From Chthoniobacterales bacterium (GTDB lineage Bacteria; Verrucomicrobiota; Verrucomicrobiia; Chthoniobacterales; UBA6821), in NCBI GenBank assembly GCA_019747895.1, contig JAIEQF010000008.1, positions 1 through 64,000 on the forward strand: a stretch of DNA of 64,000 bases, given 5' to 3'. This document shows, piece after piece, positions 1 through 64,000 of this stretch. The notes below the pieces were generated by a model. That model did no database searches, was not told the DNA's origin, and saw nothing but the letters and a program-made list of their open reading frames with translations. Position 1 is the first letter of the stretch. Every line of letters starts with the position of its first letter. The translations under genes and the position numbers were made by a program.

Positions 1-3
1 TTC

Positions 4-75
4 GGGTTGGTAGCTCAATGGTAGAGCAGTGCCCTTTTAAGGCATTGGTTGAGGGTTCGAGTCCCTCCCAACCCA
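4..75 (+). tRNA. tRNA-Lys (anticodon UUU)
   Basis: A full cloverleaf can be drawn. The 7-bp acceptor stem is GGGTTGG/CCAACCC. The D stem is GCTC/GAGC. The anticodon stem GTGCC/GGCAT carries loop CTTTTAA, giving anticodon TTT. The T arm is GAGGG-TTCGAGT-CCCTC, and the discriminator base is A. The 3' CCA is not encoded, since the discriminator is followed by GGT. The length is 72 nt. Confidence 0.95.
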
Positions 76-96
76 GGTCGTTGCGATAAAAAATGA

Positions 97-283
97 TTCA
101 CAGGGATGGAAGAGGAATAAGAAAAAGAATTCGCAGGGATGGAAGGGATACTGAAAAATAACCTTTCTAAGTTTTATCTTTTAAATTACCTCTCAATAAA
201 TTTCGGTGATACTTTTAAAAAATTATTTTAAATTTACTGGAAATTCTTTTATCCCTTCCATCGTTTCTATCCCTGTGAATTTC
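97..283. repeat. Fold-back repeat, 'CACAGGGATGGAAG' family
   Basis: The left part contains two degenerate copies of TTCACAGGGATGGAAG (97-112 and about 130-150). The right arm (251-283) is the inverted form, ATCCCTTCCATCG followed by TCTATCCCTGTGAA. The AT-rich middle is about 100 nt. The same word with the same inverted arrangement returns at 28356-28522, and partial copies lie near 24533 and 31311. The repeat occupies most of the gap between the tRNA and the PilC-like gene. Confidence 0.8.
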
Positions 284-306
284 TTTTCTTTTATTTCTTA
301 ATTGGC

Positions 307-1548
307 ATGGGAACTTTTCACTATCGAGCTTCCGAGACCTCTGGTCATCAAGTCAGCGGGACGCTGGAAGCAGCTTCTCCCAATGAAGCTTACCGCTTGC
401 TTCGGGAACGTGGCCTACAACCAAGTTTTGTAAAAGGGGATGGAAGCACGGATACTGGAATTAAGAAAAAAGAGGCAACGCCGTCTGCTCAGAAACTTTC
501 TCTCACGCGACTCAACACAGTACAACTTCTTTTTTTTACGGAGGAATTAGCAGAGCTCTTGGAAGCAGGCTTGCAGTTAGAAGGAGCGCTCAAGGTCATT
601 GAGCAACGCCAGGAAAAATCAGGCGTTAGGGATGTTGCTGCGCTCTTACGTTCTAAAGTTCGCGAAGGAATTCGTTTTTCTCAAGCGCTTCGCGAGTGTG
701 GTGAATCGTTTGATCCACTCTATTGCAATTTGGTAGCAGCTGGAGAGGCGAGTGGTGCCTTGCCTCAAATTTTAAAAAAGCAGTGCGCTCATTTGGAAAT
801 GGTGCGAGACCTTCGCGGCAAAGTAACTTCTTCCTTGGTTTATCCCAGTATCGTTTTTACATCGGCTCTTGTTTTGATGTTTGTTTTCCTAACATTTTTA
901 GTGCCGCAGCTCTCAGTGCTCTTGAGCAAGTCAGGACAAAAGCTTCCAACAATTACGCAATGCTTGATTAACGTGAGTGAATTTTGTGGGCATTGGTGGT
1001 GGGCGATCATAGCAGTCGTTGGAGCAACAATCATGGGAGCAAAATTAGCAGTCCAAACGCCGACTGGAAAAGCCTGGTGGAATCGGACGCTGCTTGAGAT
1101 TCCTATTGTTGGGCCGGTCTTGAAAACAACATTTCTTGCAGAACTTTTGCAAACGCTGGCCACGCTTGTCGCTAATGGAGTGACCATTTTAACAGGTTTG
1201 CAGCTTCTTCAGGGAGCAACGGGAAATGTTTTTTTAAGGCATCTCCTTTTTCAAATTACAGCATTGGTGAGTGAGGGGAGTAGCCTGGCTAGCGCTATGA
1301 AGCGGGTCGGTTTTTTTCCGCCGGTCTTGATTGATATTTTGGGTGTTGGAGAACAGACCGGAGATATTGCGGGGGCTCTTTCTCGTGCAGCAAAACGTTA
1401 TGACCGGGAACTCTCGTCTAAAATTGGCCATCTTACCACGCTGATTCAGCCAGCAGTGATTCTCATGGTTGCTATTTTTGTGGGTGTTATTGCTTACTCG
1501 ATGATTGCTGGAATTCTCACGAGTGTGAATGCGCTCAAAGCGCGTTAG
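307..1548 (+). CDS. Type II secretion / type IV pilus inner-membrane platform protein (GspF/PilC family)
   Basis: The 413-residue protein has the family's two-repeat layout. A soluble N-terminal region is followed by a first T2SSF domain (about 70-195, beginning FTEELAELLEAGL), two hydrophobic segments near 180-205 and 230-250, a second T2SSF domain (about 270-395, LLQTLATLVANGVTIL) and a final hydrophobic segment near 380-405. Such proteins sit in the inner membrane and couple the assembly ATPase to pilin or pseudopilin extrusion. No ATPase or pilin gene is adjacent, so pilus and secretion-system use cannot be told apart. The ATG has no Shine-Dalgarno sequence. Length is normal for the family. 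Confidence 0.92.
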   Translation: MGTFHYRASETSGHQVSGTLEAASPNEAYRLLRERGLQPSFVKGDGSTDTGIKKKEATPSAQKLSLTRLNTVQLLFFTEELAELLEAGLQLEGALKVIEQRQEKSGVRDVAALLRSKVREGIRFSQALRECGESFDPLYCNLVAAGEASGALPQILKKQCAHLEMVRDLRGKVTSSLVYPSIVFTSALVLMFVFLTFLVPQLSVLLSKSGQKLPTITQCLINVSEFCGHWWWAIIAVVGATIMGAKLAVQTPTGKAWWNRTLLEIPIVGPVLKTTFLAELLQTLATLVANGVTILTGLQLLQGATGNVFLRHLLFQITALVSEGSSLASAMKRVGFFPPVLIDILGVGEQTGDIAGALSRAAKRYDRELSSKIGHLTTLIQPAVILMVAIFVGVIAYSMIAGILTSVNALKAR

Positions 1549-1610
1549 CGTAGATCGAAAGCGCTGTTTCAAAGTTGCTGGTTTTCTTTGCTTGATAACA
1601 TTAATTGCGC

Positions 1611-1740
1611 TGCAATAGTTTGAGTGCTGCTAGTTTGAGTTTGAGTTCTCTGCCCGCTTCGCGTTTTATTTACAATGATTGCCGCGTAGCGGCCTAGGTG
1701 ACTCTGACTCAAACTCAAACTACAGTACTCAAACTGCGGC
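1611..1740. repeat. Fold-back repeat with TTTGAG-word arms
   Basis: The left arm holds TAGTTTGAGTGCTG then TAGTTTGAGTTTGAGT. The right arm holds the complementary ACTCAAACTCAAACTA then GTACTCAAACTGC. The loop (about 1647-1700) contains smaller GC-rich hairpins such as GCCGC..GCGGC. It fills the gap between the PilC-like gene and the decarboxylase. The arms are built from a short word repeated in tandem, like other fold-backs in this window but with a different word. Confidence 0.75.
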
Positions 1741-1804
1741 TGAGCAGTTTTAGGTACCAAACAAAAATAAAAAGTCTTTTCAATAATCGCATCCATACAA
1801 AAAT

Positions 1805-3622
1805 ATGCCCACCGTCGCCCAATATGTTGCAGAACGTTTTGTTGCTCTCGGTATCAAGCATGTCTTTGGTGTTCCTGGCGATTATTCTTTTCCTGTCGAT
1901 AATGCGTTGGAAAAAGTGATGACGTGGGTTGGTTGTGCCAATGAGTTAAATGCAGGTTATGCAGCCGATGGTTATGCAAGATCTCATGGTGCAGCCTTGC
2001 TCTGCACGACTTATGGTGTTGGAGAGTTAAGTGCGCTCAATGCGATGATGGGATCGCTGGCAGAACGAGTTCCTGTTTTTCATTTAGTGGGAGTTCCTAG
2101 TCACCGCTTGCACCGCTCTCATCAACCGCTGCACCACTCTCTTGGAGATGGAGAACTTCATCGATTTTTTGAAATCTCTGCAGCGGCAGCGTGCGTGAGT
2201 GCTTTTTTAACGCCAGAAAATGTTGTGGTAGAGCTGGAGCGTGTTATTCACACAGCGCTGCTCGAGCAACGTCCAGCCTATCTCGTCGTGCCGGGTGATT
2301 ATGCCTTGATGGAAGTGATGGGGGAAGACTTCTTTGAAAACTCTACTTCTGACGCGAATTGCGTCGTCGCTCCGGTGCTCGCGTCATCGAGTATTAGCTA
2401 TACACTCAGCCGCTGTGCGACGGAGGCTCCTGGCACTTCATCGCCAGAAGCGAGTTTTGAAAGAAGTCTAATCTCCAAGAAAAAATCGCTTCCTGTCAGT
2501 GATCAGTGCGAGCTGGCTGCAGCAACCAAGGAAATCGTTGAGCGACTTGCTGTCGCAAAAACCCCGATCATCCTTCCTGCTGTTACGCTTGCTCGCTATG
2601 GATTAGAAAAAGAATTCGAAACATTGTTGAATGTTTCAGGGATTCCCTATGCAACGATGTTGATGGATAAAGCCGTGATCTCAGAATCGCATCCCAACTA
2701 TCTTGGTATGTATCGTGGCGCCGCCTCAGAAGCCTCTGTTAAAGAGGCAGTGGAGTCGGCGGATCTTATTCTAAATGTCGGTGGTGCTCTCTTTACGGAT
2801 CTTGGGACGGGCTTTTTTTCTCATGAAATAAAATCAGAGAAGATGATCACCATGGCGCCAAACTTTGTTGAAATGGCGATTTCGAATAATGACCAGCTAA
2901 AAAATTATAGTCCCGTGGCGCTGCAAGATTTGTTGGCGGCCTTGAACAAAGCTTTTCAAGAGGGCCTCATTGAAAAAAAGAAAAAAATTGTTTCTTCAAC
3001 TTTTCCGATCACAAGAGCATTGGGAAAATCAGAAGATCATGTTACTAACGAATCCTTCTATGCTCGGATGTCGCGATTTTTACAACCGAACGATCAAGTG
3101 GTCGTTGAGTCAGGATTTTGTATGTTGGAAATGGCCTCGATCAAACTTCCTGCTGGCGCTCGTTACTATCATCAAAGCTTGTGGGGGTCTATTGGGTGGG
3201 CTACTCCGGCTACGTTGGGAGTCGCTATTTCTAAGCCAGAGACTCGTGTCGTCTTGGTTACAGGAGATGGATCTCATCAATTCACAGCCAACGAACTTGG
3301 CACTATGAGTCGTTATCGAGTGAAACCAATCATTTTTATTATGAATGATGGCGTATATGCGATTGAGGAATTTCTTGATCAAAACAAAGGGCACCTTTAT
3401 AACAAACTAGCTCCTTGGTCTTATGCTAAGCTTCCACAAGTCATGGGGTGCCATGATTGGCTGACGATGCAGATAAGAACTAATGAAGAACTTGATCAAG
3501 CGCTTGTAAAGGCGTCTCAATGTGAGAGTGCCTGTTATTTTGAAATCTTACTCGGATCCCACTTGCGGCCGCCAGCCCCAGAATCTATGACCAAAGCTTT
3601 TTATCAAAACGTTCCAAATTAA
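1805..3622 (+). CDS. Thiamine-diphosphate 2-oxoacid decarboxylase (pyruvate/indolepyruvate/branched-chain type) with in-frame repeat insertion
   Basis: This is a non-oxidative decarboxylase of 2-oxoacids to aldehydes. The catalytic Glu is E47 (CANELNAGYAADGYAR), the paired histidines are H110/H111 (LHHSLGDG), and the ThDP/Mg motif starts at GDG 487-489 and runs to MNDG about 25 residues later. The 605 residues exceed the usual 550-570. The excess is explained by a 144-bp palindromic element (2326-2469) encoding about residues 175-222, between the N-terminal PYR domain and the middle domain. The next gene, 20 bp downstream, is leucine dehydrogenase, which favours branched-chain 2-oxoacids as substrates. 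That is inference: pyruvate and indolepyruvate remain possible. Catalytic motifs are intact, so activity may be retained. Confidence 0.88.
   Translation: MPTVAQYVAERFVALGIKHVFGVPGDYSFPVDNALEKVMTWVGCANELNAGYAADGYARSHGAALLCTTYGVGELSALNAMMGSLAERVPVFHLVGVPSHRLHRSHQPLHHSLGDGELHRFFEISAAAACVSAFLTPENVVVELERVIHTALLEQRPAYLVVPGDYALMEVMGEDFFENSTSDANCVVAPVLASSSISYTLSRCATEAPGTSSPEASFERSLISKKKSLPVSDQCELAAATKEIVERLAVAKTPIILPAVTLARYGLEKEFETLLNVSGIPYATMLMDKAVISESHPNYLGMYRGAASEASVKEAVESADLILNVGGALFTDLGTGFFSHEIKSEKMITMAPNFVEMAISNNDQLKNYSPVALQDLLAALNKAFQEGLIEKKKKIVSSTFPITRALGKSEDHVTNESFYARMSRFLQPNDQVVVESGFCMLEMASIKLPAGARYYHQSLWGSIGWATPATLGVAISKPETRVVLVTGDGSHQFTANELGTMSRYRVKPIIFIMNDGVYAIEEFLDQNKGHLYNKLAPWSYAKLPQVMGCHDWLTMQIRTNEELDQALVKASQCESACYFEILLGSHLRPPAPESMTKAFYQNVPN
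2326..2469. repeat. 144-bp protein-coding palindromic element, copy 1 (in the decarboxylase)
   Basis: The element starts AGACTTCTTT and ends AAAGAAGTCT. The first ~30 nt pair almost perfectly with the last ~30, and a central GAGTATTAGCTATACACTC forms the tip. Aligned without gaps to 14509-14652 the central part is about 90% identical. Both copies are 144 bp (48 codons) and enter at codon position 3, so the same peptide frame is read: PVLASSSI, YTLSRCA and EAPGT appear in both. The arm ends differ between copies but stay self-complementary. No target duplication is visible. Confidence 0.93.
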
Positions 3623-3642
3623 TTTCATCCTTCTTCCTCCTT

Positions 3643-4698
3643 ATGCAATTCTTTAACAACAGTGCTTTTAATAAACATGAACAAGTTTCTTTTTTCTATG
3701 ATCAAGCTACGGGATTAAAAGCCATCGTCGCCATTCATAATACCAATCTGGGGCCAGCTCTAGGAGGGTGTCGTATGTGGGATTATGCAAGTGATGAAGA
3801 TGCGCTTTGTGATGTTCTGCGTCTTTCTCAAGGAATGACCTACAAAGCAGCTCTGGCAGGCCTTCCGCTTGGAGGAGGAAAATCTGTTATCATCGGTGAC
3901 CCTAAGAAAATAAAATCAGAGGTATTGATGAAAAGCATGGGTAAAGCAGTGGAATCACTCGGAGGAAAATATATTATTGCTGAAGATGTTGGCACGAGTG
4001 TTGAGGACATGAACCAAATGAGTGAGACGTGCAATCATGTCTCAGGACTTTTGAAAAACAATGAGGGTTCTGGAGATCCTTCGCCCGTAACGGCTCATGG
4101 CGTTTTTGTTGGCATCAAATCGGCAGTTCAATATCGGCTGCAACGTGAAGATCTCCGCGGCCTGAAGATTGCGTTGCAAGGCCTCGGTCATGTTGGCTTT
4201 CACCTTTGTGAATTGCTGCATAACGAAGGTGCAAATTTATTTGTTACTGATGTTGATCAAGAAAAAACAAACGCAGCTGTTGAAAAATTTGGAGCAACTG
4301 CTGTTGGACTTGAAGAAATCTATGATGTTGAAGCCGATGTTTTTTCTCCCTGTGCTTTAGGTGCTGTGATTAATGACGAAACAATAAAGCGTCTCAAAGT
4401 GAAGATTGTTGCAGGAGCTTCGAATAACCAGCTTGCTGAAGTGCGTCACGGACAAATGCTCGCTGAATATAACATTCTCTACGCTCCTGATTATGCGATC
4501 AACGTTGGTGGCCTCATCAGTGTCTACTATGAATATGCTGCCCGCTATCAAGGCATCGAATTTAGCCGAGAAAATGTTTTTGCTCATACCGACAAGCTTA
4601 AAGCGACCTTGGAAAATATTTTTTCTTATGCGGAGCAACATAAGATTTCTACATCTGCAGCCGCTGATATTATTGCTGAGAAAATATTCCAACATTGA
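3643..4698 (+). CDS. Leucine dehydrogenase (Glu/Leu/Phe/Val dehydrogenase family)
   Basis: NAD-dependent oxidative deamination of branched-chain amino acids to 2-oxoacids. The 351-residue length matches leucine and phenylalanine dehydrogenases. The substrate-binding domain shows GPALGGCRMW and the lysines K68 (GMTYKAALAG) and K80 (LPLGGGKSVI). The Rossmann nucleotide site is ALQGLGHVGFHL near residue 180. It follows the 2-oxoacid decarboxylase closely and its last codon overlaps the next start, so the three genes are probably one transcript. With the LIV transporter at 27.6-33.4 kb it outlines import, deamination and decarboxylation of Leu/Ile/Val. A phenylalanine or valine preference cannot be excluded. 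Confidence 0.88.
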   Translation: MQFFNNSAFNKHEQVSFFYDQATGLKAIVAIHNTNLGPALGGCRMWDYASDEDALCDVLRLSQGMTYKAALAGLPLGGGKSVIIGDPKKIKSEVLMKSMGKAVESLGGKYIIAEDVGTSVEDMNQMSETCNHVSGLLKNNEGSGDPSPVTAHGVFVGIKSAVQYRLQREDLRGLKIALQGLGHVGFHLCELLHNEGANLFVTDVDQEKTNAAVEKFGATAVGLEEIYDVEADVFSPCALGAVINDETIKRLKVKIVAGASNNQLAEVRHGQMLAEYNILYAPDYAINVGGLISVYYEYAARYQGIEFSRENVFAHTDKLKATLENIFSYAEQHKISTSAAADIIAEKIFQH

Positions 4699-5786
4699 AA
4701 AATCTCATTCACTCCAAAGAAAAAACCGATCTCGAGCCAATCGTTTCTGTCGAAGTTCGCGATATAGCATTTGGCGGAGCCGGTGTTGGGCATGTTGATG
4801 GCGTAGCGTGTTTCATCAAAGGTGTCATTGATGGAGAGACGGTGAGTGGAAATGTCACTCGAGCAAAGGCACGCTTTATGGAGGCTGATCTTGTTGCGGT
4901 CCTCCAACCTTCGCCATATCGTGTGGAAGCGCCATGTCCTTATTTTCTGAAGTGCGGAGGATGTTCCTATCAGCACATTGATTATCCCCATCAACTGAAA
5001 ATCAAAGAGCAGCAGCTTCGTGAAGCGCTGCGACGTATTGGTGCGATCCAAGATCCACCGGTCCGGTCTATCATTCCTTCACCAGAGCCATTTCATTATC
5101 GTAATCGTATTACGGTCCATGTGAAGGAAGGTGCTCTCGGTTTTTTTGCTGAAAAAAGTAGAGAAGTTGTCGAAATTGATCAGTGTTTACTTGCCTCGCA
5201 AGAAGTTAATCAAGCGCTGCAGCAATTGCGATCGCAGCGTCCTCTTAATGGAAACTATCTTTTGGGAGAAAAGGAAAGCTATGGTGGCTTTCGGCAAGTA
5301 AACAATGTCGTTGCGCAGCTTTTACTAAATGAAGTGATTCGTCTAGCTGGTTCGGGCGAGTTGCTTGTTGATGCTTATTGTGGAGCCGGATTTTTTTCTC
5401 ATGGATTGCGGCAGTCGTTTGAAAAAGTTATTGGGATAGAACGCTCTCGAGGCTCTATTTCATTAGCATGCCGAGAGGCCCAAGAAAATGAAAAGTTTTT
5501 AGAGGGGGCGGTAGAGGAAATGCTTCCTGATGCATTAGCGTGTGGCTTGTCTTCTGAGAGCGTTCTTATTTTGGATCCTCCTTCTGAAGGGCTTTCAGAG
5601 CTCGTAAGTGCTGCTATTCTGAGAACGCCACCGCAAAAAATTATTTACGTTTCCTGTAACCCTGCCACCTTAGCGCGTGATTTGAAGCGTCTAGGCAGTC
5701 ATTATCAACTTCAAGAATCAACGCCCCTTGATATGTTTCCTCAGACAGCAGAGATAGAATCAATTTCTGTTTTAGTTCCTCGATAA
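4695..5786 (+). CDS. RNA m5U methyltransferase, RlmD/TrmA (RumA) family
   Basis: SAM-dependent C5 methylation of uridine in 23S rRNA or tRNA. An N-terminal TRAM-like domain (about 15-70) precedes a Fe-S type cysteine cluster (CPYFLKCGGCSY). The Rossmann motif is VDAYCGAGFFS, followed by LDPPSEG and the catalytic-cysteine loop YVSCNPATLARDL. The usual motif is DPPRxG; here the Arg is Ser, a small deviation. The likely start is TTG at 4695, overlapping the leucine dehydrogenase stop; no ATG fits the N-terminal domain. At 363 residues it is shorter than E. coli RlmD (about 430), so the exact target uridine is uncertain. Confidence 0.85.
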   Translation: MKNLIHSKEKTDLEPIVSVEVRDIAFGGAGVGHVDGVACFIKGVIDGETVSGNVTRAKARFMEADLVAVLQPSPYRVEAPCPYFLKCGGCSYQHIDYPHQLKIKEQQLREALRRIGAIQDPPVRSIIPSPEPFHYRNRITVHVKEGALGFFAEKSREVVEIDQCLLASQEVNQALQQLRSQRPLNGNYLLGEKESYGGFRQVNNVVAQLLLNEVIRLAGSGELLVDAYCGAGFFSHGLRQSFEKVIGIERSRGSISLACREAQENEKFLEGAVEEMLPDALACGLSSESVLILDPPSEGLSELVSAAILRTPPQKIIYVSCNPATLARDLKRLGSHYQLQESTPLDMFPQTAEIESISVLVPR

Positions 5787-5790
5787 AAAC

Positions 5791-5842
5791 GTCATTCCTG
5801 CGGAGACGCAGAAAGGAACTACATCCCCGCGAAGGCGGGGAC
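5791..5842. repeat. REP-like 'GTCATTCCTGCG' hairpins
   Basis: Two adjacent small hairpins lie after the methyltransferase: TTCCTGCG..CGCAGAAAGGAA and a perfect CCCCGC-GAAG-GCGGGG at 5825-5840. The word GTCATTCC recurs in hairpins at 46570-46595 and 50046-50211. It may serve as a terminator for the operon ending at 5786, though no T-run follows. Confidence 0.6.
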
Positions 5843-5909
5843 CCATACTAGACCCTCCTACATGAACATTGAGAACCAACTATAAATTTGTTATCCTAAT
5901 CACCCACCT

Positions 5910-6809
5910 ATGCCCTTCATCAACTTAGCCGGTTATCAATTTACTCCTCTTGAAAATCTTCTGCCGCTCCAAGAAGAATTAAAATCACTCTGCCTTCAGT
6001 TAGAAATGAAGGGAACGATTTTATTGGCGGAGGAGGGGATTAATTTTTTTGTGGCTGGAACGCGCAAAGCCTCAGATAACTTGATGGCGAGGCTGAGAGA
6101 AATTCGCGGTCTCGCAAACCTCAAGGCCAAAGAGAGTGAGAGTCAGGAGCAGCCGTTTCGTCGGATGTTTGTGAAAATTAAAAAAGAAATTATTTCTTTT
6201 GGCATTGAAGGGATTAATCCAGCGTTGGCTCCTTCTCCAAAAATTGCGCCAAAAGTTTTAAAGGAATGGTTGGATGCAGGAAAACCAATCACGTTGTTGG
6301 ATACGCGCAATGATTATGAGATCAAGATGGGAACCTTTCGGGGAGCTATTCCACCAAGAATCAATCATTTTCGAGATTTTCCTGAAGCCGTAAAAAAATT
6401 ACCCGAGCAACTTAAAGAGGAACCGGTGGTGATGTTTTGTACGGGAGGAATTAGATGTGAGAAAGCTGGACCTTTTATGGAGCGAGAAGGATTTAAAAAA
6501 ATTTTTCAGCTAGAGGGAGGAATTCTCGATTATTTTAAAGAATGTGGTGGCGCTCATTATGACGGAGAGTGTTTTGTTTTTGATAGACGCGTCGGCGTCG
6601 ATGCCGCTTTGCAAGAGACCTCTTCCGAAATGTGCTTTGCTTGTCAAATGCCATTGACCTTCGAGGATCAGCGTCATCCTCACTATGAGATAGAAAAAAG
6701 TTGTCCCCATTGTTTTGGTCGGGAAAAAAAAGAAAAAATTCCTAAGCCGCGCAAAAGTCGCAAGCTAAAAAAGGAGCTCCATGAGCGAAGCAGCATCTCG
6801 TCTTTGTAG
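5910..6809 (+). CDS. trhO: tRNA uridine(34) hydroxylase, rhodanese-related (TrhO/YceA family)
   Basis: Oxygen-dependent hydroxylase making 5-hydroxyuridine at tRNA position 34. A ferredoxin-like N-terminal domain (1-90, KGTILLAEEGINFFVAG) leads to a rhodanese domain (about 125-220) with the active-site cysteine C177 in FCTGGIRCEKAG. A cysteine-rich C-terminal tail (CFACQMPL, SCPHCFG) may bind metal, and the last 30 residues are strongly basic. Length (299) is typical. The ATG lies 29 bp upstream of the stop of this gene for the following YkgJ-like protein, so the two are translationally coupled. Confidence 0.9.
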   Translation: MPFINLAGYQFTPLENLLPLQEELKSLCLQLEMKGTILLAEEGINFFVAGTRKASDNLMARLREIRGLANLKAKESESQEQPFRRMFVKIKKEIISFGIEGINPALAPSPKIAPKVLKEWLDAGKPITLLDTRNDYEIKMGTFRGAIPPRINHFRDFPEAVKKLPEQLKEEPVVMFCTGGIRCEKAGPFMEREGFKKIFQLEGGILDYFKECGGAHYDGECFVFDRRVGVDAALQETSSEMCFACQMPLTFEDQRHPHYEIEKSCPHCFGREKKEKIPKPRKSRKLKKELHERSSISSL

Positions 6810-7290
6810 AGCTTGTGGTCTCTGTTGCGATGGGAGCCTGTTTCCTAACGTGCAACTACAGCCTGCAGACTCAGCGCAAGCACTCAAGGCGCTGGGGCTT
6901 CGTGTTCAGCATAAAAAAAAATACGATTTTTTTGATCAGCCTTGTTCTGCTTTTAAAAATAAGTGCTGCTCGATTTACCAAGAACGTCCTGTGCGTTGCC
7001 GTGCCTTTGAATGTCAGCAATTAAAACGTCTGGCGCAAGGAGAGACGAGGGAAGAGGATGCTTTAAAAAAGATTGAAGAAGCTCAGAGTATGATTGATGT
7101 GATTAAAAAATTGTTTTATCGTTTGGGTCCTACCAATCCTAGAAAGCCGCTGCTTCAACAATATCAACAAATTATTGCAGATCCCATAAACCCGGCTTTA
7201 GATAAAAAAGTTGTTGAAGAGAGGATGCAGCTCGACGAGGCTCTATCAAATCTCAATGAATTTCTCAACCAAGAATTCCGCTGTGCGTAA
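6781..7290 (+). CDS. YkgJ-type cysteine cluster protein
   Basis: The 169-residue protein carries the YkgJ/YcgN-like cysteine arrangement: CRACGLCCDG at the N-terminus, then CSAFKNKCCSIYQERPVRCRAFEC around residues 55-78, expected to bind zinc or an Fe-S cluster. The biochemical function of this family is unknown. It has one of the few good ribosome-binding sites in the window (AAGGAG about 7 nt before the ATG). It overlaps the hydroxylase upstream and the phosphatase downstream, which suggests one transcript. Confidence 0.85.
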   Translation: MSEAASRLCRACGLCCDGSLFPNVQLQPADSAQALKALGLRVQHKKKYDFFDQPCSAFKNKCCSIYQERPVRCRAFECQQLKRLAQGETREEDALKKIEEAQSMIDVIKKLFYRLGPTNPRKPLLQQYQQIIADPINPALDKKVVEERMQLDEALSNLNEFLNQEFRCA

Positions 7291-8101
7291 AAAACTCTCT
7301 ATTTTATATCGTTTCCTAGCCTCTCATAGGAGAGATTGTGCATTTCTTTTTTTGCTCTTGTTAACACTGATCTCGTTGCAACGAGCTTCTTCCATTCCCA
7401 AAACAAATTTTTTAAATATTCGAGCCTTGAATGTTACCGAGGTTCTACCTGAGCCGCCCCATGATACCCCCAGCAAAGAAAAAGATATTTTCTTTTTAAA
7501 AGAGGCTATGTCAACACGGACCAAGCAACAGGTAGTTCGTGCTCAGGAAGCGAGTGCTGATAGTGTTTTTGATTTTGAAAAAGCCATTGGTTCTGATTTC
7601 AATGAAAAAAACCTTCCAGAAACAGCGGCTCTTTTTAAAAAAGTGACGCATGATGCCAAAGTGGCCATCGTCGCAGCAAAAGATATTTTTCAGAGAAAAC
7701 GTCCTTTTACTTGGAGGGATGCTGGTGGAGCACTAGCAAAAAATGGGTACGCTTATCCTAGTGGGCATACGACGCGAGCTTTTTTGTGGGAGACATTATT
7801 AGTAGATCTTTTTCCAGAAAAAGGGGACGCAGTTAAGCAAGAGGCGCGGCAAAAGGCTTGGAACAGGGTTTTGTTGGGGCGCCACTATCCTGATGATGTG
7901 TATGGCGGAGAAATTTATGGAAGATATCTTGCTCAAGAATTTTTTAAGAACCCCAAGTTTCAAGAAGAATGGAAAAAAGTTCACGAAGAAGTTGATGGCT
8001 TTAAAAAGAAGAATCCCGCTGCATTTACTGAACTCCCTCCTTCCACGTCTTCAGCTGCTTCAACTTCTGTTTTAGACAAAGCACCCTTCTCACAGGAGTG
8101 A
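7256..8101 (+). CDS. Membrane-anchored PAP2-family acid phosphatase (paralog 1)
   Basis: Phosphatidic-acid-phosphatase/class A acid phosphatase fold. The signature is present in order: K..FQRKRP, YPSGHTTRAF, then NRVLLGRHYPDDV, where the third motif has Asn in place of the usual Ser. A single hydrophobic segment (about residues 32-46) could be an uncleaved anchor or signal, placing the enzyme outside the cytoplasm. The ATG at 7256 gives 281 residues and overlaps the YkgJ-like gene by 35 bp; an upstream ATG at 7211 would add 15 unlikely residues. The neighbouring gene at 8565 is a paralog. Substrate (phosphomonoester, nucleotide or lipid phosphate) is unknown. Confidence 0.85.
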   Translation: MNFSTKNSAVRKKLSILYRFLASHRRDCAFLFLLLLTLISLQRASSIPKTNFLNIRALNVTEVLPEPPHDTPSKEKDIFFLKEAMSTRTKQQVVRAQEASADSVFDFEKAIGSDFNEKNLPETAALFKKVTHDAKVAIVAAKDIFQRKRPFTWRDAGGALAKNGYAYPSGHTTRAFLWETLLVDLFPEKGDAVKQEARQKAWNRVLLGRHYPDDVYGGEIYGRYLAQEFFKNPKFQEEWKKVHEEVDGFKKKNPAAFTELPPSTSSAASTSVLDKAPFSQE

Positions 8102-8146
8102 TCTCCAGTCATTGGTAACATCAATTAGTAGCAATAATGTTCACTA

Positions 8147-8336
8147 AAGTTGTAGCCGCGCATTGCGGCGTCACTCCGGTGCTCGCGTCCTCGAGTATCA
8201 GAATACACTGCGGATCTGCGGTTGAACTCGCTCGCTCCCGCTCGGCTCGCCCTTGCGGGCTGCTTAAACAGCAGTCCATCCAGCGGCCGCCCGGCCCGCT
8301 GTATTCTCGTTTCTGGCACTGCATCGGCTACAACTT
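8147..8336. repeat. Palindromic element, copy 3 (intergenic, longer variant)
   Basis: The left half (about 8156-8210) matches the coding copies at 2326 and 14509 (CTCCGGTGCTCGCGTC, CGAGTAT.AG). The right end TGGCACTGCATCG also matches. Between them is extra GC-rich sequence with its own hairpins (AGAATACA..TGTATTCT). The ends AAGTTGTAGCCG (8147-8158) and CGGCTACAACTT (8325-8336) are a perfect 12-bp inverted repeat, with a sequence different from the arms of the other copies. A small open frame (8137-8397, 86 codons) reads the repeat in the same frame as the two enzymes. Confidence 0.85.
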
Positions 8337-8420
8337 CATTTTAATTAGGGGTGGAGCGTTGAGGCTGGCTGGTAGGCTCCCCGAGAATGGGCCCTAGCAG
8401 CAGCTCATTAACACTGCTAC

Positions 8421-8473
8421 TAAGAGAAAATTGCTGCGCTTCTAACGCGCTCTTCTCAATTTAATAAACTATA
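8421..8473. repeat. Relic right end of a Correia-like MITE
   Basis: TAAGAGAAAATTGCTGCGC..TAACGCGC..TTCTCAATTTAATA.ACTATA matches, with a few differences, the right half of the complete element at 9341-9505. No matching left end is found in the 8336-8420 interval. Together with copy 3 of the palindromic element it accounts for most of the gap between the two phosphatases; nothing else is seen in 8337-8564. Confidence 0.65.
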
Positions 8474-8564
8474 TTTTCCTTTTGCTGATGCTTTCTATTT
8501 TAAAAAAAAGCAAACAAAGATCTTGATTTCAAAAAAAAATGAAATACATTATCTAGCCCTTTTT

Positions 8565-9317
8565 ATGAAATATTATTCCCCCTACGGCCTAATTTTCCTT
8601 TTCTTTTTTTCTAATCTCTCTCTTGTTTGTTCTCAAGAGCCGACTCCGGAAAATCCTGCTCCAAGTGCGGTCGCGCCTCCTTATGGGAATCTTTTTAAGA
8701 CTACTTATTTAGATCTCTCTACTATTTATAATGATTTAACAGCAGAAGCCATTAATGACTTACTTCCCCCTCCTGTTGAAGGAACTGCTTCGTCTCAAGA
8801 TGATCAACACCTTCGTGAAAATGTCTTCGATGATGCTACAAAAAAGCAAATTCATGAGGCTAAAGATTCAGTGGATAGTATTTTTTCTTATTCCTATACA
8901 TTAGGTAATAATTTTTCTGCACACGATCTTCCTAAAACGAAGGCTCTTTTTGATAAAGTGGACGATGATGTGAGGTTGGCTATTTATATAGCCAAGAGAT
9001 TTTATGGTCGTCGCCGACCAATGCATTCTAGTGGGTATTGCTATCCTAGTGGTCATTCTACGAGAGCTTTTCTTTGGGATACTCTCTTAGTAGAAGTTTT
9101 TCCTAATGATAAAAGTGAATTAGAAACTCAAGCAAAGGTAAAAGCTTGGAATCGAGTGATCTTAGGACGTCATTATCCTGCAGATATTTATGCAGGAAGA
9201 GCATTTGGAATATACTTAGCTCAACAGCTTTTAGATAATCCTGATTTTCAGCAAGCATGGCAAGCAGCTCAAGAAGAGATGAAAGCTTCTGTAGAGGCGA
9301 GTAAGCATTCAGGTTAG
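8565..9317 (+). CDS. Secreted PAP2-family acid phosphatase (paralog 2)
   Basis: Signal peptide from the ATG at 8565 (KYYSPYGLIFLFFFSN, likely cleavage after LVCSQ), then a Pro/Ala-rich linker and a PAP2 domain. The three motifs are KRFYGRRRP, YPSGHSTRAF and NRVILGRHYPADI, again with Asn where Ser is usual. The 250-residue mature-size protein aligns along its length with the product at 7256 (TRAFLW, TLLVE, KAWNRV), so the two arose by tandem duplication later split by repeats. An upstream start at 8523 would precede the signal with 14 polar residues and is less likely. Probably a periplasmic non-specific acid phosphatase. Confidence 0.87.
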   Translation: MKYYSPYGLIFLFFFSNLSLVCSQEPTPENPAPSAVAPPYGNLFKTTYLDLSTIYNDLTAEAINDLLPPPVEGTASSQDDQHLRENVFDDATKKQIHEAKDSVDSIFSYSYTLGNNFSAHDLPKTKALFDKVDDDVRLAIYIAKRFYGRRRPMHSSGYCYPSGHSTRAFLWDTLLVEVFPNDKSELETQAKVKAWNRVILGRHYPADIYAGRAFGIYLAQQLLDNPDFQQAWQAAQEEMKASVEASKHSG

Positions 9318-9340
9318 CTAAGTTTGGCTAGGCTGCAAAT

Positions 9341-9505
9341 TATAGTGTATTAAATTGAAAAGGGCACGCCATAAGCTTGCTCTTTTTCCTTAGGGCTACG
9401 TTCTCAGATTTTACGTTATCTTCGGATAGCGTCTCAATCTTCGGCCTTGCCCTAAGAAAAAATTTCTGCGCCTTTAACGCGCCCTTTTCAATTTAATACA
9501 CTATA
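9341..9505. mobile_element. Correia-like MITE (TA-flanked, 25-bp perfect inverted ends)
   Basis: Starts TATAGTGTATTAAATTGAAA and ends with its exact complement: 25 bp are perfectly inverted at 9341-9365 and 9481-9505. An internal hairpin (CTTAGGGC/GCCCTAAG) encloses a core with CGTTCTCA, ACGTTATC, GATAGCG and CTTCGGCCT, shared with the element at 9941-10106. The TATAGTG.ATTAA ends and TA target resemble Neisseria Correia elements, which are mariner/IS630-type MITEs. It has no coding capacity. Confidence 0.85.
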
Positions 9506-9530
9506 GTAAAACCTCTCTGATTTGACCTGT

Positions 9531-9580
9531 AGCTTCGTTTGATAGGAGGGGTGCTATGACCGTAGCGGCTGAAAACCTGA
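9531..9580. repeat. Hairpin repeat shared with 41345-41390
   Basis: TCGTTTGATAGG..GGTGCTATGACCGTAGCGGCTGAAA resembles TCGTTTGTTGAGG..GGTGCTATGAGCATAGTGCCTGAAA at 41 kb. In both the GGTGCTA word pairs with the following TAG.G.C. Similarity continues weakly downstream (ATATCAA, GTTGCTA). The role is unknown; both copies lie between genes. Confidence 0.5.
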
Positions 9581-9731
9581 TTTTTTGAAACCTGATTTTT
9601 CAATAAAACATCCAGAATATCAAGCCGTTGCTAATAATATTTGATTTTTAATTGAATAAGGTGCTCGGCAGTTTTTTCTGTAGAAAAGAGTCAAATTTCT
9701 CTCGTTCTTCTCATGAAAACCCATCACTTTT

Positions 9732-10162
9732 CATTGCTGTGGAAGATAAGAAATAAAATTTGAAAATAGAAATCCAACAACTCTCCAGAAAGTCCTGCGC
9801 CAGGTTGAAAGGTTGAAAAGTTGAGGGGTTGAAAGGACTTCTTTTGTAAAAAGAGAGTCACCTGACTTTGAGCCTCCTTTCAACCTCTCAACCCTTCAAC
9901 AGCTGCGAAGCAGCGCTCAACCAAGACTATTCCTAGCTGCTATAGTCAAATTACTTAGAACTTACAAGCAATTGACTTGTCCTTTTTAGGAAAAGACTGC
10001 GTTCTCATCCCGTCACGTTATCGTTTAGATAGCGCTGGGTCTTCGGCCTGGCCTTTTCTAAAAATTCCTGCGTTCTTCCCTGTAATTTCTAAGTAATTTG
10101 ACTATATCGGATTTCATCAAAAGAGAAATCAATCTTTTTAAATTTATTTTGGACAAGAGTGA
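9732..10162. mobile_element. Element B copy 1 (non-coding, inverted ends GCTGTCC/GGACAAGAGTGA), interrupted by a nested MITE
   Basis: The reverse complement matches 33431-33690 almost base for base: AATTTAAAAAG, GAGCGCTGCTTCGCAGCTG, the GGTTGAGAGGTTGAAAGG words and GGAGCAGGAC or its variant. The match is broken only by the MITE at 9941-10106. The remaining sequence is non-coding. Inner arms are made of repeated GGTTGAAA/TTTCAACC words, so the element folds back. Confidence 0.85.
9941..10106. mobile_element. Correia-like MITE nested in element B
   Basis: Perfect 20-bp inverted ends: TATAGTCAAATTACTTAGAA at 9941-9960 and its complement at 10087-10106. Length (166 bp) and core (CGTTCTCA, ACGTTATC, GATAGCG, CTTCGGCCT) match the element at 9341. 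The empty site survives in the other element-B copy: there CTAGCTGC-TA-TCGG is continuous (near 33488), here the same flanks are separated by the MITE with TA on each side, a direct record of insertion at a TA dinucleotide. Confidence 0.9.
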
Positions 10163-10188
10163 TATACCATTTACTGTTGAAATCTAAT

Positions 10189-10197
10189 GGGGGGGGG
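10189..10197. other. G9 homopolymer tract in an upstream region
   Basis: Nine consecutive G at 10189-10197 in an otherwise AT-rich stretch, 228 bp before the start of the giant SUMF1 protein. The remainder of 10163-10424 is AT-rich and holds no gene, repeat or clear promoter that I can recognise. Such tracts are slippage-prone; an effect on expression here is speculation. Confidence 0.5.
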
Positions 10198-10424
10198 CGC
10201 AAATGTAACAATATTCCGAGCTTCTATTTTTTTTTGACTGCTTTTATTCCTTTTTGAAGTCTTGCCGTTGTATAAGTTAGGATTTTTTACCCTGTTGCAA
10301 TAAAGATGGAAACGTTTATTAGGAAGGTAAAAAATTAAAATAAAATTTGCGCTTATCAAAAATTCTATTAGATTTTAGCGTCTTTTAAAATTGTTAAAAG
10401 AAAGCCCCCTCTACGGAACTCCTT

Positions 10425-13400
10425 ATGCTTTTCCCTCAAAAAAAATTCTTCTTAGCCCTTCTTGCTACCACTTCACTTTTTGGAAGCACTCTCTTTTCTC
10501 AACAAGCTCCTCCTGCTGGAACCCAGTCTGTTATTAGCGTTTCGGACTACACCGAGTTCTTGAATTGCGTTGCAGCAACAGATACTTATGGCGTCTATAA
10601 TCCAAAAATGGGAGAGGATGCAGGCATCGGTTCTATTATCACTCGTTCGGGAAAGCCTGGAAGTTACACTTACAACGACAATCCTGAGAAAGCTTCCTTT
10701 CCGGTTACTTATGTCTCTCAGGTTTCTGCAATGCGCTATTGCAACTGGAAATCACATCACGGCGCCTTTGGTCTTCAAGATAGCACGACGACCGAAACAG
10801 GATCTTACGATTTAACAGCATTTGATCAAGGTGCCGACATTGCTACCGTTATCTTAACACCAGGCGCGAATTTTTTTCTTCCAACCAATGATCTCATCGA
10901 CACAACGTTTCAAGATGCCAGCACTCAAAGTTGCGATCCTTATCTTGCCTCGAGTCGCTTAGGATTTTGCATAGGAACATGGAGTTCTACTTCTTCTTCG
11001 AATGCGGCTAGCGGAGATAGTGGCGCTCTCAACCAAGCTGGAGCTGGTGGTGTCAACGGCAGTGGTTCATTAGGAAATGCGTCAGGTTCTGCTCCTACCG
11101 CTACCTCGAAAGCTCATGATGTAACTCTTAAGACTACGACTCCATCAACAGGGATTTCAATGCTCAGAGATGCGGTACCAGCCAATAGCAATCAAATCAA
11201 TATCAGTCTTGTCCAGGTAGGTGCTCCTAATAATCCTGCCGATCTTTCATCTACGAACAGTGGGACAACCAATGGTTATGGTGCGGTATTGATGCCTTAT
11301 CAAATTGGAACTTATGATGTCAAAGCTTCTGAATACTGTGCCTTCTTGAATGCAGTCGCTAAGAAAAGTGACCCTCATGGTCTTTACAATACCAACATGA
11401 CATCAGATCCTGATGTTGCCTGTATTACTCGTTCCGGAGATGCTATTAGCGGTTACACTTACGTTCCCATCGATGGTCGAAAAGATTTTCCAATCACCTA
11501 TGTTGGTTGGTTTGCTGCAACACGATTTTGTAACTGGCTAGAGAATGGCCAGCCGACAGGAGATCAGACTAATGGGGTAACAGAAAACGGAGCTTTTGTT
11601 GCAGGGGTACCTGTGCAGGGAGCAGCTTGGTCGCTCCCAACCGAAGATCAGTGGTATAAGGCAGCCTATTATCTTCCATCAACTAATAATACTTCCGGAA
11701 AGTATTGTTCTTTTGGAACAGATAGCAACGATGCACCAGGAAATAAATGGGAAGAGGCAGTTGTTGCCAATAGAGCCAATTACTCTCTCAATGGTATTGT
11801 TACAACGTCAACTCAACCGCGATTGACTCCTGTTGGATCTTTCAAATCATCAGCAAGTCCGTGGGGTGCTTATGACATGGCAGGAGAGGTGAATCAGTGG
11901 ACTTCTACCTTTGATGCAAGTGGAAATAATGTGATCATTCGAGGTGGATCTTGGAAATCTCAGACCAGTGCTGAACTGAAATCAACAACCCGCTTCACTA
12001 ACCCAGTGCTAGGAGGTTCTACAGTTGGATTCCGCGTGGTTTATAATATTCCTCCTCCTCCGAGAGTGACTCACCTTGATATGATGAAGGATCTTGTTCC
12101 TGTTGGTGATCCTAATAATACTGCCGATACGCCTATAGCTCCAGGAGTCCCTGGTTTTGGATCAGTGCCAACAGTCTATCAAATTGAAAAATATGATGTC
12201 ACAGCCGAACAATATTGCATGTTCTTAAATGCTGTAGCAACTCATGCTGATCCACATGCTCTCTACAATCTAAAGATGGCAACAGATTCCGATGTTGCCT
12301 GCATTATCCGCTATGGTAACCTCAATAGAGGATATAGCTATTTTACTATTCCTGGACGAGAAAAGTTTCCTATCACTTATGTAAACGCGTTTGCAACGCT
12401 AAGGTTTTGCAATTGGTTGGCACATGATCAACCAATCGGATATGAGTCTCCCGAAACGACCGAAACTGGATCTTTCAATCAAGATGATCAAGGAGCCTTT
12501 AGCATTGCAACAAATAATCCAAAATGGCTTCTTCCAACTGAAGACCAATGGTACAAGGCTGCCTATTACCAACCAGCTAAGGATGGGAGCAGTGGTTTCT
12601 ACTGTAGTTTTGGAACAGGAAGTTATGACCCTCCTGTGAATAGTCTTTCCACCATAAGCAACTCAGCAAACTATTGCCTCAACAGCGTCTTCACAACACC
12701 GACTCAACCTCGCCTGACTGCTGTTGGAACATTTACAAAAACAACGAGTCCTTGTGGTGCTTATGACATGGCAGGAGATGTGAGTCAGTGGACTATGACG
12801 ACTATTCTTTCTGACCCTAACAGCTTTGTTGTTCGTGGTGGTTCTTGGCAGTCAACAAGCTTTCAAGGCCTTCGTTTTTCAGCAGCTCTCTTCGTAGATG
12901 CTGGGAGCAGCAGTAGCACAACTGGATTTCGTGTTATCTATAACGTTCCGCCGCCACCGCCGACCCCAACACAGGTTGCGACCACTATTTTTCAAAATGT
13001 TACTAAAACTCTCTATACTGATGGCAAATCTCTTGTCACGCTCCATGCTACTACTCAAGATGGCTCAAATCCTTTCTTTGGCTACATCACTGGACCGTTT
13101 ATGGGAGGAATTTATAAGTGGGTTCTCAGTGGTTTAACTTTAGTCTTCAGAAATATTTGTCTTTTCTTTCAAAAATTACTTACTGCAATCCTGCCCGATG
13201 GGATGATGAAGACATTAAGTGGATGGTTTAGAGGATTTTTTAACTTCTTCTTTAAATCAATTGGAGTAGAAACTGAAGCAGGAGCTGACTTTGCTGAAAT
13301 TGGCTTATGGGATTCTATGATGACCACTGGAGGAGAATATACCATGATGGCCACAAATCCTCCATTGGCTTTAGCCATCATGCTTGCAGGAATTCTAACT

Positions 13401-13505
13401 TATGCAGCTTATGAAGATCTTCAGCAAAGTGATCCAAGAGCTGGAATCACTTTCGCTACTTTTGATATTGGATATATTATAGGAATTATCCGATGTTTCT
13501 TGTAG
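10425..13505 (+). CDS. Secreted three-repeat SUMF1/formylglycine-generating-enzyme-like protein with hydrophobic C-terminal tail
   Basis: The 1026-residue protein opens with a signal peptide (KKFFLALLATTSLFGSTLFS). A first, degenerate SUMF1-like unit covers about 35-235. Two fuller units follow at about 258-545 and 555-840, each with YQIxxYDV, CNWL, LPTEDQWYKAAYY, GAYDMAG.V.QWT, RGGSW and GFRV.YN. A Pro-rich linker leads to a C-terminal region (about 880-1026) with several hydrophobic segments, which may anchor it. SUMF1 folds include formylglycine-generating enzymes and many non-catalytic or ligand-binding relatives; without a sulfatase nearby the enzymatic role is doubtful. A single-unit relative is at 19357-20526. 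Start chosen because it directly begins the signal peptide. Confidence 0.8.
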   Translation: MLFPQKKFFLALLATTSLFGSTLFSQQAPPAGTQSVISVSDYTEFLNCVAATDTYGVYNPKMGEDAGIGSIITRSGKPGSYTYNDNPEKASFPVTYVSQVSAMRYCNWKSHHGAFGLQDSTTTETGSYDLTAFDQGADIATVILTPGANFFLPTNDLIDTTFQDASTQSCDPYLASSRLGFCIGTWSSTSSSNAASGDSGALNQAGAGGVNGSGSLGNASGSAPTATSKAHDVTLKTTTPSTGISMLRDAVPANSNQINISLVQVGAPNNPADLSSTNSGTTNGYGAVLMPYQIGTYDVKASEYCAFLNAVAKKSDPHGLYNTNMTSDPDVACITRSGDAISGYTYVPIDGRKDFPITYVGWFAATRFCNWLENGQPTGDQTNGVTENGAFVAGVPVQGAAWSLPTEDQWYKAAYYLPSTNNTSGKYCSFGTDSNDAPGNKWEEAVVANRANYSLNGIVTTSTQPRLTPVGSFKSSASPWGAYDMAGEVNQWTSTFDASGNNVIIRGGSWKSQTSAELKSTTRFTNPVLGGSTVGFRVVYNIPPPPRVTHLDMMKDLVPVGDPNNTADTPIAPGVPGFGSVPTVYQIEKYDVTAEQYCMFLNAVATHADPHALYNLKMATDSDVACIIRYGNLNRGYSYFTIPGREKFPITYVNAFATLRFCNWLAHDQPIGYESPETTETGSFNQDDQGAFSIATNNPKWLLPTEDQWYKAAYYQPAKDGSSGFYCSFGTGSYDPPVNSLSTISNSANYCLNSVFTTPTQPRLTAVGTFTKTTSPCGAYDMAGDVSQWTMTTILSDPNSFVVRGGSWQSTSFQGLRFSAALFVDAGSSSSTTGFRVIYNVPPPPPTPTQVATTIFQNVTKTLYTDGKSLVTLHATTQDGSNPFFGYITGPFMGGIYKWVLSGLTLVFRNICLFFQKLLTAILPDGMMKTLSGWFRGFFNFFFKSIGVETEAGADFAEIGLWDSMMTTGGEYTMMATNPPLALAIMLAGILTYAAYEDLQQSDPRAGITFATFDIGYIIGIIRCFL

Positions 13506-13540
13506 AAAAGCCTGCGCTCGTGAGATAAGCTCTCTTCTTT

Positions 13541-14983
13541 ATGACAAAGAGTATTGGTATCGGCCTTGCAGGCTTTGGAACCGTAGGAGCAGGAGTCTTT
13601 GATTACCTGCAACATCAGAGTGATCTTCTAGCCCAGCGTTCTGGATTTCGTTTTGACGTTCGTTCCATCGTCGTTCGTGATTTAAAAAAAAATCGTGATG
13701 TTGCTGCTCCGAGTTCACTTTTTACGACTTCTTGGCGTGATCTTCTAAAAGACCCTGAGATCAAAATTGTAGTGGAACTTTTGGGAGGAACAACCGATGC
13801 CCTTGATTTAATCAAGGCAGCCATTGAATCAGGTCGCATGGTCGTGACGGGCAACAAAGCCTTGCTCGCAGAGCATGGTCAGGAAATTTTTGCTCTTGCA
13901 AAAAAACATGATGTTCCCATTTTTTATGAAGCTGCGGTCGCTGGTGGCATTCCGATCATCCAAAGCTTGCGAGATGCTTTTGTCGGAAATCGTATTGAGT
14001 CGATTCATGGCATTCTCAATGGGACGAGCAATTACATCCTCTCTCGCATGCAAGAGGCAGGACTCGACTACAAAGCCGCTCTAGCAGAGGCTACAGAGCT
14101 TGGTTATGCAGAAGCAGACCCTACACTCGACATTAATGGGGGAGATGCCGCGCACAAAGCAATTATTTTGGCGGCACTGGCGTATGGATTTTGGGTGAAG
14201 CCTGAAGCAATTCGTGTCGATGGAATTGAAGAGGTAACTGCAACAGATATTGCTTTTGCACGCAATCTCGGTTACCACATCAAACTCTTGGCAACGATTC
14301 GTTCCGCACCAGATGATTCGATTGAGGTGACCGTTGCACCTACGCTCATTTCTAAAAATAGCGTCTTGGCCTCAGTGAATGGGGTTTTTAATGCTATTGC
14401 TGTCAAAGGAGATCTTGTGGGAGATGCTCTTTTTTATGGGAGAGGTGCGGGTCGTAAACCGACAGCAAGTTCTGTAATCGGAGATCTCGTTGAAGCTGCT
14501 TTTATGTTAGACCTCTTGCATAACTCTACTGCTAACGCGCATTGTGGCGTCGCTCCGGTGCTCGCGTCATCGAGTATTAGATATACACTCAGCCGCTGCG
14601 CGCCGGAGGCTCCTGGCACTGCATCGCCAGCAGCGATTTCTGCAAGAGGTCTGTTGGACTCATCACGTCGGCATGTTGGCTTTGCCTCACACACGCTCTA
14701 TGGAGCTAGCCGTGCTGCTACTGACATTTGTTCTTATTACTATTTGCGATTAACAGTCGAAGACCAACCGGGCGTGCTTGGAAAAATCGCAACGCTTCTC
14801 GGCGCTGCTGAGATCGGCATCGCCTCTGCCATTCAGCCTGAATCACTGGAAGGCTCAGAAACATCTCTTGTCTTTATGACGCATCAAGCATCATACGGAA
14901 TGATGCGTTCAGCTCTGAAAGAAATTGAAAAGCTGGCTTGTGTTAAAGCGAAGCCTGTGATCTTCAATGTTGAGGCGGTTTAA
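13541..14983 (+). CDS. hom: Homoserine dehydrogenase with in-frame repeat insertion
   Basis: NAD(P)H reduction of aspartate semialdehyde to homoserine. The nucleotide site is GLAGFGTVGAGV (7-18); the catalytic domain shows GILNGTSNYIL, EADPTLDINGGDAAHK and GRGAGRKPTASSVIGD. A C-terminal ACT domain starts at YYLRLTVEDQPGVLGKIA. At 480 residues it is some 45 longer than the usual ~430. The surplus is the palindromic element at 14509-14652 (about residues 324-371), placed after the catalytic domain and before the ACT domain. Catalytic residues are undisturbed. thrC and lysC follow on the same strand, giving a threonine-pathway cluster; a hairpin separates hom from thrC. Confidence 0.95.
   Translation: MTKSIGIGLAGFGTVGAGVFDYLQHQSDLLAQRSGFRFDVRSIVVRDLKKNRDVAAPSSLFTTSWRDLLKDPEIKIVVELLGGTTDALDLIKAAIESGRMVVTGNKALLAEHGQEIFALAKKHDVPIFYEAAVAGGIPIIQSLRDAFVGNRIESIHGILNGTSNYILSRMQEAGLDYKAALAEATELGYAEADPTLDINGGDAAHKAIILAALAYGFWVKPEAIRVDGIEEVTATDIAFARNLGYHIKLLATIRSAPDDSIEVTVAPTLISKNSVLASVNGVFNAIAVKGDLVGDALFYGRGAGRKPTASSVIGDLVEAAFMLDLLHNSTANAHCGVAPVLASSSIRYTLSRCAPEAPGTASPAAISARGLLDSSRRHVGFASHTLYGASRAATDICSYYYLRLTVEDQPGVLGKIATLLGAAEIGIASAIQPESLEGSETSLVFMTHQASYGMMRSALKEIEKLACVKAKPVIFNVEAV
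14509..14652. repeat. 144-bp protein-coding palindromic element, copy 2 (in homoserine dehydrogenase)
   Basis: Ends AGACCTCTTGCA (14509-14520) and TGCAAGAGGTCT (14641-14652) are perfect inverted repeats. Pairing continues inward through AACTC/GAtTT and GCTaaCG/CGCCAGC. Length and reading phase equal those of copy 1 in the decarboxylase, with about 14 differences over the 131 best-aligned bases. The outer arm sequence differs from copy 1 (CCTCTTGCA versus CTTCTTTGA) but remains self-complementary. It encodes a peptide containing GVAPVLASSSI, YTLSRCAPEAPGT and ASPAA. Confidence 0.94.
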
Positions 14984-15023
14984 CTAGATCTGAAAAATGA
15001 CGGAGTCATTTTTAGATCTAGTT
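14982..15023 (+). terminator. Strong hairpin after hom
   Basis: AACTAGATCT.AAAAATGAC, a GGA loop, then GTCATTTTT.GATCTAGTT: a 20-bp stem with one mismatch starting at the hom stop codon. There is no T-run after it. The inner part (AAAATGAC.GAGTCATTTT) is shared with 23061-23100 while the outer arms differ. It could act as a terminator or mRNA-stabilising hairpin. Confidence 0.65.
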
Positions 15024-15180
15024 AGTTCGCCGTTCGCAGTTGGCAGAAAATTTAAAATGAAACGCTTTATGAAAAAGAAAAATCTTTTTCACTCCGCCAT
15101 TATAAAATAGCATAAACTTTTCTGATGAAGCAACGAGCTGAACATAACTGCGAACCACCAACTGTGAACTGTCAACTGCC
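15024..15180. repeat. Fold-back repeat of AACTG/CAGTT words overlapping the thrC start
   Basis: The left arm (15025-15046) reads GTTCGCCGTTCGCAGTTGGCAG. The right arm (15146-15180) is built of AACTGCGAACCACC, AACTGTGAACTG and TCAACTGCC, its degenerate complement. Similar words occur at 23220-23247 and in the livM start region (30315-30345). The right arm lies inside the thrC frame and encodes its first residues. Confidence 0.65.
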
Positions 15181-16258
15181 ATCGCTTCGCAATGACACCG
15201 GCCTCATCAACCGCTATCGCGAATACCTTCCTGTAACAGCAAAAACGCCGATCATTTCTTTGAGCGAAGGTTCGACGCCGCTTCTTTTTTCACCCAAGCT
15301 GAGTCAGTTGACGGGAGGAGAAGTTTATCTCAAGTTTGAAGGATTAAATCCTACCGGTTCTTTCAAAGATCGTGGTATGACGATGGCCATTTCTAAAGCT
15401 GCTGAGCGTGGAGCAACGACCGTTCTCTGCGCTTCCACCGGCAATACATCAGCCTCTGCAGCTGCCTATGCCGCTCGTGCAGGAATGAAATGTGTTGTCA
15501 TTCTTCCGGCAGGACGCATTGCTACTGGAAAAATGGTTCAAGCTTACATTTATGGTGCTACAGTCATTGCTATCGAAGGAAACTTTGATGATGCCTTGCG
15601 CATTGTTCATGAGTTGGAAGCCACAGGGAAATTTGTTGTTGTTAATTCAACCAATCCCGATCGCATTGAAGGACAGAAGACGGCAGCCTTTGAAATCATC
15701 GAGGAGTTGGGGAGGGTGCCTGATTTGCACATTTTGCCGGTAGGCAATGCTGGAAACATCACCGCTTATTGGAAAGGGTATTGCGAATTTCAACAACGAG
15801 GTCACACTTCTCGATCACCAATCATGCTTGGAGTACAGGCTTCTGGGGCAGCTCCTTTATTTCATGGTGCACCGATGGACCAACCAGAAACGCTTGCAAC
15901 AGCGATTCGTATCGGCCGACCAGCAAGCTGGAATGGTGCTATGACAGCCATGAAAGAATCAGGAGGAGCTTTTGATATTGTTTCTGATGAAGAAATTTTA
16001 GCTGCGCAACAATGGCTTGCTAGCAACGAAGGAATTTTTGCTGAACCTGCCAGCGTGACGCCAGTTGCTGCATTATTAAAATATTTTTTACATCGTCAAT
16101 CTTCGCCTGAAGCTCTTCGTGAAAAATTAGCGACTAAAATGACGATAGTGCTAACGCTCACCGGCCATGGCCTCAAAGATCCAGATACTGCACGTCATGC
16201 GATCACCGATCCGATCGTGACAAAAGCGACGACGGAAGCGGTGCTAAGCAGGCTATAG
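15125..16258 (+). CDS. thrC: Threonine synthase
   Basis: PLP-dependent conversion of O-phosphohomoserine to threonine. The PLP lysine is in NPTGSFKDRGMTMA; other family features are SLSEGSTPLL, STGNTSASAAAYAARAGM and the glycine-rich phosphate cup PVGNAGNITAYWKGY. At 377 residues it is of the short, Bacillus-like type. The first ~22 residues (KQRAEHNCEPPTVNCQL) are encoded by a repeat arm; conserved sequence only begins at LINRYREYLP, but no later ATG precedes it, so the repeat seems to have supplied the start. Between hom and lysC in the pathway cluster. Confidence 0.92.
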   Translation: MKQRAEHNCEPPTVNCQLPSLRNDTGLINRYREYLPVTAKTPIISLSEGSTPLLFSPKLSQLTGGEVYLKFEGLNPTGSFKDRGMTMAISKAAERGATTVLCASTGNTSASAAAYAARAGMKCVVILPAGRIATGKMVQAYIYGATVIAIEGNFDDALRIVHELEATGKFVVVNSTNPDRIEGQKTAAFEIIEELGRVPDLHILPVGNAGNITAYWKGYCEFQQRGHTSRSPIMLGVQASGAAPLFHGAPMDQPETLATAIRIGRPASWNGAMTAMKESGGAFDIVSDEEILAAQQWLASNEGIFAEPASVTPVAALLKYFLHRQSSPEALREKLATKMTIVLTLTGHGLKDPDTARHAITDPIVTKATTEAVLSRL

Positions 16259-16262
16259 GAGA

Positions 16263-16456
16263 CAGGTTGCAGCATTTCAGGTTACAGGTTACAGCTTATA
16301 AAAGACTACAAAAACAGATAGCGGCTTTTTAGATTATCAAATAGCGATGAAACAAAAAGTGTCTCTTTGTTTTTAAATGATTTTAGCCTGTAAACTCCAA
16401 CCTACGACCTGTACCCTGAAATGCTGTACCCTGAAATGCTGTAATCTGTAACCTGT
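16263..16456. repeat. Fold-back repeat of CAGGTTACAG words
   Basis: The left arm (16263-16296) is CAGGTTGCAGCATTTCAGGT then TACAGGTTACAGC. The right arm (16395-16456) carries inverted copies: CCTGAAATGCTG twice, GTAATCTGTAACCTG. The same word family appears at 23100-23130, 24611-24635, 25163-25185, 31275-31307, 32176-32202 and 58426-58457. It fills the gap between thrC and lysC. Confidence 0.75.
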
Positions 16457-16461
16457 TTCTC

Positions 16462-17691
16462 ATGCCTCTCATCGTCCAAAAATATGGTGGAACTTCTGTT
16501 GCTAATCCCGAACGGATTAAGCACGTAGCTCGCCGTTTGTTGGCGACGCAGCGACAAGGAAATTCCGTGGTAGGAGTGGTCTCTGCCATGTCGGGTGTGA
16601 CGGATGGACTGATTCAATTGTCTAAACAAGTTTCAGATATACCAGTAAGTCGTGAGATCGATGTCTTGCTAGCCACGGGAGAACAAACAACCATGGCTCT
16701 AACCGCAATGGCGATTGAAGCTCTGGGAGGCAAGGCGGTCTCACTCACAGGAGCTCAAGCGGGAATTGTCACCAATGGATTGCACACGAAAGCAAAAATC
16801 CATCATATTTTACCTGAGCAAATCAAAAAACATTTAGAGCAAGGCAAAATTGTTATTGTCGCTGGCTTTCAAGGAGAGACCGAAGAGGGCGAAATCACAA
16901 CGTTAGGCCGTGGTGGCTCTGACCTCACTGCCATTGCTTTGGCCTCCGCACTTCAAGCTGATTCTTGTCAAATTTTAACGGATGTTGATGGTGTTTTCAG
17001 CTGCGATCCTCGCCTTGTTCCCAAAGCTCAAAAAATTGATATCATTTCCTATGATGAAATGTTGGAAATGGCAGGGAGTGGTTCTAAAGTGATGCAGTCA
17101 CGTTCTGTCGAGTTTGCAAAAAAATATAGTGTCAGTTTTGAAGTTTGTAATAGTTTTAACACACAACCAGGAACAATCGTGAAAGAAGAATCGCCATGTA
17201 TGGAACAAGTCGTTGTCCGCGGCATTAGCGTAGAACGAAATCAAGCAAAGGTCACTATCACGAATGTTCCCGATCGTCCTGGCTGCGCCGCTCGCATTTT
17301 TGCAACAGTCGCTGAAGCGCAATTGAATATTGACGTGATTGTTCAAGACGTCTCTGCCAATGGCACAACCAATATTTCTTTCACGCTCAATCGTGATGAC
17401 CTTGAAAAAGTCGGCACAATGCTCGATCGCGTTGCTCAAGAAATCGGCGCAGGGGAGGTGCGAAAAGAAGGCGGCATCGCCAAACTGAGTGTTGTTGGTA
17501 TCGGGATGAGAACTCACTCTGGTGTTGCCGCAAAACTTTTTGAAGCGCTAGCCCAAGGCGGCATCAATATTCAAATGATCTCCACCTCTGAAATTAAAAT
17601 TGCCGTCATCATTGATGAGGCTGATATTGTTTCGGCGGCTCAACTAGCCCACACGGCCTTTGGATTAGATCGGAAAGAGGAGAAGAAATAG
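16462..17691 (+). CDS. lysC: Aspartate kinase
   Basis: ATP-dependent phosphorylation of aspartate, the first step toward threonine, methionine and lysine. The N-terminal KYGGTSVAN motif (8-16), the DVLLATGEQTT region and TTLGRGGSDLTAIALA (about 153-168) identify the kinase domain. Two C-terminal ACT domains follow (VPDRPGCAARIFATVAEA and VVGIGMRTHSGVAAKLFEAL), the allosteric module. The 409-residue length is typical of a monofunctional enzyme. It lies last in hom-thrC-lysC. The stop codon is immediately followed by a long inverted repeat shared with the convergent pyk gene. Confidence 0.95.
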   Translation: MPLIVQKYGGTSVANPERIKHVARRLLATQRQGNSVVGVVSAMSGVTDGLIQLSKQVSDIPVSREIDVLLATGEQTTMALTAMAIEALGGKAVSLTGAQAGIVTNGLHTKAKIHHILPEQIKKHLEQGKIVIVAGFQGETEEGEITTLGRGGSDLTAIALASALQADSCQILTDVDGVFSCDPRLVPKAQKIDIISYDEMLEMAGSGSKVMQSRSVEFAKKYSVSFEVCNSFNTQPGTIVKEESPCMEQVVVRGISVERNQAKVTITNVPDRPGCAARIFATVAEAQLNIDVIVQDVSANGTTNISFTLNRDDLEKVGTMLDRVAQEIGAGEVRKEGGIAKLSVVGIGMRTHSGVAAKLFEALAQGGINIQMISTSEIKIAVIIDEADIVSAAQLAHTAFGLDRKEEKK

Positions 17692-17779
17692 CCACAAAAG
17701 AACACAAAGATCACAAAAAAAAGAATTTCGCTTATTCTATCGTTTTTTCTTTTGTGCTCTTTGTGTTCTTTTGTGGCTA
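17690..17779. terminator. Convergent-gene fold-back, 'AGCCACAAAAGA' family
   Basis: TAGCCACAAAAGAACACAAAG at the left and CTTTGTGTTCTTTTGTGGCTA at the right are inverted copies, with T-rich tracts in between. It lies between the convergent lysC and pyk genes and could stop transcription from both sides. Related fold-backs with the same word lie at 24734-24812, 29331-29396, 43694-43884 and 52442-52500. Confidence 0.75.
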
Positions 17780-17794
17780 TTTCTTTTTTTCGCT

Positions 17795-19207
17795 CTAAAT
17801 CTTCCGCAGCTGAATCAAATCAACATGCTCTTCGTTTTCAATCACGTCACTCATGACAATCAGGTGATTTCCTTTGTGGAGGAGTGATTTTTTGAGGAGG
17901 TGTGCTTCGATTTCTTTAATGACGGTTTCTGGACCATCATTCACAGGATGCACAATCGGATAAGTTCCCCAGTTGAGGATGAGTTGGCGTGCAACAACGT
18001 CCGAAGAGGTGATGGCAAACACAGGTGCCATCTCGGGACGAAGCTGGCTGGCGTAATCGACCATGAAGCCATGACGCGTAAAGACGGCAAGTCCTGAGTG
18101 CGGAAGTGAATTGGCAAGAGCTACACCGGAGCGTGCTGTTTTTTGACGAGCATTTTCAGATTCTGTCTGCTTCGCATAAGAAGCATGACCGCTACGTTCA
18201 ATACGACGAGCGACACGATCCATGACACGAACACATTCCACAGGATACTTTCCAACAGTTGTTTCACCGCTAAGCATGATAGCATCAGCTTGTTCAAAGA
18301 CAGCATTGGCTACGTCCGTAATTTCAGCGCGTGTCGGCACTGGGTTTTCAATCATCGACTCCAGCAAGTGAGTAGCCACAATCACGGGACGTCCTAGTTG
18401 GATCGCCTTCTTCATGATGCGACGTTGAATGATCGGAAGTTCTTCCATTGGGCATTCGATACCAAGGTCTCCACGTGCGATCATCACGGCATCCGTTGCT
18501 TCAATGATTTCGTTGATGAACCTCACGGCACATTGATCTTCAATTTTAGCAATAACGCGAGCGGTACCTTTATTTTCGGCAATGACACGCTTCATTTCAA
18601 GAATGTCACCTGCTTCCCGACAAAAGCTCAGAGCAATGAAATCTACGCCCAGTTCACATCCGACAGCCACATCAGCAATATCTTTTTCGGTGAGGGGCGG
18701 GAGATTGACACGTACGCCAGGAAGATTGATGTGACGACGAGATCCCAAAGGACCAGGAGTGAGGACCTCACAGCGAATACGATTATTTTTTTTACTGAGA
18801 ACTTTAAGATGCAGAACACCATTGTCCACGAGCATCACATCACCTTCAGAAATATCATCGATGAGACCGTCGTAGTTGACATTCACCGAATAAACTTCTT
18901 CACTCGCAGCACCACGCACGGTGAATTCTAGAATATCGCCAACATTGAGTTGAAGCTTGGAAGGAAGATCGCCAGTACGAACAGCAGGGCCTTGTGTGTC
19001 CATCAAGATGCCCACAATAAGACCTAACTCTTCAGCAATTTTACGAATAATAGGTACAACCCTACGCACGGAATCATGATTGGCATGGCTCATATTCAGA
19101 CGAAAAATATTCGTCCCAGCCAACATCAATTCACGAAGGCGCTCAGGAGTTTCGCTGGCAGGTCCAAGGGTGGCAATGATGCGGGTTTTACGTAGGGTAG
19201 GAGTCAT
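17795..19207 (-). CDS. pyk: Pyruvate kinase
   Basis: Phosphoenolpyruvate + ADP to pyruvate + ATP. Motifs from the N-terminus: RKTRIIATLGPAS, NIFRLNMSHA, ILMDTQGPAVRTGDL, the signature VIAKIEDQCAVRFINEII with its catalytic Lys, then VMIARGDLGIECPMEELP and MLSGETTVGKYPVECV. The C-terminal nucleotide-like domain is complete. The ATG at 19207 gives 470 residues and begins close to conserved sequence; an upstream ATG at 19243 would add 12 residues of no clear similarity. The product links the sugar cluster near 41-52 kb to pyruvate. Confidence 0.95.
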   Translation of the reverse strand: MTPTLRKTRIIATLGPASETPERLRELMLAGTNIFRLNMSHANHDSVRRVVPIIRKIAEELGLIVGILMDTQGPAVRTGDLPSKLQLNVGDILEFTVRGAASEEVYSVNVNYDGLIDDISEGDVMLVDNGVLHLKVLSKKNNRIRCEVLTPGPLGSRRHINLPGVRVNLPPLTEKDIADVAVGCELGVDFIALSFCREAGDILEMKRVIAENKGTARVIAKIEDQCAVRFINEIIEATDAVMIARGDLGIECPMEELPIIQRRIMKKAIQLGRPVIVATHLLESMIENPVPTRAEITDVANAVFEQADAIMLSGETTVGKYPVECVRVMDRVARRIERSGHASYAKQTESENARQKTARSGVALANSLPHSGLAVFTRHGFMVDYASQLRPEMAPVFAITSSDVVARQLILNWGTYPIVHPVNDGPETVIKEIEAHLLKKSLLHKGNHLIVMSDVIENEEHVDLIQLRKI

Positions 19208-19356
19208 ATGAGAAATGGTGAAGTTGAGGAGGTTGTTTCGCAAAAGTTGAAAGATTGAAAGAGGAATTTATAATTTGTGTCAGGCTTTCACAAAAGAAAG
19301 TGGTCAGAAAGAATGCCGTAGAAAGGAGAGGGAAGCAAGATTCTCTTTTTAATATG

Positions 19357-20526
19357 TCATAACCAGTTCCACCATGAATTCCAATATTCATCCCATGTTC
19401 TTGTATTTGATTCGGAAGTCCTTGAATTTTTAATAAGGTATGATATGGAAAATGGGGGTGGTTCAAGATCGTTTTCATGAATTTTTTTCATGTAGACTAA
19501 ACGAAAACTAACGTCACAAGGGCTCCCGCTAGGGCCCATGCAACTATGGGATGTATAATCCATGGTATCTCCCTCCCAGGGTAGGCCGCAGTAGCGTGAA
19601 TAACCTCTTAAGGTGACGAGTTGAGTTTCTCTAGAGAGCACAACCCCTGTTGTCCATTGCTTTGCATTGCCTCCCATGTCATAAGTCCCAAATGGTCCAG
19701 GTGACGCAGAAAAAATACCAACAGGAGTTAAATCAGGAAAACCGAAAGGACACATAGAATTGCGGGGAGTTATAGAGATAGAGCCCATGACTATTGTCGG
19801 TTTTTCGTGAAGGCAGTAATTAGCATTTTTTGTTGGAGAATCTTCTTGGTTGTCTTCTTCAGCGGCACTATTGCCTGGAGGATCATCACTCTGTGTTGAA
19901 TAGCTCCAATAATGAGTCTGATTATTTTTGTTGAAATAAGCAGCCTTGTACCATTCATCATCGGTAGGAAGACGCCATGTAGCATTGGATCGAAGAGAGA
20001 CACTTTTTTCTGTTATTAAATAACTTCCATCTTCCGTTGTTGAAGCATCTTGGTTTCCTGTTGGTTGGTGATTACTCATCCAATTGCAGAAGCGAATGGC
20101 ATTTAAAAAACTGATGATAGTGATGGGGTAGTTTTCTCTTCCTGGGACAATCTGGTACTCATATTCCTTTTTGGAATTGAGTGATCTTATGATGCAATGA
20201 ACACCAAGGTCTGTGTCCATTGCAATATTATAGATGCCATGAGGATCTTTTTTAGCAACTGCTTTGAGAAACTCGCAATATTGAGCCACGGTCACATCAA
20301 ATTTTCCAATTTGATATTCGTAATCAACCTTGCCGAGCCCTGTCCGAGTATCTGCTGGATTGCATGGAGCATCAACGGTAACGAGGTCTATCGTGATGGG
20401 TTGAGTACTCTGCGCAACAAGCCAAGCAGGATGAAGAAAAATTAACGAGAGCGTGACCAAAAGAAGACGGGGAAAAAAGAGAGAGCTATTATTTTTTTTC
20501 TGCTCTTTTGAAGGGGGTGGTATCAT
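19357..20526 (-). CDS. Secreted single-domain SUMF1-like protein
   Basis: The 389-residue protein has an N-terminal signal segment (LFFPRLLLVTLSLIFLHPAW, cut near LVAQS) followed by one SUMF1-type domain (about 55-350) closely patterned on the units of the 10425-13505 protein: YQIGKFDVTVAQYCEFL, VAKKDPHGIYN, CNWMSNHQPTGNQD, WRLPTDDEWYKAAYF, GTYDMGGNAKQWTTG. The closing motif is weaker (LRGYSRY..SFRLVYM instead of RGGSW..GFRVVY), so catalytic function is doubtful. The two genes are clearly paralogs, though here no membrane tail is attached. The ATG precedes an AT-rich region that may be a divergent promoter with the gene at 20685. Confidence 0.78.
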   Translation of the reverse strand: MIPPPSKEQKKNNSSLFFPRLLLVTLSLIFLHPAWLVAQSTQPITIDLVTVDAPCNPADTRTGLGKVDYEYQIGKFDVTVAQYCEFLKAVAKKDPHGIYNIAMDTDLGVHCIIRSLNSKKEYEYQIVPGRENYPITIISFLNAIRFCNWMSNHQPTGNQDASTTEDGSYLITEKSVSLRSNATWRLPTDDEWYKAAYFNKNNQTHYWSYSTQSDDPPGNSAAEEDNQEDSPTKNANYCLHEKPTIVMGSISITPRNSMCPFGFPDLTPVGIFSASPGPFGTYDMGGNAKQWTTGVVLSRETQLVTLRGYSRYCGLPWEGDTMDYTSHSCMGPSGSPCDVSFRLVYMKKIHENDLEPPPFSISYLIKNSRTSESNTRTWDEYWNSWWNWL

Positions 20527-20684
20527 GCTACGAGCAATGCATCATAGACGTAGTTGGTTCGTTAAGTAACTCAATTTTTAATAATATTCTAATAATATGG
20601 AGCCTTGTGTTTTTAATTATTGAAAGAGGAGACAATTTAATTAGCATCGAGCCTCTCAGAATTAGAATTTCTCCCCTTTGACTC

Positions 20685-23060
20685 GTGAAGAGCTATCTTT
20701 TATTACTCCTACTCCTGTTTTGGTTAAGCACACAGGAAGCAATTTCTGAGTCATTCGATGAGCCATCAAGCCCAATGATGATGCTTCCTCGTGGAGAGTG
20801 CAGGATGATTAATGATGGGCGTCTTGATCAAGAGCGTGGAAGAGCTCCCTATCTTGCTCGAGAAGCCAACCGAAACAGTCTCACTAGACCTGATGGAGAT
20901 TGGGTTCAACGCCGTGATGCTTCAGATTGTATGGCAGAGGAAAGTGATGAGGAGAGTGATGATGATCCTTCTGATGAAGGAGAAAATAATTTGAATGATT
21001 GGTCTGGCAGTGGGCCTTCTAATTTTTTTATAAATGGGAGCATCATGGATGCTACTAGCGGACATATTTCCAATCGTAAGCCTTTCGCTATCAAAGCATC
21101 TGTAGAGCGCGCGCCTGTACCAGGAGTTGGGCCTCATGAAAAAGCTTCAGTAGGCTCAATGACTTTAGCAGCAGCTGCAGGGACCTCTCCACCAGGTTTG
21201 TTTGCTGGGCGTCGCATTGCTGTGAGTCCACAAGATCTCATGAGGCAAGCACTGGTTGACTCACTAATAACTCATCCTCGCCCTCTCGGTGAAGCCTCGG
21301 GAGGTCTTCATCTCGATCCCGAATCACTGAAAGTCGTAGAAGGTATCGATAAACTTCATGCATACCAGCGTCAACATGCAGTTGTTTCTCAAGTTAGGAC
21401 TGAGCAAAAGACGGCATTAGCAAATGAGGAAGGGCGACGAATAGCATCAGCAATCAGCAATGAATCTAGAGGTTTTCAAGAAATAGCAAGGTTACAGAAC
21501 GAAGTTAATCAACAAGCAGTACGAGAGGCTCAAGAAATAATGGGAGAGCAGGGAATAGTAGGTATAGATGTTAACGAAAGGGGACGTCAGTTATTTAGAG
21601 CACGTCTAACAGATGATCAACGCCTATTTATTCAACACCATCCACACCAACCAGCTGTGAGAGGTGCATTTGGACGGAGAGGATATGATGATCTTGTGGG
21701 GCGGCCTATCCCCAGCAATCAACTTCTAGCAGCATCAGAAGCAGTAAAGCGCTTAAAAAGTAATCAGAATATTACGATTCCTGGTGGCGACTTGGCACTC
21801 ACTGCTGAAGACGCCATCGCTCTCAAAGCTCCAGAAGAAGCGGATCTAGAACCAGCTCCACAATCATTTTTTGGAAGAATGCTCTCGATCAATGCGGCGG
21901 GAAGAACGGAGGAAGAGAAAGCAGCGAATCAATCATTAACCCATCGTTTTTTTGATGTGCTCAACACGCTACTTCAACCCGATGTGATGAAAGTAGTCTG
22001 TCCTCCAAAAGAACAAGAACGCTTGATGGAAAGCGGAGCTCCGTTACGGCTTGAAAGAGCCGCTCAGATTCTGAGCGATGCACGCGCGGTTGCACTTAAA
22101 ATTAGAAATGCCCAAGCGGCTCAACCTAATGTCGATCCTTTAACAACGCGTGCTATCGTCATCGCCAACTATGCCAAAACAATTGCTGCTCGTGCATCAA
22201 TGGTTCATCGTGCTGCAGGAGATCACGGGGAACTTTTTCTGAATGCTGCTGGTCGTTCTCTCGTTGCTGCGGGCAGTGCTGCGAGTTTTGCTGGAAAGGC
22301 GACGGCTCTTGCCTCTGTAACGGTTGGTAGTCTCGTGGCACCGGCTTATCTGGCTCCTCTGGTGCCACTACTTCACAATTCATTATTGTACTATACGGTG
22401 AGGGGTGTCTCTTTGGCAGTTGGTGGTTATTTAGGGAATCGTCGTTCTAACGATATCATGAGAGAAGCTCATGAGCATGGTGATAGCCTTCAGAGTAGTG
22501 CGGCCCAGTGGCTTGCTCACCATGCCCTGGATAGCAGTGTGACCAGTTTAGGGGTTTTTGGTGCAGCTGTAGTAGTATCAGAGATAATAGGGGAGAGCGT
22601 ATCAGAGGTGAGAGGGATGGTAGGTACTGCTAATCTCGATGAGGTAAGAGACGTGCTCTTAGGCGGGGCCTTCCTGAGCTTGCTCGCAGAAGGGGCCGTA
22701 CTTGTTCCTGCAATGTTTACTGCAGACTACCTCGGTTCTACTGCTGCCTCTTTTGCACGTGCTCCACTTTCTCGCTTGGTCACAACGCTTGAAGTGGCCC
22801 GTGAGGCTGTTGCCGCGTTCCAGAGAGCAAGTGTGGCACGCACAGAGAATGCTGAAGCACAGACGAACGAGCGACGAGCACTTGCCACTGCCGTGAATGT
22901 TGCAACGCGTGCCGTGGAAAATTCAACTCCAAAAAATCGAGCAGCCAACGAGCAGGCGCTCGCTCAAGTTCAGGAGGCGGCTGCAGAAGCCAATCGAAGG
23001 CCGCTCGTCATCGATCCCTCTAAGAAGATGTTGCCGCCACCATGGCGACGAGGAATTTAA
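20685..23060 (+). CDS. Large secreted/membrane protein of unknown function
   Basis: Not recognised. GTG start directly before a Leu-rich signal peptide (KSYLLLLLLLFWLST, 1-19). An acidic, low-complexity stretch follows (EESDEESDDDPSDEGENN, about 85-103). The middle (200-500) is charged and probably helical with many Ala/Gln/Glu. Hydrophobic segments cluster at about 540-600 and 630-690, so it may be inserted in a membrane. The C-terminus (700-791) is Ala/Arg/Glu-rich and likely coiled coil. No catalytic motif is seen. It stands alone, followed by a strong hairpin. Confidence 0.7.
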   Translation: MKSYLLLLLLLFWLSTQEAISESFDEPSSPMMMLPRGECRMINDGRLDQERGRAPYLAREANRNSLTRPDGDWVQRRDASDCMAEESDEESDDDPSDEGENNLNDWSGSGPSNFFINGSIMDATSGHISNRKPFAIKASVERAPVPGVGPHEKASVGSMTLAAAAGTSPPGLFAGRRIAVSPQDLMRQALVDSLITHPRPLGEASGGLHLDPESLKVVEGIDKLHAYQRQHAVVSQVRTEQKTALANEEGRRIASAISNESRGFQEIARLQNEVNQQAVREAQEIMGEQGIVGIDVNERGRQLFRARLTDDQRLFIQHHPHQPAVRGAFGRRGYDDLVGRPIPSNQLLAASEAVKRLKSNQNITIPGGDLALTAEDAIALKAPEEADLEPAPQSFFGRMLSINAAGRTEEEKAANQSLTHRFFDVLNTLLQPDVMKVVCPPKEQERLMESGAPLRLERAAQILSDARAVALKIRNAQAAQPNVDPLTTRAIVIANYAKTIAARASMVHRAAGDHGELFLNAAGRSLVAAGSAASFAGKATALASVTVGSLVAPAYLAPLVPLLHNSLLYYTVRGVSLAVGGYLGNRRSNDIMREAHEHGDSLQSSAAQWLAHHALDSSVTSLGVFGAAVVVSEIIGESVSEVRGMVGTANLDEVRDVLLGGAFLSLLAEGAVLVPAMFTADYLGSTAASFARAPLSRLVTTLEVAREAVAAFQRASVARTENAEAQTNERRALATAVNVATRAVENSTPKNRAANEQALAQVQEAAAEANRRPLVIDPSKKMLPPPWRRGI

Positions 23061-23100
23061 AGTCCGTTCAGAAAATGACAGAGTCATTTTTGAACAGACT
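23061..23100 (+). terminator. Strong hairpin after the gene ending at 23060
   Basis: AGTC.GTTCA.AAAATGAC, an AGA loop, then GTCATTTT.GAAC.GACT, starting 1 bp after the stop codon. The inner AAAATGAC.GAGTCATTTT equals that of the hairpin at 14982-15023, while the outer arms are different but still pair. Confidence 0.65.
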
Positions 23101-23247
23101 CAGGCTACAGGTTGCAGACTACAGGCTAGAGTTACTTGAAGAAAAAATCACGATTTTTTGAATCCGCTCTTTGTCATGGGAGATCATTTTTATAAGTGAT
23201 CAACTTTTAAAATTTTCTACGAACTGCGAACTATCAACTACGAACTG
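23100..23247. repeat. CAGGTTGCAG and GAACTGCGAAC word repeats
   Basis: TCAGGCTACAGGTTGCAGAC and TACAGGC words lie at 23100-23130, and CGAACTGCGAACTATCAAC with ACGAACTG at 23219-23247. The first block pairs with the inverted block at 24611-24635 on the other side of nuoD. No gene is evident in the interval. Confidence 0.6.
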
Positions 23248-23266
23248 GCGTTGTGCAACAACGCCA

Positions 23267-24514
23267 TTACCGATCACACTCACCAAAGACAAAGTCGAGG
23301 CTTCCGATAATAGCAACGACATCGGAGACCATGCAGCCTGGCAACATTTTTTGAAGGATGCTGCAGTTCATGAACGAAGGACCGCGGATCTTCAGGCGGT
23401 AAGGGGATCCGCCGCCTTTGCTGTGAATGTAGAAGCCGAGTTCACCTTTCGGATTTTCGGCGCCGAAATAAACTTCACCCGGAGGCGCATCAACTCCTTG
23501 AGTGCTAACGATGAAATGGTGAATCAGTTCCTCCATTTTTTCTAAGACGGCTTCTTTTTGTGGAGGAATATTTTTGGGATCAACGACATTAATCGGACCG
23601 GAAGGGAGGGAGTTGATAGCTTGTTCTAAAATGCGAACGCTCTGACGCATTTCTTCCATGCGAACCAAATAACGATCGTAAACATCACCAACGCTGCCAA
23701 CGGGAATTTCAAAATCATAACGAGCGTAGTCGAGATAGGGATTGGCGCGGCGAAGATCATGTGCGATGCCAGAACCACGAAGGTTAGGCCCTGTTAAAGC
23801 GTAACTGATCGCAGTTTCTTGAGAAATGATTCCTAGGTCACGAGTCCGATCGACAAAAATACGATTCCGTGTGAGGAGATTGCTGACCTCTTCAAGAACA
23901 GGTTTGAAGTTTCTTAAAAATTCTTTGAGCTGTGCCGCAAAGCCATCAGGAAGATCGCGAACTTGTCCTCCAATGCGCGTGTAGCTGGTTGTGAAGCGGG
24001 CGCCCGTCAGGAGTTCACAGAGATCATAAATTTTTTCCCGCTGAGCAAAAGTAAACATGAAAACGGAGATAGCTCCAATATCCATGCTAGCAGCTCCCAG
24101 ACCAAGTAAATGGGCGGAAATGCGGGCGAGCTCACAACAGATGACGCGGATGGTTTGACCGCGAGGAGGAATTTCCCAGCCCATCAGTTTTTCTACCGCG
24201 AGAGCATAGGCAACGTTGTTGGCCAGGGGAGCTAAGTAATCAAGTCGATCCGTGTACGGAACGAATTGATTGTACTGCATGTTCTCAGCAATTTTTTCAT
24301 CGCCGCGATGAAGGTAGCCAATGTGCGTTGTGACATTGGTGATGATCTCTCCATCGAGTTCCAACTCGAGGCGAAGAACGCCGTGAGTCGCTGGATGGGA
24401 AGGCCCCATGTTAAGGGTCATTTTTTCACCCAACATATCGTGACTTTCTTCTAACCCTTGAAGCGTGCGGGCAAGAGTGTCAGGTTGTTCAAAAACTAAG
24501 GACGTCGTACTCAT
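23267..24514 (-). CDS. nuoD: NADH-quinone oxidoreductase subunit D
   Basis: 49-kDa subunit of complex I, contributing to the quinone site on the cytoplasmic arm. Family motifs: NMGPSHPATHGVLRLELELD near the N-terminus, IGYLHRGDEKIAE, YLAPLANNVAYALAVEKL, GIISQETAISYALTGPNLRGSG, and the C-terminal GCMVSDVVAIIGSLDFVFGE. The ATG at 24514 gives 415 residues; one at 24535 would add seven. Length is normal and the frame is intact. Unusually no other nuo gene is adjacent: it is bracketed by inverted CAGGTTGCAG words and followed by a tRNA, so the operon is dispersed or this gene was moved. Confidence 0.93.
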   Translation of the reverse strand: MSTTSLVFEQPDTLARTLQGLEESHDMLGEKMTLNMGPSHPATHGVLRLELELDGEIITNVTTHIGYLHRGDEKIAENMQYNQFVPYTDRLDYLAPLANNVAYALAVEKLMGWEIPPRGQTIRVICCELARISAHLLGLGAASMDIGAISVFMFTFAQREKIYDLCELLTGARFTTSYTRIGGQVRDLPDGFAAQLKEFLRNFKPVLEEVSNLLTRNRIFVDRTRDLGIISQETAISYALTGPNLRGSGIAHDLRRANPYLDYARYDFEIPVGSVGDVYDRYLVRMEEMRQSVRILEQAINSLPSGPINVVDPKNIPPQKEAVLEKMEELIHHFIVSTQGVDAPPGEVYFGAENPKGELGFYIHSKGGGSPYRLKIRGPSFMNCSILQKMLPGCMVSDVVAIIGSLDFVFGECDR

Positions 24515-24610
24515 AGAAAGATAATAAAAGGGCATTCACAGGATAGAAGAGAAAAGAAAATTTGTCAGCTCTATATCGAAGATTTCTTTTCAAGAAGCTG
24601 TGTTGTTCTT

Positions 24611-24635
24611 GCTGTAACCTGCAACCTGTTGTCTG
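24611..24635. repeat. CTGTAACCTGCAACCTG word repeat
   Basis: GCTGTAACCTGCAACCTGTT is the inverted counterpart of the CAGGTTGCAG words at 23100-23130 and lies between nuoD and the tRNA. Confidence 0.6.
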
Positions 24636-24642
24636 TCGAGAG

Positions 24643-24715
24643 TGGGGGCACCTGGATTCGAACCAGGAACCAACCAGTTATGAGCCGGCTGCTCTAACCG
24701 TTGAGCTATGCCCCC
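24643..24715 (-). tRNA. tRNA with anticodon CAU (tRNA-Met or tRNA-Ile2)
   Basis: On the minus strand the acceptor stem is GGGGGCA/TGCCCCC. The D arm is AGCTC..GAGC. The anticodon arm GCCGG-CTCATAA-CTGGT gives CAU. The T arm is CCTGG-TTCGAAT-CCAGG, with discriminator A. The 73-nt molecule lacks the initiator hallmark of a mismatched first pair, so it is elongator Met or the lysidine-modified Ile2; the variable-loop pattern leans to Ile2 but does not settle it. Confidence 0.9.
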
Positions 24716-24733
24716 AAAAAGGAAAAGAAAAAA

Positions 24734-24812
24734 ATAGCCATAAAAGCACGCAAAGAACACAAAAAAAGAAAGAAGTTTTTTCTTTGTGATCTTTGCGTGC
24801 TTTTGTGGCTAT
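24734..24812. repeat. Fold-back repeat, 'AGCCATAAAAGCACG' variant
   Basis: AATAGCCATAAAAGCACGCA then AAGAACACAAA at left, TTTGTGATCTTTGCGTGC then TTTTGTGGCTATT at right. It belongs to the same word family as 17690-17779 but with a copy-specific GCACGC change present in both arms. It lies between the tRNA and the next gene. Confidence 0.75.
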
Positions 24813-24821
24813 TAAAATTTT

Positions 24822-25148
24822 CTAATAATTTTTTCCAATCGCCATCGTCATTGATTCTTCTAGCTCTTCCTCTTCTTCAAGGCTTGAGAGGGGTGCAAAT
24901 CGGTCCGAGCGAAATCCGAGCTCTTCTGCCGAAGCTTCATCCATGTAGGGATCGAGATCATTGGTTATCTCTTCTAACAGCAGACGAAAGCTTATTCCTG
25001 GGTCAATCGCGCCGGTCTTGGTTCTTCCAATAGAGCATTCACGAACAGTATAGATATCTCCTTTCTTTGGGAGCTCTCGGTACAATTTGCGATGCAGTGG
25101 CTCAAACGTATCGTTAATGCAAACAACTTTTTCTCCGATATCAAACAT
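24822..25148 (-). CDS. Small protein of unknown function
   Basis: Not recognised. The 108 residues begin MFDIGEKVVCIND and contain LPKKGDIYTVREC, a pattern seen in small beta-rich proteins. The C-terminal 40 residues are acidic (DEASAEELG, SLEEEEELEES). There is no signal peptide or membrane segment, so it is probably cytoplasmic. It stands alone between repeats. Confidence 0.65.
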   Translation of the reverse strand: MFDIGEKVVCINDTFEPLHRKLYRELPKKGDIYTVRECSIGRTKTGAIDPGISFRLLLEEITNDLDPYMDEASAEELGFRSDRFAPLSSLEEEEELEESMTMAIGKNY

Positions 25149-25251
25149 AGAATTAGATTATTGGTTACAGCTTAAAGACTACAGGAAAAAATATTCTAAT
25201 TTTTAAGAATAAGGTTTTTCAAAGTTCAAGGGTCACAACAAACAATGAGTT

Positions 25252-27630
25252 TTAGATCTGATCTGATGGCTTCAATAGTTCCTTACGGACTGTGGTCGCA
25301 ATTTTTTGTGCTTCATTTTTTATCTGAAGACGATCAATTATTGACTTGCAGTTTCTGATAGCATGGTAGGCAGCACTTTCTAGCTTGCCTCGAAGTTGAG
25401 CTGTCTTCATTTTGGCCGCGTCTTCATTTGTAACAGCTCTCTCAGCCGCCTTTCGAGCGGCAAAAAGAGTTGCATCTATAACGCTTAGTCCAGGAATTAA
25501 TTTTCCCTTATTATTCACTTTTTCTTTTTGAGATTCGTAAAAATCTTTCATCACTTCCTCTGAGATTTTTTCTTTTTTCTTTGGTAAAAATTTTTCTATC
25601 ACCCTTGTAACAATAAGAGCTCCTTCTATTTTTGCTTCATCAGGGGTTGCCATTTTAGAGGCCTTAATAACATGATAGGCAGCAGAGAGCAATTCGGTAC
25701 GAAGATCATGATAACTATTATCAGCGGTTAATTCCTCGCGGGTTTGTGGACGCTGCTCTCCATTTAAATAAGCTCTTTCAGCCGCCCTTTCAGCAGCCTT
25801 GAGGATTGCATTCCAAGGATCTAGCCCTGCGATTTTTTCCCCCGCCTCATTGATTTTTGGTTGTTGAGCATTTTTAAAATCGTCTAGTTCTTCTTGAGAG
25901 AGAGTCCTTTCACTTTTTTTTGGCCAAACTTCATTGAGTATTTTTGTAGCAATGGGATTTGCTATAAATTCAGCTTCACGTCGTTTCTCCACTCCCAGTT
26001 TCTTAAGAATAGGACAAGCTTCCGATAAAAGTTTAGAACGACACTGGTCTCTTGTACCTCTCCATTGATCTTTAATTTTTGGAGCGATTAATCTTAGTTC
26101 TTCTTCTATAATCGTTTGACGTGCAAGATTGCTTCCTAATTGTTTGCTTTCTCTTTGAAAACGATCACGCAAATTTTTTGTTTCGGGGGAAATTTGTTCA
26201 TTGATAGTTGAGGAAAAAAATTCTTCCATGATAGCGGTTGCTATAGCAGACATTTTCAATTTTGCATCTATGGAAGAAAATCCAAATGCCCTAAGATTCT
26301 TATAAAGAGCATCCTCAATAGGCTTACGATCCTTCACTTTATTGCGATTTTTTGGATCTTCCTTAAAAAGCCTAGCACAAACAATTCTTCCTTCACCCTC
26401 TGTCACAATATTAATAGCATGGTTCTTGGATTCTCCTTCGCTGAGACCTTGAGCTCGCAATAATTGAGTGATAAGAGTCAATTTTTGATCCAAACTCCCG
26501 GTTTCACCACTTGGAAGTTCCATAACTTTTTTTAAAATAGCAGCTCGTATCTCTGGATCTAATTTTACTATCTTAACTCTTTTATTAGGTTCTGCTTTTA
26601 TTTCATTTTCAGAAGCACTTACCTCAGGGTCAGATTCCCAAAAACCCTCACGAACCTCTAGAGTAGGATCAAAAGACTCTTTTTCAAACGTAAAATCTTC
26701 TATTTTTTCATTTGAAAATGGGCTTTCATTCAAATCAGTTGGTATTATTTGGCTTTCAGCTTGACGTTTTGTAGACCTACGAGCATTAGAAGGTAAAGAA
26801 GGCCATGAATCAGGATTAACAGAAGTTATTGAATGTCCACCCTCAAAATTTCCTGTTTTTTTAGTTACTGTATCCCCTTGATTAAGGGGATCCGTTGGGT
26901 TATTAAAATCAAATCCAAGATCGAAATCTGAACCATCATCATTATCAGGACGGTGTGGAAAATTATTTTGAAAGGAAGAAGGTAATAAAGAGAAACCATC
27001 CATAAGAAAATTTGGGTTTTTAAATAATAGGGAAGGGTCATTCAACTGGCTTAGCCTATCCGCAATACAAATTAAGTATTGCTCTTGTACAAGTTTTTTT
27101 TTTTCTTTTTCTATTAGAAGAATATATTTGACCAAGCTTGAGATGTATTTTTGGTGATTTATTGTGATATTAAGAAATTTTTCTTTTTCTGCTGGAGTTT
27201 GAAAACTATCAATTAATAAAGCACCTTTGCGTTTATGCCAAAAATCTTCCAAAATCTTTTGCAGTATAGTAAGCCTATCTAAAACATTCTTATTTTTGTC
27301 ATTGAAAGAAAATGACGAGCATTGCGTGATCTGTTCTTGCCAACGTTGTATGATGGACGCTGCTTTGGCAAGATCAGCATCAAGGGGGGGGGCTAATTGT
27401 TCCAACTCAGTCTGCTTTTTTTCCTGATTATAAGAACTTGTTTTTTGTAATGTAGAATCTATAGCTGTACATTCGGTTCTAGGAAAATTTTCACCATCTC
27501 CAAACTCATGATCTCGCTCTGATGGGGATTGGAAAATTTTTTTTTCTACTTGTTTTCCTATAGGGCCTCCCTGAAGTTGAGAAAGTAACAAAGTAAAAAC
27601 GACTGTTGTGCCGGATAAATACTTGTTCAT
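25252..27630 (-). CDS. Large secreted protein of unknown function with repeated helical modules and a poly-C tract
   Basis: Not recognised. A signal peptide (NKYLSGTTVVFTLLLSQLQ) is followed by 792 residues rich in Lys, Glu and Ala. The C-terminal half holds repeats of about 100-110 residues: AAYHVIKASK / AAYHAIRNCK, then KIxxxI..FLPKK..KISEE...DF, a GK.I.GL turn and AARKAAERA / AAERAAERA. This suggests a helical repeat solenoid. Near residue 80 the frame contains nine C (27384-27392), a possible slippage site. A long minus-strand gene of this type with no enzyme motif could be a secreted effector or surface protein; that is inference. Confidence 0.72.
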   Translation of the reverse strand: MNKYLSGTTVVFTLLLSQLQGGPIGKQVEKKIFQSPSERDHEFGDGENFPRTECTAIDSTLQKTSSYNQEKKQTELEQLAPPLDADLAKAASIIQRWQEQITQCSSFSFNDKNKNVLDRLTILQKILEDFWHKRKGALLIDSFQTPAEKEKFLNITINHQKYISSLVKYILLIEKEKKKLVQEQYLICIADRLSQLNDPSLLFKNPNFLMDGFSLLPSSFQNNFPHRPDNDDGSDFDLGFDFNNPTDPLNQGDTVTKKTGNFEGGHSITSVNPDSWPSLPSNARRSTKRQAESQIIPTDLNESPFSNEKIEDFTFEKESFDPTLEVREGFWESDPEVSASENEIKAEPNKRVKIVKLDPEIRAAILKKVMELPSGETGSLDQKLTLITQLLRAQGLSEGESKNHAINIVTEGEGRIVCARLFKEDPKNRNKVKDRKPIEDALYKNLRAFGFSSIDAKLKMSAIATAIMEEFFSSTINEQISPETKNLRDRFQRESKQLGSNLARQTIIEEELRLIAPKIKDQWRGTRDQCRSKLLSEACPILKKLGVEKRREAEFIANPIATKILNEVWPKKSERTLSQEELDDFKNAQQPKINEAGEKIAGLDPWNAILKAAERAAERAYLNGEQRPQTREELTADNSYHDLRTELLSAAYHVIKASKMATPDEAKIEGALIVTRVIEKFLPKKKEKISEEVMKDFYESQKEKVNNKGKLIPGLSVIDATLFAARKAAERAVTNEDAAKMKTAQLRGKLESAAYHAIRNCKSIIDRLQIKNEAQKIATTVRKELLKPSDQI
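27384..27392 (-). other. C9 homopolymer inside a secreted-protein gene
   Basis: Nine G on the plus strand, i.e. CCCCCCCCC in the coding strand, encode Ala-Pro-Pro in EQLAPPLDAD near residue 80. Gain or loss of one base would truncate the protein soon after its signal peptide, the arrangement seen in phase-variable genes. Confidence 0.7.
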
Positions 27631-27640
27631 TATTAATCAG

Positions 27641-28399
27641 TTACTTTCCCAAATACCCATCTCGAATTTTAGGATGAGCTAAAAGTTCCTGACCACTCCC
27701 TGAGAGGGTGATTTGGCCAAGCTCTAGCAAGTAGGCATGATCAGCATAGCGGAGCGCTAAGTTGGCATTTTGTTCCACCAGAAGAATGGACATTCCTTCT
27801 GCATGAATAGCGCGCAGGATTTTAAAAATTTCTTGAACCAAAATAGGAGAGAGCCCCATGGAAGGTTCGTCCAAGAGGAGAAGACGAGGGCGGGTCATGA
27901 GCGCGCGTGCCACTGCTAACATCTGCTGCTCTCCTCCGGATAAAGTTCCCGCAATTTGTTTTGTTCTCTCCTCCAGACGAGGGAAGAGGTGATACATCCG
28001 ATCTAAATCTTGTTTAAAAACATTTCCATCGCGCGTGTTCCAGGCCCCTAATTTTAAATTTTCGAGTACGGTAAGATTTCCAAAAATGCTGCGACCTTCA
28101 GGAACGAGGTTTAAACCTAAATGAACGCGCTGTTCGGAAGGAAGAGGATCGATGGAACGGCCTTCGAATAAAACGGTCCCGCGCGCTGGAAGCTCTCCGG
28201 CAATGGCTCGGAGCGTCGATGACTTCCCAGCCCCATTAGCCCCAATCAAAGCGACAAAGCCTCCCGAAGGAACTTCTAGTGAGATCCCGCGCACAGCATG
28301 AACTTCGCCGTAGGAGACTTCCAAATTTGAAATAGAAAGAGAAGCAGGAAGAGTATTCACAGGGATGGAAGCGATGGAAGGGATAAAAGAAATTTTCAC
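27641..28399 (-). CDS. livF: Branched-chain amino-acid ABC transporter, ATP-binding protein LivF
   Basis: One of two ATPases of the LIV uptake system. Walker A GANGAGKSS, ABC signature LSGGEQQML, Walker B LLLLDEPSMGL and a C-terminal H-like region are all present. The ATG at 28399 gives 252 residues, but its first ~13 (KISFIPSIASIPV) come from a repeat arm; the GTG at 28360, at the inner end of that arm, would give 239, the usual LivF length. The gene follows livG after a fold-back repeat, in the order livK-H-M-G-F. Confidence 0.93.
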   Translation of the reverse strand: MKISFIPSIASIPVNTLPASLSISNLEVSYGEVHAVRGISLEVPSGGFVALIGANGAGKSSTLRAIAGELPARGTVLFEGRSIDPLPSEQRVHLGLNLVPEGRSIFGNLTVLENLKLGAWNTRDGNVFKQDLDRMYHLFPRLEERTKQIAGTLSGGEQQMLAVARALMTRPRLLLLDEPSMGLSPILVQEIFKILRAIHAEGMSILLVEQNANLALRYADHAYLLELGQITLSGSGQELLAHPKIRDGYLGK

Positions 28400-28522
28400 A
28401 AAAGTGAAATAATTTTTTTGAGAATATCGTCAAATGTTTTTGCGAGATAGTTAAAAAAGCTAAAAGCTAGAATATAAAATTATTTTTGTCTTTATCCCTT
28501 CCATCGCTTCTATCCCTGTGAA
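28356..28522. repeat. Fold-back repeat, 'CACAGGGATGGAAG' family, 30-bp arms
   Basis: The left arm is TTCACAGGGATGGAAGCGAT followed by GGAAGGGATA (28356-28385). The right arm (28493-28522) is its complement with one mismatch. A loop of about 107 nt lies between livG and livF. The family also occurs at 97-283. The left arm is read through by the livF N-terminus if the ATG start is used. Confidence 0.88.
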
Positions 28523-28525
28523 TTT

Positions 28526-29338
28526 TCAGCCTTCCGTTCCCAAATAAGCCTCGATCACGCGTTGATTGCTTTTAATTTCACTCGGTGATCCTTCGGCAAT
28601 GAGCGATCCAAAATCGAGCACCAGGAGGCGTTGGCAGAGTTCCATGACAAAGCCCATGTGATGTTCAATGAGGATGAAGGTGGATGAAAATTCACGTTGC
28701 ACCCAACGTAAGAGATCCAAAACCTCTGCCATCTCGTGTTCATTCATCCCTGCAACTGGTTCATCGAGTAGCAGCAATTTTGGATTGAGGGCTAAGGCCC
28801 GAGCAATTTCCAGACGTCGTTGAAATCCATAGGAAAGGCTTCCTGCTGGCTGTTGCGCTACATCAGCCATGCCCAGCATTCCTAGCAATTCAAGAGCTGC
28901 TTTGTTGGATCCACTTTCTTGCTGGCGCGCAAAGGGGGTGCGCAAGAGCGCTCCGAGTGGCGTGTAGCTCAAACGTGCATCGTAAGCGATGCGGACATTT
29001 TCCAAAACACTCAGTTGTTTGAAGAGGCGAATGTTTTGAAAAGTGCGCGCAATGCCCTGGCGTGCAATCCAAGCAGGCGAACAACCATGAATCGCCTTCT
29101 CTTGCCAAAAAATACTGCCGCTAGTCGGATGATAAAAACCAGTGAGCAAGTTAAACAAGGTTGTTTTTCCTGCGCCATTAGGACCAATGACTCCGAGGCA
29201 TTCTTGCGGATGCACATCAAAAGAGACATCTGCTAAGCTCTGACGTCCGCCAAAACTTTTACTAAGATTAATCGTTTGTAAAATGGGAGAAGGAGAATTA
29301 GCCACAAAAAATAGAGAAAAAGAGGAGAATAGCCACAA
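28526..29338 (-). CDS. livG: Branched-chain amino-acid ABC transporter, ATP-binding protein LivG
   Basis: Second ATPase of the LIV system. Walker A GPNGAGKTTLFNLLTGFY, the LivG-type GIARTFQNIRLF, the signature LSYGFQRRLEIARAL (a degenerate LSGGQ as is usual in LivG) and Walker B LLLLDEPVAGMN are seen. The ATG at 29338 yields 270 residues beginning in a repeat arm; the GTG at 29305 would give 259, closer to the usual length and to the conserved start (ILQTINLSKSFGG). Flanked by livM and livF. Confidence 0.93.
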   Translation of the reverse strand: MWLFSSFSLFFVANSPSPILQTINLSKSFGGRQSLADVSFDVHPQECLGVIGPNGAGKTTLFNLLTGFYHPTSGSIFWQEKAIHGCSPAWIARQGIARTFQNIRLFKQLSVLENVRIAYDARLSYTPLGALLRTPFARQQESGSNKAALELLGMLGMADVAQQPAGSLSYGFQRRLEIARALALNPKLLLLDEPVAGMNEHEMAEVLDLLRWVQREFSSTFILIEHHMGFVMELCQRLLVLDFGSLIAEGSPSEIKSNQRVIEAYLGTEG

Positions 29339-29396
29339 AAGAGCACAAAGAGCACAAAAAAAGAAAAATTAATTCTTTGTGGTCTTTTGTGGCTAA
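29331..29396. repeat. Fold-back repeat, 'AGCCACAAAAGA' family
   Basis: AGCCACAAAAGAGCACAAAG at left and CTTTGTGGTCTTTTGTGGCT at right, imperfectly inverted. It spans the short gap between the livM stop and the livG start and supplies part of the livG 5' end. Confidence 0.75.
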
Positions 29397-30349
29397 TTAT
29401 TTTTATTCTTATACCCACTAGGCTTCAGCCATCTCCACTCGCGGAATCCCATGATTCCACGTGGCCGGAAGAGCATCAGAAGAACCAGGAGGAGCGGCAT
29501 AACAACCATTCTCCAGACTCCTAGTGGTTGAAGGAGCTGATTGAGAACAGTAAAAACTCCCGCACCCAAGAAAGATCCTGAAAGGGAAGCAACACCTCCG
29601 AGGTAGACCATCACCAAAATATCGGTTGATTTTAAAATGTCAAAAGAGCTCGGATTAATAAATTGAATTTGATGGGCAAAAAGAGCTCCAGCAACTCCGG
29701 CAAAAAAAGAGGAGACAATGAAAGCAATCATTTTTGCTCTCCGTGTAGAGACGCCCATGGCCTCTGCCGCAATTTCATCTTCGCGAATGGCTTCGATGCT
29801 CCGACCAAATTTGGAATAGACAAGATTGCGAATCAACCAAAAGGAAAGCAGGAAAAAAAGAAACGCCCACGGTAGCGTCGTTAATCTTGGAATGCCAAGA
29901 AAACCACGAGGGCCGCCAACGTAGGGGATATTTTCTAATCCTGATTTCACAATCATGAGAAAAGCCAGCGTGATGATCGCAAGATAATCACCTCGTGTTT
30001 TAAAAGAAAGAAAGGCAAGGGGAACACCGACAAGCGAGGCCACAGCGCCTCCAACTAAGACGGCACAAGGAAAGAGAAGCCACGGCGGCAATCCAGGAAG
30101 CAAGCGGACGGTAACAATGGCTGAACTGTAAGCACCTAGCGCCATAAAAGCAGCGTGTCCTACGGAGAATTCGCCCATGTAACCATTCACGAGATTGAGG
30201 CTCAGTGCAAGAATGGCATTGATGAGGAGTGTGACAAGAATGAAAATCAAGTAATCGTTCAGGCAGTGAGGCAGGATGAAGGCAGCAGCGACGCTGAAAA
30301 TAAAAAATAAAATTCGTAGTTGGCAGTTGGTAGTTCGTAAAAAATTCAT
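29393..30349 (-). CDS. livM: Branched-chain amino-acid ABC transporter, permease LivM
   Basis: Inner-membrane permease of the LIV system, with eight or more hydrophobic segments and the LivM motifs LSLNLVNGYMGEFSVGHAAF and GDYLAIITLAFLMIV. The EAA-like loop is AIREDEIAAEAMGVSTRRAK (about 190-210). Length 318. The first residues (NFLRTTNCQLRI) are encoded by a GTTGGCAGTTGGTAGTTCG repeat, similar to the repeat-coded thrC start. Downstream of livH with a gap of under 50 bp. Confidence 0.93.
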   Translation of the reverse strand: MNFLRTTNCQLRILFFIFSVAAAFILPHCLNDYLIFILVTLLINAILALSLNLVNGYMGEFSVGHAAFMALGAYSSAIVTVRLLPGLPPWLLFPCAVLVGGAVASLVGVPLAFLSFKTRGDYLAIITLAFLMIVKSGLENIPYVGGPRGFLGIPRLTTLPWAFLFFLLSFWLIRNLVYSKFGRSIEAIREDEIAAEAMGVSTRRAKMIAFIVSSFFAGVAGALFAHQIQFINPSSFDILKSTDILVMVYLGGVASLSGSFLGAGVFTVLNQLLQPLGVWRMVVMPLLLVLLMLFRPRGIMGFREWRWLKPSGYKNKNN

Positions 30350-30395
30350 AGAACATTGACTCCTATAGAAACTTTGGTTGAAGTGAAATAAAGCT

Positions 30396-31271
30396 TCAGA
30401 CTTTCTGAATAGGAGGCTGCCCTAGGATTCCATAGGGCTTGATAATCAAAATCAGCAGTAACAAAGAATAGGCAATGAGGTCACGATAGGTCGAAGGGAG
30501 AAGAGTGACGCTAATAATTTCGGTTGCTCCCAAAATATATCCGCCAAGAACAGCGCCACGCATGTTTCCAATGCCTCCGATTACCGCTGCCACAAAGGCT
30601 TTCCAGCCGATCAAAATTCCCATCGAAGAAGAAATCACAGGATAGGCAAGAGCGTAGAGCAGGCCTGCAGAGCCACCAAGAGCAGCGCCAAGCGCAAAGG
30701 TCAGCGAAATGATTCTGTTCGCTGGAATTCCTAAAAGTGGAACCATCGCTCGATCAAATGAAAGAGCTCGCATCGCGATACCAAAGCGAGTTCTCCGAAT
30801 GATGAGATCTAGCAACACCATCAAAAGAATAGAGATGCTGATGATTGTGAGTTGCAGCGAAGAGATGGTGACACCACCGATGTAATAAGAAGTGTTGACC
30901 AAGAGCGTTGGCATATGACGTGGATAAGGACTAAACCCGAGCGTGACATTTTCAATGATGAGACCACATCCGAGAGCAGTGATGATGGCCGAAACTCGAG
31001 GCGCTTTGCGAATGGGCCGATAGGCAAAGCGTTCGATTAAGGCACCGAGAAGTCCGATGACCGCCATCGTCACGATAAGGGCTATCCAAAACGGCACACG
31101 AACCACGGACTCCAAGATGAGTGCCACAAAAGCTCCGAGCATGAAGAGATCTCCATGAGCAAAATTAATCATCGTGAGCACGCCATAAACAAGGCTGTAT
31201 CCAAGTGCAATGAGGGCGTAGATCGACCCAAGCTGGAGGGCATTGATGGTTTGTTGTGCAAAGTAGTTCAT
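30396..31271 (-). CDS. livH: Branched-chain amino-acid ABC transporter, permease LivH
   Basis: Inner-membrane permease, 291 residues with about eight hydrophobic segments. LivH motifs: ALQLGSIYALIALGYSLVYG, MINFAHGDLFMLGAF and RAMVPLLGIPANRIISLTF, the cytoplasmic loop that contacts the ATPases. It begins the H-M-G-F block; livK lies upstream but is separated by a putative zincin gene and repeat words, so the binding-protein gene may need its own transcript or readthrough. Confidence 0.93.
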   Translation of the reverse strand: MNYFAQQTINALQLGSIYALIALGYSLVYGVLTMINFAHGDLFMLGAFVALILESVVRVPFWIALIVTMAVIGLLGALIERFAYRPIRKAPRVSAIITALGCGLIIENVTLGFSPYPRHMPTLLVNTSYYIGGVTISSLQLTIISISILLMVLLDLIIRRTRFGIAMRALSFDRAMVPLLGIPANRIISLTFALGAALGGSAGLLYALAYPVISSSMGILIGWKAFVAAVIGGIGNMRGAVLGGYILGATEIISVTLLPSTYRDLIAYSLLLLILIIKPYGILGQPPIQKV

Positions 31272-31274
31272 AAG

Positions 31275-31329
31275 CAGGTTGCAGCTTTGCAGGTTACAGG
31301 TTGCAGGAAAAATTCACAAGGATGGAAGG
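31275..31329. repeat. CAGGTTGCAG words plus one CACAAGGATGGAAGG word
   Basis: CAGGTTGCAGCTTTGCAGGT, TACAGGTTGCAGG (31275-31307) and ATTCACAAGGATGGAAGG (31312-31329) lie just upstream of livH. The first block is inverted relative to 32176-32202 on the other side of the gene ending at 31369. Confidence 0.65.
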
Positions 31330-31368
31330 CAAAAAAGGCTGTAGGCTATAGCCTCTATTCATCTGCAA

Positions 31369-32118
31369 CTAAAGATCATCTTCGAACTCTAACCAATATC
31401 TCTCCTCACTTCCTTGTATGGAAGAATCATAATAAGAGCCAGCATTAGAACCAAAAAGTTGTTGAAGGAACAAGTAATATTCAGGTTGTTTTTCTTGAAT
31501 ATCTTGAAGCAAGTGAGGCTCGCGATTGAGATCTTGACCAAAAAGATAGGTGGTGGCAGTGACAGCAAAAAATTCCCTTTGATTCCTTAAACAGTAGTGA
31601 TCCAGAGTAGGATAACCGAAATAATCATCTAACACCCAATTATAACAACGCCGATTAACAGCATCTTGATAATAGTTTTTGATCGTTTGATTATTAAAAC
31701 CATCTGGCAAACGCTGATCATGAAAAGCGTGCAGCAATTCATGCAGTAATGCTGTCGCATTAAGGTTGCCGTTATTTATAGCTATGTTCAGGATGATACC
31801 ATTTCCCTCTCCCTGCTGGTATAATCCTTCGATGCCTGTAGCAGCACCAGCAGCAGGAGTATGATTGATGACCTTGATAGAAATACTTTGAAAAAATGTT
31901 AGAACTTCTGGAGACAATCCAAGATTATAAAGAAGATCGATCTCTCGTTTTATGGAACTGTTTGCTTGCGGCAAGTAGGGAACATTCAGTACTTGAGCTT
32001 CATTGGCCTGAAATCCACGATAACTAAATGTGACTGAGTCTTGTTGGGTGGTCTCCGCTAAAAGCGCATGCCCGCTAATAAAAAAAATCGAAAATAGGAG
32101 AGAAAAAAATTTGTGCAT
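31369..32118 (-). CDS. Putative secreted zinc metallopeptidase-like protein (HELLH)
   Basis: From the ATG at 32118 the product starts with a signal peptide (HKFFSLLFSIFFISGHALLA, 2-21). Residues 126-130 read HELLH in TALLHELLHAFHDQRLP, an HExxH zinc motif. About 40 residues later lie Tyr/Asp-rich segments and HYCLRNQREFFAVTATTYL, whose Glu (REFFA) could be the third ligand, a pattern seen in gluzincin-like secreted proteins of unknown substrate. Length is 249. It interrupts the liv operon between livK and livH and is bracketed by inverted CAGGTTGCAG words, as if inserted as a unit. Peptidase activity is inferred from the motif only. Confidence 0.65.
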   Translation of the reverse strand: MHKFFSLLFSIFFISGHALLAETTQQDSVTFSYRGFQANEAQVLNVPYLPQANSSIKREIDLLYNLGLSPEVLTFFQSISIKVINHTPAAGAATGIEGLYQQGEGNGIILNIAINNGNLNATALLHELLHAFHDQRLPDGFNNQTIKNYYQDAVNRRCYNWVLDDYFGYPTLDHYCLRNQREFFAVTATTYLFGQDLNREPHLLQDIQEKQPEYYLFLQQLFGSNAGSYYDSSIQGSEERYWLEFEDDL

Positions 32119-32175
32119 GGGAAATTTTGAGATGCAGAAAAGTAATGCAGTTTCAAAATTTAGCAGCAATTTTTT

Positions 32176-32202
32176 GCCTGCAGCCTGTAACCTGAAAGGC
32201 TG
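32176..32202. repeat. CCTGCAGCCTGTAACCTG word repeat
   Basis: GCCTGCAGCCTGTAACCTGA plus AAGGCTG is the inverted partner of the CAGGTTGCAG words at 31275-31307. It lies between livK and the HELLH gene. Confidence 0.6.
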
Positions 32203-32226
32203 TCCAAAAAAATTATTTTTTTTGGA

Positions 32227-33387
32227 CTATGGTTCCACCGTCGTCACATACCCAAACGCTCCATCCTTAACAGTGAGGATCACGATGCTTTTCTTCGGAT
32301 CATGACTTCCTGGTTCGTAAATAAAGTTTCCTGTGATTCCTGAGAAATGCTCGACTTGAGCCATCGCATCACGGATCGCAGTCCGATCAGATTTTCCTGC
32401 TTTGATGATGGCTTCTGATAAAATGCCCATCGTGTCATATGTTAATGCTGCAATGTCATCTGGCAGTTGACCAAATTTGGCCTGATATTCTGTAATGAAA
32501 TTCTTTACTTGAGGTGCATCTGATTGAGTCGAAAAATGGTTAGAAAGGAAGGAGCCATTGAGACGATGCCCTGAATCAAGCTTCAACATTTCAGGCGTGC
32601 TCCAAGAATTTCCTCCTAGAAAAATAGCAGTGATGCCTAGGCGTCGTGCCTGTTCAGCAATGAGGGGAGCATCATTGTAATAAGCTGGCAAAAAGAGAAC
32701 GTCAGGGTTGGTCGCTTTTATTTTTGTTAATTGAGCACTGAAATCTCGATCACCTGTGCTGTATGTTTCTGAAGCAACAATTTTTCCTCCATCTGCAGTG
32801 AAGGCATTTTTAAAATAGCGAGCAGCGCTAGTGGGATATTCGCTGGAGGTGTCATAGAGCATGGCAGCTTTTTTAAGATGAAGCTGGCGAGTTGCAAATT
32901 GAGCGAGCGCGGGAATTTCAACAGCATCGGTAAAACAACCACGGAAGATATTTTTCTTAAATGTTCCTGTTTTAGAATTCAGCGTGGTGTTGGGATTAGT
33001 CGACCAAGGAGAAAACATGAGGCAATTGAGACTCTCTGCAATCTCTGCCGCTGGAATAGCACAGGAGCTAATGTTCGGCCCTACCATCGCCAGGATATTT
33101 TGCTGAGAGATCAGGCGTTGAGCCACCGCTGCCGCTTGGTCAGGCTTAGCTCCATTGTCGCCAACAATGAGTGAAATGGGCATCTTTACACCACCAACAT
33201 CGAGGCCTCCTTGCTGATTGATGTGCTCTACAAAAAGTTTTGCAGCATTGACACACGAGGCTCCTACAGCGGGAACTTCTCCGGTTAATTCGGCATTGAT
33301 TCCAATTTTCAGAACTTTTTTGTTAGAAGAACAAGCGCTGAAGAGCAAGCTCAAGACCAATAGTGGAAGAAGCAGGTTTTTTTTCAT
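32227..33387 (-). CDS. livK: Branched-chain amino-acid ABC transporter, substrate-binding lipoprotein LivK
   Basis: Extracytoplasmic binding protein feeding LivHMGF. The ATG at 33387 starts a lipoprotein signal (KKNLLLPLLVLSLLFSAC, lipidated C19); an earlier ATG at 33444 would put 19 residues in front of it. The type I periplasmic-binding fold shows KIGINAELTGEVPAVG, VGDNGAKPDQAAAVAQRLI, MVGPNISSCAIPAAEIAE and DVLFLPAYYNDAPLIAEQARRLG. Length 386 fits. Ligand may be Leu/Ile/Val or another amino acid; the LeuDH and decarboxylase genes at 1.8-4.7 kb support branched-chain ones. Confidence 0.9.
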   Translation of the reverse strand: MKKNLLLPLLVLSLLFSACSSNKKVLKIGINAELTGEVPAVGASCVNAAKLFVEHINQQGGLDVGGVKMPISLIVGDNGAKPDQAAAVAQRLISQQNILAMVGPNISSCAIPAAEIAESLNCLMFSPWSTNPNTTLNSKTGTFKKNIFRGCFTDAVEIPALAQFATRQLHLKKAAMLYDTSSEYPTSAARYFKNAFTADGGKIVASETYSTGDRDFSAQLTKIKATNPDVLFLPAYYNDAPLIAEQARRLGITAIFLGGNSWSTPEMLKLDSGHRLNGSFLSNHFSTQSDAPQVKNFITEYQAKFGQLPDDIAALTYDTMGILSEAIIKAGKSDRTAIRDAMAQVEHFSGITGNFIYEPGSHDPKKSIVILTVKDGAFGYVTTVEP

Positions 33388-33430
33388 ATACAATTTTAGC
33401 AATTGTGCCGCGCATTTAATAAGAATTAGG

Positions 33431-33690
33431 TCACTCTTGTCCAAAATAAATTTAAAAAGATTGATTTCTCTTTTGATGAAATCCGATAGCAGCTAGGAAT
33501 AGTCTTGGTTGAGCGCTGCTTCGCAGCTGGTGAAGGGTTGAGAGGTTGAAAGGAGGCTCAAAGTCATGTGACTCTCGTTTTACAAAAGAAGTCCTTTCAA
33601 CCCCTCAACTTTTCAACCTGGAGCAGGACTTTCTGGATAGTTGTTGGGTTTCTATTTTCAAATTTAATTTCTTATTCTGGACAGCAATGG
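33431..33690. mobile_element. Element B copy 2 (uninterrupted, 7-bp target duplication)
   Basis: Begins TCACTCTTGTCCAAAATA and ends TATTCTGGACAGCAATGG, with related inverted ends (TTGTCC/GGACAG). AATTAGG flanks it directly on both sides, a probable 7-bp target duplication. Inner arms GGTTGAGAGGTTGAAAGG and CCTTTCAACCCCTCAAC pair. It is the uninterrupted relative of 9732-10162 and preserves the MITE's empty TA site near 33488. It has no coding capacity. The rest of the gap (33691-33834) is AT-rich with nothing recognised. Confidence 0.85.
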
Positions 33691-33834
33691 AATTAGGTCT
33701 TGAAATGACGAGAAGAAAAAATGTTTATAGATTTATAGGTTTAAATTTTCTTCTTTTATTTATAAACCTGTAAACTAGTAAACTTTCTTCGAAATCAAAT
33801 TCCATTTTCTTTTTTTACAGAATCTCCTAAACAG

Positions 33835-34293
33835 TTAAAAGTCTTTCACCGAAGCGGAAGATTTGCGTTTTAAGATAAAGGAGAGGGGAGAAACCACATC
33901 ATTCGTGGTATCTATTTTTTTCTTCAGGTCAAACGTGACTGGTTCAATCCGTTCCTCCAAGAAAGAAGAATAATTTAAAGGCGTTTCTAAATGTTCCGAA
34001 AAAAGAGGCGAGGCATTCATTCCTCGCTGATTATTTAACCTAGGAGAGCGCAAGATTAAGACGCTCAGAAAAACAGCAATGGCTGTGACACTGGCATAGG
34101 CTACTACTGGAAGGCGAAAATGAGAAAAAAAGGTTGCCAATTGATCTTCCATTTTTTCAAAAAAAGAGGGTTGCATCGCGATAAGAGATTGTCGTCGATG
34201 AAATTCATCGATGAAACGCTCCACAGCATCTGCTGAAGGTAACTCGCAGGGGCTAGCAGCTCGTATTAAATTTTGAAGTGCTTGGTCATCCAT
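33835..34293 (-). CDS. Probable membrane anti-sigma factor partner of the adjacent ECF sigma
   Basis: The 152-residue protein has a soluble N-terminal part (1-75), one hydrophobic segment (VVAYASVTAIAVFLSVLIL, about 81-99) and a C-terminal part outside. Its start lies 31 bp after the sigma-factor stop, the typical place for a regulator of an ECF sigma. The N-terminus lacks a clear zinc-binding HxxxCxxC motif, so assignment rests on topology and position. Confidence 0.6.
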   Translation of the reverse strand: MDDQALQNLIRAASPCELPSADAVERFIDEFHRRQSLIAMQPSFFEKMEDQLATFFSHFRLPVVAYASVTAIAVFLSVLILRSPRLNNQRGMNASPLFSEHLETPLNYSSFLEERIEPVTFDLKKKIDTTNDVVSPLSFILKRKSSASVKDF

Positions 34294-34324
34294 AATGTTG
34301 ACAAAATAGTAGTGTTGCTTGGTT

Positions 34325-34915
34325 TTATTTTACATTAAATTCTTGCAGAGAGGTTTTCAACTGCTGGTGGGCATAAAAAAGTCGCGACCGAACTGTTCCT
34401 TCTGTCGTTTTAAGAATCTTAGCAATTTCAGATTGAGAAATTCCTTGAATATCAAAAAGAGTCACAACAGCACGATGCTGGCCTGAAAGCTGATCCATTG
34501 CTACCGTCAACTTTTTTTGAAACTCCTGCATGTTGATTAAATGCCGAGGGTCTTTTTTGTTGGCCTCAGCAAGAAAATCAGGATCGTTTTCCAAGTGCTC
34601 TTCGGTATTATCAAGGCTTGAATGTTGTCGTCGATTTCTTTTTTTAAGAAAATTAAGAGTCATGTTGACTGCAATACGATGGATCCAAGTATAAAAACTG
34701 GACTCTCCCTTGAAGGTGGCAATGACCTGGAAGGTTTTTGAAAAGACATCTTGGAGCAAATCATTCGTATCTTCATGATTAGAAGTCATGTGATAAATTA
34801 AGCCATAAAGTCGGCCATGATACTTTCGAATCAAATCATCAAAAGCAGAAGAGTCGCCTTTTTTTGTTTTGGCGACGAGATCGTTATCAGAAACCTCTTC
34901 TTCTAGTGATGACAT
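34325..34915 (-). CDS. ECF-type RNA polymerase sigma factor
   Basis: The 196-residue protein has sigma region 2 at about 20-90 (YHGRLYGLIYHMTSNHEDTN, LLQDVF.KTF) and region 4 at about 130-185, with the helix-turn-helix ISQSEIAKILKTTEGTVRSR. No region 3 or 1 is present, as in ECF sigma factors. It probably directs an extracytoplasmic stress response; the neighbouring large secreted protein at 34984 is a candidate target. The target promoter cannot be deduced from one locus. Confidence 0.9.
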   Translation of the reverse strand: MSSLEEEVSDNDLVAKTKKGDSSAFDDLIRKYHGRLYGLIYHMTSNHEDTNDLLQDVFSKTFQVIATFKGESSFYTWIHRIAVNMTLNFLKKRNRRQHSSLDNTEEHLENDPDFLAEANKKDPRHLINMQEFQKKLTVAMDQLSGQHRAVVTLFDIQGISQSEIAKILKTTEGTVRSRLFYAHQQLKTSLQEFNVK

Positions 34916-34983
34916 TGAGTTAAACTCTACTTTGTTTTTCTCTGAAGGGAAAACATTTTTTTACTCAGTCACGACAATGAGAG

Positions 34984-36969
34984 TCATGACAGATCATCAA
35001 CAATATCTTCCAGGTTTCTTGATGGAACTTGAATGCCTGCTGCTTGGGCTTGTTGGTCTGCTTGATCAAGAATAGTATGTGCGTCCTTAAGAAAAGATAG
35101 TCCGTCACTATGCACTCTTTGCGGTTCTGAAAAATCTTCCGCTGCTTCATAAAGAAGATGACAGGCATGCTTATACTGACTTGCTAGTTCTTGATTTCCC
35201 GCTTGCTCAGCAGCTTTAATGCTGTCGATAACTAGAAGAGCTTCTTTAGCTGTACAAGCAGTCTGATAAAAAAAATGTCCATAATAATTTAGGACCTGGC
35301 CCCTTATGCATCCATCCGGGAATATCCTCCTGTAGCTCTCCGCTATTGTTTTCAAAAAATAAGCTTTCGTAGGATAATATAGAGGATCGTTATTTAAGGC
35401 TTGATTGCTTTCTAATAAATATCCTTCTTGCTCAGGAGTTGATTTCGAAAACTTGCTAAGAGCTTCCTCATAATAAGTGGATGATAAGCTAAGAAGTTTG
35501 TGGGTGTTGAGCTGAGGTCTATAAAAGTCAAAAGAAACGTCATCAGGAAAATCCCATTCTTCTTTAAAAGGTGTCTCTATTATAATAGCAGGTTTGCTTT
35601 CTACACCCTGTTTTACCCTGATCAGGGCAGCACGACATTGATTTTCTAGAGGATCTCTTCTGTCATTAGTCAATTCGATCTGGGATAAAAAATTTAAAAC
35701 AGAGTGTTGAAGATTTATGCGGGGGAAAGGAGAAAAGTTACTAGCAACATTCATAGTAAAACGTGCGGCTTGCTCCAAAACAGCTTGCTTCTTAGGATCT
35801 GTAACTTGTTGAGCTTGATGGCGAAGCATTCGAGGAAAAAGACGAGCGCTTTGTCGCAGAGCATCCAATCTTGCCATTTTTGCTTCTCTTTGCTTTTGGA
35901 AAAATTCCGGAGTGCCTATTTCATATTTCTTTTGATCAAGAAGGCTTTTGGCATAATCACGATTTGCTTTTAAAAGATCATCAAACTGAGCTCGCTCTCC
36001 TTGAGGTAAAAAAGATAATTTTCCAATCACCCCATCAAGGATTCTGGCATTTTGTTCAAGATGCTCCAAGGTATTGTTAACGGCATCTATGGCCCTGAAC
36101 TTATCAAGATAAGGATTGAAGCCTTGCTTTGTCACCGTAGGTGGTTGATCCACAAATTGGAGATACTGCGTACGATAAGATTCAGCAGCCTCTTGTAATT
36201 CAAGGATAACTTTTTTTCCCTTTTCTTCCAAATCTTGGTAACTCGAAGAAGGACTGCTTTCGACTTCAGAGGTAATAGTAGTTTTTTTTGTTAAAAAGCC
36301 TGCTATTAATTTAAATAGTTCTGGACCCTTGAGCTTGTTTAATAAATTTTCACAAAAGCGCGTTTTCTCTTTGTTTAGTTGCTTTGCTAATTCAAGATCT
36401 CTCTCTTCTAATTTATTTTCTAATTGAAGAGCCTGCTTGCAAAATGTCCTGAGTGCACTTTCAGTAGGTTTAGAAGATAAGCCAAACCATGTTGATTCAA
36501 GAGGAAACCATTTTTCAAGGGTGGCCTCAACATCAATGAGTGGGGGCTTTCCATCATAACAGGAAGCACGATGGGTACTAATAAATCCGTGTAAAGATGC
36601 TTCTAACGCTCCATCGATGTTTCTGATCTTATCAAGAAGTGCATCATGTTGTCTTGCTGCGCTTGTTATGAGGAAGTTCTCTTTTGAAAAAAGATCAGTA
36701 ACAGCCATAAAAGGTCGTAAGGATTGATTTCCTTCAGAAGGATTTTCATGTCCACCTTCTTTTATAGAAGCGATGCTGTCGCCTCGGGGATTACCATCAG
36801 GATTGGCTTCCTTGGGCCCTGGCTCTGTAATCTCTCTTTGTCTTTGACTATCTGCCGCACCAGAGGAATATTTTTCTTCAGAGGATGGCTCTTTTTCTTC
36901 AATAGGCCACGCAACAAGGCCATGAAGGGTTAAAATAAAAGTGATTAAGGTAATCGAAAAAGACTTCAT
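34984..36969 (-). CDS. Large secreted helical protein of unknown function
   Basis: Not recognised. A signal peptide (KSFSITLITFILTLHGLVAW) precedes 640 residues with a polar, Glu/Gly/Ser-rich start (IEEKEPSSEEKYSSGAADSQ) and then helices rich in Lys, Glu, Leu and Gln. No membrane segment or catalytic motif is visible. The C-terminal 120 residues contain pairs of helices of TPR-like spacing (KAYFLKTIAESYRRIFP, AKEALLVIDSIKAAEQAGN), which hints at a repeat fold. It is the third such secreted protein of 600-800 residues in this window, with no detectable sequence similarity to the others by eye. Confidence 0.7.
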   Translation of the reverse strand: MKSFSITLITFILTLHGLVAWPIEEKEPSSEEKYSSGAADSQRQREITEPGPKEANPDGNPRGDSIASIKEGGHENPSEGNQSLRPFMAVTDLFSKENFLITSAARQHDALLDKIRNIDGALEASLHGFISTHRASCYDGKPPLIDVEATLEKWFPLESTWFGLSSKPTESALRTFCKQALQLENKLEERDLELAKQLNKEKTRFCENLLNKLKGPELFKLIAGFLTKKTTITSEVESSPSSSYQDLEEKGKKVILELQEAAESYRTQYLQFVDQPPTVTKQGFNPYLDKFRAIDAVNNTLEHLEQNARILDGVIGKLSFLPQGERAQFDDLLKANRDYAKSLLDQKKYEIGTPEFFQKQREAKMARLDALRQSARLFPRMLRHQAQQVTDPKKQAVLEQAARFTMNVASNFSPFPRINLQHSVLNFLSQIELTNDRRDPLENQCRAALIRVKQGVESKPAIIIETPFKEEWDFPDDVSFDFYRPQLNTHKLLSLSSTYYEEALSKFSKSTPEQEGYLLESNQALNNDPLYYPTKAYFLKTIAESYRRIFPDGCIRGQVLNYYGHFFYQTACTAKEALLVIDSIKAAEQAGNQELASQYKHACHLLYEAAEDFSEPQRVHSDGLSFLKDAHTILDQADQQAQAAGIQVPSRNLEDIVDDLS

Positions 36970-37032
36970 GCCATGTTTGGGGTGGAGGGGACAAGAAATT
37001 ATAATGCAACAATTTTATGAGTCAAAATCTAT

Positions 37033-37941
37033 TTAGACTTCAGAAACTAAAACCGGCAATCTTTGCTTTTCAATGCTAAACTTGATCGGTAAGTGAGAAA
37101 CCATTTCTCCATCTAATTCAAAGGGGATTTGAAAACGAGGGTCTTGAGAAATGATGGCAAGTTCTTTAGTTTTGAAGTATTGGACCGTGCGAAGAGATCT
37201 TGGCTGGCCTACGAGTAGGGCAGGAAGGTTGCCGAGTAATTCCCAAAAGTGGTGGTGCTTAAAAAGTAAAACATGGAGATGCCCATCATCGAGAGCAGCC
37301 TCTGGAAAAAAAGGAAAAGCTCCTCCGTAAAATTTTCCATTTCCTAGGAGAATTGAAGTCCCTTTCTTCTCACCATTCTCCTCACAACGCAACAAAAGAG
37401 TCGGTTGTTTTTTTAAAAGCACTTTTAAGAAAGAAAAGAAATAGCTCACTGGTCCAAAAGCCATTTTAAATGCGCTACTTGTTTCCTCAAGAACCTCTGC
37501 ATCTAAGCCGATACCTGCTAGCTGAACAAAGAAGCGTTGTTGCTGCGTTTCAAGGTAAGTGGCACAGGCAAGGTCCACATGGCGAGAACGATTTTCCAAA
37601 ATTACTTCCCAAGCTGCTTCAAGAGAATCGAGTGGGAGTTTTAATTCGGAAGCAAAAACATTCATCGTGCCGAGAGGCAAAACCCCAAGTGTAACGGCCT
37701 GATCGGCAGGAGAGCTCGAAACAATCCCATTCACGACCTCATTGATCAAACCATCGCCACCAGCAGCAACAATTTTTTTGTATCCTTGGGCAATAGCCTC
37801 TCGAGCTAATTCCTCAGCCTCTCTTGGCCGCGTGGTAAACCTGACAACGGGATTACCAGGAAGCTCCTGCAGCACCTCTACAAAATTCCCAGCACGACCA
37901 CTTCGCGCAGCTGGATTGAGAATGACAAAAGGAGAGTCCAT
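37033..37941 (-). CDS. Diacylglycerol/lipid kinase family protein
   Basis: DAGK-catalytic (YegS/DgkB-like) fold: FVILNPAARSGRAG at the N-terminus, the phosphate-binding loop AAGGDGLINEVVNGI (usually GGDGT) and LGVLPLGTMNVFASEL. The C-terminal beta-sandwich is complete and ends near ILVSEV. The ATG at 37941 gives 302 residues; a start at 37995 would add 18 residues encoded by the end of element B. The enzyme would phosphorylate a lipid such as diacylglycerol; the precise lipid is not predictable. Confidence 0.87.
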   Translation of the reverse strand: MDSPFVILNPAARSGRAGNFVEVLQELPGNPVVRFTTRPREAEELAREAIAQGYKKIVAAGGDGLINEVVNGIVSSSPADQAVTLGVLPLGTMNVFASELKLPLDSLEAAWEVILENRSRHVDLACATYLETQQQRFFVQLAGIGLDAEVLEETSSAFKMAFGPVSYFFSFLKVLLKKQPTLLLRCEENGEKKGTSILLGNGKFYGGAFPFFPEAALDDGHLHVLLFKHHHFWELLGNLPALLVGQPRSLRTVQYFKTKELAIISQDPRFQIPFELDGEMVSHLPIKFSIEKQRLPVLVSEV

Positions 37942-37969
37942 GGTGGAAGAAGTAAAGGGTGAAGAGTAA

Positions 37970-38151
37970 TCACTCTTGTCCAAAATAGAAATCAATAACA
38001 GAAATAAGAGGACTCAATTTGCTTTGTAGACCTACTTTGGTTGAAACGTTGAAGAGACCGCAATACGAGGTCTGTTCAACATTTCAACTCTGTTAGCAGC
38101 AATAAAAAGTATTCTTATTTCAAATTAAACAATCGTTTTGGACAGCAGTGA
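37970..38151. mobile_element. Element B copy 3 (diverged interior)
   Basis: Begins TCACTCTTGTCCAAAATAGA and ends CGTTTTGGACAGCAGTGA, the same ends as at 33431-33690. The interior is different: GGTTGAAACGTTGAAGAGAC and GTCTGTTCAACATTTCAAC form another hairpin. So the ends are conserved while the inner fold-back is replaced. Its left end overlaps the upstream part of the lipid-kinase frame. Confidence 0.8.
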
Positions 38152-38296
38152 TGAGTAATGGGTAATGAGTAGCTGGCGCAAACGACAAAATGCTACTTTA
38201 AGTTTGTTTTTAAAAAATAAAACCTAGCAAATAAGAATTTCTGAAAACTGATTATCGTTCGATCTAAAAAATGCTCATTACTCATTAGTCATTACT
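38151..38296. repeat. Fold-back repeat of GAGTAATG words
   Basis: ATGAGTAATGGGTAATGAGT at the left (38151-38171) and ATGCTCATTACTCATTAGTC plus ATTACT at the right (38271-38296) are inverted degenerate word arrays. With element B copy 3 they explain most of the gap upstream of the AsmA-like gene; 38297-38388 shows nothing further. Confidence 0.7.
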
Positions 38297-38388
38297 TTGT
38301 TCTACAGTTGCTTCGGATTCCCAAGAAAATAATCTCTTCATTTTAAAAACGATTCACTTTTAAAAAGAGTCAAGGTAGAGTTTTTTTT

Positions 38389-39465
38389 GTGCCTATTCCA
38401 AAAAAAATCCTACTTATCTTAGCAATCGTTATTGTTGCTCTTGCGGGAGTCACACTATCGATCAATCTCATCATTCAATCTGCGACGGTGCAAGAGCAGT
38501 TTCATCAAACAGCTCAAAAAATAGTGGGCGTGCCGATCACGATGGGGAGACTCTCCTTCAATCCTTTTACAGGATTTCATCTTTCTCACGTTACGATAAC
38601 GGATGCTTCTCATCGTTCTGTTGAGGTTTCAGTACTCGATTTTATGCCAACATGGAGGTTGTTACTGTCTAAATATTGGGGGAGATCTTTAAATAATATT
38701 GAGAAGTGGGGCGGCATCTTGCGCGCTAGAAAAGTGACCTTGAACAACAGTTTTTCTTTAGAACATTTAAAAGCACACCTCAAGAAAAGAGCTGATAGTT
38801 TCTTGATTGATCCTTTTTCTAGTCAAGTCGCCGATGGAAAGCTGACGGGATCCTTTTTATTACAAGAAGGGAACGGCCTCTCTCCCTACCAACTCAATAT
38901 TCATTTCGCAGGGATCTCGCTTAAAGAATTGATGAAAGGCGTTCAATCCATCGAAGGGAAGGTTCAAGGAACTTTTTTTATGAAGGGTGTTTTGGAGAAT
39001 CTTGAAAAAAAAGAGGGTGAAGGAATGCTAGAAGTTATCGGCATGCAGTTCAAACCAGGCGGCCCTCTGGCTCAAATAGGTCAGCTCCTTGGCATCCAAG
39101 AACTGCAGCTTCTCAAATTTGATGAGGCTGTAGCCACCTATGCCGTGACGCCTCATCAATTGGTGGTCAAGTCACTCAAGTTGCATTCTAATAATTTAAT
39201 CATTCGTGGTCATGGAATAATTTCTTATGAGGGAACACTTCATTTGAGTGCTCTCTTGTTAGTGAATGCAAAATTGCAATCACGCCTTCAAGGGTTACTT
39301 CCGGTCGCCATGCTTGTTCCTTCGGGTGAAGCTGGTTTTGTTGCGCTTCCATTTGAAATCACTGGTTCTCTTGATCATCCTCACAGCACCTTGCTTGAGC
39401 ATGTGGCGCTTCCTGCCATTAACAATAATGTGCAAGGGCTCATCCAACAGATTTTTAAGTTTTAA
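38389..39465 (+). CDS. AsmA-like envelope protein
   Basis: GTG start. One N-terminal transmembrane anchor (KKILLILAIVIVALAGVTLS, about 4-25) is followed by a large beta-rich domain. The start FHQTAQKIVGVPITMGRLSF and the C-terminal layout (LKVVKSLKLHSNNLIIRGHG-like, EGTLHLSALLLVNAKL) fit AsmA/DUF748-type proteins that face the periplasm and take part in envelope or lipid homeostasis. The 358 residues are shorter than full AsmA. It is followed by rsmD one base after its stop, so the genes are co-transcribed. Similarity is judged by pattern only. Confidence 0.65.
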   Translation: MPIPKKILLILAIVIVALAGVTLSINLIIQSATVQEQFHQTAQKIVGVPITMGRLSFNPFTGFHLSHVTITDASHRSVEVSVLDFMPTWRLLLSKYWGRSLNNIEKWGGILRARKVTLNNSFSLEHLKAHLKKRADSFLIDPFSSQVADGKLTGSFLLQEGNGLSPYQLNIHFAGISLKELMKGVQSIEGKVQGTFFMKGVLENLEKKEGEGMLEVIGMQFKPGGPLAQIGQLLGIQELQLLKFDEAVATYAVTPHQLVVKSLKLHSNNLIIRGHGIISYEGTLHLSALLLVNAKLQSRLQGLLPVAMLVPSGEAGFVALPFEITGSLDHPHSTLLEHVALPAINNNVQGLIQQIFKF

Positions 39466-39466
39466 C

Positions 39467-40018
39467 ATGCGCATTATTGCAGGTACAGCCAAAGGACGAA
39501 CGCTCAAGACTCCAGCTTCGATCACACGTCCCACGATGGATCGTGTGCGAGCGGCGATTTTTTCAATGCTTGGCGACCGTGTGCCCAATGCTCGTGTGCT
39601 CGATCTTTTTGCAGGAACGGGAGCGATGGGGATTGAAGCGCTGAGCCGCGGCGCTGATTCTGTTGCTTTTGTCGATCAAGATAAAAAATCGACGGAGGTC
39701 ATTCGTCAAAATTTAGAGCTCACCAAACTACGTGGAGAGATCAAACAAGTTGATGCAATTTCTTTTTTGAAATATCAACAAGCCTGTTTTGATCTGATTT
39801 TTGCCGATCCACCTTATGCTTCTAATGCTGATTCAGACTGGATCGCTAAGTTGTTATCGACTTCAGAACTTTTGAACGCGATAGCTGAGGATGGACTTTT
39901 GATCTTAGAATGTGAAAAGCAACAATTGTTGCCAGAGTTACAACATCTAGAAAAAATTATCGATCGCACTTATGGTGTGACGCGGATTGTCATCATGCGG
40001 AGGAAAAATCTCTCATGA
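39467..40018 (+). CDS. rsmD: 16S rRNA (guanine966-N2)-methyltransferase
   Basis: SAM-dependent methylation of 16S rRNA. The ATG at 39467 starts the conserved MRIIAGTAKGRTLKTP, followed by RPTMDRVRAAIFSML, the SAM-binding VLDLFAGTGAMGIEALSRGA and the catalytic FADPPYAS. The 183 residues equal the usual size. An open frame extends 201 nt upstream into the AsmA-like gene but is not conserved. The stop overlaps the start of waaA by 4 bp (ATGA). Confidence 0.93.
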   Translation: MRIIAGTAKGRTLKTPASITRPTMDRVRAAIFSMLGDRVPNARVLDLFAGTGAMGIEALSRGADSVAFVDQDKKSTEVIRQNLELTKLRGEIKQVDAISFLKYQQACFDLIFADPPYASNADSDWIAKLLSTSELLNAIAEDGLLILECEKQQLLPELQHLEKIIDRTYGVTRIVIMRRKNLS

Positions 40019-41334
40019 AAATTTTTCAACTTTTTTACAATCTTTTTTTTCCGATTGCGTTTGTTGTCATTCTTCCAAGTTATTTGCCGCGGATGTTCAA
40101 ACGGGGAGGGTATGATAAGCAGTTTCTTCAACGATTAGGCGTCTTTGATGCCAAGACCAGCGCGCGCATTGGAACAGGTAGGATCTGGGTGCATGCGGTG
40201 AGTGTTGGAGAAATTTTAATCGCTCTCAAATTTATTCGCCGTTGGAAAGAAAAACATCCTGAAGCCCGTTTTCTGCTTTCTACCACCACAACAACAGCAT
40301 TAGCCATTGCCAATAAGCACACCTCTGATTGGTTAGAGCCTATTACCAATCCGGTTGATTTTTTCTTGATCACCAACAAACTGATTGATCGCTTTCAGCC
40401 AGCGGCACTCATCATGGTGGAGGGGGATGTTTGGCCACAGCGACTTTTTTATGGGAAGAAAAAGAAAATCCCAACAGCCATCGTCACTGCACGCCTTTCA
40501 CCTCGCTCGGAGGCACGTATGCGATTTTTTCGTTGGATTATCAAACCATTTTTTAATCAGCTTGATTTGATCACTCTTCCCTCAGCTAAGGATCAAGAAC
40601 GTTGGCTTTCGTTAGGCGTTGATCCATCACGGCTAAGCATTACAGGAAACATGAAGTATGATCAGCAGGGAGTTCCTTTAGTTGAGGTACCCAAAGATGT
40701 TGATGAGGTCTTTGGAAATCTTGGTTGGAAAAAAACAGATTCTATTTTTTTGGCAGGTAGCACGGATAACCTCGAAGAAGAAGAAATTTTGCTAAAGGCG
40801 TGGCTTGAGTTGCGGAAAAAATTTCCTGATCTGAGGCTGATCATTGCGCCACGTTATGTAGAACGTCGGCAAGAACTCGTCTCGTTTTTTACAAAACAAA
40901 ATATTTCTGTCGCTCTTCGTTCAGAAAAATCACCTCATCGTGCTGAAGTTCTGATTTTGGACACCACCGGCGAGCTCAATGCCTGGTACCTGACGGCAAC
41001 TTTCGTCTTTGTAGGAAAAAGCCTCCGCGTTGGAACTGCCCACGGGGGACACAACCCGGTAGAACCTTTGGTATTAAGACGTCCTATTTTACTGGGACCG
41101 TCGATGGAAAATTTTGAACCGTTGATTTCTGAACTGCGTGAGGTTCAAGGAGTGACTGAAGTTCGCAACGAAGAAGAAATCATTCAAATAGCAGAACGCT
41201 TTTTGCTTAATCCCCAAGAAGCAGCAGCCAGCGTGGAGCGAGGCCTTCAAGCTTTAATTGAACATCAAGGCTCGATGGATCGGACGTGTGACTTGCTGGG
41301 AAAACTACTCTTTCAAAACTCAAAAACCCTCTAG
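40015..41334 (+). CDS. waaA: 3-deoxy-D-manno-octulosonic-acid (Kdo) transferase
   Basis: GT30 family transferase adding Kdo to lipid IV-A at the cytoplasmic face of the inner membrane. An N-terminal membrane-associated segment (FQLFYNLFFPIAFVVILP) is followed by the first Rossmann half with IWVHAVSVGEILIALKFI and the second with ILDTTGELNAWYLTATFVFV and TAHGGHNPVEPLVL. Length 439 is typical. It is good evidence for a Gram-negative envelope with lipopolysaccharide. Co-transcribed with rsmD (ATGA overlap). Confidence 0.93.
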   Translation: MKIFQLFYNLFFPIAFVVILPSYLPRMFKRGGYDKQFLQRLGVFDAKTSARIGTGRIWVHAVSVGEILIALKFIRRWKEKHPEARFLLSTTTTTALAIANKHTSDWLEPITNPVDFFLITNKLIDRFQPAALIMVEGDVWPQRLFYGKKKKIPTAIVTARLSPRSEARMRFFRWIIKPFFNQLDLITLPSAKDQERWLSLGVDPSRLSITGNMKYDQQGVPLVEVPKDVDEVFGNLGWKKTDSIFLAGSTDNLEEEEILLKAWLELRKKFPDLRLIIAPRYVERRQELVSFFTKQNISVALRSEKSPHRAEVLILDTTGELNAWYLTATFVFVGKSLRVGTAHGGHNPVEPLVLRRPILLGPSMENFEPLISELREVQGVTEVRNEEEIIQIAERFLLNPQEAAASVERGLQALIEHQGSMDRTCDLLGKLLFQNSKTL

Positions 41335-41344
41335 GATGCCCTAT

Positions 41345-41390
41345 ATCGTCGTTTGTTGAGGTTGGTGCTATGAGCATAGTGCCTGAAATA
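41345..41390. repeat. Hairpin repeat shared with 9531-9580
   Basis: TCGTCGTTTGTTGAGG then GGTGCTATGAGCATAGTGCC: the last 20 bases form a hairpin with two G-T pairs. It lies 11 bp after the waaA stop codon, between the convergent waaA and glgX genes, where a terminator would be expected, but no T-run follows. The remainder to 41567 is AT-rich with nothing else recognised. Confidence 0.5.
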
Positions 41391-41567
41391 TTATTTCTAT
41401 TTTTACTTAAATTTAAATATATCAAACAAATAATAAGGGTGTTGCTATTAATGTTAGCGCATCTTTTATCAAAGATCCCTCAGTAGCCCTCTCTGTAAAA
41501 AGAGTGAAAATTCCTTAAGTTTGGTCCTAAAGGAGAACCAAAAGCAGGCTAAAAAGCGCCCTTTGCT

Positions 41568-43673
41568 CTAAGCTGCACTCGATGAAGAAACCAGCACAAC
41601 AATAGAACGCGCTTTGACCTCATAGTTGTTTGCTGTAATTTTTGGAGCTTCGTGCCAAGGGAGAATATCATGAGGTGATTCTAGGGAAGTATCGATAGAG
41701 CGATGCCACGCTTTATTGTCATCGTTGAAGGTTGGAATTTCAAAGGTCAAATCTTCCCAGTAACCATTGATCATGATATGCAGCATCATTTGATCATTAA
41801 AATGGCGAATCGTAGCCGCAATGGTGTGAGAGTTTGCTTCTAAGTCAGGATTTCCTAAGGTGACTCCATGCCATTCTATCGCTTTTTCTTTAAGGAAATC
41901 TTGTAATGTTTCTTTGTAGTTTTCACATAAAAACTTTTTATCAGCGCGAAGTTTGATCAGATGTTTTGAAAAACGATAAATGTCGGGATTTTTTTCCAAG
42001 AGGGACCAATCAAACCATGTTGACTCGCCAAGATCGCAATAACCATTGTTATTACCTAATTGGGTACGACGCACTTCGTCTCCCGAGAGAATCATCGGAA
42101 CGCCCACAGAAAAAAAGAGGATCGTTAAGAAATTTTTGATTTGTTGATTCCTCAACTTCTCAACAGCAGGATCATCGGTGGGGCCTTCAACGCCACAATT
42201 CCAACTAAGATTGTTATCGCTTCCATCACGATTCTTTTCACCATTAGCCTCATTATGTTTTTCGTTATAAGAAACGAGATCATTGAGGGTGAATCCATCA
42301 TGGCAGGTGATAAAATTGATGCTCTGCTCAGGCTCTCTTTCCTCATTCAGATAGATATCAGGACTGCCTATCATTCGGTGAGTAAGGCTTCGAATACTAT
42401 TTTCATTTCCTTTAACAAAAGAACGAACATCATCGCGAAAGCGACCGTTCCATTCATGCCAGGCATCGCCAGGAAAAGTTCCCACTTGATAAAGACCGCC
42501 AGCATCCCATGCTTCGGCGATGAGTTTAATCGTTGATAAAACAGGATCGGACTCAATATCCCATAAAATTGGAGGATTGGCCATTGGAGTTCCATCTTCA
42601 TCACGTGAGAGAATCGAGGCTAGATCAAAACGAAATCCATCAACATGCATCTCTTCAACCCAATAAGAAAGAGCATCGAGAATAAGGCGCCGCACGATTG
42701 ATTCATTCGCATTAAGTGTATTTCCACAGCCCGTGAAATCGCCGTAGGTCGATTTATCTTTTCCTAAAATATAATAAGTTTCATTGGATAACCCGCGGAA
42801 GGAGATGGTAGGACCGTTCACACCTCCTTCAGCAGTGTGATTAAAGACAACATCCAGGATCACTTCAATGCCAGCGCGATGGAGTGCCTTAACCATGTCG
42901 CGAAACTCATCGAGAACAGCCATCGGCTCTTGGCGCGAAGAATATTGTGGATGCGGCGCAAAAAAGGCGAGAGGTTGATAGCCCCATCCATTTTTCAAAC
43001 CAGCAGGCGCAGCTTCTGGATCAAAAGCAAAAACAGGCAACAACTCAACCGCAGTAATCCCAAGATCTTGGAGGTAAGGAATTTTTTCGATAACCCCAGC
43101 ATAGGTTCCACGTTTTTCTGGAGAGACCCCTGAGTTGGGATGAGCCGTAAAAGCCCCAATGTTCATTTCATAGATCACTGTCTTTGAAAAAGGATGCCGA
43201 GGAGGGGCATCATCTTCCCAATCATATTTTCCGGAATGGATGACAATATTTTTCAGTGCTTTATCAACATTGTCACCGACGGAAGCAGCTGATATGCGGG
43301 TTCGACTAGGCGGGTAGGCAATGCACTTTCCATAGGGATCAAGTAAAACTTTAGTATGGTCATAGCGAAAGCCACAACTGGGATTAAAAGGACCATCCAT
43401 GCGCCATCCATAAATTTGTCCTTCTCGAAGGCCCGGAACAAAGGCATGCCAGTAGTGATACGATTTATTTTTACAAGGATCGAGTTTGATGACCCTTGAT
43501 GGCTGAGTGTCTTTGATATCATTAAACAGCAGGAGTTCTGCACTCGTACTATGTTTCGAAAAAATACTGAAGTTGACCCCATCTGCATGAGGAGTTGCTC
43601 CTAATGGAAAGTGCATCGTTGACCCGAGAGGATAACTTTTTCCAGGTTGTGCTTGGAGAGTTGGTGAAGCCAT
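41568..43673 (-). CDS. glgX: Glycogen debranching enzyme / isoamylase-type alpha-glucan hydrolase
   Basis: GH13 family, hydrolysing alpha-1,6 branches of glycogen. An N-terminal CBM48-like domain (about 20-110, FPLGATPHADGVNFSIFSK) precedes the barrel with VIYEMNIGAFTAH, VILDVVFNHTAEGG, the nucleophile region VDGFRFDLASILSRDEDG near residue 350, LIAEAWDAGG and FITCHDGFTLNDLVSYNEKHN. Length 701 fits GlgX/TreX. It lies at the end of the minus-strand sugar cluster. Released glucose units would enter through the glucokinase and pgi genes nearby. Confidence 0.93.
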   Translation of the reverse strand: MASPTLQAQPGKSYPLGSTMHFPLGATPHADGVNFSIFSKHSTSAELLLFNDIKDTQPSRVIKLDPCKNKSYHYWHAFVPGLREGQIYGWRMDGPFNPSCGFRYDHTKVLLDPYGKCIAYPPSRTRISAASVGDNVDKALKNIVIHSGKYDWEDDAPPRHPFSKTVIYEMNIGAFTAHPNSGVSPEKRGTYAGVIEKIPYLQDLGITAVELLPVFAFDPEAAPAGLKNGWGYQPLAFFAPHPQYSSRQEPMAVLDEFRDMVKALHRAGIEVILDVVFNHTAEGGVNGPTISFRGLSNETYYILGKDKSTYGDFTGCGNTLNANESIVRRLILDALSYWVEEMHVDGFRFDLASILSRDEDGTPMANPPILWDIESDPVLSTIKLIAEAWDAGGLYQVGTFPGDAWHEWNGRFRDDVRSFVKGNENSIRSLTHRMIGSPDIYLNEEREPEQSINFITCHDGFTLNDLVSYNEKHNEANGEKNRDGSDNNLSWNCGVEGPTDDPAVEKLRNQQIKNFLTILFFSVGVPMILSGDEVRRTQLGNNNGYCDLGESTWFDWSLLEKNPDIYRFSKHLIKLRADKKFLCENYKETLQDFLKEKAIEWHGVTLGNPDLEANSHTIAATIRHFNDQMMLHIMINGYWEDLTFEIPTFNDDNKAWHRSIDTSLESPHDILPWHEAPKITANNYEVKARSIVVLVSSSSAA

Positions 43674-43693
43674 AGGTTTTTAAAGAAGAAAAA

Positions 43694-43884
43694 ATTGGCC
43701 ACAAAGAGCACAAAGAAATCAAAGAAAAACTAACAGATGTTATTTCTTAAAAAAGGAAACTATCTTCTTGTTTTTGTATGCTTTTTCCTGATGCTGAAGC
43801 ATCAGGAAAGGGAAAAACTCTTAAAAAGTGAATTTTGTTTTCTTTCAAAACTTCTTTGATTTCTTTGTGCTCTTTGTGGCCAAT
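43694..43884. repeat. Fold-back repeat, 'GGCCACAAAGAGCAC' family, with nested hairpin
   Basis: The left arm (43694-43726) ATTGGCCACAAAGAGCACAA, AGAAATCAAAGAA and the right arm (43852-43884) are a perfect 33-bp inverted repeat. The loop contains a second hairpin, TTTCCTGATGCT..AGCATCAGGAAA. It is located between the pgl-rpiB stop and glgX, so it could terminate transcription or separate their expression. Confidence 0.85.
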
Positions 43885-43914
43885 CTCTTTTTTTACATTC
43901 TTTTGTAGCTATTT

Positions 43915-45063
43915 CTACTTCTCCAAAGCAGCCACTTTTCCAATCCGCCGCAAGTGCCGTTTTTCCTCGCTGTAGGAGCTAGTCAGAAAAGTTTGGACTA
44001 AATCCCAAGCAACTTCGTGGCCAATGGTGCGACCTCCAAGGCAAATCACATTAATATGATCATCTTCGACACCTTGTCGTGCTGAAAAGTGATCATTGAT
44101 AAGGGCTGCTCTAATACCTCGAACTTTGTTCATACAAACATTAATCCCAACACCACTGCCACAAATCGCAATGCCTCGATCTACTTTTCCTGAAACAACA
44201 GCCTCGCCTAAAGGAATTCCATAGTCAGGATAATCGTCCGTAGAGCAAAGTTCGTTTGCTCCAAAATCAGTCACCTCATAGCCAGAAAAGAGGAGACGTT
44301 TAATCAGATCTGCTTTCAATTCAAATCCGCCATGATCAGCAGCGATACCAACTTTAAGAGGAAATTTTTTTTCTGCTAAAGCTGCAGCTGCATCAGCATC
44401 AGCGAGAATGGTTGCATGTGCTTGAACAATGCTTCCACCTGGAATCGATTTCTCTTTGTTAAGGAGTTGTTGTAATGCCGTTTGTTTTTCTTTTCCAGTC
44501 ACGACCCAAAGAATTTTACGGCTCCGATTGATGACTGGGTAGGTGAGGGTCATGCGTTGATGGCCTTGATAAAGACCTGTGAGCGCGACATCACGATCAA
44601 TGACTTTTAAAACAGGATCTCCTGGAGTGAGGGAGGCAGTATGCCCATCAGGCCCAAGGCCGAGATGAACTAAATCAAAAACGGGTGGAGTCCCCGTGAG
44701 ATCGTTAAGAAGCGTAGCATAGGAAGAAGCTCCAGACTCAAGAGCCGACGATTCCACAGGCATCGGATAGAGATGAACCGATTTAGTTTCTGTTTTACTC
44801 AACAAACTCTCTTGAAGATGCGTCCAGTTTCTATCAGCACTGCCAGCAGGAGCGACTCGTTCATCCACTTGAAAAAGATGAACGTTATCCCATTCTACTT
44901 TTTCATCAGCGAGATGACGCAGCATGATCCAGGGAGTCTTTCCTCCGCTAACAGCCATGACAAAGCGCCCACGTTCGCGAATGGCGGCACGAGCCTCGTT
45001 AGCAATGAAAGTTGCTGCCATCTTGGCAACAGTTTCGGCGTCGTTAGTAATTTTGATATCCAT
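43915..45063 (-). CDS. Fused 6-phosphogluconolactonase / ribose-5-phosphate isomerase B
   Basis: One 382-residue frame contains two enzymes. Residues 1-235 are a 6-phosphogluconolactonase (MAVSGGKTPWIMLRHL, VDERVAP, LVHLGLGPDGHTASLTPGDP), hydrolysing the G6PDH product. Residues 238-382 are RpiB (VGIAADHGGFELKADLIKRL, GIAICGSGVGINVCMNKVRG, INVICLGGRTIG) with its Cys in CGSGVG, interconverting ribulose-5-P and ribose-5-P. The two reactions flank gnd in the oxidative pathway. There is no stop or frameshift between the halves. It lies 60 bp after zwf. Confidence 0.93.
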   Translation of the reverse strand: MDIKITNDAETVAKMAATFIANEARAAIRERGRFVMAVSGGKTPWIMLRHLADEKVEWDNVHLFQVDERVAPAGSADRNWTHLQESLLSKTETKSVHLYPMPVESSALESGASSYATLLNDLTGTPPVFDLVHLGLGPDGHTASLTPGDPVLKVIDRDVALTGLYQGHQRMTLTYPVINRSRKILWVVTGKEKQTALQQLLNKEKSIPGGSIVQAHATILADADAAAALAEKKFPLKVGIAADHGGFELKADLIKRLLFSGYEVTDFGANELCSTDDYPDYGIPLGEAVVSGKVDRGIAICGSGVGINVCMNKVRGIRAALINDHFSARQGVEDDHINVICLGGRTIGHEVAWDLVQTFLTSSYSEEKRHLRRIGKVAALEK

Positions 45064-45126
45064 ATTAGTTTAAAATAATCGTAACTACCATCGTAGTCCA
45101 AGCAGGAAGAAATTCTCTTATGGCTG

Positions 45127-46503
45127 CTAAGCAGCAACAGGATTATGCCATCCACCTTGTGGAAGGATGAATTTATCAACTTCAGCAGGACCCCATGAGT
45201 GAACATCGTATTGATAAACCGGAGTATTGGCTTTGATCATCGGATCAACGATACGCCAAGCCTCTTCAACATAGTCTTCGCGAGCAAAGAGGGTTTGATC
45301 TCCTTTGAGGGCATCACTAAGAACGCGTTCATAAGGCGTCATTTCCTCAGCGCTTGGTTGATGACTAGCAATCAGTTCAACAGGATTGCTCTCTTTTTCA
45401 TTCGCAGGATTAATAACATTCATGCCCATCGCAATAGTGACTTGAGGACTAATTCTAAGACGGAGGCAGTTCTGACGCATTTCAAAACCGGTATACATGC
45501 TCGGAGCAGGTTTCAAACGGATAAGGATTTCGGTGCACTCCACAGGAAGATTTTTTCCAGCTCGAAGATAAATAGGAACACCTTTCCAGCGCCATGAATC
45601 AACTTCCAACTTGATCACCGCAAATGTTTCCGTGGTGGAGTCAGGAGCTACACCAGGTTCTTGAAGATATCCTTTGAATTGGCCTCGCACGATATTCTTT
45701 GCAGAAAGTTCAGGCATCGACTTTAAAACTTTCACCTTCTCATCACGAATCGATTCGCTATCGAGTCGAGCAGGAGGTTCCATCAGAATATTGGTCAATA
45801 GTTGAAAGAGGTGATTTTCCATGACGTCGCGAACCGTTCCTGTCTTATCATAGAAGCTGCCTCGTCCTTGAACTCCAAAATCTTCAGCCATCGTTATCTG
45901 AATACTCTCGATATATTCGCGATTCCAAAATGATTCAGGGATGATATTCGAAAAACGAAAGAAGAGCATGTTGTGCACCACCGGTTTTCCAAGATAGTGA
46001 TCAATACGAAAAACACGATCTTCCTCAAAAGCTTTTAGCAAAATGACGTTCAGTTTTTTTGCTGATTCTAAGTCTGTTCCAAAGGGCTTTTCAACAACCA
46101 CGCGAGCTGTTTCGGGAGCACATCCAGAGCTAGCTAACTTCTCGATAACAAGTCCAAACAGGAGAGGTGGGATTGCCAAATAGTGAGCTGGCCGAACAGC
46201 GCTCCCGAGTTCTTTGCGCAACGCTGCGTAAGTGGAATCATCATTATAGTCACCATCAACGTAACGCAGGAGACTGCTCAGTTTTTCCCACGCCTGCGGA
46301 TCTAAGGTGCTATGTTTTTCAAGACTATCTTTAGCACGAGCTTTAAGCTGTTCTAAATTCCATCCGGCTTTAGCAACTCCAATCACGGGAACGTTGAGGT
46401 TGCCGCGTTTGATCATCGCCTGCAAAGAAGGGAAGATCTTTTTATAAGCTAAATCACCGGTTGCTCCAAAAAAAACAAAGGCGTCAGAAGGTTGGTTTTT
46501 CAT
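45127..46503 (-). CDS. zwf: Glucose-6-phosphate 1-dehydrogenase
   Basis: First step of the oxidative pentose-phosphate pathway. The nucleotide-binding start is DAFVFFGATGDLAYKKIFPSL; the substrate site FRIDHYLGKPVVHNMLFFRF departs slightly from the usual RIDHYLGKE. VVEKPFGTD and TAFAV-like regions (ETFAVIKLEVDSWRWKGVPI) are also present. Length 458 is within family range, somewhat short. It is placed between gnd and the pgl-rpiB fusion, so consecutive enzymes are adjacent. Confidence 0.94.
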   Translation of the reverse strand: MKNQPSDAFVFFGATGDLAYKKIFPSLQAMIKRGNLNVPVIGVAKAGWNLEQLKARAKDSLEKHSTLDPQAWEKLSSLLRYVDGDYNDDSTYAALRKELGSAVRPAHYLAIPPLLFGLVIEKLASSGCAPETARVVVEKPFGTDLESAKKLNVILLKAFEEDRVFRIDHYLGKPVVHNMLFFRFSNIIPESFWNREYIESIQITMAEDFGVQGRGSFYDKTGTVRDVMENHLFQLLTNILMEPPARLDSESIRDEKVKVLKSMPELSAKNIVRGQFKGYLQEPGVAPDSTTETFAVIKLEVDSWRWKGVPIYLRAGKNLPVECTEILIRLKPAPSMYTGFEMRQNCLRLRISPQVTIAMGMNVINPANEKESNPVELIASHQPSAEEMTPYERVLSDALKGDQTLFAREDYVEEAWRIVDPMIKANTPVYQYDVHSWGPAEVDKFILPQGGWHNPVAA

Positions 46504-46556
46504 AAATAAGGCTGAGGGCTAAAGGTATGATGGTGGATGTTCAGAATTAACAATCG

Positions 46557-46605
46557 CTACACCCTAGACGTCATTCCAACGTCTGCTGGAATGACGGTAG
46601 TGTAG
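46557..46605. repeat. REP-like hairpin with GTCATTCCA arms
   Basis: CTACAC...GTCATTCCA..TGGAATGAC...GTGTAG is a perfect nested palindrome between the gnd stop and the zwf start. Similar GTCATTCC hairpins are at 5791-5842 and 50046-50211. Confidence 0.75.
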
Positions 46606-46617
46606 CCGAGAATAGGG

Positions 46618-47652
46618 CTAGTTTCCTTTCTTCTCAAGATGCCCACCGAAACCAAAACGCATCGCAGAAAGAATTTTATTTTGGAACTCAGCCTCTCCGC
46701 GAGAACTGAAGCGGTTGTAGAGTGAGGCAGAGAGAACGGGAGCAGGAATTCCTTCGTCAATCGCAGCTTTAATCGTCCAACGGCCTTCGCCAGAGTCAGA
46801 GACACGTCCTTCAAATTTTTCTAGATGAGGATCTGCTGCAAAGGCATTAGCAGTGAGGTCGAGAAGCCAGGAAGAAATAACGCTTCCACGACGCCAGACT
46901 TCAGCAATTTCTGGAAGGTCCATATCATATTGATAATGATCAGGATCACGAAGAGGTGTTGTCTCTGCATCAATGTCATGTTTCTGTTTTCCGATATCAG
47001 CATTTTTGATAATGCTCAATCCCTCGGCATAGGCAGCCATGATGCCGTATTCGATTCCGTTATGAACCATCTTTACAAAATGTCCGGCTCCATTAGGACC
47101 GCAGTGAAGGTAACCTTCTTCAGCTGTTCCTTTGTTAGCAGGGCGGCCTTCGGTGCGTGAAATAGTACCGATGCCAGGAGCCAAGCTCGCAAAAATAGGA
47201 TCGAGATGTTGAACGATATTTTTCTCACCGCCAATCATCATGCAGTAACCACGCTCTAAGCCCCAGACACCACCGCTAGTTCCAACATCAACGTAATGAA
47301 TGCCTTTCGCGGCTATTTCCTTGGCACGGCGAATATCATCCACGTAATAAGAATTGCCGCCATCAATAATGATATCATCTTTGCTCAAGTGAGGGAGTAC
47401 CGCTTGGATTGTCTCATCAACAACAGCAGCTGGAACCATCAACCAGATAGCACGTGGAGCAGCTAATTTAGAAACCATATCGCTCAGCGAGGTCGCACCC
47501 GTTGCTCCGTCTTTTACAAGAGGGTCAATCATCTTTTCAAAAGAATCAAAAACGACGCATTGATGGCCATCACGCATCAAGCGACGAACCATACCTGCGC
47601 CCATGCGTCCGAGACCGACCATTCCAAGTTGCATTGATTTTTTTGTACTCAT
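46618..47652 (-). CDS. gnd: 6-phosphogluconate dehydrogenase (decarboxylating), short type
   Basis: NAD(P)-dependent decarboxylation of 6-phosphogluconate to ribulose-5-P. The Rossmann start is [18 protein letters not shown], followed by [31 protein letters not shown] and [19 protein letters not shown]. The 344 residues match the short YqeC/GndA type rather than the 470-residue enzyme of E. coli. Next to rpe and zwf in one orientation. Confidence 0.94.
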
Positions 47653-47660
47653 AAGAAGTT

Positions 47661-47698
47661 AAGGTTGAGATTTGAATTTAAGGTTGAGATTTGAATTA
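47661..47698. repeat. Tandem direct repeat of a 19-bp unit
   Basis: AAGGTTGAGATTTGAATTT is followed by AAGGTTGAGATTTGAATTA, two near-identical copies. It lies between the rpe stop (which is inside the second copy) and the gnd start, so it forms the short gnd leader. Confidence 0.75.
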
Positions 47699-48355
47699 AT
47701 GTGATGAAAGAAGTAGCGCTTGTACGGCTGCAGGAATACCAAGCGGCGATTTAAAAACAGAAGTGCCTGCAACAAAAACTGTCGCGCCCGCTTGAGCGGC
47801 CTGTGTAGCTGTTTCTGGAATGATACCGCCATCGACTTCAATTTCGCAATTGAGCTTTTTATCAGTGATCATTTGGCTGACTTTTTTAATTTTATCTAAC
47901 GTAAAAGAAAGAAAATGTTGATTTCCATATCCAGGATTAACGGTCATGACTAAGACCAAATCGATTTCAGGAAGGATAGCATCCAAGACACAGGCTGGGG
48001 TAGCTGGATTAATAGCAACACCAATCTTTGTTTTGAGCTGCTTTGCTTTTTGAATCGTGCGATGCAAATTATTGTTCCCCTCGTAATGGACAATGAAGGT
48101 GTCTGCGCCTGCTGCGGCAAACTCGTCCATGATGGCATCGGGATTAGTGATCATCAGATGCACTTCCAATGGGAGCTTTGTAACTGGGCGGAGCGACCGA
48201 ATGACCGGTTCTCCCATCGAAATGTTAGGAACAAAATGTCCATCCATTACATCGATGTGAATACGATCAGCACCTGCTTCTGCAACAGCGCGCACTTCAT
48301 CACCTAGCCGAGCAAAGTCAGCAGCAAGAATGGATGGGGCAATTTTTATATTCAT
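47696..48355 (-). CDS. rpe: Ribulose-phosphate 3-epimerase
   Basis: Epimerises ribulose-5-P to xylulose-5-P. The barrel motifs are IAPSILAADFARLGDEV, HIDVMDGHFVPNISMG, VHLMITNPD, MTVNPGYGNQHF and CEIEVDGGI, which supply the metal-binding His/Asp residues. Length 219 is typical. Four bases separate it from pgi, and the same transcript likely continues to gnd. Confidence 0.95.
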   Translation of the reverse strand: MNIKIAPSILAADFARLGDEVRAVAEAGADRIHIDVMDGHFVPNISMGEPVIRSLRPVTKLPLEVHLMITNPDAIMDEFAAAGADTFIVHYEGNNNLHRTIQKAKQLKTKIGVAINPATPACVLDAILPEIDLVLVMTVNPGYGNQHFLSFTLDKIKKVSQMITDKKLNCEIEVDGGIIPETATQAAQAGATVFVAGTSVFKSPLGIPAAVQALLLSSH

Positions 48356-48359
48356 GAAG

Positions 48360-50000
48360 CTAACTCTTATTTTTCCGATAAAGCGAAATTAAATGATTCG
48401 TCGAGCTATCATGCTTAAGCTCTGGCTGTGTTGGGTTCTCCAATTCAGGAATAATGGCTTGTGCCAAGACTTTTCCTAGCTCGACGCCCCATTGGTCAAA
48501 CGAATCAATGTGCCAAATCGTTCCTTGCGTGAAGACAGAATGCTCGTAGAGAGCCACGAGTTTTCCAAGCATCTTTGGACTTAATACATCGGCCAAGATG
48601 ACATTAGAAGGACGATTTCCTTCAAAGACGCGGTGGGGGATGAGTTTCTCCGCTGTTCCTTCTGCGCGAACTTGCTCTGGAGTTTTTCCAAAAGCAAGAG
48701 CCTCTGCTTGGGCAAAGACATTCGAGACGAGCAAATCATGATGACGTCCGAGTGGATTGAGGGTTTTATAAAACGTGATAAAATCACACGGGATCAGCCG
48801 TGTTCCTTGATGGATCAGTTGATAGAAAGAGTGCTGGCCATTCGTGCCTGGCTCTCCCCAATAAATTGGTCCTGTTTGCGTATCAACTTTTTTGCCATCG
48901 AGCGTGACATGCTTTCCATTACTTTCCATGGTCAATTGCTGCAAGTAGGCTGGGAAGCGCTTCAGATATTGATCGTAAGGGAGGACCGCTACTGTTTGAG
49001 CATCAAAAAAATCATTGTACCAAACAGCCAAAAGTCCCATGAGAACGGGAAGGTTTTTTTCAAAAGGAGCTGTTCTAAAATGCTCATCCATCTCATGGAA
49101 GCCTGCAAGCATTTCTTGGAACTGATCAGGGCCAATCGCAATCATCGTTGAAAGTCCAATCGCAGAATCCATGGAGTAACGACCACCAACCCAATCCCAA
49201 AATCCAAACATATTCTGTGTATCGATTCCAAATGCGGAGACTTTTTCGGCATTTGTAGAAACGGCTACAAAATGTTTAGCAATTGCTTTTTCATCGCCGC
49301 TTAAACCTGCGAGCAGCCAATCACGAGCGCTATGAGCATTGGTTAAGGTCTCGAGTGTGCCAAAAGTTTTAGAAGAAACAATGAAGAGCGTTTCTGCCGG
49401 ATCAAGATCGCGAGTGGCTTCTACAAAATCGGTGCTATCAACATTAGAAACAAAACGAAACGTCATCGAGCGTTCGCTGTAGTGTCGAAGTGCTTCATAG
49501 GCCATCACTGGCCCAAGATCAGAACCTCCGATGCCGATGTTGACAACATTTTTAATGCGTTTGCCAGTGTGTCCTTTCCATTCACCACTGCGAACCTTCT
49601 TACTAAAAGCGTCCATTCTTTCTAAGACAGCATGAACTTCAGGCACCACATCCTTGCCATCAACCATGATTTTTTGGCACTTAGGAGCGCGAAGAGCGAC
49701 ATGAAGAACGGCGCGATTTTCAGAAATATTAATCTTGCCGCCGTGAAACATCGCATCAATACGATCGCGAAGGCAGGACTCTTGAGCCAATTGGCAAAGC
49801 AAAGACAGGGTCTCTTCGGTGATGCGATTTTTGGAGTAGTCGAGAAAAATTCCAGCGGCCTCAGCTGTTAATTTTTCACCTCGCTGCGGATCCTCGGCAA
49901 AAAGTTGCTTGAGCGATTTTTGATCGAAGAGAGCGCGATGTGTTTGAAGTGCGTTCCAAGCTGGACGCTTTGTGGTGTCAAGAGAAGCGGTTGAGAACAT
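48360..50000 (-). CDS. pgi: Glucose-6-phosphate isomerase
   Basis: Interconverts glucose-6-P and fructose-6-P. Signatures: [59 protein letters not shown] and [20 protein letters not shown], with the C-terminal [10 protein letters not shown]. Length 546 is standard. It lies in the cluster between glucokinase and rpe and connects glycolysis to the pentose-phosphate genes. Confidence 0.96.
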
Positions 50001-50045
50001 AAAAAAGTTTAGGAGTTTAGGATTAAAAAAGTCGTTTCACCCTCA

Positions 50046-50211
50046 GGCGTCATTCCTGCGGACGCAGGAATCCAGGAGGATGTCGATATAGAGTTGATGG
50101 TCCTATAAAATAAAGCTTCTGTTTTAGAAAATTTTTTTGAAGTTTTTTGATGGTTAGTTTTCGATTTTTGTGCAGATGGTCGCCTGGATTCCAGCGTCCG
50201 CTGGAATGACG
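50046..50211. repeat. Paired REP-like hairpins, 'GTCATTCC.GCG' family
   Basis: GCGTCATTCCTGCGGACGCA plus GGAATCCAGG at 50047-50077 and CGCCTGGATTCCAGCGTCCG plus CTGGAATGACG at 50181-50211 are each palindromic and inverted to each other. They occupy most of the gap between the glucokinase and pgi. Confidence 0.8.
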
Positions 50212-50227
50212 TGGTGACATTAATCAC

Positions 50228-50995
50228 TCAAACTTTCTTCGCACCCGGCGAAGCTGCTGACTGCTTCCAAAGCCTGAATCCACCGATGAAGGCATTAGAA
50301 TTTTCGGCAACACGGCACCCTTCGGGTACATTTTTAAGTTCACGAGCATTGCCACCACCGAGGACAACCTCTTCAGGTTCCAATGCTGCTCTCAAAATTT
50401 CTATAACTTTGCAAACTTCTTTCGCCCATTTTTTCTTTCCCTTTTTCTCGAGGGCCTTGTTGCCAGTATACTTTTCGAAATTTCCTTTTTTGTAGGGAAG
50501 TTCAGCAAGCTCTAAAGGAACGATAACTCCCTCTTCGATCAAAGTTGATCCAAGGCCAGTTCCAAAACCAAGAAACAAGATTCTCCCTCCTTCATAATCT
50601 CCTAGAGCCTGCATAGCAGCATCATTAATAATTTTAATAGGCCGGCCAAAGGCCTTCTCATAGTTGAAGCCAACCCATCCATTTCCAAGATTGGCCGGTT
50701 CTTTAATGGGCTTGCCGTTCTTCACTGGCGTCGGGCATCCCATGGAAATGACATCATAGTTCCAATCGGCAGTTAGTCTTTTAATCTCCTGGGCCATGAA
50801 ACTAGGAGTCATTCTCGGACCAGAAGGAAATTTTCTAATTTCACTATGACCTGAGCAGCTCATCTTGACATGTGTTCCGCCAACATCGATGACGAGAATT
50901 TTCAATCCCACATGCTTCACGGGACGGATCGCCATTGGCTTTGCAGTTGCTTTGCGAAGAACCGGCGATTTTTTGGTTTTTGGTTTTTTAATCAT
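50228..50995 (-). CDS. ROK-family glucokinase, polyphosphate-glucokinase-like
   Basis: Phosphorylates glucose with polyphosphate or ATP. A basic N-terminal extension (KKPKTKKSPVLRKATAK) is followed by the phosphate motif VIDVGGTHVKMSCSG, the substrate stretch NLGNGWVGFNYEKAFGRP and NDAAMQALGDYEGGRILFLG, GFGTGLGSTLI. Length 255 and the order of motifs fit PpgK more than classical ROK repressors, and there is no helix-turn-helix. The position beside pgi and transaldolase supports a role in feeding glucose-6-P. Confidence 0.85.
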   Translation of the reverse strand: MIKKPKTKKSPVLRKATAKPMAIRPVKHVGLKILVIDVGGTHVKMSCSGHSEIRKFPSGPRMTPSFMAQEIKRLTADWNYDVISMGCPTPVKNGKPIKEPANLGNGWVGFNYEKAFGRPIKIINDAAMQALGDYEGGRILFLGFGTGLGSTLIEEGVIVPLELAELPYKKGNFEKYTGNKALEKKGKKKWAKEVCKVIEILRAALEPEEVVLGGGNARELKNVPEGCRVAENSNAFIGGFRLWKQSAASPGAKKV

Positions 50996-51014
50996 TTTTT
51001 AGCAAGTAAGTTTT

Positions 51015-52085
51015 CTAAACTGCAGTCTTCGCTTCAATGACCTTCATCAGCTCATTCCAAGAAGCCACAAAAGAATCAGCGCCTTCTTTTTGAAGAGTGG
51101 CAGCCAACTCTTTCAGATTAATTCCTGCTTTTGTGAATGCCGCTAGAGTACCATCGCAAACGCTTCCGTCGGCGTTCATGCTGCCAGTGACTTGACCATG
51201 ATCACCAAAGGCGAGGAGCGTTTTTTCTGGCATTGTATTGATGGTGAAAGGAGCTGCTAATCCTGAGACATAGAGCGTATCAGGAGCTTTTGGATCTTTG
51301 GTTCCGGTACTAGCAAGGAGAAGACGCTGCACAGTCGCTCCCGAGTTAAGAACTTTTAAGTAGCGAGGAGAGCTGATCAAAGCACAGTAGGCTTTGTAGC
51401 ATTCTTCTCCAACAGCAACACCCAATTTGTTTACCAAGTTTTCTGGAACTTTAGAAGCCACTGCTACATCCCAGCGGCTGATGAAAACAGAGGCTACCGA
51501 TGACACATAAGGTGACAATCCAGCTTCAATACGTCGCTCAATACCGCGAAGATAAGCTTCTGCAGCTGCTAAATATTGTTCGCACGAAAAAAGCAGTGTC
51601 ACGTTGACTGGCACGCCAGCAAAAATCGATTCTTCAATAGCAGGCAATCCTTCTTTGGTACCTGGAATCTTAATAAAAAGATTAGGGCGATTTGCGGCTT
51701 GATGTAATTCTTTTGCGACCTTTGTCGTTGTAGCTGTGTCGTAGGCGAGGAGGGGAGAGACTTCAAGCGAAACCCATCCATCGATTCCATGAGTTCGTTC
51801 GTGGATTGGTTTAAAGAAATCAGCTGCCATCGTGAGATCTTCAAGTGCTAATGAAAAAAAGAGCTCTTCGCCTGTCAGGCCTTTTTTCATCGCATCTCGA
51901 ATTCCAGCGTCATACGAAGGGCTATTTTTGATAGCGTGATTAAAAATTGTTGGATTAGAAGTCAACCCCGTCACGGAAAGCTCCTCGATATATTTTTTGA
52001 GCGTACCGTTATTAAGAATATCGCGAGTGATATTATCAAGCCAAAGACTTTGCCCTAAATCGTGGAGTTGTTTTGTTGGTTTCAT
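51015..52085 (-). CDS. tal: Transaldolase
   Basis: Transfers dihydroxyacetone between sugar phosphates in the non-oxidative branch. LHDLGQSLWLDNITRDIL, GLTSNPTIFNHAI, VSLEVSPLLAYDT and the Schiff-base Lys segment NLFIKIPGTKEGL are visible, as is ASVFISRWDVAV. At 356 residues it belongs to the longer, actinobacterial/cyanobacterial-type transaldolases. First gene of the sugar cluster on this strand; 19 bp before the glucokinase. Confidence 0.94.
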   Translation of the reverse strand: MKPTKQLHDLGQSLWLDNITRDILNNGTLKKYIEELSVTGLTSNPTIFNHAIKNSPSYDAGIRDAMKKGLTGEELFFSLALEDLTMAADFFKPIHERTHGIDGWVSLEVSPLLAYDTATTTKVAKELHQAANRPNLFIKIPGTKEGLPAIEESIFAGVPVNVTLLFSCEQYLAAAEAYLRGIERRIEAGLSPYVSSVASVFISRWDVAVASKVPENLVNKLGVAVGEECYKAYCALISSPRYLKVLNSGATVQRLLLASTGTKDPKAPDTLYVSGLAAPFTINTMPEKTLLAFGDHGQVTGSMNADGSVCDGTLAAFTKAGINLKELAATLQKEGADSFVASWNELMKVIEAKTAV

Positions 52086-52215
52086 AAAAATTAAATAGGA
52101 ATAAAAATGAGGCTTAACTAAAGGGCAAGCTGTCGATCTTTGTCAAGATTGGATCGATTATTTTTGAAAAAAGAATTTGCATTCCCTCATCTCCTCGTTC
52201 ATAAAAAATAATCTT

Positions 52216-52437
52216 ATGGATAAAAAAACTTCAATCAAACCAACTCCTGTTAAGGCAACCTCGTCAAGCAGCAAAGCCTCTTCCAAGGCTGCACCAAAAA
52301 AAGTAGCTCCTTCCCAGGAAGAAATAGCCCTCCGCGCTTATTTTATTAGCGAGCGTCGCCAGCAGCTCGGATGGGAGGGCGACCCGGTCTCTGATTGGAC
52401 TGATGCAGAGCAGCAGTTAATAGCGGAAAGCAAATAA
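52216..52437 (+). CDS. Small DUF2934-type protein
   Basis: The ATG at 52216 gives 73 residues. A Ser/Lys/Ala-rich low-complexity start (about 1-38) precedes EEIALRAYFISERRQQLGWE and GDPVSDWTDAEQQLI, the conserved DUF2934 pattern of a short helical domain. The role of DUF2934 is unknown. A start 13 codons further upstream is open but not conserved. It stands alone between tal and the SAM-cycle genes. Confidence 0.8.
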   Translation: MDKKTSIKPTPVKATSSSSKASSKAAPKKVAPSQEEIALRAYFISERRQQLGWEGDPVSDWTDAEQQLIAESK

Positions 52438-52441
52438 TTAA

Positions 52442-52500
52442 TTAACCACAAAGAACGCAAAGAAATTAATAATTGGTCTCTTTGCGTTCTTTGTGGTTAA
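52442..52500. terminator. Convergent fold-back, 'AACCACAAAGAACGC' family
   Basis: TTAACCACAAAGAACGCAAA and TTTGCGTTCTTTGTGGTTAA form a perfect 22-bp inverted repeat with a 15-nt loop. It lies between the convergent DUF2934 gene and SahR-like gene (whose stop codon is inside the right arm). Probably a bidirectional terminator. Confidence 0.75.
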
Positions 52501-53432
52501 TTTTTTTCTTTCACGCCGGTTGCCAAGATCGTCTGAAAGTGAGGTGCCTGTGACTCACGAGAGACGATCTGAATTTCTAAATTTTTAAAACCGGCTTTGG
52601 TTAAAAGTGTGTGCAGCTCGACACTCGAGAAGCCAAGCCAGACATGGGCGTAGAGCTCCTTGGCCTGTTCGTAGGTGTGACTCAGAAGATCCAAGATAAT
52701 AATTTTCCCTCCTGGTTTGAGGATTTTAAAAGCAGCATCAACTGCGCGCTGTGGGCTAACGGCATGGTGCAGCGCCTGACTAAAGAGCGCGATATCGACT
52801 GAGTTTTTAATGATCGGAGGATCCTCAATTTCACCAAGTCGATATTCTAAATTTTTGAAGCCATTTTTTTTTGCAATCTTTTTTCCAAAGTTAACCATTT
52901 TAGGAAGGTTGTCGATGGCAATGACTTTTTCGGCAGAACGGGCTAGAAGCTGCGACAAAGTTCCTTCACCAGCACCAAGATCCGCAATAACTAAGGGAGG
53001 TAAAAGTTTTAAGAGACCGTGAGCCAAGGCTTCCCAAGAGCGTCCAGGAACATAGGCATGACCAAACTTGCCTGCTAACTTTCCAAAGTACTCTGCAGCA
53101 CGATCACGCCGTTTAGTTAAGACTAGTTTTAAAGCTTGTTCATCTCGGGAAACCTCTGGCAATTCTTTTGAAGCTTGATCAAGGATTTTTTCCAATGGCT
53201 TAAGCCAAGATGAAATAACCGCATAGTAACTATTTTTTCCCACACGACGATCAGTTACTAGATTTTGGCGACGGAGTTGTGCAAGGCTTGATGAAATACG
53301 AGATTGCCCCATGCTTAGTATTTCTTGAAGTTCTGCAACTGTTAGCTCTTCCTGCCTTAGCAGAAGAACAAGACGAAGGCGAGTTGGTTCTGATAACACA
53401 CTCATCAATGAAAGAATAGATGACATACACAT
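52497..53432 (-). CDS. ArsR-family regulator fused to a SAM-dependent methyltransferase domain (SahR-like)
   Basis: The N-terminal ArsR winged-helix (about 5-85: SEPTRLRLVLLLRQEELTVA, GQSRISSSLAQLRRQNL) is fused to a methyltransferase-like domain (about 140-300, VIADLGAGEGTLSQLLARSA and KPGGKIIILDLLSH). SahR-type regulators of this architecture respond to S-adenosylhomocysteine and control SAM-cycle genes. Here the divergent neighbours are metK and ahcY. An AT-rich palindrome lies in the promoter region. The start is uncertain: ATG at 53432 overlaps the inferred transcription start, and the internal ATG at 53405 better matches ArsR proteins. Confidence 0.85.
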   Translation of the reverse strand: MCMSSILSLMSVLSEPTRLRLVLLLRQEELTVAELQEILSMGQSRISSSLAQLRRQNLVTDRRVGKNSYYAVISSWLKPLEKILDQASKELPEVSRDEQALKLVLTKRRDRAAEYFGKLAGKFGHAYVPGRSWEALAHGLLKLLPPLVIADLGAGEGTLSQLLARSAEKVIAIDNLPKMVNFGKKIAKKNGFKNLEYRLGEIEDPPIIKNSVDIALFSQALHHAVSPQRAVDAAFKILKPGGKIIILDLLSHTYEQAKELYAHVWLGFSSVELHTLLTKAGFKNLEIQIVSRESQAPHFQTILATGVKEKN

Positions 53433-53435
53433 TTA

Positions 53436-53465
53436 TATATACAAATATCTTGATATGTTGTGCAA
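53436..53465 (-). promoter_or_regulatory. Putative sigma-70 promoter of the SahR-like gene
   Basis: On the minus strand TTGCAC (53460-53465) is followed after 18 nt by TATATA (53436-53441). The palindrome ATATCTTGATAT sits between them. Transcription would begin near 53429, so the first ATG would be almost leaderless and the ATG at 53405 would have a short leader. Confidence 0.5.
53445..53456. promoter_or_regulatory. Candidate operator for the SahR-like regulator
   Basis: ATATC-TT-GATAT, a 12-bp palindrome with a mismatched centre, is the best symmetric site in the divergent regulator/metK region. It lies exactly between the -35 and -10 of the regulator's own promoter and about 25 bp upstream of the metK -35. 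This fits autorepression and possible control of metK-ahcY; it is inferred from position. Confidence 0.5.
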
Positions 53466-53480
53466 ATTATTTTAATTTTT

Positions 53481-53510
53481 TTGAAAACAGATAACTCTAC
53501 ACTCTACAAT
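53481..53510 (+). promoter_or_regulatory. Putative sigma-70 promoter of metK-ahcY
   Basis: TTGAAA (53481-53486), 18-nt spacer, TACAAT (53505-53510), about 38 bp before the metK ATG. The leader is short and no SAM riboswitch fold is visible in it. Confidence 0.55.
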
Positions 53511-53548
53511 ATTTCGATACTTTAACTACTGCTCAGCAGCTTCAACAT

Positions 53549-54784
53549 ATGCCTAAAAACTTTATTTTTTCCTCAGAGTCCGTTGCCGAAGGTCATCCTG
53601 ACAAAGTTTGTGATACCATTTCTGACGCTATTTTAGATGCTTGCTTAGCCATTGATCCCAATAGCCGTGTGGCCTGCGAGGTCTATGCGAAAAGCAACGT
53701 CGTTGTTGTGGGCGGCGAAATCAGCATTCCTAAGCACAAAGGAAAAAGCATCGATAGCGTCCTTAACATTAATAAAATTGTTCGCGAGGTTATTACTGAG
53801 ATTGGCTACGTTCATGACGATGATGTTTTTCATGCTGAGAAAATTTTTATTAATAACATCATCACTTCACAAAGCGATGACATCGCTCAAGGAGTTGATG
53901 TGCGGAAGAGCAAAGGAAAAACAGTTCACGAGCAGGGAGCAGGGGATCAAGGTTTGATGTTTGGCTATGCCTGTGATGAGACTCCGGAGCTGATGCCGGC
54001 GCCGATCATGTATGCGCATCGCCTAGGCCGTGAGTTGACGCGCTTGCGCAAAGCTGGCAAAGCAAAATGGCTTCGTCCCGATGCGAAGACTCAAGTTTCG
54101 GTGCAATATGAAGATGGAATTCCAACACATGTTGTCAATGTTGTCATTTCTACTCAACACACCGCTGAAGCAAAAAATCAAGAGATCGAAAAATTTTTGA
54201 TCAATCAAGTCATCAAAAAGGTCATTCCAGGGAAGATGCTCACTTCAAAAACAAAGTTCCTCATCAACCCAACAGGACGCTTTGTGATTGGTGGTCCTCA
54301 AGGAGACACTGGGCTTACAGGACGAAAAATTATTGTTGATACCTATGGTGGAATGGGACGTCATGGCGGCGGAGCCTTTTCTGGAAAGGATCCGAGCAAG
54401 GTTGACCGTTCTGCAGCCTACATGGGACGTTACGTTGCTAAGAACGTTGTTGCTGCCCAATTTGCTAAAAAATGCGAAGTTCAATTTGCTTATGCTATCG
54501 GCTGCGCTGATCCTGTCAGCATTCACATCGATACTTTTGGAACAGCAACTATCCCTGAAGAAGTTATTAAAAAATCTATCGAAGCAACGTTCCGCTTTAA
54601 ACCAGCTGACGTTATCGAAACCTTAAAACTCAAACGTCCGATTTATTCCAAGACAACCAACTATGGTCACTTCGGAAAAATCGACGACCTCAATAGCATC
54701 ACCTGGGAGCGCACCGACAAGGTAGATGCTTTGAAAAAAGAAGCATCCTCGATTATGAAAAAGATGAAATCGAAGATTGCGTAA
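53549..54784 (+). CDS. metK: S-adenosylmethionine synthetase
   Basis: Makes SAM from methionine and [38 protein letters not shown], the [20 protein letters not shown] nucleotide/methionine motif and [20 protein letters not shown] are all present. The 411 residues are some 25 more than in E. coli, typical for several non-proteobacterial phyla. ahcY follows after 42 bp and the regulator is divergent, so the SAM cycle is clustered. Confidence 0.97.
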
Positions 54785-54826
54785 TTATTCCCATCCATCA
54801 TTTTTAAACTCATTATTTTTACCACT

Positions 54827-56245
54827 ATGTCCAATTCCACTAACGATTTTAAAGTAGCCGACCTCTCCCTCGCTGAATGGGGACGCAAAGAAATTTCGAT
54901 TGCTGAGCAAGAAATGCCAGGCCTCATGAGCATTCGCAAAAAATATGCGAAAGATAAACCTCTCCAAGGCGTCCGCATCACAGGCTCCTTGCATATGACA
55001 ATCCAGACTGCCGTCCTGATTGAAACACTCCAAGAGCTCGGCGCAAGTGTGCGTTGGGCAAGCTGCAATATTTTTTCAACTCAAGACCAAGCTGCTGCCG
55101 CAATCGCTGCAACGGGAACTCCTGTCTTTGCTTGGAAAGGGGAGAGTCTCGAAGAATATTGGTGGTGCACTTATCAGGCCATCTCCTTTCCAGGTGGCAA
55201 AGGCCCTGAGCTAGTCGTTGATGATGGTGGCGACGTGACACTCTTGCTGCACAAAGGTTATGAGCTCGAGAAAGGGGACAACACTTGGGTTAACTCTCCT
55301 TCTAGCAATCATGAGGAGCAGGTGATCAAAGATCTTTTGAAAAAAGTTTATGCAGAAAATCCAACACGCTGGCATGAAATGGTCAAAGATTGGAAAGGGG
55401 TTTCTGAAGAGACAACGACCGGCGTGCATCGTCTCTACAAACTTCATGAGCAAGGAAAACTTTTGATTCCTGCGTTCAACGTCAATGATTCGGTGACGAA
55501 GAGCAAATTCGATAATCTTTACGGCTGCCGTCACTCGCTCGTCGATGGACTCAACCGCGCTATCGACGTTATGATTTCCGGAAAAGTTGCCGTCGTCTGT
55601 GGTTATGGTGATGTCGGCAAAGGATGCGCTCAATCATTGCGCGGACAAGGAGCTCGCGTCATCGTTACTGAGATTGATCCGATCAATGCGCTGCAAGCAG
55701 CCATGGAAGGGTACGAGGTCACCACGATCGAAGAAACTTTGGGTCGCGGCGACATCTATGTCACAACGACAGGCAATTTTAAAGTGATCACTCTTGAGCA
55801 CATGAAGAAGATGAAAGATCAAGCGATCGTCTGTAACATTGGTCACTTTGATAACGAAATCGAAGTTGATAATCTCGTCGCTTTTCCTGGCATCAAAAAA
55901 ACAAACATTAAGCCACAGGTTGATAAATATACCTTCCCTGCTGGAAATGAAATTTTCCTTCTCGCAGAAGGACGTCTCGTTAATCTCGGCTGCGCTACAG
56001 GCCATCCAAGTTTTGTGATGAGCAATAGTTTTAGCAATCAGACATTGGCCCAACTCGACCTTTGGAAAAATCGTGAGCAATATAAACCAGGCGTCTATAT
56101 CTTGCCCAAGAAGCTTGATGAAGAAGTCGCTCGCTTGCACTTGGAAAAAATCGGCGTCAAGTTGACCGTGCTGACCAAGGAGCAAGCTGACTATCTTGAT
56201 ATTCCTGTGGATGGGCCTTACAAGCCAGAACACTACCGTTACTAA
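54827..56245 (+). CDS. ahcY: Adenosylhomocysteinase
   Basis: NAD-dependent hydrolysis of S-adenosylhomocysteine to adenosine and homocysteine. The N-terminal part has [36 protein letters not shown] and the [13 protein letters not shown] signature; the NAD site is [20 protein letters not shown] and the C-terminus ends [10 protein letters not shown]. Length 472 is that of the longer class, with the ~40-residue insertion around 150-190 that separates bacterial/eukaryotic long from short forms. No methyl-cycle gene other than metK is adjacent. Confidence 0.97.
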
Positions 56246-56348
56246 AAAGTACGCCTAGCTTTTCTGGCTTGAAGGAGGGGCGTAGAGGTTGTATTTTTTT
56301 TGTGAATTTTAACTTCATTAAAAAGATCAACCTTAACGCTTCAAAAGC

Positions 56349-56936
56349 ATGAATGATAATATAAAACCAATAGAGTCTGGAAGAGTCATAACTCCGACCA
56401 CGCTACCACACGAGAGGGTTGATTCCTGGGATCATCTTGATGGTGATTCAAAAGTCCACTTCAATCTTAAGACCCAAACCTACCAAGCAAAGCCGTTCCA
56501 ATCGAAGCATCCTTTTGGGCGCCTTCTCTCTTTTTTAAGTGGAGAAATTTCATTTAAAGCTCTTTTGAGTTCCGAAGAGACAAAAATAGAAGCTTTTAAC
56601 AGCACAAAAAAGCAAATTGAAGATGATCTAAAGCACCATCTCCACGATAAATATGTTGCAGAATGTGGCGAAAATTATAACCCTGAAATCCACTCTCACA
56701 TTGATACCTATATCAGCGAAAATCTAGCTAATCTACAAGAGCATGAGCTTACCGGAAATAAATTAAAGGAGCTAAAAGCTCAGTTTAAACTTCCTGAGGA
56801 ATTTCCTCTTGCCTCAGAGCAAAAACTTTATACGCCGGACAAATCTCAATTGCCTAGCAGCCAATATTCAAAAGTACCTATCGCAAAAGATCAGCCAAAA
56901 TTCACACCTACTTTACCCAGCGACATCCGATTTTAA
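56349..56936 (+). CDS. Small protein of unknown function
   Basis: Not recognised. The 195 residues lack a signal peptide and membrane segments. A central region (about 45-125) has FGRLLSFLSGEISFKALLSS and a helical EAFNSTKKQIEDDLKHHLHD. The C-terminus is Pro/Ser/Lys-rich. FGRLLSFLSGEI, followed by a long helix, faintly resembles FGAFIHTFFSKDI plus a helix in the product at 61984; both flank paralogous permeases. Its stop overlaps the convergent permease stop by 4 bp. Confidence 0.6.
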   Translation: MNDNIKPIESGRVITPTTLPHERVDSWDHLDGDSKVHFNLKTQTYQAKPFQSKHPFGRLLSFLSGEISFKALLSSEETKIEAFNSTKKQIEDDLKHHLHDKYVAECGENYNPEIHSHIDTYISENLANLQEHELTGNKLKELKAQFKLPEEFPLASEQKLYTPDKSQLPSSQYSKVPIAKDQPKFTPTLPSDIRF

Positions 56937-58348
56937 ATAACTCTTTCTTCCGCTTTAGCATCTCTATTTTTTGAGTTTTTGTAATAAAGAACAAAGGGAA
57001 TGGTGCAGCAGATAAGGATGCCTGCAACGATGAGCAGCTCATACGTTGTTAAGTTACCAACGGGAATCTGAGTGGGGGGCAAAAAGCCGATAAAAATAGT
57101 GAAGAGACTGGCTGCACAGCCTGATCCACAAATGATCCAGAGGCCTATTTTTCCTCCAGGGATGGTAAAGGCTCGTTTCACATTTGGATATTTATAGCGC
57201 AGTTTAATGGCTGTAATAAACAGCATAAAATAAAACATCAGCTGTAGAATCGCGGCGACATCAGTGAGGAGCCAGAAGCTGCTACTGACGCTCGGCATTA
57301 AAAAGAACGCAGCACACAAGATGGTAAAAATCGCACCTTGCAATAAGAGGATCGTTACGGGGATCGCATGTTTGTTTTGAAATCCAAACTTTTCTGAAAA
57401 GCATTGATCATGGCAGGCAACTAACAACCCTTTGCTTGGCCCTAAAATCCAGGCATTGGCAATACCAACTGAACTGAGTACAATCAACAATGCTAAGACT
57501 GGCATCATCCAACTGATATGGAACGCAGCAAAGAAAACCTCGAATGCTTGGAGCATGCCAGAGACGATATTAATTTGTTGTTGAGGGATGACTAAGGCGA
57601 TGGCTAGCGAAGAAAAAATGAGCGTGCTGACAATAATAATAACCGACCAAAAAATAGCTTTGGGATAGTTGCGTTGTGGATTTTCGACGTCTCCTGCATG
57701 AATGGCGGACATTTCGATGCCTGTTAATCCATAGAACATGGCCGTCAGTAGCACTAAATTATTGATGTTGCTTAAGTCTGGAAAAAAACTGTGCCAGTCA
57801 AAGTGAAGGCAGATCGGCTTTCCCATCATCATCCAAATACCAGCTAACGCGGAAATTAAAATCATCGGAACAATGGTTCCGACAACAGCCGCAATCGTGC
57901 ACAAGAGGCTCGAGGCTGAGAGTCCAAAAAAATTAATAATCGTGGCTCCCCAAAAGAAAACAAGAACGATGATCAGCATATAGACGGGATTGTTCACGAG
58001 ATTAGGATTGATGCAGTAGGCCAATGTTGCACCGATAAAAGTCATGATAGTCAGAAACCAAAGAATGTTATTAAACCACTGGAGCCACATCGTGAAAAAC
58101 CCCCACTTTTTACCGAATGCTTCTCGCGCCCAAACATAGATTCCTCCGGTTTCAGGCCACCCTGTTGCAAGCTCAGCAGCAACAAGAGACATCGGAATAA
58201 AAAAAACTAAAGCAACGAGTAAAAAATAAAAAACCAGCGACAGCCCATATTCCGCGCTGGTCGACAGCGTTTTTAAACTATCAATGGCGATGAGATTGAT
58301 CATCACCAGACTAAAAAGGCTCAACGTTTTTTTCTTAGGAGTATTCAT
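56933..58348 (-). CDS. APC-superfamily amino-acid permease / antiporter (paralog 1)
   Basis: The ATG at 58348 gives 471 residues with about 12 hydrophobic segments. The start KKTLSLFSLVMINLIAIDSL and ELATGWPETGGIYVWAREAFGKKWGF match GadC-like amino-acid antiporters; YGLTGIEMSAIHAGDVENPQRNYPKA is typical of the family. A longer open frame up to 58639 is antisense to the SDR gene and is not part of the protein. Paralog 2 is at 60495. The transported amino acid (for example glutamate/GABA exchange) is not decided by sequence. Confidence 0.88.
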   Translation of the reverse strand: MNTPKKKTLSLFSLVMINLIAIDSLKTLSTSAEYGLSLVFYFLLVALVFFIPMSLVAAELATGWPETGGIYVWAREAFGKKWGFFTMWLQWFNNILWFLTIMTFIGATLAYCINPNLVNNPVYMLIIVLVFFWGATIINFFGLSASSLLCTIAAVVGTIVPMILISALAGIWMMMGKPICLHFDWHSFFPDLSNINNLVLLTAMFYGLTGIEMSAIHAGDVENPQRNYPKAIFWSVIIIVSTLIFSSLAIALVIPQQQINIVSGMLQAFEVFFAAFHISWMMPVLALLIVLSSVGIANAWILGPSKGLLVACHDQCFSEKFGFQNKHAIPVTILLLQGAIFTILCAAFFLMPSVSSSFWLLTDVAAILQLMFYFMLFITAIKLRYKYPNVKRAFTIPGGKIGLWIICGSGCAASLFTIFIGFLPPTQIPVGNLTTYELLIVAGILICCTIPFVLYYKNSKNRDAKAEERVI

Positions 58349-58425
58349 GTTGTTATAAGTCTCACTTCGATTTGATGAAGATCTACATAAAATAAAGAAA
58401 GAGCAAACTGTAATGTATTTTTTTT

Positions 58426-58457
58426 CCTGTAACCTGCAAGCTATAACCTGGTAGCCT
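58426..58457. repeat. CCTGTAACCTG word repeat
   Basis: CCTGTAACCTGCAAGCTATA then ACCTGGTAGCCT lies between the permease start and the SDR start in a divergent intergenic region. It belongs to the CAGGTTACAG word family; no inverted partner is visible nearby. Confidence 0.5.
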
Positions 58458-58463
58458 AATCTC

Positions 58464-59303
58464 ATGAAAAAATCACCTCTTGTCTGGTTCATCACAGGAA
58501 CATCTGGCGGCTTTGGATCCGAGCTCGTCCGAGTGGCATTGGCACGCGGTGATAGCGTGGTAGCGACTTCGCGCGATCCTGAGAAAGTGGAAGCGACTTT
58601 TCCCAATTGCTCAGATCGTCTTCTGGCGCTGCGCGTCAATCTTCATAGCATCTCCGAAATAGAAGAAGCCGTCGCAGTGGCGATCGCAACTTTTGGAAAG
58701 ATCGACATTCTCATCAACAACGCAGGGTATGGCCTCTTGGGGGCGCTGGAAGAGGCGAGCGAGAAAGAAATTTTAGAACTTTTCCAAGTCAATGTCTTTG
58801 CTCTTCTTCGCATGACAAGAGCTGTTTTACCTCATTTTAGAAAAAACCGCAGCGGCCATATCGTGAACATCTCTTCGATGTGGGGCTTAACAGCAGCAGC
58901 TGGTGCCGGTATTTACAACGCCACGAAGTTTGCCGTCGAAGGGCTATCACAAGCATTGGTACAGGAAGTCAAACCGCTCGGCATCGATGTCACAATTGTT
59001 GAGCCTGGCGGTTTTCGGACGGACTTTTTAGGGAAGTCGATTGTTTTTTCCTCAACGGTCATCGACGATTATGCAAAGACCTCTGGCGCTCTTCGCACTT
59101 GGGGAGAGACCAGCCATCGAACGCAACGTGGCGATACGAAACTTGGAGCAGAAGCCATTGTCAATGCCGTCACCTCGCAACATCCTCCGCTCCATTTGCT
59201 GCTCGGACCGGACGCTTACGAAGATACGCTTCAACATCTCGATGAACAGCGTCGTGAATTTGAAGCGTGGCGTGAGGTGACTCATTCGACAGATGTGAAA
59301 TGA
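58464..59303 (+). CDS. Short-chain dehydrogenase/reductase
   Basis: Classical SDR of 279 residues: nucleotide motif WFITGTSGGFGSELV (7-21), the structural LINNAGYG, catalytic Ser in NISSMWG and the YNATK pair (Tyr and Lys), then VEPGGFRTDF. Substrate is not predictable; the N-terminal TGTSGGFG pattern resembles small-molecule oxidoreductases acting on ketones or sugars. It overlaps the following MFS gene by 4 bp (ATGA), so the two are co-expressed. Confidence 0.88.
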   Translation: MKKSPLVWFITGTSGGFGSELVRVALARGDSVVATSRDPEKVEATFPNCSDRLLALRVNLHSISEIEEAVAVAIATFGKIDILINNAGYGLLGALEEASEKEILELFQVNVFALLRMTRAVLPHFRKNRSGHIVNISSMWGLTAAAGAGIYNATKFAVEGLSQALVQEVKPLGIDVTIVEPGGFRTDFLGKSIVFSSTVIDDYAKTSGALRTWGETSHRTQRGDTKLGAEAIVNAVTSQHPPLHLLLGPDAYEDTLQHLDEQRREFEAWREVTHSTDVK

Positions 59304-60523
59304 ATAATCCTCCCTCTACTTTCCCTGAAGTCATTTTAACTAAAAAGAAAATCAATCTTATTCTTTGGACCCTTCTTCCTCTTTCCTCATTGACTGGGAT
59401 GGCGGTTGATTTAGTTGCTCCTTGTTTACCTTCGATTGCAAGTAGTTTAGACGTTTCTAGTGGAATCACAAAAAATGTCATTACACTTTATTTACTCGGA
59501 TACGCTTTAGGAAATTTTTGTTCTGGGTTTTTAACAGATGCTTGGGGACGCAAGCATATTTTAAGAATAGGTTTATTAGGCTTTATCGTGGCCAGTTTGC
59601 TTCCGGTAGTTATCCCAACGATTATTACTGTATTGGTAGGCAGATTTTTTGAGGGGATCACGATTGGCACGATTGTCGTAGTCGCTCGAGCTATTTATTC
59701 AGATATTTTGCCTCCTGAAAAATTAGTTCGAATGGGAACCTTAATTGGAAGTATGTTTGGAATTGGGACTGTGATTGGGCCGCTTATCGGTGGGTACCTG
59801 CAATTTTATGGAGGATGGAAGGCCTGTTTTCTCTTTTTTGTAGTAACTGCTTTGATTACTTTCGTTGCCGTGATCTTGGTTCTTCCAGAGACACACTTTC
59901 GACGTCATTCACTAAAATTAAAAACTATTCAGTATCATCTTGCTGAAGTTTTGCATCATCAAGAGTTCATGGCTTTAGTTTTAATCATGGGAGCCATTTA
60001 TTCGTTAATGATTGTTTTCAACACAGCGGGACCATTTTTAATTCAAACAAAATTGCATCACACGCCAATCTTTTTTGGTAATACATCACTCTGTTTAGGA
60101 GCAGCTTTCCTAGGAGCTACTTTTTTCTGTCGGCATTGCGTTAAAAAATATCGTATTGAAAAATTGTTGTTTTTTATAATTCATGCTTTTTGTCTTATCG
60201 CTTTATTATCCTTGATAGCCAGTTTCTTTTTTGATCAAAGCATCATCTTGCTCTTAGGAGTTAGCATGGCGATGTTTTTTTCCACAGGATTTATTTTTCC
60301 CATGTGCATGGGAAAGGGCATGGCACTTTTTCGTCACATTACTGGAACTGCAACCGCCATGATGTTCTTCATCAATATTCTCATCACAACCTTGACTGCA
60401 TTTTTACTGAGCTTTCTTAACATTCAAAATATTTCGTCGATGATTGCAGTTTATCTAATACTCCTGGCGATTTGCGTTTTTATCTACTGGCGATTTATTC
60501 ATTTTCATGAAAAAGAGGATTAG
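59300..60523 (+). CDS. MFS multidrug transporter, Bcr/CflA type
   Basis: The 407 residues form about 12 membrane segments. The family motif of loop 2-3 is GFLTDAWGRKHIL, and GTLIGSMFGIGTVIGPLIGG is the antiporter motif of segment 5. This predicts a proton-coupled drug or metabolite exporter. Coupling with the SDR suggests modification and export of one compound, which is inference. Its last 29 bp overlap the 3' end of the convergent permease. Confidence 0.87.
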   Translation: MNNPPSTFPEVILTKKKINLILWTLLPLSSLTGMAVDLVAPCLPSIASSLDVSSGITKNVITLYLLGYALGNFCSGFLTDAWGRKHILRIGLLGFIVASLLPVVIPTIITVLVGRFFEGITIGTIVVVARAIYSDILPPEKLVRMGTLIGSMFGIGTVIGPLIGGYLQFYGGWKACFLFFVVTALITFVAVILVLPETHFRRHSLKLKTIQYHLAEVLHHQEFMALVLIMGAIYSLMIVFNTAGPFLIQTKLHHTPIFFGNTSLCLGAAFLGATFFCRHCVKKYRIEKLLFFIIHAFCLIALLSLIASFFFDQSIILLLGVSMAMFFSTGFIFPMCMGKGMALFRHITGTATAMMFFINILITTLTAFLLSFLNIQNISSMIAVYLILLAICVFIYWRFIHFHEKED

Positions 60524-61925
60524 CCTTCAGTCTTTTTTGCTCCAACCGCTCATGAGCTTCATAGACGATGAGAGGGAAGAGGTAACTGAAAAGGACGCCG
60601 CCAATCACGATGAGCTCGTAGGTCAAAACATTGCCAACGGGAATTTGAGCTGGCGGTAAAAATCCAACCCAGATGGCGAAGGTGCAACTTCCAATGCCAA
60701 TAAAATTGATCATCCAGAGACCAAACTTGCCACCTGGAATTTTGAAAAGACGAGGAACATTGGGATGTTTGTAACGCAGCTTGATAGCAGCAGCAAACAT
60801 CGCAATGTAAACCGTGAGGACTAAAATCGCGGTCACATTGGTCAAAAGCCAAAAGGCGCTGGCAATCGTTGGCATCAAAACAAAAAGACTGCACAAGATT
60901 GTAAAGATGATCGCTTGCAACAAGAGGATGTTGACTGGAACGCCATATTTATTTTTATAACCAAGTTTGCTAGGGAAAAATCCATCATCACATGCAACGA
61001 GAAGCGCTTTGCTTGGACCTGAAATCCAGGCGTTGGTTCCACCCATCGCTCCGAGCGCGATGAGTAAGGCTAGAACAGGCATAATGCCACTGAGATGAAA
61101 CGAGGAAAAGAAAACTTCAAATGCCTGCAAGAGCCCAGCAAGAATATTGATTTTAGATTTCGGAACAACAAAAGCAATCATGAGCGACGAAAGAATGAGA
61201 CTGCTTAAGATCAGCATGCCTGCCCATAAGATTGCCTTGGGATAATTACGTTGGGGATTTTCGACTTCGCCAGCATGAGCTGCTGACATTTCAATGCCGA
61301 CTAGACTATAGAAGACGCCGATGAGCAGTGCGAGATTGTTGATCTTACTCAGATCGGGTATGAGGCTGTGCCAACTGACTTCAACACTGAGCGGTTTTTT
61401 CATGCAAACCCAAACAACTCCTAACACAATAATAAAGAGCATCGGAAGGAGCGTTCCTAAAATAGCAGCCAAGGTGCTAAGGAAATTGGAAGCATGAATG
61501 CCACGAAAATTAAGAAACGTTGCTCCCCAAAAAAGAGAGAGCATGGTGAGGAGCATGTAAATTTTACTATTGGCCAGCTCCGGATTGATGAGGTAAGCCA
61601 ACGTTGTTCCGATGAAGGACATGATCGTTGGAAACCAGCAGGCATTATTAAACCAGAGGAGCCAAACTGTGAAAAATCCAAAGCGCCGCCCAAAAGCTTC
61701 TCGAACCCAAATGTAAACGCCACCTGTCTCTGGCCAACCCGTTGCCAACTCAGCAGAGACGAGCGCCGTCGGAAGAAAGAAAAGGAGCGCTGCCAAAAGA
61801 TAGTAGGTGATCAGTGAAAATCCATATTCTGCGCTCATGGGGAGAGTTCGAAGGCTATCAATAGCAATGACATTAATCATTACTAAGTTAAAAATACTAA
61901 GCTTTTTTTTGTTTGCTAGATTCAT
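60495..61925 (-). CDS. APC-superfamily amino-acid permease / antiporter (paralog 2)
   Basis: The ATG at 61925 gives 476 residues with about 12 membrane segments. It aligns end to end with paralog 1 (NLVMINVIAIDSLRTL, ELATGWPETGGVYIWVREAFG, SLVGIEMSAAHAGEVENPQR). An eight-codon upstream extension is open but begins without similarity. The paralogs flank the SDR-MFS pair on the same strand, suggesting duplication followed by insertion of that pair, or the reverse. Confidence 0.9.
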   Translation of the reverse strand: MNLANKKKLSIFNLVMINVIAIDSLRTLPMSAEYGFSLITYYLLAALLFFLPTALVSAELATGWPETGGVYIWVREAFGRRFGFFTVWLLWFNNACWFPTIMSFIGTTLAYLINPELANSKIYMLLTMLSLFWGATFLNFRGIHASNFLSTLAAILGTLLPMLFIIVLGVVWVCMKKPLSVEVSWHSLIPDLSKINNLALLIGVFYSLVGIEMSAAHAGEVENPQRNYPKAILWAGMLILSSLILSSLMIAFVVPKSKINILAGLLQAFEVFFSSFHLSGIMPVLALLIALGAMGGTNAWISGPSKALLVACDDGFFPSKLGYKNKYGVPVNILLLQAIIFTILCSLFVLMPTIASAFWLLTNVTAILVLTVYIAMFAAAIKLRYKHPNVPRLFKIPGGKFGLWMINFIGIGSCTFAIWVGFLPPAQIPVGNVLTYELIVIGGVLFSYLFPLIVYEAHERLEQKRLKANPLFHENE

Positions 61926-61983
61926 GAAGAAAGTGGAAGATAGCCCCATTGGATGTAAGGCACAAGAAGATAAAAGACGATCT

Positions 61984-62946
61984 ATGAACAGTATTCACCC
62001 AAGTTATGAACAAAATTCTCTCTCATTGAGGTCTAATTTACAAACACCACGGGATTCATTAATCACACCCCAAAGCAAACTAGTTGTTTCTCTTGATAAT
62101 GGCTCTCAAATAATGGTTGTAACAGATGAGCAAAGGGATAGATACAAAAATCTTCTTGGACTTAAAGTTGAAATTAATGACAAGTATCGAGCTCTAGCTA
62201 ATAACTATAATCAGAAACTAACTTACTTCGGTGCCTTTATTCATACTTTTTTTAGTAAGGACATAGCTAATAGGTTAGCTCCTAACTATGCTGAAGGTTC
62301 TAACAGATTGGTTTTAATTAATGAATTAAAAAATAAAATAGATAGCGAATTTACTAAACTTGATAGCATCATCACCACTGATAATCCCAAAAGTCTAAAC
62401 GAACAATTTTCGACTTCGCTTCAATTATTAAAAAAAACAGTAGATCAATTAACTAACTTAGTTACCTCTCCATATGATGAGAAAGAAGAACTAAAGAGTA
62501 ATGATGCCAAAAAGCCTATTGATGAAAATTTCTCTGATCCTGAATGGTGGAGAGACGAAGACAAATTATCACAAAAAGAAAAAACAATACCGCTTTTGAA
62601 AGAGGATGATTTAAATAGTAAATGGTCTTGTCAAGCCAACCTTACCGGAAATTGGAACTGTGACCGTGAAATTAAAAGGTTATCTACCATTTTACCTGAA
62701 AATCTTCTCAATAAAGATCATCAAGATCGCTATTATAAACTTCAATCAATAGCGAAATCATTTAGAGAATTAGAAGAAAAAATGATGGCAACTTCCCCCC
62801 CTAATGGTCAACTACTAAAAGATTTTAGCCGTCTTAATAGGAATGAGAAAATTTCTTATCTTATTTTAGCACAAAAAATAAGAGAAGGGGTGCCACACTT
62901 GATTTCCTTAATCCAACCCGATTTTTTCTTAGCAAATTTTACCTAG
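61984..62946 (+). CDS. Protein of unknown function
   Basis: Not recognised. ATG at 61984 gives 320 residues; the open frame extends back to 61807 but overlaps the permease start, so the upstream part is unlikely. A disordered Ser/Thr start is followed by LTYFGAFIHTFFSKDIANRL (about 85-104) and helices. The middle holds an acidic stretch with SDPEWWRDED and KWSCQANLTGNWNCD, with two Cys that could pair. No signal peptide. It may be divergently expressed from the permease. Confidence 0.6.
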   Translation: MNSIHPSYEQNSLSLRSNLQTPRDSLITPQSKLVVSLDNGSQIMVVTDEQRDRYKNLLGLKVEINDKYRALANNYNQKLTYFGAFIHTFFSKDIANRLAPNYAEGSNRLVLINELKNKIDSEFTKLDSIITTDNPKSLNEQFSTSLQLLKKTVDQLTNLVTSPYDEKEELKSNDAKKPIDENFSDPEWWRDEDKLSQKEKTIPLLKEDDLNSKWSCQANLTGNWNCDREIKRLSTILPENLLNKDHQDRYYKLQSIAKSFRELEEKMMATSPPNGQLLKDFSRLNRNEKISYLILAQKIREGVPHLISLIQPDFFLANFT

Positions 62947-62950
62947 CCGG

Positions 62951-63121
62951 AATATTTCATGGGAAATCGTCGTGAGGCGCCGCGCAAAGCCCATGGATAC
63001 AAGGCGGGTGAAAAATTTCGATGCAGTGGCTTTATTTTTCACACTGTCCAAATCGAAATTGGAGCCCAACGCTGTAGGCATGGGCTTTCCGCAAGTCGCA
63101 ATAGATTTATCATGAAATATT
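62951..63121. mobile_element. Fold-back element with AATATTTCATG ends
   Basis: Ends AATATTTCATG (62951-62961) and CATGAAATATT (63111-63121) are perfectly inverted. Further in, GCGCAAAGCCCATGGATACA and TGTAGGCATGGGCTTTCCGC are also complementary, so nearly the whole 171 bp folds back. No target duplication is evident and only one copy is seen in the window. Confidence 0.7.
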
Positions 63122-63125
63122 GGGG

Positions 63126-64000
63126 CTAACCTTTTTTCACTCTCTTTAAGTCAATGCGCTGCGCAGCAGCTTCCACAAGCTCTGCCACACGACGTTTGAG
63201 GCGGTAGGCGAGAACAAGAAAGAGGAAGAGCAGGGCTGCGTAGCTGGCCAAGTACCACGGCGTTCCGGCAGCACCGGTCACAAATTGATAGGTCAGGTAG
63301 CTCAGGACTAAAAGATTTACCAAAATCGTTGTCGCTACCATGCGTGTGGAGAGGCCAACACGCGTCAGGCATTTGGGGCCACCATGATATTCAGTTACGC
63401 TGCGCAACCGAATTCCCCACCAGAAGCTGCCGTAGATTTGGATGTCCCATTCTTTCCAGCCAGTATCGAGAGAGTAACTCCATCCTTCATCTTCCAAAGC
63501 TGCAATGATGACTTGGAGGAGCGTCTCACGTCCTTTGCCCTCTTCATTCCAAAAATTCAAGCGCGAGTTGCCACGAATGTTACTCGGTAAAAAATCTTTT
63601 TCCTTAGCCGAGATGACCGACTCGGGAGTCCGCTTAAATTTCAACCACGTGAAATAGCGAGCCCAGCCCCGAACAAGCGGCTGGCTGAGTGCTAAGAACG
63701 CAACGAGCAATCGAGCGCTGATCGTATCAAAACGAGGCTCAAGCTTGGCATGGATCATGTACGAGAGAGAAACCAAGAGCGTTCCTCCTAGCATAATGAA
63801 GGAGACAATGCCCAGCGCAGGGAAGGGCCACGAAAGCAGGAAAATAAAGACGGTGAGGGCCACCCACTCAATACTGCTCAAATAAGCAGCGAGATCGGAC
63901 TGGGCTGAAGGATAAATGCATTGGAAAAGACCTTCTCCAAAAATGCCATGGTAGATGACAGGATGATTGATGAGCCAAGTGAAACGAGGTGCTCCATAAA
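63126..64000 (-). CDS. Glycosyltransferase-like membrane protein, N-terminal part beyond the window
   Basis: The frame stays open from its stop at 63126 to the window edge, so this is the C-terminal part of a longer gene. The first visible residues are YGAPRFTWLINHPVIYHGIF and a following FGEGLFQCIYPSA. Several hydrophobic segments follow (EWVALTVFIFLLSW, TILVNLLVLSYLTYQ, YAALLFLFLVLAY) with a soluble stretch between them (about 63380-63620). I associate this C-terminal pattern with membrane-linked family-2 glycosyltransferases of Verrucomicrobiota by memory; the catalytic domain is outside. An apparent internal TTG start (63881) should not be used. Confidence 0.65.
   Translation of the reverse strand, partial: YGAPRFTWLINHPVIYHGIFGEGLFQCIYPSAQSDLAAYLSSIEWVALTVFIFLLSWPFPALGIVSFIMLGGTLLVSLSYMIHAKLEPRFDTISARLLVAFLALSQPLVRGWARYFTWLKFKRTPESVISAKEKDFLPSNIRGNSRLNFWNEEGKGRETLLQVIIAALEDEGWSYSLDTGWKEWDIQIYGSFWWGIRLRSVTEYHGGPKCLTRVGLSTRMVATTILVNLLVLSYLTYQFVTGAAGTPWYLASYAALLFLFLVLAYRLKRRVAELVEAAAQRIDLKRVKKG

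Follow-up and report, generated by a model that had tools for sequence, protein, structure and literature searches.

Two enzyme genes in the window (the whole stretch of 64,000 nucleotides analysed here, from a Chthoniobacterales bacterium) are interrupted in frame by palindromic elements of one family, both of its AGAC subfamily. The first element (2326..2469, forward strand) lies in the gene of an indolepyruvate/2-keto-acid decarboxylase (1805..3622, forward strand; 605 aa, Pfam TPP_enzyme_N/M/C), where it accounts for residues 174-222 and encodes the peptide DFFENSTSDANCVVAPVLASSSISYTLSRCATEAPGTSSPEASFERSL. The second (14509..14652, forward strand) lies in the gene of homoserine dehydrogenase, hom (13541..14983, forward strand; 480 aa), assigned by Pfam and by insert-free orthologs, with the insert at residues 323-371. 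The initial annotation holds for both segments: each measures 144 bp, the two align without gaps, here with 88% identity, each folds along nearly its whole length into a hairpin (z of -3.2 to -5.8 when compared with dinucleotide shuffles), and the translated ORFs show one and the same frame. Its figure of 48 added residues per copy has to be corrected, the net gain being 49 codons (144 bp and a 3-bp duplication).

The hom copy is bordered by GTT on the left (14506..14508, forward strand) and on the right (14653..14655, forward strand), read from the sequence as the two copies of a target duplication that fits the 3-bp duplication seen throughout the genus. The flanks of the decarboxylase copy, GGA and AAT, differ, so that the duplication there has decayed or was never present. 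A third, degenerate copy with a GC-rich expansion in its loop is intergenic (8139..8340, forward strand; covariance-model match at 8154-8247). A search of the window against Rfam matched two tRNAs and nothing else.

The two hosts had been suspected of exceeding their families in length, with the surplus at domain linkers, and both points are borne out. Homoserine dehydrogenase has 480 aa in the genome of the window and 431 aa in a congener (G002); the insert is flanked by the Pfam domains Homoserine_dh (catalytic) and ACT, and that of the decarboxylase by TPP_N and TPP_M. Relatives of known structure in PDB, indolepyruvate decarboxylases in the case of the decarboxylase, match either side of each insert and do not span it. 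None of the 13 aligned hom orthologs from the same order has a segment at the position of the insert, and the site orthologous to the decarboxylase insert is empty in the sister species LacPavin. The hom gene gives a single match in its own genome at E<=1e-30. An AlphaFold model of Hom gives pLDDT<50 for residues 332-378, most of which belong to the insert, and is confident over the greater part of the catalytic and ACT domains; going by this model the insert peptide is probably disordered.

Copy number, distribution and hairpin structure

The genome of the window (G000; 2.06 Mb in 55 contigs, 96% complete) contains 82 matches to a 21-bp core of the palindrome at up to 3 mismatches, 42 of them forward and 40 reverse. 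The reversed control pattern has no match in this genome, and the family is therefore not a product of chance. One core match (C46:3307) falls in an unrelated ORF and has been excluded. A covariance model derived from 58 copies matches about 129 sites in G000, 111 in its sister species G005 and 54, 32, 22 and 7 in the congeners G002, G001, G003 and G004; some of the copy counts are to be taken as "at least". Genomes of another genus of the same family give 0-5 weak matches each (best E 3.5e-6), which have been left out of the membership counts. A DNA search identified the element in five congeners and in none of 52 other relatives searched. As far as sequence similarity can tell, the family has no clear members outside the genus. 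The core occurs in 54 named stretches, every one from Verrucomicrobiota, among them the MAGs LacPavin (JAPLTJ01), K_DeepCast (VHCR01) and Kiruna Spartobacteria (CAIWMF), and since the named matches are confined to Verrucomicrobiota (Verrucomicrobiia/Spartobacteria) MAGs, the earlier inference of a PVC-type genome from the letters alone proves apt.

A frameshift or an assembly artefact in either gene, or the same segment at the same place in distant orthologs, would have refuted the initial annotation. Neither was met with: the 13 hom orthologs lack the segment, and an artefact is rejected because independently assembled congeners carry the same palindrome family and the filled and empty pairs of sites described below agree.

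The alignment of the 58 copies has 42 predicted pairs, 32 of which show changes on both sides. Paired cells make up 92.9%, against 73.9% when shuffled and 31-44% when the partners are slid, and double changes were observed in 457 cells against 131 after shuffling. The ends of the copies were set partly by complementarity, and the outermost three or four pairs are for that reason biased; the inner pairs are unbiased. The arms thus covary strongly. By their outer arms the copies fall into the subfamilies AGAC, GAACC (starting GAACCTGTCT), CTAG/TAGAGC, AAACTG and GAGGGTG, with a nearly constant apex. MITEs are ordinarily conserved at their ends, and the present family, with a conserved apex and variable ends, is unusual in comparison.

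Derivatives and other repeats have also been encountered. An 87-bp deletion derivative (G000:C39:35011-35097) has AGAC arms and no core, and three copies (G000:C17:8227, C25:3969 and C52:18238) have GC-rich second-order inserts of about 72-81 bp in the loop with the frame kept. The window contains an inverted pair of near-identical repeats (9729-10162 and 33431-33692, 86-100%). Part of it, TATAGTCAAATTACTTAG... (9941-10106, about 166 bp), forms another small element with inverted repeats, and elsewhere in G000 this element interrupts several copies of the palindrome (contigs C18, C38, C39 and C41). Intergenic hairpin-forming repeats (TCTTTGTGTTCTTTTGTGGCTATT and complements) are found at 17758, 24790, 29374, 43862 and 52479, and a 130-nt direct repeat (11774-11903 and 12665-12794, 75%) lies within an ORF of 1026 aa (10425-13505).

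Empty sites, reading frame and stop codons

The DNA of G000 and G005 is roughly 90% identical; the comparison of the two drew on the stretches around copies and on 40 contigs of G005. With BLAST anchors on both sides, a net insertion of exactly 147 bp was observed at 11 distinct loci, 6 filled in G000 and 5 in G005, after duplicate loci had been dropped. The gene tpiA is a twelfth such locus, filled in G000 and empty in both G005 and G002; apart from the element copies no second TIM-like match is present in G000. At C53:64020, for example, TTCTGA is followed by the element and TGAAGAACC, and the empty site reads TTCTGAAGAACC. The remaining in-gene length differences between G000 and G005 are all multiples of three and represent linker indels or nested inserts. 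The sister species differ at most of the sites examined, and as sites are filled in either one, the element has moved in both lineages after their split. In LacPavin a palindrome (L064:5349) occupies the ortholog of the window ORF 6781-7290, which has none here (near 7190).

Identical 3-mers flank 11 copies where 2.1 are expected (0 of 500 shuffles reach this number). The right flank of GAACC copies is TNA in 13 of 13 cases, with TGA or TAA identical on both sides in 7, and AGAC copies show a 3-bp duplication favouring ATT, AAT or GTT (A-N-T type), with both sides identical in 7 of 22. The net insertion is 147 bp in both subfamilies. A 2-bp (TA) duplication was considered and rejected, both the shuffle test and the empty sites giving 3 bp. 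An element of 144 bp with a 3-bp duplication amounts to 147 bp or 49 codons, and the reading frame is thereby kept.

Of the 82 copies, 36 lie in frame in long ORFs, 26 border on a gene's stop codon and the remaining 20 are situated elsewhere. The initial annotation had predicted that a selfish element comparable to the Rickettsia palindromic elements (RPE), and of independent origin, would show further in-frame copies and insert-free orthologs, and both have been found. Most of the ORFs hosting the in-gene copies, which are inserted 21 in one orientation and 15 in the other, encode conserved enzymes. The hosts supported by Pfam include DXS, a radical-SAM MiaB/RimO-like enzyme, phosphoglucomutase/phosphomannomutase, UvrA, a penicillin-binding protein, TatD, an RsmE-type methyltransferase, PriA, PurD, NAD(P)H-hydrate dehydratase, PEP carboxylase, acetate kinase, RibD, Sua5, triosephosphate isomerase (tpiA) and glutamate synthase. 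A CoaE-Rho ORF, also supported by Pfam, hosts two copies; it has 730 aa, with the copies at G000:C24:1734-1878 and 2433-2577, one of them between the domains, and the palindrome may have created or bridged this fusion. The in-gene call at C54:54829 is doubtful, the ORF being of no known family and read in a different frame.

Forward in-gene copies share one common stop-free frame in 20 of 21 cases. The modal length modulo 3 is kept by 27 of 29 in-gene copies, the other two departing from it, as against 11 of 29 non-coding copies (p=1.6e-5). Differences at codon positions 1, 2 and 3 of the coding frame amount to 0.40, 0.29 and 0.32, and this absence of a third-position excess gives no sign of purifying selection on the peptide. 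The insert peptide looks like a tolerated passive passenger that is not used, its inertness being an inference. That the host proteins contain it is likewise inferred, from the retention of frame and by analogy with an RPE-containing guanylate kinase that is translated and active (reviewed in PMC2229807).

In the 26 stop-codon copies the gene reads into the element and finds its stop codon at or just inside the edge. Their orientation is strongly biased, with 26 against 1 in reverse orientation (binomial p about 4e-7). Either end of the palindrome could supply a stop, yet nearly all of these copies share one orientation. The Pfam match of rpsI (ribosomal protein S9; copy at G000:C53:41701) extends to the last residue, and those of YchF, YajQ (DUF520), FabG and PRPP synthetase end at most one or two residues short of it. 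On this evidence of domain matches, the tested hosts of stop-codon copies are complete. In a single case (C31:20709) the site is empty in the sister genome and a native TAA stop stands at the equal position. Targeting and selection are indistinguishable from these data.

Proposed mechanism of mobilisation

A contig of the congener G002 (C20) encodes an IS5-family IS (DUF4096 and DDE_Tnp_1 in two frames) with the ends GAGGGTGTCTTGAAA and TTTCAAGACACCCTC and the flanks TAA/TAA. Three palindromes of G000, of the GAGGGTG subfamily, have 15-bp arms identical to these ends (15/15), and two of the three are flanked by TTA/TTA and TAC/TAC. The last ~146 bp of the G002 IS, right after the transposase stop, are a full palindrome copy, which may be a later insertion at that stop codon. 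A relic of the same IS in G000 (contig C25) has the plain end TTGAATTTCAAGACACCCTC with no palindrome after the transposase. Other genera of the order contain ISs of the same group whose ends include TAGAGCCTGTTATGAAC, CTAGAGCGTGTTATG and AGAGACTGTCTGAAAA, the GAGC ends being flanked by CTAG or TA, and none of the IS5-family ISs of these genera carries the palindrome. When the arms are scored as IS5-type ends with a matrix derived from the IS ends of these other genera, 15 of 70 palindromes reach p<0.01 where 0.7 are expected. As copies within a subfamily are related and not independent items, the score supports the link and does not prove it; for the GAACC and GAGC types the resemblance to IS ends is of this statistical kind.

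The AGAC arms of both window copies do not score as IS1031/IS427 ends, no IS with AGAC ends has been found, and AGAC arms at kilobase distance, as in an autonomous element, were not seen in G000. Neither G000 nor G005 yielded an intact IS5 transposase of this type; MAGs, however, often lose copies of ISs and may lack repeats. The palindrome itself has no ORF beyond the fused peptide.

For ISLrh, a published element of the IS1031 group, the ends are GAACCTGTCTAGTATCT and insertion takes place at TNA, leaving a 3-bp repeat (PMC12016507). The GAACC subfamily matches this end over its first ten bases, and the TNA target is also common to both. From this match in ends and target, together with the identity of the 15-bp arms, mobilisation in trans by IS5-family transposases is proposed. 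We regard it as likely that the palindrome is a non-autonomous MITE moved in trans by a transposase of the IS5 family (IS1031/IS427 type) with preservation of frame. That copies have moved is shown by the filled and empty sites, but mobilisation in trans is inferred, as are the IS5 transposase as the mover and the involvement of IS5-type enzymes in all subfamilies; for the AGAC subfamily, and hence for both window copies, it is inferred by analogy alone.

According to this proposal the two arms would act as terminal inverted repeats for IS5-family DDE transposases supplied in trans, and each insertion would duplicate 3 bp (TNA for GAACC, A-N-T type for AGAC) and add 147 bp. A copy within a gene would survive in a loop or linker where its phase and strand leave the reading free of stops, and copies of stop-rich subfamilies would survive on the gene's own stop codon, rebuilding or duplicating it. 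Selection would act on the frame and on the lack of stops, the peptide itself remaining passive. The complementarity of the arms may be maintained by hairpin-templated repair, which is again an inference. The mechanism (IS5-type ends, 3-bp duplication), the stop-codon niche and the scale of the family are missing from the initial annotation.

A system like that of the RPE, working by an unknown hairpin-specific mechanism on RNA or single-stranded DNA with the IS-like ends of some subfamilies as a secondary matter, is unlikely and yet retains some force. It would accommodate the conservation of the apex in place of the ends, the variation of arms among subfamilies that stay complementary, and the AGAC subfamily without an IS match; the many 3-bp duplications and the exact 147-bp insertion, however, indicate transposition by a staggered cut, and the IS-end identity over 15 bp and the TNA target fit elements of the IS1031 group.

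Movement by a Y1 (TnpA-REP) transposase, in the manner of REP/RAYT systems, would be in keeping with the Y1 genes of the three copy-richest genomes (G000, G002 and G005), which were not found in the other three congeners. These genes are not flanked by palindromes, and the palindromes have a target duplication, which Y1 enzymes to our knowledge do not leave. The length of 144 bp is also unlike that of REPs, which have 20-40 bp and GTAG/CGTC tags (PMC3733652). We consider this explanation very improbable.

Equally hard to sustain is the removal of the in-frame segments after transcription, or their being skipped in translation, in the way of introns, inteins or byps. The strong hairpin, and the fact that triosephosphate isomerase and other central enzymes are interrupted, could be read in this sense, but coding copies keep the frame and the lack of stops where non-coding copies do not, which would be needless if the segments were removed or bypassed, and the guanylate kinase with an RPE is translated and active (PMC2229807). 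Least credible of all is the selection of the inserts as functional domains of benefit to the host proteins, for although they are kept in conserved and apparently intact enzymes, the sister species differ at most sites examined, the third codon position shows no excess, the Hom model is of low confidence and probably disordered at the insert, and the hosts have no common pathway.

The reading of the palindrome as a MITE of IS5 type can be extended, in a form that we put forward only tentatively and do not hold to be the more probable case. Coding palindromes may arise repeatedly wherever an element of IS5 type turns into a hairpin with a length that is a multiple of three and its transposase makes a 3-bp duplication, so that the frame is kept at every insertion. 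The preferred target would be a stop-like triplet (TNA, TAG), and this would leave two harmless niches, in frame or on a gene's own stop, to which subfamilies would specialise; the RPE and the Wolbachia palindromic elements (WPE) might be explained in the same way.

Comparison with known palindromic elements

A search of the open literature turned up no account of elements of this kind in Verrucomicrobiota; subscription papers were mostly outside its scope. With IS5 (IS1031/IS427) elements and their MITEs some subfamilies of the palindrome, AGAC not among them, have ends in common (GAGGGTGTCTTGAAA or GAACCTGTCT, and the GAGC type seen in ISs of the order), and the GAACC subfamily also the 3-bp TNA duplication, as in ISLrh. 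The palindrome differs from them in being almost wholly one hairpin with a nearly constant apex, covarying variable arms and a stop-free coding frame, and in occurring in many copies in a MAG without an intact cognate IS. Small non-autonomous elements such as ERIC/IRU and the Coxiella QMITE1 may likewise become fused in frame to ORFs (PMC10969869, PMC2229807); in these intragenic MITEs such fusion is occasional, whereas for the palindrome it is a main habit, in conserved enzymes (36 of 82 copies). Hairpins within protein-coding genes are also formed by the byp elements of Magnusiomyces mitochondria and the coding palindromes of Nematomorpha mtDNA (PMC6649704). The byps are skipped in translation and the Nematomorpha repeats are perfect and maintained, while the copies in Verrucomicrobiota are, by inference, translated and undergo decay.

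The WPE are palindromes found in frame within priA, addA and other genes (PMC4224334). The Verrucomicrobiota palindrome also has a copy in priA, in a different host, and a link in sequence or lineage is not shown. We know of no IS link for the WPE.

The closest resemblance is to the RPE of Ogata, Claverie and colleagues, palindromes of about 105-150 bp that form several families with many copies and occupy conserved housekeeping genes, in frame, as well as intergenic regions (PMC2229807, PMC10969869). Insertion into RNA genes (tmRNA, RNase P) is a further trait of the RPE; their target duplication was listed as unknown in a 2007 review of small mobile repeats (PMC2229807). The present palindrome falls within this range of lengths with its 144 bp, forms a long stem-loop with 32 of 42 pairs covarying, and is inserted in frame in conserved genes (36 copies) whose orthologs are empty. 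The RPE are limited to Rickettsia, which are obligate intracellular bacteria, whereas the core of the palindrome has been found only in another phylum, the Verrucomicrobiota, in bacteria of lake metagenomes whose lifestyle is inferred from sample titles and genome size; the Verrucomicrobiota palindrome differs further in its demonstrated 3-bp duplication, its stop-codon niche and the connection of the ends of some subfamilies with an IS family. It appears to be independent of the RPE, a view reached without direct comparison with RPE sequences.

This apparently independent case of coding palindromes in another phylum has close relatives that allow filled and empty sites to be read, and it offers a testable mechanism consisting of IS5-type ends, a 3-bp duplication and a length that is a multiple of three. 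A selfish element can evidently lengthen dozens of conserved enzymes by 49 residues and leave them unbroken, which constitutes a natural experiment on the tolerance of essential enzymes to insertion, and annotators are warned that lengthened orthologs in such genomes are not necessarily artefacts. As with the RPE the habit of the element is to be carried in frame within conserved genes, and to this the Verrucomicrobiota palindrome adds its second niche at the stop codon.
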